Positions 1-22,819 of a stretch of DNA of 22,819 nt are shown here, one piece after another. Every line of letters starts with the position of its first letter. The stretch's first letter is position 1. Source of the DNA: a virus; IMG/VR virus record IMGVR_UViG_3300024518_002657, positions 1 through 22,819 of that record, one strand, 5' to 3'. A program made the position numbers and the translations under genes. The notes under the pieces were generated by a model that worked only from the letters and a program-made list of their open reading frames with translations, had not been told where the DNA came from and ran no database searches.

Positions 1-12
1 ACTTGTGGCGGC

Positions 13-186
13 TCATGCTTTGCCCTTCTGGCACCCTGGACACGGCCGGCCGCACGGGATGCCATGTACACAAGGCCACCAGTCAGCCGCGAAGTCTGGG
101 CAGGGGTGCTCAGGAGTGATCACCCCACGGTCCCCGGGGCGCGGTCTCTCACACCCTCGCTCCGTCGACACCGCTGTGGAGCTCAT
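13..186 (-). CDS. small zinc-ribbon protein, second copy (57 aa)
   Basis: A 57-aa reading frame from ATG at 186 to TGA at 13-15. The C-terminus carries a cysteine-rich knuckle, WWPCVHGIPCGRPCPGCQKG, which looks like a zinc ribbon; function is unknown. It is a near-duplicate of the protein ending at 1214: the shared part starts at STAVSTERGCERPR and runs to the knuckle. No clear Shine-Dalgarno site precedes the ATG, but it begins 17 bases after the stop of the PAPS-reductase-like gene, so it could be read by reinitiation. Compared with its paralog it has one more cysteine pair (IPCGRPC against VPLGRRC). Whether this copy is expressed or is just the residue of a duplication cannot be told from the sequence. 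Confidence 0.55.
   Translation of the reverse strand: MSSTAVSTERGCERPRPGDRGVITPEHPCPDFAADWWPCVHGIPCGRPCPGCQKGKA
64..180. repeat. 117-bp direct repeat, copy A
   Basis: Aligned by hand with 1271-1387, this segment matches at 111 of 117 positions. The repeats lie in the same orientation, 1207 bp apart, and bracket the PAPS-reductase-like gene. Similarity drops abruptly after CTGTGGA at 180 (1387 in the other copy). On the other side it decays gradually to about position 25 (1231). Both copies encode the C-terminal part of a zinc-ribbon protein in the same frame. Confidence 0.9.
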
Positions 187-203
187 GTGGGAGTATCATG
201 ATT

Positions 204-1085
204 TTAGCTATTGCAGTATCCGCTGCATTCGTTGTCGAATAATTCGAGTTGGTCGAGGTCGTTGTATGACTCTGCGAGTGGTGTGCGTGAGGGGTGGAGG
301 TAGGGCGTTCCCTTGAGTATTCCGAGACTCCACATGTCATCACCTGTGCGTTTTTTTCCTGTGCGAATTCGTTCTTGGGCCGCTTTTGCTTGTTCCCGAG
401 TTATTTTCGGAACCGTACGGAGCCATTGGTCGAATTCCACCACGTCTGAGAATTCCTCTGGGCGTCGTTTCCTCATTTCTGCGAAGTAGCGTGGGGAGTG
501 GAATGGGCAACCACTACAACTACTTTTCACGGGTTGTCGTCCGAGGACTTTTTCTGAGTATCGTTTGCAATCTTCTCGACTCCACCCAAGTTCGATGAGG
601 GGCCACCTGACGGTCTCCCATTTTTCTTGGCTTGGTTTCATTCTACTGACTTCATCGGTGGAAATTCCAATCCACGTTTCGAGGTGGTGCCTCCATCTTT
701 GCCCTTTTCTGTAACCCAGTCGGCGTCTGATTTCCTTACGGATTGGTTCGATTTTGTAATTGTCAGTGCATTGTCGCGGGATGAGCGCATTAGACCCGTC
801 TGGCTGTTTGAGGTGGAGCGGCATCGTGGATGCGCCTCGTGGTGTGCGTATTGATCCGGCCGTGACAGTGCAGAGTTCCAGGTCGTGGTCTTTGGCCCAG
901 TCGATCATGTCCTTCAGGTGTGCCATGACTTCCTTGGGCTCCCATTGGGTGTCTGCGAAGATCGCCACGTCTGGGCGTTCACCTCCTGGGAGGTCGCCTC
1001 GACATGCGGCGAGCATGAGCGCCGTGGATTGCACTCCGGCTCCGAAGGAGAGAACTTTATATGTATCACCCTGTGGAATAGTCAT
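204..1085 (-). CDS. phosphoadenosine phosphosulfate reductase-family (PP-loop) protein
   Basis: A 293-aa protein from the ATG at 1085, preceded by GGGAGGT. It has a variant PP-loop, SFGAGVQS (residues 13-20), then IFADTQWEP (42-50), RQCTDNYK (104-111), WIGISTDEVSRMK (138-150) and a conserved KSSCSGCPF (187-195). These motifs in this order are typical of the phage-borne PAPS-reductase-like family, which bind nucleotide through the PP-loop; the physiological substrate of the phage members is not established. An in-frame start at 1217, overlapping the previous stop as ATGA, would add 44 residues with three cysteines and a histidine (RLRCSDRHC...ACPQG). Base composition changes within the gene: lines around 361-420 and 661-720 are about 50% GC, well below the window, while the 5' third is GC-rich. 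The gene sits between two copies of a zinc-ribbon gene and downstream of an adenine methyltransferase, so a role in nucleic acid modification is possible but inferred. Confidence 0.85.
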   Translation of the reverse strand: MTIPQGDTYKVLSFGAGVQSTALMLAACRGDLPGGERPDVAIFADTQWEPKEVMAHLKDMIDWAKDHDLELCTVTAGSIRTPRGASTMPLHLKQPDGSNALIPRQCTDNYKIEPIRKEIRRRLGYRKGQRWRHHLETWIGISTDEVSRMKPSQEKWETVRWPLIELGWSREDCKRYSEKVLGRQPVKSSCSGCPFHSPRYFAEMRKRRPEEFSDVVEFDQWLRTVPKITREQAKAAQERIRTGKKRTGDDMWSLGILKGTPYLHPSRTPLAESYNDLDQLELFDNECSGYCNS

Positions 1086-1213
1086 TGCATTACCTCCCAG
1101 CGGACCGCTCAGACGCCCCTGGGGACACGCCCGCAACTCTTCGCCCTCTACGAGGACGTCAGACTCCAGCCCGCTCCACTTGCAATGGCGATCTGAGCAG
1201 CGAAGGCGCTTTC

Positions 1214-1429
1214 TCATCCCGTGGTCGCTCCCTTCTGACAGGCTGGACAGCGCCGGCCGAGCGGCACCCCATGTACACAAGGCCACCAGTCCGCCTGAAA
1301 GTCTGGGCTGGGGTGCTCAGGAGTGATCACCCCACGGTCCCCGGGGCGCGGTCTCTCACACCCGCGCTCCGTCGACACCGCTGTGGAACCGCCACGTCTC
1401 ACCGTGGACCCACTACAGCTCGCCGTCAT
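1214..1429 (-). CDS. small zinc-ribbon protein, first copy (71 aa)
   Basis: Starts at ATG 1429, which overlaps the TGA of a 20-codon micro-ORF (GCATGA), and ends at 1214, where its TGA overlaps an ATG at 1217 (GGATGAG). The C-terminus reads DWWPCVHGVPLGRRCPACQK, a cysteine knuckle resembling a zinc ribbon. The last 49 or so residues are duplicated at 13-186. A GGGGTG stretch about 5 bases upstream may act as ribosome binding site. Function is unknown; small zinc-ribbon proteins of this kind are common in phage accessory operons and may bind nucleic acid. Confidence 0.6.
   Translation of the reverse strand: MTASCSGSTVRRGGSTAVSTERGCERPRPGDRGVITPEHPSPDFQADWWPCVHGVPLGRRCPACQKGATTG
1271..1387. 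repeat. 117-bp direct repeat, copy B
   Basis: Partner of 64-180, with six mismatches over 117 bases by hand count, four of them clustered near 1292-1297. It lies in the 3' part of the first zinc-ribbon gene. Homologous recombination between the copies would delete the PAPS-reductase-like gene and leave a single zinc-ribbon gene. Confidence 0.9.
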
Positions 1430-1488
1430 GCCGGCACCCCAAAGTCCAGCGCACGCTGGGCGAGACGCTTCGCCGCGACCAGGTTCAT
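1426..1488 (-). CDS. micro-ORF (20 aa) linking methyltransferase and zinc-ribbon gene
   Basis: ATG at 1488 overlaps the TGA of the adenine methyltransferase (1485-1487) as ATGA, and its own TGA overlaps the ATG of the zinc-ribbon gene at 1429 in the same way. It reads MNLVAAKRLAQRALDFGVPA, which could form a basic amphipathic helix. It may be a true micropeptide, a device for carrying ribosomes from one gene to the next, or a decayed gene. Two other micro-ORFs of like size sit at equivalent positions in this operon. Confidence 0.35.
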   Translation of the reverse strand: MNLVAAKRLAQRALDFGVPA

Positions 1489-2414
1489 GCCGCGCCCCAT
1501 AAATTGGGCTGATCGCACGATAGGCAGGCAGGAGAGAACCAGATCGCCTCTTTGTTAGTAGTCTTCGAGCCGTTATAAGTGAACCGACCACGGTCCCATT
1601 GTTTGATAGACCACTCGTCTGGTAGGCTGTAGTCGCCGATGTGCCCACAGAGCGCAACTCGCAGATCGGCGTGATCACGCGCCCACGACTCCACCTTGTC
1701 CGCTACACCGATAGCCGTATACACCGACTCATACGCCCGGTATGGAGGGTCGAGAAACACCGCCGTATCGGTGCCGCCATAGTGCGAATTGAGACACCGA
1801 TCCCACTCGCCGTGGATCAGCCGAACGCGCTCAAGCCGGCGCGACAGAGACGTTAACCACTTGTACGCCACCTCAGCCGACGGCCCCCTCCCGGCATTGC
1901 CCACATGGGGAATCTGGCCGACGGCCTGCACGCCCATCCCGGCATCGCTCACATGGGGAATCTGGCCGACGGCCTGCACGCCCATCCCGGCATCGCTCAC
2001 ATGGGGAATCTGGCCGACCCAATCGCACCACCCGGAACCAATCCAACAGCATTGACCCCAGAGCCACCAGCCGGCAATCTTGGCGTCCCCAGGCCAGTCC
2101 GCCTCCTGTAAACCAGCGAGGTCTCCGCGATGTTCCATCAGCCACCGATGTCGCGCCCCGAGGTCGACATGGCTGACCGGATACGTCGCCCACATCGCGA
2201 CGTCATCAGGCTGGTGCTGGGTCGCTCGCCAGAAGTTTGCGACAAACCCGTTGACGTCGTTTACCACCTCCAGGGACGCCGGCTCGCTTGCCGCGAGGAG
2301 CATAGCCGCTGAGCCACAGAACGGCTCGATGTAGTGTTTGGGACGACCGAGCCGCGACCATACACAGTCGACCACGGATCGCTTCCCGCCAAACCAGGGG
2401 AACGGTGCGTTCAC
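1485..2414 (-). CDS. dam: D12-class DNA adenine N6-methyltransferase
   Basis: A Dam-like methyltransferase of about 309-311 aa that transfers a methyl group from S-adenosylmethionine to adenine N6. In the 311-residue numbering (start at 2420) it has PWFGGK (8-13), EPFCGSAAM (32-40) as the cofactor-binding region and DPPY (224-227) as the catalytic motif, all in the usual order. Two GTG starts are possible, 2420 and 2414; the latter overlaps the TGA of a micro-ORF (GTGA) and is chosen here. Residues 135-182, between the cofactor and catalytic motifs, are a threefold tandem repeat of a 16-residue unit beginning VGQIPHVSDAGMGVQA, an insertion unlike normal family members. Phage Dam proteins usually protect phage DNA from host restriction; the target sequence is not visible here. 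Confidence 0.88.
   Translation of the reverse strand: MNAPFPWFGGKRSVVDCVWSRLGRPKHYIEPFCGSAAMLLAASEPASLEVVNDVNGFVANFWRATQHQPDDVAMWATYPVSHVDLGARHRWLMEHRGDLAGLQEADWPGDAKIAGWWLWGQCCWIGSGWCDWVGQIPHVSDAGMGVQAVGQIPHVSDAGMGVQAVGQIPHVGNAGRGPSAEVAYKWLTSLSRRLERVRLIHGEWDRCLNSHYGGTDTAVFLDPPYRAYESVYTAIGVADKVESWARDHADLRVALCGHIGDYSLPDEWSIKQWDRGRFTYNGSKTTNKEAIWFSPACLSCDQPNLWGAA
1880..2018. repeat. 48-bp tandem repeat inside the adenine methyltransferase
   Basis: Two identical 48-bp units at 1902-1949 and 1950-1997, followed by the first 21 bases of a third at 1998-2018 and preceded by a degenerate partial copy at about 1880-1901. The unit length is a multiple of three, so the gene stays in frame and the protein repeats a 16-aa block. 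Confidence 0.93.
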
Positions 2415-2467
2415 ACCCACCCCCGTCGCTCCCGATCGGCCTGAATAGACCGCGCCTGCTCATTCAT
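2411..2467 (-). CDS. micro-ORF (18 aa) linking unknown protein and adenine methyltransferase
   Basis: ATG at 2467 overlaps the TGA of the preceding 142-aa gene (2464-2466), and its TGA at 2411-2413 overlaps the GTG start of the methyltransferase at 2414. It reads MNEQARSIQADRERRGWV, a highly charged peptide. Overlap at both ends suggests translational coupling more than an independent protein. Confidence 0.35.
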   Translation of the reverse strand: MNEQARSIQADRERRGWV

Positions 2468-2892
2468 ACCGGCCACTCCTCCTCGAGCCGCGCCAGGTTC
2501 GCCGCATGGACCCGGTCATAGATGGCTTTGCGCTGGGGCGTGTCCTGCCACTGGGGCTTGACGATCGCGGATATCTCAGCAAGGCTCGCAAACTCCGACT
2601 CGCGGGTGCGTGTGCCTGTGGGCCGCTCCTCGCGCTCATGCTCGACCGGCTCGGCTCTGGCATAGTTGTCGAACCGGGCCCGGAAAAACTCGAAACAGTG
2701 GTGCGTCTCCACCACGCGGTGGTCGCGCTCGGCCAGATACCGCTCGAGCCGGGCTGAGAACTCCTCCTGGCCCACGGCGTCGATCAACTCCTTGCACTGC
2801 TTGCCCTCTTTGCCGCCGGCCTTGCGGAACGTGAGGCCAGGCCAGCGCAGTGCCCGGCGGTCGATGAACTCGCCTAGTGGGGTGGAGCTCAT
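2464..2892 (-). CDS. conserved phage-type protein of unknown function (142 aa)
   Basis: A 142-aa charged, soluble protein; no signal peptide, membrane segment or known catalytic motif is visible. Features include KQCKELIDAVG (about 32-42) and a central THHCFEFFRARFDNYARAE (about 63-81), followed by an Arg/Glu-rich stretch and a helical C-terminus. The ATG at 2892 overlaps the stop of a 17-codon micro-ORF and its TGA overlaps the next micro-ORF, so it is a link in the coupled chain 3079 to 13. Its place beside DNA methyltransferases suggests DNA metabolism, but I do not recognise the family. Confidence 0.65.
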   Translation of the reverse strand: MSSTPLGEFIDRRALRWPGLTFRKAGGKEGKQCKELIDAVGQEEFSARLERYLAERDHRVVETHHCFEFFRARFDNYARAEPVEHEREERPTGTRTRESEFASLAEISAIVKPQWQDTPQRKAIYDRVHAANLARLEEEWPV

Positions 2893-2942
2893 GATGTTGG
2901 CAGCTCGCGGTCGCCAGAGATCAGGACCAGTGGATCACTCAC
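2889..2942 (-). CDS. micro-ORF (17 aa) in the coupled chain
   Basis: GTG at 2942 overlaps the TGA of the 46-aa gene (2939-2941) as GTGA; its own TGA (2889-2891) overlaps the ATG at 2892. It reads VSDPLVLISGDRELPTS. It is too short for a function to be assigned. It is one of three such bridges between 3079 and 1214. Confidence 0.3.
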   Translation of the reverse strand: MSDPLVLISGDRELPTS

Positions 2943-3079
2943 GGCACGATCTCCTCACAGGGCGGGACCGGCTCCCACTCCTCATATTTCAGCCAGACCA
3001 GCGCGAGAAACCGGGTCACCTTGCTGTGGCTGCGGATGTAGAGCCGTTCAGCGCGGGTGTGTGCGTCGTCCATTTCCAT
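2939..3079 (-). CDS. small protein (46 aa), first gene of the 3079-13 operon
   Basis: ATG at 3079, preceded by TAGAGGT about 8 bases upstream, gives a 46-aa protein with MEMDDAHTRAERLYIRSH at the N-terminus and a central VTRFLALVWLKYEEWEPV. A second ATG lies at 3073. The function is unknown. It directly follows the palindrome-rich intergenic region 3080-3238, which probably holds the operon's control elements, and its stop overlaps the next start. Confidence 0.55.
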   Translation of the reverse strand: MEMDDAHTRAERLYIRSHSKVTRFLALVWLKYEEWEPVPPCEEIVP

Positions 3080-3238
3080 CGCGTAAACCTCTACGACGTA
3101 CGTACGTCACGACACTTTTGTACCTCATTAGGTACGTCTTCTCGCATTTCCTACCCGACAGAAATGAGGACCAGGGCGCGAAAGTGTCGCCAACGCCCTT
3201 CCCTGGATTTGGTACTGGCTCGCTTCGGGTTGCCAGCG
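3080..3238. promoter_or_regulatory. palindrome-rich intergenic region
   Basis: This 159-base gap holds a perfect 14-bp palindrome GACGTACGTACGTC (3095-3108), a perfect hairpin GTACCT-CATT-AGGTAC (3120-3135) and a widely spaced 9-bp inverted repeat CGACACTTT (3110-3118) / AAAGTGTCG (3181-3189) that encloses the hairpin. It lies directly upstream of the 46-aa gene heading the modification operon. An operator for a repressor or a structured leader are the likeliest roles; an origin or recombination site is also possible. No convincing -35/-10 pair is claimed. Confidence 0.5.
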
Positions 3239-3673
3239 TTACCCAGTGAGACCGCTTTCGCTGTCTCGACGCAATTTATCCGCGGCGCGATGGCACGATC
3301 GGCAAAGCCAGATCACGCTAATAAGCTCGCTGTAATCGTCATGATGGGCCTCGATAGGTCCCATTTCCGAACTGCAACGCATGCATTTATCGGGTTTGCG
3401 AAGCACGCCATTCTCAAGGGCCGTTTGGACCGCCCGCTGCGCCTTGCGCTGTCGCTGCGTCGCGTAAGGGTGGTGTCCAAATATCTTCGCCCGGCGACGT
3501 GATGACTCCCTGCTTAACTCGCGACTTCTCTCAATATTCGAGTAGTACTGTCGTCTCGTCCGAACCAAACGGCATTTTTTACAACTCGCCTCCCTGCCGC
3601 TTTTCACGGTCGGGTTCAGATAGAAATTACCGACCGGCTGGAGAACACCACATGCTCGGCACGTTTTTGTCAT
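3239..3673 (-). CDS. HNH-family endonuclease with N-terminal zinc finger
   Basis: A 144-aa protein with an N-terminal CxxC...CxxC finger (Cys5, Cys8, Cys31, Cys34), a basic middle (40-82) and a C-terminal HNH/treble-clef region: CMRC (97-100), EAHHDDY (108-114), WLCRSCH (122-128). HNH proteins of this size in phages are usually free-standing homing endonucleases or nicking enzymes. The ATG at 3673 has TAGGA 8 bases upstream. GC is about 52-53% in the two 60-base lines counted (3301-3360, 3541-3600), lower than the flanking genes, and non-coding gaps of about 160 bases lie on both sides, both signs of separate acquisition. Its target is not known. Confidence 0.8.
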   Translation of the reverse strand: MTKTCRACGVLQPVGNFYLNPTVKSGREASCKKCRLVRTRRQYYSNIERSRELSRESSRRRAKIFGHHPYATQRQRKAQRAVQTALENGVLRKPDKCMRCSSEMGPIEAHHDDYSELISVIWLCRSCHRAADKLRRDSESGLTG

Positions 3674-3843
3674 AGCTGGTCCTAGCCAATCGAGCCCCCT
3701 CTATTCGGTCACTGGGTCTCGGCGCGGGTTGTGCTGCTGATGTGGCGGCGTGGTAAGATCCCCGGTGAGGGATCTACAGTGTCGCTGTCACTCAGCGGTG
3801 CTACTCTCGACGGCCCTGGGGCAACCACCCCCCGGGGCCACAT
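3674..3843. other. intergenic region with hairpins between HNH gene and cytosine methyltransferase
   Basis: No convincing gene. On the plus strand it holds a perfect 7-bp stem AGATCCC-CGGTGA-GGGATCT (3756-3775) and an imperfect GC-rich stem near 3817-3842 (GGCCCTGGGGC with GCCCCGGGGCC). Neither is followed by a clear T-run on the minus strand, so they are not plain terminators for the upstream gene. They may separate the methyltransferase transcript from the HNH gene. Confidence 0.4.
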
Positions 3844-5085
3844 TTATTCTACGCCCTTTCTAGTCTCGGTCAAGTCCAAGTTCTCCGGCGAGGTAGCGGT
3901 AGGCGGCTGCGGCCTGCTGGGGGACCACGCCGTTCCCCAGGAGTCGGAGCCGCTGCGTGCGGAACTCCAGCGCGCGCTGGACCAAAACATCGGCCACCCC
4001 ATCAGCGTCTCGACAAACAGGGGCGAGAGCCGGTGCGAGTTCGGGGCGCTCGGCAAGGATGGCTGACCAGGCGGCGCGGTCTCCTGGCCCTGGTGGAAAC
4101 GCACCGACTCGACCGTCAACTGTTTGCCCAGCGGCCGAGAGTAGGCACCCACCCTCGCGCTGCGGGCCTCCCAACTCTCGATTGACTCCCTGTCGTTCGG
4201 GGTCGGCCACAGCTTCGCGACGTTCTCCAGCCCCACCTGCCGCTTGCCCGCTTCCGTTTGCCCCTTCGCCGCCACGGCCTCGGGTGTCAGCGTGCGGCCG
4301 CCGTTCGGCACGTCTGGTGTCGGCCACTCTCTCTGTGCCTCCCTTGAGAGATCCCGGCGCTGTGATGTACCGCCCCCCTCCGAATTGCCCGTCTGTGGCG
4401 TGGCCCAGTTTCTCACCCGGATGGTCCTCGGCGTGGTCCAGGCACTCGCAGAACTGCTCAGGTCGTCCGATAGCATCCCCGCCGCGTTGACACTCCCCCT
4501 CTTGACCTTGTTCGCCCACGCTTGTGATCCCTGGCGTGTCGGCGCTCGCGAGTCGCCATCCCTTGCACTCGCGGTGGGCCAGGACAAAGATCCGCTCTCG
4601 TTGATGCGGTGCGCCAACGTCCGATGCCTTGATGAGCGTCTCCGCAACTCGGTAGCCCAGTCGTTCCAACTCTGATCGGACCACCATGTAAGCGGGTCGC
4701 CCATCTGCCTGTCGGGTGGAAACAAGGGCTGCGACGTTCTCCAGAAAGACGAGAGCCGGTCGCGCCCCGTTGATAACCCTGCGGACCTGCGGCCAGAGGT
4801 GTCGGCTATCGTCGTCAGCTTGGCGCTTCCCGGCTGCGGAGAAGGGCTGACACGGGAATCCCGCAGAGAGGAGATCCACGCAGCCACGCCAGCGTCGGCC
4901 GTCGAAGGTCGTAAGGTCGTCCCAGACAGGAGCCGGATGTAGCCGCCCTTCTTCCATGCGCGCGACCAGGACCGCGGCGGCGTAGGCTTCCCGCTCAACG
5001 TAACAGACGGTGCGGTAGGAATCTCCAACGGCGAGGCTGATCCCCAACTCGAGCCCGCCACCTCCGGCACATACAGCCAACCCAT
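3844..5085 (-). CDS. overlapping reading frame within the cytosine methyltransferase ('WPTP' frame)
   Basis: An open frame of 413 codons (ATG 5085, TAA 3844) nested over almost the whole cytosine methyltransferase gene, reading its codons shifted so that this frame's third base is the methyltransferase's first. In the middle it has recurring WPT/WATP/WPTP motifs, each followed by Asp/Asn-rich text (LSWPTASARDGD, NWATPQTGN, EWPTPDVPNGGRT, KRQVGLENVAKLWPTPN), and later LSPLFVETLMGWP. From memory these resemble phage proteins with repeated WPTP and a GLNPxFVEWLMGFP end. Hand counts at 4201-4320 give GC at positions 1/2/3 of 73/56/88% for this frame against 88/73/56% for the methyltransferase frame, the pattern of a real coding frame in a GC-rich genome. 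At 3861-3960 the counts favour the methyltransferase instead. The product may start internally; a conserved shadow frame remains possible. Confidence 0.4.
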   Translation of the reverse strand: MGWLYVPEVAGSSWGSASPLEIPTAPSVTLSGKPTPPRSWSRAWKKGGYIRLLSGTTLRPSTADAGVAAWISSLRDSRVSPSPQPGSAKLTTIADTSGRRSAGLSTGRDRLSSFWRTSQPLFPPDRQMGDPLTWWSDQSWNDWATELRRRSSRHRTLAHRINESGSLSWPTASARDGDSRAPTRQGSQAWANKVKRGSVNAAGMLSDDLSSSASAWTTPRTIRVRNWATPQTGNSEGGGTSQRRDLSREAQREWPTPDVPNGGRTLTPEAVAAKGQTEAGKRQVGLENVAKLWPTPNDRESIESWEARSARVGAYSRPLGKQLTVESVRFHQGQETAPPGQPSLPSAPNSHRLSPLFVETLMGWPMFWSSARWSSARSGSDSWGTAWSPSRPQPPTATSPENLDLTETRKGVE

Positions 5086-5092
5086 GGATCAC
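3860..5092 (-). CDS. dcm: C5 cytosine-specific DNA methyltransferase
   Basis: A 410-aa enzyme that methylates cytosine at C5 using S-adenosylmethionine. Signature motifs occur in order: CAGGGGLELG (motif I, 8-17), SAGFPCQPFS (motif IV, with catalytic Cys81), ENV (motif VI, 118-120), QRERIF (motif VIII, 164-169) and LGNGVVPQQA (motif X region, 385-394). The start is GTG at 5092, overlapping the upstream TGA (GTGA). The stretch between motifs VIII and X, where the target-recognition domain normally lies, is Gly/Arg-rich low-complexity text with repeated VAD elements. In the same stretch another frame has better coding statistics (see 3844-5085). A homologous C-terminal piece of a second such enzyme lies at 5856-6032. 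Likely role: protection of phage DNA from restriction. Confidence 0.88.
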   Translation of the reverse strand: MIHGLAVCAGGGGLELGISLAVGDSYRTVCYVEREAYAAAVLVARMEEGRLHPAPVWDDLTTFDGRRWRGCVDLLSAGFPCQPFSAAGKRQADDDSRHLWPQVRRVINGARPALVFLENVAALVSTRQADGRPAYMVVRSELERLGYRVAETLIKASDVGAPHQRERIFVLAHRECKGWRLASADTPGITSVGEQGQEGECQRGGDAIGRPEQFCECLDHAEDHPGEKLGHATDGQFGGGRYITAPGSLKGGTERVADTRRAERRPHADTRGRGGEGANGSGQAAGGAGERREAVADPERQGVNRELGGPQREGGCLLSAAGQTVDGRVGAFPPGPGDRAAWSAILAERPELAPALAPVCRDADGVADVLVQRALEFRTQRLRLLGNGVVPQQAAAAYRYLAGELGLDRD

Positions 5093-5262
5093 CGCCCCCC
5101 CACGTCTATCACCACCCGCACCGGCTCAGGCGCCACAGGCACCGGATCGGGCGCCATGGCGTCGAGTGCGCCGCCCAACAGGGCGAGCAGGACCAGCGCC
5201 CAGAAGGCATACGCGACGTCCTGGGCCGTCGCTGGACGGCTGTAGGGGCTAGGACCGCGCAC
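5089..5262 (-). CDS. small membrane protein (57 aa)
   Basis: GTG at 5262, preceded by a strong GGGAGG 5 bases upstream, gives 57 aa; the TGA overlaps the methyltransferase GTG start. One membrane segment, VAYAFWALVLLALLGGALDA (about 17-36), is followed by a Pro/Val-rich tail (DPVPVAPEPVRVVIDVGG). It overlaps the preceding gene by 14 bases. A longer in-frame start at 5364 is less likely because that part lies inside the upstream gene. The role is unknown; small membrane proteins in phage early or accessory operons may act in superinfection exclusion. Confidence 0.55.
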   Translation of the reverse strand: MRGPSPYSRPATAQDVAYAFWALVLLALLGGALDAMAPDPVPVAPEPVRVVIDVGGR

Positions 5263-5530
5263 GATGGCCTCCCGTGCGGCTCGAGAACATACTGATATGC
5301 GGCCCGTTGGTCGGTGACCCCACCGTGGGCCCCTCATAGGTCGAGGCCACGTTCTCCTTGCCATAGCCGACCGGCAGGACGCGCCGCAGAGACTCGGCGC
5401 TGAGTTGGCTGCCGCGCTGGCTCCCGGTCAGGGTGGGGGCTTGTGGGTCGACGCGGTCAAGATAGCCATCCCAGTCAACCACGTAGTGCACCCCCCCGTA
5501 ACACACAGCCCGTCGGTGTCTGCGATCCAC
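5249..5530 (-). CDS. hypothetical protein (93 aa)
   Basis: GTG at 5530 shares its first base with the end of the preceding TAG (TAGTG), with GGGGAGGA 7 bases upstream, and the frame runs to TAG at 5249. The protein begins VDRRHRRAVCYGGVHYVVDW and continues with text balanced in charge and polarity (e.g. LRRVLPVGYGKENVASTYEG). No membrane segment or known motif is seen. A longer in-frame start at 5803 would overlap the upstream RMF-like gene completely and is rejected. Confidence 0.6.
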   Translation of the reverse strand: MDRRHRRAVCYGGVHYVVDWDGYLDRVDPQAPTLTGSQRGSQLSAESLRRVLPVGYGKENVASTYEGPTVGSPTNGPHISMFSSRTGGHRARS

Positions 5531-5775
5531 TAGTCGTCCTCCCCCGATGCTCCTGGGTGCTGGGCGGCGTACTCGCCCCATCCAACGCCCTTCCATCCAG
5601 CCGTCCAGGCCCGTGCGACCTTGCCGATGTAGGGGTTGAACCAGACCGGCTGACCCGCAGCCCTGGCCCGTGCCCCTCGCCGCCGGGCCTCGAAGACCTC
5701 CACCGTGCCCATCTTCTCGCCGGTCTTCTTGCGTCGCCGGTCGACGTCCTCGTCTGTCAGGTGCAGGAATCCCAT
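5530..5775 (-). CDS. ribosome modulation factor (RMF/CrpP)-like small protein
   Basis: An 81-aa protein starting at ATG 5775, directly abutting the stop of the membrane peptide (TAGATG). The middle has the pattern G-x3-ARAAGQPVWFNPYIGKVARAWTAGWKG, with the NPY...AW..GW spacing of the ribosome modulation factor family, which dimerises 70S ribosomes in stationary phase, and of its plasmid and phage relatives. It has an extra charged N-terminus (MGFLHLTDEDVDRRRKKTG) and an acidic C-terminus. The similarity is recognised by eye and needs a profile search. A phage copy could modulate host translation or bind nucleic acid. Confidence 0.5.
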   Translation of the reverse strand: MGFLHLTDEDVDRRRKKTGEKMGTVEVFEARRRGARARAAGQPVWFNPYIGKVARAWTAGWKGVGWGEYAAQHPGASGEDD

Positions 5776-5859
5776 CTACTGCTGTCCCCTCGTGCTCCAC
5801 CACTGCGCCACGAGGCCCACCGTGAGACCCACTGCGACGACGATGTAAACCGTGGTCAT
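5776..5859 (-). CDS. 27-aa single-pass membrane peptide
   Basis: ATG at 5859 overlaps the TGA of the orphan methyltransferase fragment (ATGA), and the TAG at 5776-5778 abuts the ATG of the RMF-like gene. The peptide begins MTTVYIVVAVGLTVGLVAQW and ends STRGQQ: one membrane helix plus a short polar tail. A longer in-frame start at 6129 exists, but that part overlaps two other genes. The role is unknown; small hydrophobic peptides of this type occur in phage operons as inhibitors or lysis helpers. Confidence 0.5.
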   Translation of the reverse strand: MTTVYIVVAVGLTVGLVAQWWSTRGQQ

Positions 5860-6032
5860 ATGCCTAACTCGCCAGCGAGCCTGATATAGGCCGCTGATGC
5901 CTGCTGGGGCACGACCCCATTCCCCAGGAGTCGGAGTCGCTGCTGCTGCGCCGCCCTGGATGTCTGGCCCTTGGGGAACCCGTACGGCGAGGCCGGCTGC
6001 TGACCGGTGCCGTGCTTGATCACCTTGATCAC
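5856..6032 (-). CDS. orphan C-terminal piece of a C5 methyltransferase (58 aa)
   Basis: GTG at 6032 overlaps the upstream TGA (GTGA), and the TGA at 5856 overlaps the next ATG. Residues from about 31 read RLRLLGNGVVPQQASAAYIR and end LAGELGI, almost the same as the last part of the methyltransferase at 3860 (RLRLLGNGVVPQQAAAAYRY). None of motifs I, IV, VI or VIII is present, so it cannot be active alone. It may be a recombination remnant, or a maintained fragment that supplies the motif X region in trans. The overlaps at both ends show the operon has kept it as a tidy gene, which argues against simple debris. Confidence 0.6.
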   Translation of the reverse strand: MIKVIKHGTGQQPASPYGFPKGQTSRAAQQQRLRLLGNGVVPQQASAAYIRLAGELGI

Positions 6033-6223
6033 TGGTCGTCCCCGTTGCGCCGGGCGTCGATGGCATCATCGACCGCCTTATCGCACAACCCGGCGTCCCG
6101 CTCGTCGCAGTCTCGACAGCGGGGCTCATACTCCGCTGGGTTGTCGTGCGTCTGCCGCCGCGTCTGGCACAGATACCAGTCCCGCGTGGTCTGCTGGCAC
6201 CAGTCGCACGTTTCTATGTTCAT
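6029..6223 (-). CDS. small zinc-finger protein (64 aa)
   Basis: A 64-aa protein starting MNIETCDWCQQTTRDWYLC and continuing with CRDCDERDAGLC, giving two CxxC pairs plus two further cysteines: a probable zinc-binding module. The C-terminus is acidic and polar. ATG at 6223 lies 4 bases after the stop of the SSB-tail protein, and its TGA overlaps the next GTG. The function is unknown. Confidence 0.6.
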   Translation of the reverse strand: MNIETCDWCQQTTRDWYLCQTRRQTHDNPAEYEPRCRDCDERDAGLCDKAVDDAIDARRNGDDQ

Positions 6224-6227
6224 GAGA

Positions 6228-6653
6228 CTAGAACGGGATCTCGTCGATGCCGAGCGGCGCGGCGTCGTTGCCCGTCAGCACCGGCGACCCGAGCGGTTCG
6301 GCTGGTGCCTCTGCCGGCGCGGCGGGTGCGACCGGTTCGGGCACCATCTGCACCCGGATGCAGTTGACCGGCTTCCCCTGAAACTCGGTCGTGTCCTTGG
6401 CCAGCGTGATCTGATGGCCGCCCCACTGGTCGGTGTCGGGCTGGTGCGTGACCGCGGCGATCCTATTAAAATTGGTCTTATTCAACACCAACGTGCGCTC
6501 GGTGTTGCGGAACGTGACGATCGGCTTCACGTCCTTGTCTGAGCCTTGCCCGACCTCGCCCATGGCCACCGACACGATCGTGAGCCGTGCCGGTCCCTTC
6601 TCGAGGTCTTCCCATTTAAGATGCGCTCCGGGGAATGCGTCGTTTGCCTTCAT
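6228..6653 (-). CDS. OB-fold-like protein with SSB-type acidic tail (141 aa)
   Basis: ATG at 6653 overlaps the upstream TGA (GCATGA) and has GAGGAGG 9 bases upstream. The core carries ARLTIVSV, KPIVTFRNTERTLVLNKTNF (about 43-62), QITLAKDTTEFQGKPVNCIR and a Pro/Ala-rich linker ending in PLGIDEIPF. The core matches, from memory, a widespread phage family found beside replication genes. The last residues resemble the acidic, aromatic tip by which single-stranded DNA-binding proteins recruit partner enzymes. The likely role is in phage replication or recombination as an SSB-like or accessory protein. An in-frame extension upstream of 6653 lies inside another gene and is rejected. Confidence 0.7.
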   Translation of the reverse strand: MKANDAFPGAHLKWEDLEKGPARLTIVSVAMGEVGQGSDKDVKPIVTFRNTERTLVLNKTNFNRIAAVTHQPDTDQWGGHQITLAKDTTEFQGKPVNCIRVQMVPEPVAPAAPAEAPAEPLGSPVLTGNDAAPLGIDEIPF

Positions 6654-7132
6654 GCGGTGGTGCCTCCTCTGTTGGTGAACGTGTCGAACGGGGTGGTGGT
6701 CTGTTGTGGCTGCGAGCCGCGCGCAGCGAGCGCGTGGTGCAGCGCGTATTTGAACGGGGATAGCGTCAGCGAGCCAATGACCCGCAGCACGCTGTCCAGT
6801 TCGCGGGCCTCCTCCAGCGAGAGACGCCCGATCGAGATCCACGCGCCGCCAGGCTTCGACAGCACACGGATCAACTCACCGTGGATGGGGTCCAAGAGAA
6901 TATTGGCCCACCGGCTCGCATGAATGCTGTCGAGCGCGTTGACCAACGCCCAGGCTTCGTCATAGGCCAGTCGGCTGATGCCGATCCACTCGTCGGCGTG
7001 GCAGTCGATCCCGCGCATCTCCCGGTCCACCAGCGCCATGACCGTGACATCGCCACCCGGAGCCTCGGCGGGACCGTGCCGGCGCACGTCCATCTCGAGC
7101 GGGTGCGTGCCGCGGGCGTTGGTGCGCCTCAT
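6650..7132 (-). CDS. hypothetical protein (160 aa)
   Basis: A 160-aa soluble protein: ATG at 7132 overlaps the upstream TGA (ATGA) and its own TGA overlaps the SSB-tail gene. There are two similar halves: DEWIGISRLAYDEAWALVNA (about 47-66) and GAWISIGRLSLEEARELDSV (about 95-114), each followed by a helix. An internal duplication of a strand-plus-helix unit is therefore likely. The C-terminus is polar, rich in Gln and Thr. Family not recognised. Its position between the regulator and the SSB-tail gene suggests DNA replication or repair. Confidence 0.65.
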   Translation of the reverse strand: MRRTNARGTHPLEMDVRRHGPAEAPGGDVTVMALVDREMRGIDCHADEWIGISRLAYDEAWALVNALDSIHASRWANILLDPIHGELIRVLSKPGGAWISIGRLSLEEARELDSVLRVIGSLTLSPFKYALHHALAARGSQPQQTTTPFDTFTNRGGTTA

Positions 7133-7464
7133 ACTGGGTCACTCCGCCGGTCGCGCTCGGCATGGTCGAGGTATGCGTCCACGATGGCATCGACAAACGG
7201 CGTGCCAAGGTCGCGGGGACCGGCGTCGCGGGCGTAGTGCCGGGCCACGGTGTCCACCTCCTCGGCCTCGACGTTGGTCATGCGGATAGCGATCCGCGCC
7301 CAGCGCAGCAAGGCGGCCACCTCCTCGGTAGGAGTGGAGCCGATGCCGTCGTAGCCCAACGACTGGGCCAGGGATGTCGCCACATTCAGCACGGCGATCG
7401 GTTGCCCGCCGAGGTCGGGGTTCCACGAGCGGGCGGCCGTTTGTGATAGTCTTGGGGTTGCCAA
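7129..7464 (-). CDS. hypothetical protein (111 aa), TTG start
   Basis: A TTG at 7464 preceded by GAGGAGG with 5-6 base spacing decides the start; no better ATG exists. The product is mainly helical (IAVLNVATSLAQSLGY, EEVAALLRWARIAIRMTN, VDTVARHYARD) with acidic patches. No known motif is visible. It is the first gene after a hairpin-bearing gap downstream of the XRE regulator and is coupled to the following gene through ATGA. Confidence 0.6.
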   Translation of the reverse strand: MATPRLSQTAARSWNPDLGGQPIAVLNVATSLAQSLGYDGIGSTPTEEVAALLRWARIAIRMTNVEAEEVDTVARHYARDAGPRDLGTPFVDAIVDAYLDHAERDRRSDPV

Positions 7465-7484
7465 ACTGCACCTCCTCTGTTTGT

Positions 7485-7523
7485 GGGGCCCGGTAGATGT
7501 CCACTCTACTGGGCCCCGTTTTT
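7485..7523 (+). terminator. terminator-like hairpin with T-run, plus-strand sense
   Basis: On the plus strand GGGGCCCGGTAGA (7485-7497), loop TGTCCAC, then TCTACTGGGCCCC (7505-7517), pairing at 12 of 13 positions, followed by GTTTTT (7518-7523). This is a good intrinsic terminator for transcription in the plus direction, yet all genes run on the minus strand. In minus-strand RNA it is a leader hairpin just upstream of the TTG-start gene. Confidence 0.55.
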
Positions 7524-7526
7524 CGT

Positions 7527-7724
7527 TCAGGTCAAGTCCGGGAACAATTCAACACGCGGCACCGCGAGCACCGCCGACAGCTTGAGCTGTTGCGCGGGGT
7601 CCGGGTCCGCCGTGCCCCGTTCCCACTTCCACAGCGTGGTGGGGGACACATCGAGCAGCACGGCTAGTTCGCCCTGCCGCAGTGTGCGCGCTTTCCGCGC
7701 GGTGGTCAGTGTGGTGCGAGCCAT
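7527..7724 (-). CDS. XRE/Cro-CI family helix-turn-helix regulator
   Basis: A compact 65-aa DNA-binding protein. ARKARTLRQGELAVLLDVSP followed by TTLWKWERGTADPDP is the standard XRE helix-turn-helix with its WERG turn, and the C-terminus is short, so it is Cro-like in size and lacks a CI-type peptidase domain. ATG at 7724 is chosen as the first in-frame start; no strong ribosome binding site is seen. It stands at the head of the replication/modification genes with an AT-rich upstream gap, suggesting that it controls them or itself. Confidence 0.85.
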   Translation of the reverse strand: MARTTLTTARKARTLRQGELAVLLDVSPTTLWKWERGTADPDPAQQLKLSAVLAVPRVELFPDLT

Positions 7725-7730
7725 GCGAAC

Positions 7731-7761
7731 AGCTTACCACACCCCACGCCTAAAGTGTAAA
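7731..7761 (-). promoter_or_regulatory. possible promoter for the XRE regulator
   Basis: In the short gap upstream of the regulator, the minus strand has TTTACA (7756-7761, five of six to TTGACA) and a weak TAAGCT (7731-7736), 19 bases apart. The adjoining TAAATTATTTA palindrome (7758-7768) is one of few AT-rich spots in this high-GC region. The -10 match is poor. Confidence 0.25.
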
Positions 7762-7992
7762 TTATTTATTACCGGTGGGCTTATTGCGCTTGTGCTTCAC
7801 CGCTGAATGGAGCCCCATGCCGGTCAGCAGGCTCCCCAACGCCACCTCGGCGGCCTGCTGGGACGGTTGCCACATCCATGACATGAAGACCGCGAGGCTC
7901 TCCGGCGGTGAGTCGTAGACCGCACAGCCAGACACGATCGTGAGCAGCCCCACCAGGAAGGCGCGCAACAGTTCGGTCTGGATCGGGGTCAT
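7762..7992 (-). CDS. holin-like membrane protein (76 aa)
   Basis: ATG at 7992 overlaps the TGA of the preceding gene (ATGA). The N-terminal segment LLRAFLVGLLTIVSGCAVY (about 8-26) is a clear membrane helix; a second, weaker one is AAEVALGSLLTGMGLHSAV (about 47-65). The C-terminus KHKRNKPTGNK is strongly basic. Size, two helices and a basic tail fit a class II holin, and the gene directly follows endolysin-type genes. The assignment is by architecture only. Confidence 0.5.
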   Translation of the reverse strand: MTPIQTELLRAFLVGLLTIVSGCAVYDSPPESLAVFMSWMWQPSQQAAEVALGSLLTGMGLHSAVKHKRNKPTGNK

Positions 7993-8426
7993 TGTTCCGG
8001 GGGTGGCCAGACGGGATCGGGGAGGTGGCGCCGCTGGGCCCAGTTGTCCCGCCACGCCTTCCAGCCACACAGGCGCAGCACCAGAAACCGGAACCAGGCG
8101 ATCGGGTCGAGCCACCGCACCGGCGAGCGCGTCATGCTCGAGCACAGCATCAGCCAGTCCGCTTGACGGCGAGAGACGATCTCGAACGAGCCCGGCCGAG
8201 GCACAAAACCGCTCCGGTTGGCATTGCCGGCGGCGACACTGGCGACGGTCTGCCGGGTGCGGTAGTGCACATCGTGTTCCAGGCAGGCCGCCCGGTACAG
8301 TTCACTCGCTGGGCCTGAGCATCCGTCGGCCCCCAGGCGCCGGGCGATGCCGCGTACCAGTTCCCAATGGTCCCAGTCATGCGGGCCGTGCGGGTGCGGG
8401 CTCTTGACCCACGCCCAGAGCCTCAC
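7989..8426 (-). CDS. phospholipase A2-like domain protein
   Basis: A 145-aa protein from GTG 8426 (GTGA overlap with the endolysin stop). It contains LGADGCSGPA (31-40) and AACLEHDVHYRTR (46-58), resembling the Cys-x-x-His-Asp catalytic helix of secreted phospholipases A2, where His-Asp activates water and cysteines form disulfides. A Trp-rich segment follows (RWLDPIAWFRFLVLRL) that may associate with membrane. Its place between endolysin and holin candidates suggests a part in lysis or envelope damage. Calcium-loop glycine residues are not evident, so activity is uncertain. Confidence 0.5.
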   Translation of the reverse strand: MRLWAWVKSPHPHGPHDWDHWELVRGIARRLGADGCSGPASELYRAACLEHDVHYRTRQTVASVAAGNANRSGFVPRPGSFEIVSRRQADWLMLCSSMTRSPVRWLDPIAWFRFLVLRLCGWKAWRDNWAQRRHLPDPVWPPPEQ

Positions 8427-8779
8427 GGGTAGACCTGGCCTTTCTTGACCTGTGCGTGCAGGTGTTCGTTCGGCGTGCCAAGGCTTTCCAGAATGACGGT
8501 GAACCGCGCGCCGAGGATCTCCGCAAACCGCTTGCGAAACTTCCGCTTTGACGCTGTCGACCCCATGGCGTTGGACGCGGGGGGGCCTTTGGTGCGGAAG
8601 TCGATCGCGTCGTCAGTGTAGTGCCGTGAGTGCGTGGAGTGGCGGCTGTCGTTCACCGACGTGATGACCAGCACCGTGGGATATCCGAGGTCGGACTGTG
8701 TGGCCAGCGCGCAGTTCTCGATATGCGACAGCGACAAGGTGCGATGGTGAACCCGGACGCCGGCTTTATAGGCGAGCAT
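8423..8779 (-). CDS. M15-type peptidase, probable endolysin
   Basis: A 118-aa protein with the zinc-peptidase signature of the D-Ala-D-Ala carboxypeptidase/VanY group: SRHYTDDAID (51-60, zinc ligands His53 and Asp60) and NEHLHAQ (104-110, catalytic Glu105 and zinc His108). It would cleave peptide cross-links of peptidoglycan. There is no signal peptide, as expected for a holin-dependent endolysin. ATG at 8779 overlaps the preceding TGA as TGATG; the stop overlaps the next GTG. It is shorter than many M15 endolysins and has no cell-wall-binding domain. Confidence 0.7.
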   Translation of the reverse strand: MLAYKAGVRVHHRTLSLSHIENCALATQSDLGYPTVLVITSVNDSRHSTHSRHYTDDAIDFRTKGPPASNAMGSTASKRKFRKRFAEILGARFTVILESLGTPNEHLHAQVKKGQVYP

Positions 8780-9267
8780 CAGAACAACCCCGTGGGAATG
8801 GCCAGGTAGACCATGGTGGAAAAATACCCGCGGTCGGCATAGCGGAACGCGGCGGCCTCGCCGGTGGCCGGGTCAATGGGCGGCGGCTCTCCGACCGTGA
8901 ACTCCTCGCCGAGAATGGGCCCGCGTTCGAACCACGCACCGACGCCGACCCGGAAGCCGGCGAGCTCGACCAGGACGCCGGTCCCCGCTGCGCCCAACAG
9001 CGTCTCGTCCGACAGCGCGCCGGCGACCATGGGGCCGATGCGGAGGCCGCGCCAGGGCCAGGTGACGTGAGCGGCGGCCATGGGACGCACGACCCCTGTC
9101 CCCTGGACGGCGACCCTGGTGACGCCGGTCACGTCCAGCGTGTGCGTGTCGGCTTGCCGGCCGATCGTGTTCATCGTCAAGGCAAAGCCGCCCGAGACGC
9201 CCACCTCCTGCGCGACGGCTGAGGCGGTCCAGAGCAACAGCAGCGCCAACGCGATCGGCAGTCTCAT
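8779..9267 (-). CDS. secreted beta-rich protein, possible outer membrane protein
   Basis: A 162-aa protein with a textbook signal peptide, MRLPIALALLLLWTASAVAQ, and a predicted cut after Ala-Gln near residue 20. The mature part alternates hydrophobic and polar residues in strand-like blocks (VTRVAVQGTGVV, LVELAGFRVGVGAWF, YFSTMVYLAIPTGLF). It ends in phenylalanine, as outer membrane beta-barrels do for recognition by the Bam machinery. Phage-encoded outer membrane proteins such as Lom of lambda alter the lysogen surface; this could be similar. It lies between a glycoside-hydrolase-like gene and the endolysin. The assignment is by architecture. Confidence 0.5.
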   Translation of the reverse strand: MRLPIALALLLLWTASAVAQEVGVSGGFALTMNTIGRQADTHTLDVTGVTRVAVQGTGVVRPMAAAHVTWPWRGLRIGPMVAGALSDETLLGAAGTGVLVELAGFRVGVGAWFERGPILGEEFTVGEPPPIDPATGEAAAFRYADRGYFSTMVYLAIPTGLF

Positions 9268-9271
9268 CGGG

Positions 9272-10270
9272 TCACCCGTTCATGCGTCCGAACCGCTCCA
9301 GTGGGATCCGGTTCCCCACCACGTCCGCGCAGACCTGCGCCCGTCTCGCGGCCTCGGCGAGGTCTTGCCCACCGCCAGGCCGATCAGGATAGTCCGGGCG
9401 GCTGTGTTCGAAGATGCAGATCCCGTGTCCGGTGGCCTCGGCGACCACCACGGCTTGTTCTGTCCGGTCGCGCAACTCGGCGTCGTCGCAGCGTTTCGGC
9501 CACTGCTGGAGCCGCACGGCGTGCGGTGGTAAGTGGTTCCAGAGCTGAAACCCGCCTTGCACGTCTGGGTTGCCGTTGTGGTAGCGCGGGGCCCAATGGA
9601 ACCCGACGTGGCGGCCGTGCGTGTTGACCTCTCGGCAGTAACGACGGATGGCGGGGTTGCGGTCCTGGCCGATCCGCCACTGCGGGACCTCGTTGATCTC
9701 CCAGGTGAGGCCCATATACATCGCCACATGCTCGTGCGTGGCGTCGATCACCCGCTGGTCTTCGCTGATGAGTTGAGCGAGCCCACCGCCCTGGTCCATC
9801 ATCTCGATCGTTTGGCGCTGGTCGTGTAGGCTCAGGCACGGGATCAGACCGGCGGTGCGAGTTTCTATCAGCACGGCAACCAGGTGGTCCAGCGATACAT
9901 CGCTCTGGAAACAGTCGAACCCACCCCGGGTATAAAGTGGCTGCCAGTTGTCTTGTTGCCCGTTGATCCACACATGGGTCGACCCCTGCGCCTTGGTCCA
10001 GGTGAAAAACTCCCGCCGCATCGCCGCCGACCAGGCCAGCAGACTCGGGGAAAAATAGAACACCTGATCAAATAGAAAGTTGCCGCGCCAATTTCCTAGC
10101 GTGATCGGCACCATGGGGCCAGGCAATGGGCCAGGCAATGGGTCAGGCAACGGGTCCAGGTCAGCCCCCATCGCAGAAATGGCCTTGCCGTCGGCGTCTC
10201 TGTACACCACGACGTTGGCGTCCTTCTCTTGAAACACCAGCGAGTATCCGGGAATGCGGGCAATGATCAT
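9272..10270 (-). CDS. glycoside hydrolase-like (TIM-barrel type) protein
   Basis: A 332-aa protein. An N-terminal module of about 40 residues (IPGYSLVFQEKDANVVVYRD) is joined by a Pro-rich linker with repeated DPLP/GPLP units (about 39-52) to a large Trp-rich domain. The pattern FFTWTKAQGSTHVWINGQQD, IPCLSLHDQ, LTWEINEVPQW, HVGFHWAPRYHNG, GICIFEHSRPDYPD reads like successive beta strands of a glycosidase barrel with carboxylates at strand ends. It may be a virion-associated depolymerase or a protein that binds surface sugar. ATG at 10270 overlaps the upstream TGA. I do not recognise a specific GH family. Confidence 0.5.
   Translation of the reverse strand: MIIARIPGYSLVFQEKDANVVVYRDADGKAISAMGADLDPLPDPLPGPLPGPMVPITLGNWRGNFLFDQVFYFSPSLLAWSAAMRREFFTWTKAQGSTHVWINGQQDNWQPLYTRGGFDCFQSDVSLDHLVAVLIETRTAGLIPCLSLHDQRQTIEMMDQGGGLAQLISEDQRVIDATHEHVAMYMGLTWEINEVPQWRIGQDRNPAIRRYCREVNTHGRHVGFHWAPRYHNGNPDVQGGFQLWNHLPPHAVRLQQWPKRCDDAELRDRTEQAVVVAEATGHGICIFEHSRPDYPDRPGGGQDLAEAARRAQVCADVVGNRIPLERFGRMNG
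10105..10158. repeat. short tandem repeat encoding a Pro-rich linker
   Basis: Degenerate 12-base units of the type GGGCCAGGCAAT on the plus strand encode repeated proline-leucine-proline tetrapeptides in the linker of the glycoside-hydrolase-like protein. Variable-length linkers like this usually join independently folded domains. Confidence 0.7.
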
Positions 10271-10611
10271 GAGGCGATCTTCTTTTCGAGATCCGCTTTC
10301 AGGATGCCGAGGTCGACGACCAGGGTTTGTAACCGGTCGATCACTTCCGGCGATGACTGTTTCTCCACGGCGGTGGTCAGCGAGTCGATGCGATCGCCCA
10401 GGCCCTTGAACTTGAGATCCAAGACCTCGCGCGTCATGAACGGATCACATGCCTGCTTGATGGACGAGTCCACGGAGCGCATGGTCGAGAGCTGTAGGTA
10501 CTTGAAACCAGTGGTCCAGATCGCCCCTGTGGCGGGCCGTAATGGCTGTGACCGCCGACCAGGTGAGTGTGACTGCTGATGGCACGTCTGAGATCGCCTC
10601 CTCGTTGCCAT
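10267..10611 (-). CDS. small coiled-coil protein, start and frame uncertain
   Basis: The certain part is the C-terminus, from about MTREVLDLKFKGLGDRIDSL onward, a predicted coiled coil that ends LEKKIAS and whose TGA overlaps the next ATG. ATG at 10437 overlaps the stop of another frame (TCATGA), giving 56 aa. ATG at 10611, with GAAGGAG upstream, gives 114 aa but a poor-looking N-terminus. The segment GAIWTTGFKYLQLSTMRSVD in the longer frame looks like the end of a membrane helix, and its start appears in another frame (see 10445-10585), so a frameshift is likely. Similar phage proteins combine one membrane segment with a coiled coil. Confidence 0.5.
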   Translation of the reverse strand: MATRRRSQTCHQQSHSPGRRSQPLRPATGAIWTTGFKYLQLSTMRSVDSSIKQACDPFMTREVLDLKFKGLGDRIDSLTTAVEKQSSPEVIDRLQTLVVDLGILKADLEKKIAS

Positions 10612-10673
10612 ACGTCGTTTACTCCTTCTCCGGCGTTTACGTGCTGCACGAGGTCACTTTCTAAGATTGCCAT
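10434..10673 (-). CDS. alternative overlapping frame (79 aa)
   Basis: ATG at 10673 overlaps the stop of the membrane/coiled-coil gene by 20 bases, and the TGA at 10434 overlaps ATG 10437 in the TCATGA manner, so the frame is well placed for coupling. The N-terminal third (MAILESDLVQHVNAGEGVND) looks protein-like, while the rest (Ser/Pro/Arg-rich) does not. Either it is a real short gene, or only its first part is translated and the remainder is out of frame because of an indel. Confidence 0.35.
   Translation of the reverse strand: MAILESDLVQHVNAGEGVNDVWQRGGDLRRAISSHTHLVGGHSHYGPPQGRSGPLVSSTYSSRPCAPWTRPSSRHVIRS
10445..10585 (-). pseudogene. third frame holding a probable membrane-helix start, frameshift suspected
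   Basis: From GTG 10585, with GAGGAGG 11 bases upstream, this frame reads VPSAVTLTWSAVTAITA and then turns unlike protein (RHRGDLDHWF). Joining it near 10525-10545 to the 10267-10611 frame yields LTWSAVTAITA followed by ATGAIWTTGFKYLQ, a continuous membrane helix followed by the coiled coil. A one-base change or a programmed shift would explain it. Confidence 0.35.
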
Positions 10674-10914
10674 TGAAGAGCTTTTGTATATCCTGCTCAG
10701 ACCGAGATACCCTGCTCTCCAGCGAATCTATCCGCCCAGACGCTCGTTGCACCTCATTGGATAGCGTGTGTAGACGATCTCTCACGCGTTTCGCCTCGTC
10801 CGCCGCCTTGGGACCACCGATCGACCCCGACCACGCCCCGGCCCGTAGCACCAGCATGACCACGACCAACATAAGCGTACATATCGCGAGCCACTGCTCC
10901 AGCGTGAGCGACAT
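10654..10914 (-). CDS. membrane-anchored coiled-coil protein (86 aa), spanin- or holin-associated type
   Basis: ATG at 10914 with GGAGG 10 bases upstream; an in-frame ATG at 10941 would place this ribosome binding site inside the gene. The N-terminal helix LEQWLAICTLMLVVVMLVLR (about 5-24) is followed by a long heptad-type region (KRVRDRLHTLSNEVQRASGR, IDSLESRVSRSEQDIQKLF). One N-terminal membrane anchor and a periplasmic coiled coil match i-spanins and the DUF2730-type phage proteins. It lies among lysis-type genes. Confidence 0.55.
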   Translation of the reverse strand: MSLTLEQWLAICTLMLVVVMLVLRAGAWSGSIGGPKAADEAKRVRDRLHTLSNEVQRASGRIDSLESRVSRSEQDIQKLFNGNLRK

Positions 10915-10930
10915 GTAAGACAACCTCCAC

Positions 10931-11014
10931 TTACCACACAAACTGTATCAAGAGCAATATGCAGACCAAGGACAAAACCATAGCGTCCGACTTGCGCTTG
11001 ACATAGTTTTTCAT
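10931..11014 (-). CDS. 27-aa single-pass membrane peptide
   Basis: ATG at 11014 has AAAGGA 6 bases upstream; an ATG at 11020 in frame is too close to that site. The peptide is MKNYVKRKSDAM followed by VLSLVCILLLIQFVW: a basic N-terminus and one membrane helix reaching the C-terminus. Its TAA at 10931 lies just before the ribosome binding site of the next gene, so the two are probably co-translated. It may be a small holin, antiholin or lysis peptide; no family is recognised. Confidence 0.5.
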   Translation of the reverse strand: MKNYVKRKSDAMVLSLVCILLLIQFVW

Positions 11015-11064
11015 CGGCATTCCTTTAGGGTTCGATGGCTGTAGCACCGCCGCCTCCCCCCGTT

Positions 11065-13557
11065 TTATTGCCCCTGCGCCTGCTCGCGTATCGCCCGCAG
11101 TTCCGAGTAGAAGTCATGGCTCGTCCGGCTACTGAATGACGCGCGCCGCACCGGGAGCACCTTGTCGCCAAAGGACAACTCCATGGCCTGGACGGTCCGC
11201 GTCTCGCTCAGGCCATAGATGTCCAACGTCACCAGCTTGCCGACGCTCATATTGGGGTCGGTACTGTCCATCGATCCGGCCGTGCGTGGCAGGTCATGCA
11301 GGCTCAGATGGGCGTCGCCGAGGTTCTCACACCCGGTCTGCGAGAGGCGGCGGTCCTGGATGTATCGTTCCCGGACGCCATAGGTCGACTGACTGGACGC
11401 GTCGTTACGCGTGATGAATATATTGACGGCCTCGCCCGGCTCGAGTTGTGTCAGCACCGACCCCGTGCTGCTGGACGGGATCCCCGAGACAAACCCGATC
11501 GGCACCACGGACGATCCCGCGGTGATACCCGCCTTGATCGCGCCGGCCCCTGATGCGGGGATCCCCGTCAGTGTCCCCTCGCCGGACGAGCCCGACCGCC
11601 CCGTGTAGCTGATCCGCTGCTCCCCAGCCTCAAGCCATCCCCCACCCGACTCAAAATTCTCCAAGTCCAACACTCGGATCGAGGTATCGGCAGGGTTGGC
11701 GGCAATGCTGCTCTCCGTGGGCGCGAGGCCGCCCAGCGAGGCATCGGGCACGTTGTCCGTGTACGTCGTGGTGGTGTTGTCGCCGATCTCCCCAACAAAG
11801 AAGTATGTCGATCCGCCGTCCTCGGTGCGGTAGATCCGCCGAGAGTCGACGGCCGCGCCCCCGGTGGGAATACTGGAGAGCGACACAGTCTCGCCGCCGG
11901 CGGTGTTGGTCCCAGGAGCCTGGGGTCCGAGGGAGGCATCAGGCACCGCGTCGGTGAATGTTGTCGTGGTGTTGTCTGGCACGACCCCAACCAGGAAGAA
12001 CGTCGACCCCCCACTCTTGGTGCGATAGACGCCGCGGGCGATCGTGCCGGTCCCCCCGGTGGGAATACTGGTCAGATCCCACGCCGCCGCCCCGGCCGCA
12101 TCCACTGCAGACGCTTTCGCGCCGAGCTCCGAGTCAGCCGCGGTGTCGACATACACGGCCGTGGCGTCGATGGCCTGCACCTCATAGAACGGCCCCCCGG
12201 ACCCGCCACCGACCACCGACCGACATAGCACACACTGTGCACCAGCGGGGGGGTCTGGCATGTCCGCTGCGGCGAACGACATCGCGGTCTTCCCCGAGGT
12301 CACGACAAACGCCACCGCCGTGGCCGTCGACACCAGGGAGTCACCCGACGGCGACCGGTGGAGGTATGTATAGTAGTACGTCCCCTCGGCCATGTTGCCG
12401 CCCGTGGTGGCCGTCGATGACGAGTTAGAGATCGCCGTGGTGGGCTTGATGCTGACCGCGCTCTTGTTAGCAAACCCAGCCCCCACAGTGGTCTCCCCGG
12501 TCGCCGTAACAAACGAGAATTTCCAGTCGTAGTTGCTCGAGCCAATCGTCAGCCCACCCCAGGTGGTGGCGTCACTTGTCGCGGCCCCGCCACTCGTCGG
12601 CGCAGCATGGGCGTCCGGCGTGACCGCGCTCGACGCCGCACTCGGAGCCGTTTCGCCGGTGGTGTTGGCGAACGTGACTTTATAGGTGTAGCTCCCGGCG
12701 AGCGCGCCAGACGTGGCCCCCTCGGCGACGGTCGGCGCGGACCCGGGTGCGGCCTCATTGTGCGCCACCGTCGATCCGTCTCCACCGCCCGCCGTACGTC
12801 CGGTATAGGTCAACAGTTGCGCGTGGTCGGCCTTGATCGTGCCGCCGGACGCATTGAACATCGACGCATCGGCCACCGCCATGGTGGTCTGCCCCACCGC
12901 CACCACGTCCAACACCGTCGTGCCCATGCCCTCCACGTTGATCCGGTTGTAGAGTTGGTCGATATCCGTACCGTGCTGGAAGTTGAAGAAGTAGTTATTA
13001 CTGGTGTTGATGGTATCCGGGGCCGTCGCGGGGTTGCTGGTGGTGAAAAAATGGATCACTTTGTCGTAGGTGACGAGCCAGTACGCGCCGATCCGGTTGG
13101 CGATCCGCGTGAGCGCATCACCAAGCGGCACTTGGGTAAACTGGATCTCGTCAATGGTGGCGAGCGAGGCCTGGATCGATGTGGTGAACCCCGCCGGGCC
13201 GTAGTCCGTGATCAACGTGCCGACGATAGAGTCAGCGGCCGTCGACGTAAACCGCGCGGTCACCAGCGCGGCGTTAATGTCAAAGGTCCAGTCAACACAT
13301 TGCAATTGGTAGACGATCCGCCCCTGGTCCAGCTTGAACCGGGAGACTTCCACCTTGGTGATCTTGCCCCTGAATAGGCGCTCGGTGATGACCGACTCGC
13401 CGATAATGATCTCCTCGTCTACCGACGGCGTGAACCCAAACACTTCGATCGAGGCCGTGTTGGGGTTCTGGTTGATGCGCTCGCTAACCCGAACTGACTC
13501 CAGGATAAAGTTGGTATCACGTACCGTGCTGGCGATCGTGAGCGTGGCGCGTGCCAT
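11065..13557 (-). CDS. tail hub / baseplate protein with carbohydrate- or fibronectin-like repeats
   Basis: An 830-aa protein directly after the tape measure gene, where siphoviruses encode distal tail and hub proteins. The N-terminal 220 residues (VSERINQNPNTASIEVFGFT, FRGKITKVEVSRF, QLQCVDWTFDINAALVTARF) resemble the barrel domains of hub proteins related to gp27 and VgrG. The middle is Gly/Thr/Ser-rich with fibronectin-like units (GSYTYKVTFANTTGETAPSA) and a 65-aa tandem duplication (IPTGG...YRT..GGST). The C-terminus returns to a hub-like strand region (GKLVTLDIYGLSETRTVQAM). The likely role is to hold the tail tip together and contact the cell surface. Confidence 0.75.
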   Translation of the reverse strand: MARATLTIASTVRDTNFILESVRVSERINQNPNTASIEVFGFTPSVDEEIIIGESVITERLFRGKITKVEVSRFKLDQGRIVYQLQCVDWTFDINAALVTARFTSTAADSIVGTLITDYGPAGFTTSIQASLATIDEIQFTQVPLGDALTRIANRIGAYWLVTYDKVIHFFTTSNPATAPDTINTSNNYFFNFQHGTDIDQLYNRINVEGMGTTVLDVVAVGQTTMAVADASMFNASGGTIKADHAQLLTYTGRTAGGGDGSTVAHNEAAPGSAPTVAEGATSGALAGSYTYKVTFANTTGETAPSAASSAVTPDAHAAPTSGGAATSDATTWGGLTIGSSNYDWKFSFVTATGETTVGAGFANKSAVSIKPTTAISNSSSTATTGGNMAEGTYYYTYLHRSPSGDSLVSTATAVAFVVTSGKTAMSFAAADMPDPPAGAQCVLCRSVVGGGSGGPFYEVQAIDATAVYVDTAADSELGAKASAVDAAGAAAWDLTSIPTGGTGTIARGVYRTKSGGSTFFLVGVVPDNTTTTFTDAVPDASLGPQAPGTNTAGGETVSLSSIPTGGAAVDSRRIYRTEDGGSTYFFVGEIGDNTTTTYTDNVPDASLGGLAPTESSIAANPADTSIRVLDLENFESGGGWLEAGEQRISYTGRSGSSGEGTLTGIPASGAGAIKAGITAGSSVVPIGFVSGIPSSSTGSVLTQLEPGEAVNIFITRNDASSQSTYGVRERYIQDRRLSQTGCENLGDAHLSLHDLPRTAGSMDSTDPNMSVGKLVTLDIYGLSETRTVQAMELSFGDKVLPVRRASFSSRTSHDFYSELRAIREQAQGQ
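11700..12085. repeat. 195-bp internal duplication in the tail hub gene
   Basis: The plus-strand landmark CCGGTGGGAATACTGG occurs at 11861 and 12056, exactly 195 bases apart, and surrounding sequence is also similar (e.g. TTGTCxxGCACGA/TTGTCGCCGATCT and GAGGCATC). It encodes two 65-residue units with IPTGG, YRT-x-GGST and DNTTTT motifs. Confidence 0.7.
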
Positions 13558-13560
13558 ATC

Positions 13561-15282
13561 TCATCCAGACAGCGCACCGAGACGACTACCTGTCGCCATG
13601 AGACGCGAGATCTTGTCGGCGAGCCGTTGCAGCGCGCGGTCGTTTTCAAACACGGCCCCCTGCGCGTTGACCGTCACAGCGATCCCCCCAGCGCCCGCCG
13701 TCGGGAACGGGTTCGGAATGCGCGTCTGCTCGAAAACTCCGTCCGTGCTGAACCCACCCCATGGGATGGTGACCGGGATCGCCGTATCTGACGCCGCGCG
13801 GCCGCGCGAGACACTGGTCTCGTGACGCGTGTCAACGGATGAGCCGATCACAGACCTGGGTCCATCCGTGGGGGCCATCGCGGAGAGACGCGCAGCCACG
13901 CCATCCAACAGCACCGAGGTGCGCACGAGTCCGGCTGACATGCGATCCAGGGAGTCAAAGACGGAGTCATTCGCCGCCACGACCGCCGGCGAGCCATCCA
14001 CCAGGGCCTTTTCGGATGCGGTCAGGCCATCAGCGGCCGTGGACGCATTCGCATACGACGACGCCAACGCCCCGAGTGCGGTTTTGGCCGCGTCGATAAT
14101 GCGCGCGTTCCGGTCGAACTGGGCCGCGTGCTTGTCGGCTTTGTCGGTAAAGACCTGTTGGGCCTGTGCCGTCGCCTCGATCATCAGCCGCAACTCGAGG
14201 TAGGCATCTGACGACTGTAAAATGGACCCCGGCAAGATGCGCTCAAACGCATCGATCGCCGCCAGGTTCACACGCAGCAGTTTATTGATGCCGCCTTCCA
14301 GGCTGGCCAGGATGCGGAAAAACCCGGACTGAAACGCGTTCCACACACCCTGGACGACGTTGACGGTATCGGCCAGCACGATCGCCGCCTTGGCCACATG
14401 CACGAACAACTCGCCCACGCCCGGGAGGTTCTCTTTCGCCACGGTGGCGAACTGCTCGATCGCCCCCGCCACGCCCTCAGAGCTCAAAAGATCGTTCATC
14501 TCCGACAAGCCGTTGCGCGTCTGCTCAAATAGGGGTTTGAACGCTTCGCCGAGCAGGATGTCGACCGTGTCTTTGAACGTCGACACGACCCCGTCCCATG
14601 TGCCGGCCTGCTTGACCATCGACCCGGTGAACTTGCCGAGCGTCTCCTGGAACACGGAGAAGATCTCATCACCGGTTGCCCCAGCCTTGGCCAGGTCTTC
14701 CATTTTCGTTCGGGCTTGTGGCGACAAGACCGCCAACTCGGTCAGTCGGGCCGCGGCCTCGCCAAACGGCCGGCCGCCTTGCAGGTTGGCAACCAAACGA
14801 CCGGTCCAAAACCCCAGCTCGTTGATCGGGACCCCGGCACCTGCGGCCGCGTCGCCGATCAGCGTCAGGTTCGCGGTGGTGTTGAGTGCGTCCCCGCCAA
14901 AGGTCTGCATCAGGCGGGACGCTTCGATGATCGGGCCGGTTTCGAACGGGGTCAGCTTGGCGAACTCGAACAAGCCCGCCACGTGGGCCTTGGCGCGATC
15001 CGCGTCGCCCATCAACGTCTCGAATTGCAGCGTGGACGTTTCCAGCGTCGCATTCATATCGAACGCCGCCCCGACCGCAAACCGAAAAGCCCGACTGAGA
15101 CCGGCGACCGCCGCAGCCGCCACGGCCACGCCGCCAAAGGCGGCGACCATCTGCCCCACCGACGCCCCGGACTTCGTCGCCGCCTGGCCAACGTCCTTGA
15201 TCTCGCTCTCGACGCGGTTCAGCTTGCGGACGGCTCCCTTCTCGTCCACGACCACGTCGATCTTGAGTTTGCGATCAGCCAT
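13561..15282 (-). CDS. tail tape measure protein
   Basis: A 573-aa protein that sets tail length and is ejected during infection. It begins MADRKLKIDVVVDEKGAVRK, with a coiled-coil region, then a hydrophobic segment (VAAFGGVAVAAAAVAGLS, about 46-63) and the conserved TLQFETLMGDADRAKAHVAG and LTPFETGPIIEASRLMQTFG typical of tape measure N-terminal domains. Later parts are helical with hydrophobic patches. At roughly 0.15 nm per residue it would give a tail near 85 nm. It overlaps the chaperone T-frame by 8 bases and is followed by the hub gene, the canonical order. Confidence 0.88.
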   Translation of the reverse strand: MADRKLKIDVVVDEKGAVRKLNRVESEIKDVGQAATKSGASVGQMVAAFGGVAVAAAAVAGLSRAFRFAVGAAFDMNATLETSTLQFETLMGDADRAKAHVAGLFEFAKLTPFETGPIIEASRLMQTFGGDALNTTANLTLIGDAAAGAGVPINELGFWTGRLVANLQGGRPFGEAAARLTELAVLSPQARTKMEDLAKAGATGDEIFSVFQETLGKFTGSMVKQAGTWDGVVSTFKDTVDILLGEAFKPLFEQTRNGLSEMNDLLSSEGVAGAIEQFATVAKENLPGVGELFVHVAKAAIVLADTVNVVQGVWNAFQSGFFRILASLEGGINKLLRVNLAAIDAFERILPGSILQSSDAYLELRLMIEATAQAQQVFTDKADKHAAQFDRNARIIDAAKTALGALASSYANASTAADGLTASEKALVDGSPAVVAANDSVFDSLDRMSAGLVRTSVLLDGVAARLSAMAPTDGPRSVIGSSVDTRHETSVSRGRAASDTAIPVTIPWGGFSTDGVFEQTRIPNPFPTAGAGGIAVTVNAQGAVFENDRALQRLADKISRLMATGSRLGALSG

Positions 15283-15634
15283 CGTCTGTCGGTGGTGTCA
15301 ATATCTGGCGCATGACCTCAAGTCGGGCGACCAGATCGGCGCGTGCCTCGCCGCTCCAGCCCTCAGTCAACGCGGTGAGCGTGTACGGCACCAACCCCCA
15401 GTCGTGCACCAGTTGGCTATTCAGCGCCCCCCAGACCTCCCACGCATCGACGTTGACATCCTCGAGCGCGGCCCAGCGGTGATGCACGTCGCACTGGTCA
15501 CAGTCGAACGCTTCCGGATTGGCCTCGAGCTCATCCGGTTCGGCTCGCTGGCAGCACGGGGAACTGGTCCCCTGCTCGACCCACCACAGCAGGAACGTCC
15601 GCAGGTTGACGAAACGTGTCCGGGCCTCTCCCGG
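15275..15634 (-). CDS. tail assembly chaperone, shifted (T-like) frame
   Basis: No good separate start exists. The frame is open from just after a TGA at 15635-15637 down to 15275 and reads EARTRFVNLRTFLLWWVEQG, then QRAEPDELEANPEAFDCDQC and a WEVWGALNSQLVHDWGLVPY core. It is more protein-like than the end of the zero frame. By analogy with lambda G/GT, it should be made as a fusion to the 160-aa protein through a shift of +1 (or -2) just below 15635. An ATG at 15487 would give only the last 70 residues. Confidence 0.65.
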   Translation of the reverse strand, partial: PGEARTRFVNLRTFLLWWVEQGTSSPCCQRAEPDELEANPEAFDCDQCDVHHRWAALEDVNVDAWEVWGALNSQLVHDWGLVPYTLTALTEGWSGEARADLVARLEVMRQILTPPTDDG

Positions 15635-16013
15635 TCACCTCCACCCCGAACACCGCTTGCACGATCTGAAGCCGGATCCGGTCGTCGAGCGCCTCGACGG
15701 TCTCGGGCGTACAGACCAGCTCTTGATCATCAGCCCCCACAAACCCACGCCACGACTGCACGATGTCCGCGGCGATCTCGTCGGCCACGGCTTGATCGTC
15801 AACCACATCGACCATGCGGTGCGTCTTCGGATCCGCCACCCGCGTGGTGTGCCGCTGGCGATACTCTCGGGCCTCGGCCTTGGTGATCACCCGACAGGTG
15901 ACCACGGCGTCTTCGATCAGCTCGCCGGTATCCGGGTCGCGCACGACGTGTTCGAACGTCTGGCCGGCGCGGCTCGTCCCGTCGCCGTTGTGTGACTGCG
16001 TCTTGATCGGCAT
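15531..16013 (-). CDS. tail assembly chaperone, unshifted (G-like) frame
   Basis: ATG at 16013, preceded by a GGGGG stretch, gives 160 aa: MPIKTQSHNGDGTSRAGQTF, then conserved-looking helical text (AREYRQRHTTRVADPKTHRM, TPETVEALDDRIRLQIVQAV). The position between tail tube and tape measure genes is the standard place for the chaperone that coats the tape measure protein during tail assembly. After FGVEVTGRGP the zero frame becomes Pro/Ala/Arg-rich and less natural, while another frame continues well (15275-15634). Confidence 0.7.
   Translation of the reverse strand: MPIKTQSHNGDGTSRAGQTFEHVVRDPDTGELIEDAVVTCRVITKAEAREYRQRHTTRVADPKTHRMVDVVDDQAVADEIAADIVQSWRGFVGADDQELVCTPETVEALDDRIRLQIVQAVFGVEVTGRGPDTFRQPADVPAVVGRAGDQFPVLPASRTG
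15621..15635 (-). promoter_or_regulatory. probable recoding site with hairpin in the chaperone gene
   Basis: In the mRNA the bases ACCGGGAGAGGCCCGG hold a CCGGG-AGAGG-CCCGG hairpin exactly where the two chaperone frames meet, directly after the TGA that closes the shifted frame. A move of +1 or -2 at GGG-AGA-GGC joins FGVEVTG to EARTRF or ARTRF. It is not a classic X-XXY-YYZ -1 slippery heptamer. Confidence 0.4.
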
Positions 16014-16024
16014 AAGCCCCCAGG

Positions 16025-17104
16025 TTATGCGAACGGGTTCGCCGACCGCTCGCCGGTGGTGATGACATACACCAGGTCCGTGCCCGTCATGCCAGTCGGG
16101 GCCGAACTGGTGCCGATGCACTTGAACCGGGTCGTGGGGGCCACCTGGCCCGCCCCGCCCGGCACTGCCGCCACATACCCATCGTCCGGGATGTAGACGT
16201 GCGGAAACTCCATGAACAGCCCGTAGGTGGTCGCCAGCGCCCCGATGGCGGGCCCGGTAAACGTGAGGTCGCATTTGTACGGGGTGGCCACACGCTGGGC
16301 CGCGAAGAACGCCACCGAGTCGGTGTCATACCGAGAGAATGTCACCTCGATCTCACACGTCGGGAAAGCGCTTTCCTCGGGCTCGACGATCGTGGTTTGC
16401 CCACCGGCCTGGACCGTATCCAACGGCTGTTCGAACTTGACCTTGAGGCTGGAGATCGAGTGCGCGTCACTCGCCCCCAACGCCCCGCCGGCCTGGGCGT
16501 TGATGCGGAATACGACCTGGTGAAAGAACCACCGTTTCCCGAGCGTGGGGAACGTCAGCGCGTCGGTCTGCGTGGTGTCGTTGATCGACGACCCTTCGAT
16601 CTCCATATCGCCCAGGAAAAAGAAGTCCAGCTCCATGCGCCCGTTGTCGGCGGAGCGGATCTCAAACCCGGTGCACTTGGCCCCCGAGACCTCGTACACG
16701 TCTTGGCTCTTGTTCGTGACGATCGAGCAGTAGAGCCCGGTCTTGTTCGTGGCCGGGGCGAACGTGCCCGTGTAGGCCGTGGTGGCCCCGTCCTGGGTCG
16801 GGGTCGTGTTCCCCGTCCCAAACGCCAGCGCCCACAGCGGGTTTAGAAACGTGTCGAAGTAGTGCATGTGGAGCGGGATCTTGCCCGTCACGGCGGTCAT
16901 GTCCGAGACCTGCACCGCCCCGATGAAGTTCTGGCCGGCGCTGTCATCCTCGACGACCATCCGTTGCATTTGAAAGTCCAGGTGATCGCGCACATAGTGC
17001 CCGTCGCCCGATCCCACGGCGGTGGCGTTGGCGGTGCCGGTGCCCCAGGATCCCGACGTGGCGATGTTCACCCCGACCTTGATGTTGCGCGCATTGACGG
17101 CCAT
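16025..17104 (-). CDS. major tail (tube) protein
   Basis: A 359-aa protein in the gene slot ahead of the chaperone and tape measure genes. It is rich in beta strands and Gly/Thr, with GVNIATSGSWGTGTANATAV near the start, TGKIPLHMHYFDTFLNPLWA (about 73-92) and ISSLKVKFEQPLDTVQAGGQ (about 220-239), consistent with a tail tube protein. The first residues after Met (AVNARNIKVG) follow a clean ATG at 17104. The length exceeds minimal tube proteins, so an extra surface domain is possible. Confidence 0.75.
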   Translation of the reverse strand: MAVNARNIKVGVNIATSGSWGTGTANATAVGSGDGHYVRDHLDFQMQRMVVEDDSAGQNFIGAVQVSDMTAVTGKIPLHMHYFDTFLNPLWALAFGTGNTTPTQDGATTAYTGTFAPATNKTGLYCSIVTNKSQDVYEVSGAKCTGFEIRSADNGRMELDFFFLGDMEIEGSSINDTTQTDALTFPTLGKRWFFHQVVFRINAQAGGALGASDAHSISSLKVKFEQPLDTVQAGGQTTIVEPEESAFPTCEIEVTFSRYDTDSVAFFAAQRVATPYKCDLTFTGPAIGALATTYGLFMEFPHVYIPDDGYVAAVPGGAGQVAPTTRFKCIGTSSAPTGMTGTDLVYVITTGERSANPFA

Positions 17105-17287
17105 CTATTCCTCCTTCTTCGACTGTGGCAGTCGCCAGTGCGTGGCGTTGTCTGTCACGAGACATTCCAACAGCTTGGGATCCGGGCACGGATAGACACG
17201 CCCCGGCGAAAGCGACCCAAAGACGGGCGACTCTTGCCCCTCGGGGCCAACGTATTCCACGGTGGGCACGGTCTGTGTCTTCGCCAT
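17105..17287 (-). CDS. small structural-module protein (60 aa)
   Basis: ATG at 17287 with GGGAGA 6 bases upstream. The product starts MAKTQTVPTVEYVGPEGQES and contains GRVYPCPDPKLLECLVTD. Small beta proteins of this type (a Val-x-Tyr-x-Gly-Pro strand followed by a later 'LLE' helix) are common between head-tail genes and probably act as head-tail joining or accessory proteins. The exact function is unknown. The gene ends directly at the tail tube start. Confidence 0.6.
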   Translation of the reverse strand: MAKTQTVPTVEYVGPEGQESPVFGSLSPGRVYPCPDPKLLECLVTDNATHWRLPQSKKEE

Positions 17288-17297
17288 GTGTCTCTCC

Positions 17298-17729
17298 CTA
17301 CGACGTGCTCAACGTGTAGTCATAGTCGACCACGAACGAGGCCGAGGCGATCAGCGCGTCGAGGCCGTCGATCTTCCGCATCTCTCGACCGATCAGCGTC
17401 GCCATGTAGCTGTTCGCGGCCCCGTCGGCGATGAGATAGCGTTCCAGGGTGACCAACCGCGTCTCCATGGCTTCCTGGGCTGACTGCCCGTCCAGCTTCA
17501 GCCGTGACGCCAACCACACGATCAACGTGTCCATGCGTACCTCGGCGTTGTTGGTCTGTGACTCCGACTCAGTCAGGCCCCCATCCTCGACCCAGTAACG
17601 ATCGTCGACCGTCGCGTTGGGCTGCACGTCGAACGTGAACGGCTGCGTGGTCTGCGTCAGGCTCAGTGGCTCGTCTTCGATCACGAGCTGAAAGCGGTCG
17701 ATGATGGCCTTGAGCGTGGTGGTCGCCAT
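17298..17729 (-). CDS. tail terminator / head-tail joining type protein
   Basis: A 143-aa protein, starting MATTTLKAIIDRFQLVIEDE, with a strand-rich middle (PFTFDVQPNATVDDRYWVED), then EVRMDTLIVWLASRLKLDGQ and a C-terminal strand SFVVDYDYTLS. Size, fold pattern and position, shortly upstream of the tail tube gene, fit a tail terminator or completion protein. Its ATG at 17727-17729 abuts the TGA of the glycosyltransferase (TGAATG), so translation is likely coupled. Confidence 0.55.
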   Translation of the reverse strand: MATTTLKAIIDRFQLVIEDEPLSLTQTTQPFTFDVQPNATVDDRYWVEDGGLTESESQTNNAEVRMDTLIVWLASRLKLDGQSAQEAMETRLVTLERYLIADGAANSYMATLIGREMRKIDGLDALIASASFVVDYDYTLSTS

Positions 17730-18458
17730 TCACGCCGCCGATCCTTTGGTCCGCACGGGTGACCGCTGCGTGTGCTTCTCGCTGTCCATCCAGCGTCGGA
17801 AATGCTTCTCGTCGATCACGTCGACCATGGCGTGCCCGCACTTGACCGCCGGATCCAGCCACACGCCGAACCCGGCCTCTTTGGCCTTGCGGCAGAACGG
17901 CACGTCCTCGGAGACCATCGGCCAGCCCTCGGCGTTGTTCTCATAGTGGAACCACGGGCGCTCGCCGATCTGGCGGAAGATGTCGACATCAACCAGCGTG
18001 CACCCCATGCCCACGACCTCTTGCGGCCGCAGCGCGGTCTCACCGCGCGGCCAGTCCTTGTCGTGCGTATAGATGTTGACGCCCTCCGACTCGGTGACCG
18101 GGCCCCGGAGCGCGATCGGATAGTACGGCGGCCACTTCTGGACATAGAGCCCGCTGACGATGCCCTTGTCATGATGCGCCAACATCCGCTTGAGCGTGTC
18201 GGTGGGCCAGATCATGTCCGCGTCGAGATACAGAATATGCGTGAACCCTTCCTTGAGCGCAGCCACGCCGACCATATCCCGCAAGGCATCCACACGCGGC
18301 GAGCGGTAGAACCAGGCAAAAGACACCTCGGTGAACCCATGGGCCTCTCGGGCCTTGTCGACACGGTCACCCCACCCCAACTCCATCAGGCTTTCCGTGG
18401 TCTTCCGATAGACCACGGGCAGGTTGTGACAGATGGCCACCAGGCAGCGTCTATCCAC
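17730..18458 (-). CDS. glycosyltransferase, GT-A type, within the structural module
   Basis: A 242-aa enzyme from GTG 18458, which overlaps the previous gene's TAG by 8 bases. An N-terminal Rossmann-like start (CLVAICHNLPVVYRKTTESL) leads to ILYLDADMIWP with the metal-binding Asp-x-Asp at about 79-81, then GIVSGLYVQKWPPYYPIAL, VVGMGCTLVDVDIFRQIG and SEDVPFCRKAKEAGFGVWLD, the usual acceptor-side acidic motif. GT-A enzymes transfer sugar from a nucleotide donor. In phages they modify DNA bases, virion proteins or host surface. The location among head-tail genes favours virion glycosylation, but that is inference. Confidence 0.8.
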   Translation of the reverse strand: MDRRCLVAICHNLPVVYRKTTESLMELGWGDRVDKAREAHGFTEVSFAWFYRSPRVDALRDMVGVAALKEGFTHILYLDADMIWPTDTLKRMLAHHDKGIVSGLYVQKWPPYYPIALRGPVTESEGVNIYTHDKDWPRGETALRPQEVVGMGCTLVDVDIFRQIGERPWFHYENNAEGWPMVSEDVPFCRKAKEAGFGVWLDPAVKCGHAMVDVIDEKHFRRWMDSEKHTQRSPVRTKGSAA

Positions 18459-19320
18459 GGAGCATCCTGACCGGCCCTCGGGCCTCGGTTTGCTTTTCTT
18501 CCTCACTGACCCCACCGGACAAGTCCGAATCCAGCGGGATCCGCGTCTCGGCATAGAGCGTGCGCGCCATATCCAGATACCGATCGGCCTTCTCTTGCCA
18601 GCGCTCCGGCTCCGTCGCTTGCAGCGCCAGACCGTTGCAGATGTGATACAGCGACAGCCACACCGCGCACCGCTTTAGGGCCAGCGGCGGCTGAAGGCAC
18701 AACAGCTGGTTGGCAGCGGTGCCGGCCGTGGGGGCGGCAGAGACCGACAGCTCGACCCAGTACCACTCTTGGCCCTGGCTGTCGATGTCTCGGCGCTCCC
18801 AGTCGGTCGGCTGCTTCCAGGTCACCCGCCCCGACTGCGTCAGCGTGATGGCGGCCGGGCTCGTCCCATCAGCGATCGTCAACGCCGTCCACTGGGCCTT
18901 GCCCCAATACTTGACCGTTAGGGTGGACGTGGCCGAGCTCACCGAGTCGAGCAGGCCAACATGGACGCCGGTAAACGCATACGGCGCGCCGATGTAGATC
19001 CGGTCGGTGCCGAACGTTGCCAGGATCGTGGCCAGATCCACATCCTCGGCGGTGTCGTTGCTCGCCTCGGACGTGATGTCCGTGTAGGCCGACCCGGTGT
19101 ACCCCAGCACGATGGCCGGATCGAACCGGTCGCGCACCTGGTCGGTGACGCCCGGCACGTCCGGGTGGTCGCGCTCGAGCCAGATGGCGAGATCGTTCTT
19201 GGCCTCGCCGCGCTGATCGGGCCACTCGTCCCGACCCCATGGGGCCCCGGCGTCGATCGCCTGGGGTTCCAGGGCGCCGATGTCCAGGTCCGACACGAGC
19301 GGTAATTGCGCCCAACTCAT
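18451..19320 (-). CDS. head-tail connector-like structural protein
   Basis: A 289-aa protein: MSWAQLPLVSDLDIGALEPQ, a helix-strand N-terminal part, a beta-sandwich-like centre with IYIGAPYAFTGVHVGLLDSV, STLTVKYWGKAQWTAL and GQEWYWVELSVSAAP, and a helical C-terminus (ALKRCAVWLSLYHICNGLAL, WQEKADRYLDMARTLYAE) that resembles gp6-type head-tail connectors. The combination of a connector-like helix bundle with an inserted sandwich domain is seen in phage neck proteins. ATG at 19320; it overlaps the following glycosyltransferase. Confidence 0.55.
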   Translation of the reverse strand: MSWAQLPLVSDLDIGALEPQAIDAGAPWGRDEWPDQRGEAKNDLAIWLERDHPDVPGVTDQVRDRFDPAIVLGYTGSAYTDITSEASNDTAEDVDLATILATFGTDRIYIGAPYAFTGVHVGLLDSVSSATSTLTVKYWGKAQWTALTIADGTSPAAITLTQSGRVTWKQPTDWERRDIDSQGQEWYWVELSVSAAPTAGTAANQLLCLQPPLALKRCAVWLSLYHICNGLALQATEPERWQEKADRYLDMARTLYAETRIPLDSDLSGGVSEEEKQTEARGPVRMLRG

Positions 19321-19327
19321 AGCTGCC

Positions 19328-19723
19328 TCATGACACGTAGAGCGACTTCACATCGACGGTGTAGACCAACGGCCAGTCGTCGCCGCTGGACGGGTTGAAC
19401 ACGATCTCGAGCCGGTGTTTCCCCGGTGTGGCAAACGCCGACGCCGGCACGGTGTACAGAAAGTTAAACCCGGTCCCGTCCGCCGTCCACCGCGGATCGT
19501 CGCTGGTCGTTTGCAGCGTGTCGAACACCACGCTGGACACGGTCAGCGCGGCGGCGTTCAGCGTGGGGTTGTCCGCGTCCTTGATCGGGAACACCGACGC
19601 CGCGATCCCGCTAAAGTCCGCTTGTAGAATGTAGGCCCCGGTGTTGCCGCGCAGACGGGCCATGATCGTGAGGCCGGTATCCTCCCACACGCTGGCGACC
19701 AGGATGGCGGTGGTCTTGGGCAT
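19328..19723 (-). CDS. beta-sandwich structural protein (131 aa)
   Basis: A 131-aa protein with strand-rich text: MPKTTAILVASVWEDTGLTI, AYILQADFSGIAASVFPIKD, GTGFNFLYTVPASAF, KHRLEIVFNPSSGDDWPLVY, ending VDVKSLYVS. The pattern resembles Ig-like or BppU-type domains of phage structural proteins. The ATG at 19721-19723 abuts the preceding TAG (TAGATG), so it is coupled to the 63-aa gene. It is probably a decoration or neck-associated protein; no family can be named with certainty. Confidence 0.55.
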   Translation of the reverse strand: MPKTTAILVASVWEDTGLTIMARLRGNTGAYILQADFSGIAASVFPIKDADNPTLNAAALTVSSVVFDTLQTTSDDPRWTADGTGFNFLYTVPASAFATPGKHRLEIVFNPSSGDDWPLVYTVDVKSLYVS

Positions 19724-19915
19724 CTAGCAGGTCTCTCCGATCTCCGGCCCTGGGATGAACGGCAACGCCTTGTCTGGCCCGGCCAGGAACGCGGCGGACT
19801 GCTCCAGGCACAACGGCGTGGCCGGGTTCACGCCGGCCTTGGCCACAAACGCCAACACCTGGCCCATGGTGCCGTTGAGGATCAACGCCGTGATCTGGTT
19901 GCCGCTGAATGCCAT
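19724..19915 (-). CDS. small protein of the structural module (63 aa)
   Basis: A 63-aa protein, MAFSGNQITALILNGTMGQV then LAFVAKAGVNPATPLCLEQS. It has no clear membrane helix; Gly/Ala-rich, likely a compact structural or assembly protein. ATG at 19915 follows the 428-aa repeat protein after two bases (TAGCCATG). The function is unknown. Confidence 0.5.
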   Translation of the reverse strand: MAFSGNQITALILNGTMGQVLAFVAKAGVNPATPLCLEQSAAFLAGPDKALPFIPGPEIGETC

Positions 19916-19917
19916 GG

Positions 19918-21204
19918 CTACACCACGATAAACGTGTCGTTATTCCCGGGAGCCTCGGTCATCGCCGTGACGGTAAACGACCCGTTTGACCCGACCAGCG
20001 AGTAGTCTGTGATGTCCGTCGCCTGCCCCGCCAGAACGCCCGAGGTCCACACCACGATCCGGCCGTTGTAGTGGTCGGCCGTCGCCTCGGTGATGTCGTC
20101 CGCTTCGAACGTCGTCGTGGTCGACGCGGTCGAGGCGGTGTCGACCGTGCCCGGCACTATCTGACCCGCCGAGAGTGCCAGCCGAGCCGCCCCCGTCGCG
20201 CCCAGTGCGTCCGTGATGACCTTGATGGCGTCCACCACGGTATCCACGGTCGCCAGGCTGGCCGCGGTGGCCAGGGCCGCATCCGTGATCGCCGTGTCGG
20301 CCTCGGCGTTCACCTCGGCTTTCATGCCCGTGCTCATCCCGCCGAGGTCCGTCAGTCCAGCCCCGGCCGCGCCGATCACCGTCGTGTCGACCAGGGTGGC
20401 CGCCGTGTCTACCTTCACAGCCGCAATATCGGCGCTCACGTCTGCCGCCGGGGAGCCTAGCTTCGGCTGCATGTCGGCGGTGTCGACGAGAATGGCCGCG
20501 GTGTCCACCTTGGCGGCGGCGATGTCAGCCGCCAGGTCCGCCGCCGGCGAGCCCAGCTTGGGCTGCATGTCGGCGGTGTCAACCAAGATGGCGTCCACCA
20601 CCGTGTCAACCGTGGCGAGGTTGGCGGCTGTCGCTAATGCGCTGAGCCCAGCACCCGCCGAGCCAATCTCAGCAGTATCAATCAACGTCGCCGCTGTATC
20701 GACCTTGACCGCTGCGACGTCCGCTGCGAGGTCAGCGGCCGGCGTGCCGATCTTGGGCTGCATGTCGGCCGTGTCCACCAAGATGGCCGCCGTGTCCACC
20801 TTCGCCGCCGCGATGTCAGCCGAGACGCTAGCGCCGGCCGGCGCACCCGACACGCGGTTGGCAATGGAAAACACCGCCACAAGCGGCGACACGGTGTTGC
20901 CGTTGACCGTGATCGCGTTGATCAGCACCCAATAATCACTGCCAGCGGCATAGAACCCCGCGTGCGTGTTGTCGCTGAGGTCGATCGAGATCCCATGCAG
21001 GCCCGTCACGCCGTCGAAGTCGATCCCATCGGTGTCGAGCAGGGTAAAGCCTGCATCAGAGGTCCGCTGTGTGGTGCCGCCGTCCTTGTACACCTCTACA
21101 TCAGTCGTCGCCAGGCCGGTCATGGTGATCGGCACACCATTCAGCGTCGACTCAAAGGGGATATAGAGCGTCGCCCCTGTCGCGAAATCTCCTAAGTTAA
21201 GCAT
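19918..21204 (-). CDS. repeat-rich structural protein (428 aa)
   Basis: An N-terminal domain of about 125 residues (MLNLGDFATGATLYIPFEST, YKDGGTTQRTSDAGFTLLDT, NTHAGFYAAGSDYWVLINA) matches, from memory, a domain common in metagenomic phage structural proteins. It is followed by three to four alpha-helical repeats of the type AADIAAAKVDTAAILVDTAD with MQPKLGSPAAD, and a C-terminal beta part (EADDITEATADHYNGRIVVW). The repeats suggest an elongated fibrous or trimeric element. The high Ala/Asp/Val content is probably compositional. A role as fibre, head decoration or neck appendage is inferred. Confidence 0.6.
   Translation of the reverse strand: MLNLGDFATGATLYIPFESTLNGVPITMTGLATTDVEVYKDGGTTQRTSDAGFTLLDTDGIDFDGVTGLHGISIDLSDNTHAGFYAAGSDYWVLINAITVNGNTVSPLVAVFSIANRVSGAPAGASVSADIAAAKVDTAAILVDTADMQPKIGTPAADLAADVAAVKVDTAATLIDTAEIGSAGAGLSALATAANLATVDTVVDAILVDTADMQPKLGSPAADLAADIAAAKVDTAAILVDTADMQPKLGSPAADVSADIAAVKVDTAATLVDTTVIGAAGAGLTDLGGMSTGMKAEVNAEADTAITDAALATAASLATVDTVVDAIKVITDALGATGAARLALSAGQIVPGTVDTASTASTTTTFEADDITEATADHYNGRIVVWTSGVLAGQATDITDYSLVGSNGSFTVTAMTEAPGNNDTFIVV
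20440..20830. repeat. tandem repeats in the 428-aa structural gene
   Basis: Near-identical segments containing GGCTGCATGTCGGC(G/C)GTGTC recur at about 20466, 20560 and 20757, each flanked by GCCGCC(A/G)GG(T/G)... text. They encode alternating VDTADMQPKLG and AADIAAAKVDTA helices. Confidence 0.75.
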
Positions 21205-21227
21205 AGCTGTCCCACTGGTGGCCTCGT

Positions 21228-21578
21228 CTACGCCTCACGCGCCTTGCGCTTCTCGGCCGTGCGATCCTTCCGGCTGGCGACGGCGCGTGGCCGTGCCGGT
21301 GGGGCTGGGAGCGCCTCGGACGTCTGCGCTGTCGCAAGGATCTGAGTAGCCACGTTGGCACAATCACTGATCACAGTCAGCGAGAGCCTGAGCCGGACAT
21401 TGTCGGCCATGTCGAGCTTGACGTCGCGGATCACGCCGAGTAGAAAGCTCATTGCGGTCGCCGGGGTGGCCTGCTGCTGCTCTGTGGCCCGCCTGAGCCG
21501 ATCTAGGGACGCATCAAGCGTCTGTCCTGGCGGTATGGCGTCGACTGCCACTGGGCTGCCCTCACTACTACTGGGCAT
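21228..21578 (-). CDS. small hypothetical phage protein (116 aa)
   Basis: ATG at 21578 lies inside the end of the preceding gene, whose TAG is at 21568-21570. The protein starts MPSSSEGSPVAVDAIPPGQT, with a helical middle (LDASLDRLRRATEQQQATPA, AMSFLLGVIRDVKLDMADNV) and a very basic tail (RPRAVASRKDRTAEKRKARE). This suggests a nucleic-acid-binding or scaffold-like protein. The longer in-frame start at 21641 is mostly overlapped by the upstream gene and is rejected. Function is unknown. Confidence 0.5.
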   Translation of the reverse strand: MPSSSEGSPVAVDAIPPGQTLDASLDRLRRATEQQQATPATAMSFLLGVIRDVKLDMADNVRLRLSLTVISDCANVATQILATAQTSEALPAPPARPRAVASRKDRTAEKRKAREA

Positions 21579-21873
21579 CTGCCCATGCCTTAAGCTTGGC
21601 GCGCTCAGCCGACTGCGCTCGCGTAAACTTTGTCGGCACATCCATGGCGTCTACCTCGGCGCGCACAGCCTCGCTCGCCCACGTATCCAACACGCCACCA
21701 ATGCGCGCCTGGGCATAACCATCGAAGGCCAGCGCGGGGAGCGGGTCGATCGGCGGATCTGCGGCCGCTCCGAGCGCGTTAATCTCTGACTGCTGCTTCT
21801 GCGCGATCTTGAAATAGCGCTGAATCGCCGCCTCTTGCGCGTCGTCGAGGTTGATCGTGATCTGTCGTGCCAT
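21568..21873 (-). CDS. small hypothetical phage protein (101 aa)
   Basis: A 101-aa protein, MARQITINLDDAQEAAIQRY then FKIAQKQQSEINALG and EAVRAEVDAMDVPTKFTRAQ, all helical and charged. The opening MxxxITINLDDAQ strand-helix is a pattern of small phage proteins near the tail-fibre genes. ATG at 21873 with GGAG 10 bases upstream. Function is unknown. Confidence 0.55.
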   Translation of the reverse strand: MARQITINLDDAQEAAIQRYFKIAQKQQSEINALGAAADPPIDPLPALAFDGYAQARIGGVLDTWASEAVRAEVDAMDVPTKFTRAQSAERAKLKAWADAQ

Positions 21874-21932
21874 GTTCTCGTTGCTCCATCGCGAGCAGCG
21901 CCCGAAGTTGGGTCGTGGTCACTCGCACACCA

Positions 21933-22819
21933 TTAGACGAATGCGATCTCGTGTTCGGTTCCCGCGCCGTCCTGGAAATAGATCTTATTATCAGTCTTCG
22001 TGTAGAGGCGTCCGTAGTTCGTGATAGCGGTGGGCGTCGTGGTTTCGAGCATGAACAGGACCCCGTCCGCATCGAACCCCACCTGATCGGTCCCTCCGAC
22101 CTGACCCCGCAACAGGTAGCTCCGCCCGGGGGAGGCCGTGTCCGTCAGATTGATGAGGAGTCCGGTGTCGTCGCCCGACGTGGCCTTGTTGGTCGTATAT
22201 TGAAGATCGAAGGCGATCTCGTTCCCTGTCGCCGCTATTAAATCTGGCGCAAGATCAACAGTTCCATCCGCGCAGTCTACGCTTAAACCCGTCGTGAGAT
22301 CGCTAATCTTTCCTATGTGGACTTCCTGGGCATTTGTCGCGATGTGGATATCACGCGTAGCCATGTAGATCGTGTTCGTTGCCGTGCCACCGGATATCCG
22401 CAAGTCGGTATTTGATCCGGCTCCCCCTATATGAACCGTTCCCGCACCGATGAACCATTTGTCGCTTTGCACCTTTAGCGTGGTGTCGGTGCCGGAGACG
22501 TCGAAGGTCCAGAGGTTGCTAGCATTCGCCCCGTCTGACCACGTGAGTGCGTCCTGGGCCGTGCTATCGAAACTGCCACCCCCGGCCGCTTGGAACGTCG
22601 GCGCGACACCGACACCGTTCGAGGTGAGGACGTGCGTGGCCGTGCCGACCGCCACGGTCTCCGCGACACCCGTGGCGGACCACGTGATGAGTTCGCCATC
22701 GGTGCCATTCGCGAGGCCGGTGACCGGGAGTCCCGTTGCATTCGTCAGTACCGCTGCTGACGGTGTACCAAGCGCGGGAGTCACGAGAGTCGGAGACGTG
22801 TTGAAGACGAGCAAACTTG
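21933..22819 (-). CDS. tail fibre-like protein, N-terminus beyond the window
   Basis: The reading frame runs from TAA at 21933 to the window edge; the frame is still open at 22819, so the true start is probably outside. A TTG at 22814 is the only in-window candidate near the edge. The visible N-terminal text, NTSPTLVTPALGTPSAAVLT then NATGLPVTGL, is the repeat type seen in many phage tail fibres. It is followed by a Gly/Thr-rich beta region (THVLTSNGVGVAPTFQAAGG) and a C-terminal domain ending YFQDGAGTEHEIAFV, typical of fibre tips. Likely role: receptor binding or appendage. Confidence 0.65.
   Translation of the reverse strand, partial: SLLVFNTSPTLVTPALGTPSAAVLTNATGLPVTGLANGTDGELITWSATGVAETVAVGTATHVLTSNGVGVAPTFQAAGGGSFDSTAQDALTWSDGANASNLWTFDVSGTDTTLKVQSDKWFIGAGTVHIGGAGSNTDLRISGGTATNTIYMATRDIHIATNAQEVHIGKISDLTTGLSVDCADGTVDLAPDLIAATGNEIAFDLQYTTNKATSGDDTGLLINLTDTASPGRSYLLRGQVGGTDQVGFDADGVLFMLETTTPTAITNYGRLYTKTDNKIYFQDGAGTEHEIAFV

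Follow-up and report, generated by a model that had tools for sequence, protein, structure and literature searches.

Two overlapping genes in the viral DNA studied here probably encode two parts of a single C5 cytosine methyltransferase, which would work as a heterodimer; the proposal is built on sequence comparison, and there is no protein-level evidence for it. The window, by which we mean the whole stretch analysed (22,819 nucleotides), is a viral source record of 22.8 kb in which tail genes are present. Both ORFs are on the minus strand. They are open over the same 1.2 kb, as the initial annotation had reported, and the peptides that it quoted were found in them. The features of the locus, in window coordinates, are the following:

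3860..5092, minus strand: frame 1, C5 cytosine methyltransferase, predicted catalytic subunit (410 aa, GTG start).
3844..5085, minus strand: frame 2, overlapping gene, +1 relative to frame 1 (413 aa, ATG start).
5083..5092, minus strand: start site GTGATCCATG, read from the sequence.
4847..4855, minus strand: frame-1 motif IV with the catalytic Pro-Cys-Gln, residues 80-82 (translation and Pfam alignment).
4066..4581, minus strand: frame-2 WPTP module array, about five WPTP-like units; conservation there is higher in frame 2 than in frame 1.
4207..4326, minus strand: VPNGGR...KRQVGLENVAKLW module of frame 2 (comparison with locus L049).
3979..4029, minus strand: frame-2 segment assigned to motif IX, LSPLFVETLMGWP and neighbours (profile match to plant DRM methyltransferases).
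3920..3940, minus strand: frame-1 motif X, LGNGVVP (translation; in single-frame relatives it comes directly after motif IX in the same frame).

The frame-1 GTG overlaps the TGA stop of an upstream ORF (5089-5364), and a G-rich, Shine-Dalgarno-like run lies immediately upstream of the GTGATCCATG start site. Frame 2 begins with an ATG located 7 nt downstream of this GTG and extends to 16 nt beyond the frame-1 end; its parts are, in order, an N-terminal extension, the WPTP modules and motif IX.

Several other ORFs of the window were inspected. Downstream of the methyltransferase, a 144-aa ORF (3239-3673, minus strand) has by eye the look of an HNH-type nuclease (paired CxxC, HHDDY), and no Pfam match was obtained for it. 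A D12-class adenine methyltransferase (1485-2420, minus strand; Pfam E=3.7e-12, residues 9-73) has a variable region that contains the tandem repeat VGQIPHVSDAGMGVQA. The 58-aa ORF VIKVIKHGTGQQPASPYGFPKGQTSRAAQQQRLRLLGNGVVPQQASAAYIRLAGELGI (5857-6030, minus strand), whose GTG overlaps the stop of the preceding ORF, is a copy of the motif-X end of the methyltransferase only, 77% identical over 31 aa. When eight related viral records were searched, VIKVIKHGTGQQPASPYGFPKGQTSRAAQQQRLRLLGNGVVPQQASAAYIRLAGELGI matched only inside long open frames (344-523 aa), apparently the genes of the methyltransferase itself, and never as a separate small ORF.

Frame 1 matched phrog_363 and the Pfam DNA_methylase family (residues 8-180, E=1.8e-32), and its structure matches to HhaI and HaeIII covered mainly residues 6-175. 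The initial annotation had considered this frame complete in its motifs. This was correct for motifs I-VIII, located in residues 1-175 (PCQ 80-82, ENV 118-120), and for motif X, but motif IX could not be recognised in frame 1. Past motif VIII, frame 1 consists of a low-complexity VADT-type stretch opposite the WPTP array, followed by motif X; no TRD was recognised in it, and in that region it is less conserved than frame 2. A decayed or frameshifted methyltransferase was excluded, frame 1 being whole except for motif IX and under purifying selection. The motif set of a C5 cytosine methyltransferase is complete only with both frames, motif IX being contributed by frame 2 alone.

Frame 2 matched phrog_1008, described as 'DNA methyltransferase' (E=8.7e-11, residues 73-368), as did all 46 aligned frame-2 relatives. 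Its end, LSPLFVETLMGWP, has in relatives the form LNPxFVEWLMGxPxGW. Sampling of viral contigs by a DNA pattern for FVEWxMG gave at least 80 loci; about 18 of these listed loci are single-frame C5 methyltransferases, and in them the segment sits right before motif X in the same frame. A profile made from the LSPLFVETLMGWP segment together with the single-frame relatives matched the motif IX-X region of plant DRM (DRM2-type) C5 methyltransferases (E=2.8e-4). Because of this position before motif X and the match of the profile to DRM, the LSPLFVETLMGWP end of frame 2 is, by sequence criteria, the C5-methyltransferase motif IX. Beyond what the initial annotation had proposed, frame 2 would probably supply motif IX of the same enzyme and not be an unrelated passenger.

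Relatives in which the parts are arranged differently were found. In two of them (L045 and L082), motifs I-VIII, the WPTP modules, motif IX and motif X are all in one frame. The model of L045 adopted a C5 methyltransferase fold (HhaI match, E about 1e-16); confidence was high in its IX-X region and low in the WPTP modules (residues 183-300 below 50). Frame 2 modelled alone with AlphaFold2 was mostly unconfident (mean pLDDT 52), only the motif-IX segment being near 90; an alignment that combined frame-2 fragments with the fused protein was misaligned and was left out of folding, and a 25-sequence frame-2 alignment was too divergent for scanning. Streptomyces Euratis 33/34 and Gordonia Upyo 54/53 are split genes whose second ORF contains both motif IX and motif X. 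The division of the motifs between the frames, and the joining of the same parts in single-frame relatives, were evident at the level of the translations. On the basis of the motif arrangement in L045/L082, in Euratis/Upyo and in the window type, the one-frame, adjacent-frame and overlapping-frame versions are one family and represent one enzyme.

The reality of frame 2 was evaluated by permuting synonymous codons with the frame-1 protein and codon usage held fixed, on the assumption that codon positions are exchangeable within a gene. Frame 2 of the window had 0 stops, with 4.2 expected (P=0.0015), and the third frame was as expected. A clean test set was provided by 24 non-redundant homologs fetched using frame-1 peptide patterns only; in their frame 2 there were 0 stops, against 28.8, 36.0 and 25.0 (about 90) expected in three regions. 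The ratio of observed to expected stops in 425 other genes of the same contigs, used as a control, was 0.997. The third frame of the 24 homologs held 183 stops against 257 expected under frame-1 shuffling, a deficit that is perhaps a by-product of frame-2 amino-acid constraint. In a wider set, 2 stops against 90 expected and 0 against 42 were counted inside the frame-2 gene, and no avoidance was seen just upstream of the internal start of relatives with a short frame 2 (62 stops, 49 expected). Long and short groups in this wider set were defined by frame-2 openness, so the long-group result for the N-terminal extension is circular. In the converse test, with the frame-2 protein fixed, frame 1 had 0 stops against 225 expected over the module region of 73 genes; this test is less clean, since inclusion partly required an open frame 1. 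The homologs are related and their counts are not independent events, yet they come from many phage groups with a wide GC range.

A shadow ORF, open only through GC richness and frame-1 conservation, would be compatible with the GC content of 66% and with the window P, which taken alone is only 0.0015. However, it would not account for the complete lack of frame-2 stops in the homologs, for the unbiased control genes or for modules conserved in frame 2 and not in frame 1, and frame 2 is also open in relatives of 44-50% GC, where the overlap is found and the third frame holds about 12-24 stops. The codon shuffles in both directions and the control genes ruled out GC richness as the cause, and we consider the chance that frame 2 is such a by-product negligible. 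The stop counts supported the initial suggestion of a genuine overprinted gene and, with the substitution patterns described below, demonstrated on comparative grounds dual coding with selection on both frames.

Which frame leads changes along the gene. The hand counts of GC by codon position made for the initial annotation were reproduced within a few percent. At 4201-4320 they gave 88/72/55 for frame 1 and 72/55/88 for frame 2, which is a frame-2 coding signature; the values at 4441-4560 were 72/60/62 and 60/62/72, respectively, and those of frame 1 were 85/47/76 at 3861-3960 and 70/58/70 at 4801-4920. The signal switches to frame 2 over the WPTP array (4066..4581). For this region the best BLASTP E was 1.7e-22 with frame 2 versus 1.7e-9 with frame 1, and 63 versus 32 homologs were matched. 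Comparison of 155 modules across loci gave 47 pairs whose frame-2 identity was 50% or more; their mean identity was 67% in frame 2 versus 33% in frame 1, and their changes were concentrated at frame-2 third positions (0.55 versus 0.31 and 0.25). The pairs were chosen by frame-2 identity, so the 67% is biased upward; the control is the rarity of frame-1 pairs, only 5 of which reached 50% identity. The identities and the GC switch together favoured the earlier idea that selection shifts frame in the target-recognition region.

The VPNGGR...KRQVGLENVAKLW module illustrates the same pattern: between the window and L049, 29/40 residues are identical in frame 2 and 14/39 in frame 1, and the nucleotide differences are 6/8/23 at frame-2 codon positions 1/2/3. 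The VPNGGR unit is also present in six loci (L003, L012, L039, L049, L062 and L072). A separate observation is that Alfacinha3 (L001 2504-3670) and Alfacinha1 (L003 2493-3626) have one WPTP module exchanged in an otherwise very similar gene.

Constraint on the methyltransferase only, which would have refuted the overprinted gene, was not found: dN/dS-like ratios of close pairs were below 1 in both frames (0.31 in frame 1 and 0.26 in frame 2 for L060/L099; 0.30 and 0.33 for L018/L031). Against frame-2 constraint counts the most similar pair, the window and L010, with an overall frame-2 ratio of 1.08, and amino-acid constraint was weak in the frame-2 N-terminal extension (NN/NS 0.73, long group). 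Frame 1 dominates over motifs I-VIII, and further on both frames are constrained; near motif IX, with all pairs pooled, frame 2 is constrained at least as much as frame 1.

A further possibility is that frame 2 is merely housed in the methyltransferase gene and encodes an unrelated protein with a different function, such as anti-restriction; in favour of this, it evolves like a protein gene of its own and, in the window group, extends from the start of the methyltransferase to beyond the methyltransferase stop. We judge this very unlikely, because frame 2 holds the motif IX that is absent from frame 1, the same parts are joined in single-frame relatives, and a stand-alone WPTP protein without an overlapping methyltransferase, as envisaged in the initial annotation, was not seen at any of the at least 80 FVEWxMG loci listed.

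The start of frame 2 is conserved, as judged from the codons that overlie it. The frame-1 codon over the frame-2 ATG was NAT in 26/26 window-type relatives, with a varying residue (H, N, Y or D). NAT makes up 37% of NAY codons in window-type genes, and its occurrence by chance in 24/24 (the figure was computed for 24 of the 26 relatives) would have a probability of about 4e-11 if these were independent. The frame-1 start of these relatives is variable (ATG, GTG or TTG) and lies a few bases from the frame-2 ATG. Many lower-GC relatives have a shorter frame 2, whose internal ATG lies some 55 codons ahead of the ENV motif and is often preceded, at a distance of 7 nt, by AAGGAG.

These starts bear on programmed frameshifting, in which a single polypeptide would begin in frame 1, take its variable region and motif IX from frame 2, and then return to frame 1, where motif X is encoded. 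Its product would resemble the single-frame proteins L045 and L082, and the two-ORF relatives Euratis 33/34 and Upyo 54/53 have their second ORF in another frame. Nevertheless, frame 2 possesses a conserved start of its own or, in the short forms, a Shine-Dalgarno sequence followed by an internal ATG; two opposite shifts would be needed per protein; and frameshifting needs no open frame 1 across the modules, yet the converse test found it free of stops. We regard frameshifting as unlikely and retain two separately started genes as the preferred reading.

The overlapping arrangement appears, from the contigs sampled, to recur across many unrelated bacteriophages: in about 60 of the at least 80 loci listed, frame 2 is overlapped by an open methyltransferase frame. 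The layout was also found in bacterial genome contigs (Sphingobium, Hyphomonadaceae bacterium and Jannaschia). Annotations differ in the frame retained. The frame-2 ORF is the annotated CDS in Acidovorax Alfacinha1 and 3 and in Synechococcus Ssp-JY39, frame 1 is the annotated frame in Escherichia ESSI2_ev129 and Salmonella SEN5, and both are annotated in Paenibacillus phage Bloom. The note 'g49 internal gene' on gp50 of Paenibacillus phage Diva was the only remark on the overlap in the annotations and family records examined. PHROGs lists phrog_1008 and phrog_27243, which correspond to frame 2, and phrog_363, which corresponds to frame 1, as separate proteins. We found no description of an overlapping-frame or internal gene in the literature on phage methyltransferases, and text searches of a 2025 restriction-modification review gave no mention of it.

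Two further loci were observed. In marine phage KM23-C739 (38% GC; L164 1297-2133), of the annotated methyltransferase CDSs the second corresponds to frame 2, and the methyltransferase frame is open in another frame for about 220 codons. In Paenibacillus polymyxa plasmid pAP1 (L171 939-2429), the +1 frame of the methyltransferase has two LNPxWVExLMGFP segments with stops between them.

The small polypeptide of M.EcoHK31I is reportedly read in a different frame from within the gene of the large one, and such an arrangement is present in the family described here. M.EcoHK31I and M.EaeI are two-polypeptide, YGGCCR systems with the same division of motifs, I-VIII plus X on one chain and IX on the other, as documented for the large and small subunits of M.EcoHK31I (PMC3404938). 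The small subunit of M.EcoHK31I has only motif IX, whereas frame 2 adds a shuffling WPTP array and, in the window group, shares the start site of frame 1 and covers almost all of the gene. The predicted TRD of M.EcoHK31I was reported on the large subunit (PMC3404938), which counts against the role proposed here for frame 2. In M.AquI the catalytic motifs and motif IX are likewise on separate polypeptides, but motifs I-VIII are on one subunit and IX plus X on the small one (PMC3404938), whereas in the present system motif X is retained in frame 1; within the wider family, Euratis 33/34 and Upyo 54/53 are AquI-like. The analogy strongly suggests that the present system would work like M.EcoHK31I, and kinship is not claimed. 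Relative to this precedent, of which the initial annotation took no account, the new features are the breadth, an overlap that runs almost from end to end, and an array of modules that shuffle.

In ordinary C5 methyltransferases, motif IX and the variable region form the DNA-recognising small domain. Frame 2 is interpreted as the motif-IX/variable-region subunit because it carries the motif IX missing from frame 1 and because single-frame relatives join these parts. According to the proposed mechanism, both frames would be started at one site, 7 nt apart, and coupled to the upstream gene; frame 1 would provide the catalytic, cofactor-binding subunit (motifs I-VIII, then X) and frame 2 a second subunit that comprises motif IX and the variable region built of WPTP modules. 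Once assembled, the two chains would form an active enzyme, cytosine methylation itself being inferred; it would modify the DNA of the phage, probably as a protection from host restriction. Production of the two proteins, their binding to one another and DNA recognition by the WPTP modules are all inferences. It is possible, although we hold it only tentatively, that frame 2 consists of interchangeable target-recognition modules, that WPTP swaps change specificity and that frame 1 tolerates them as a low-complexity linker.

Long, near-complete gene overlaps for which selection on both frames is strongly supported are seldom described, and those known mostly concern single viruses. This locus pairs a known enzyme in one frame with a spread over dozens of sampled contigs and named phages, and its single-frame relatives reveal what both parts sum to. 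The evolution of overlapping genes could be tested here at the bench, the frame-2 start being removable by a change silent in frame 1. Because annotation mostly retains one frame, the second halves of many phage methyltransferases are missing from databases or filed as separate or unknown proteins. If the module-swap reading is true, there would be a large class of methyltransferases in phages whose two subunits are encoded in different frames of a single gene.
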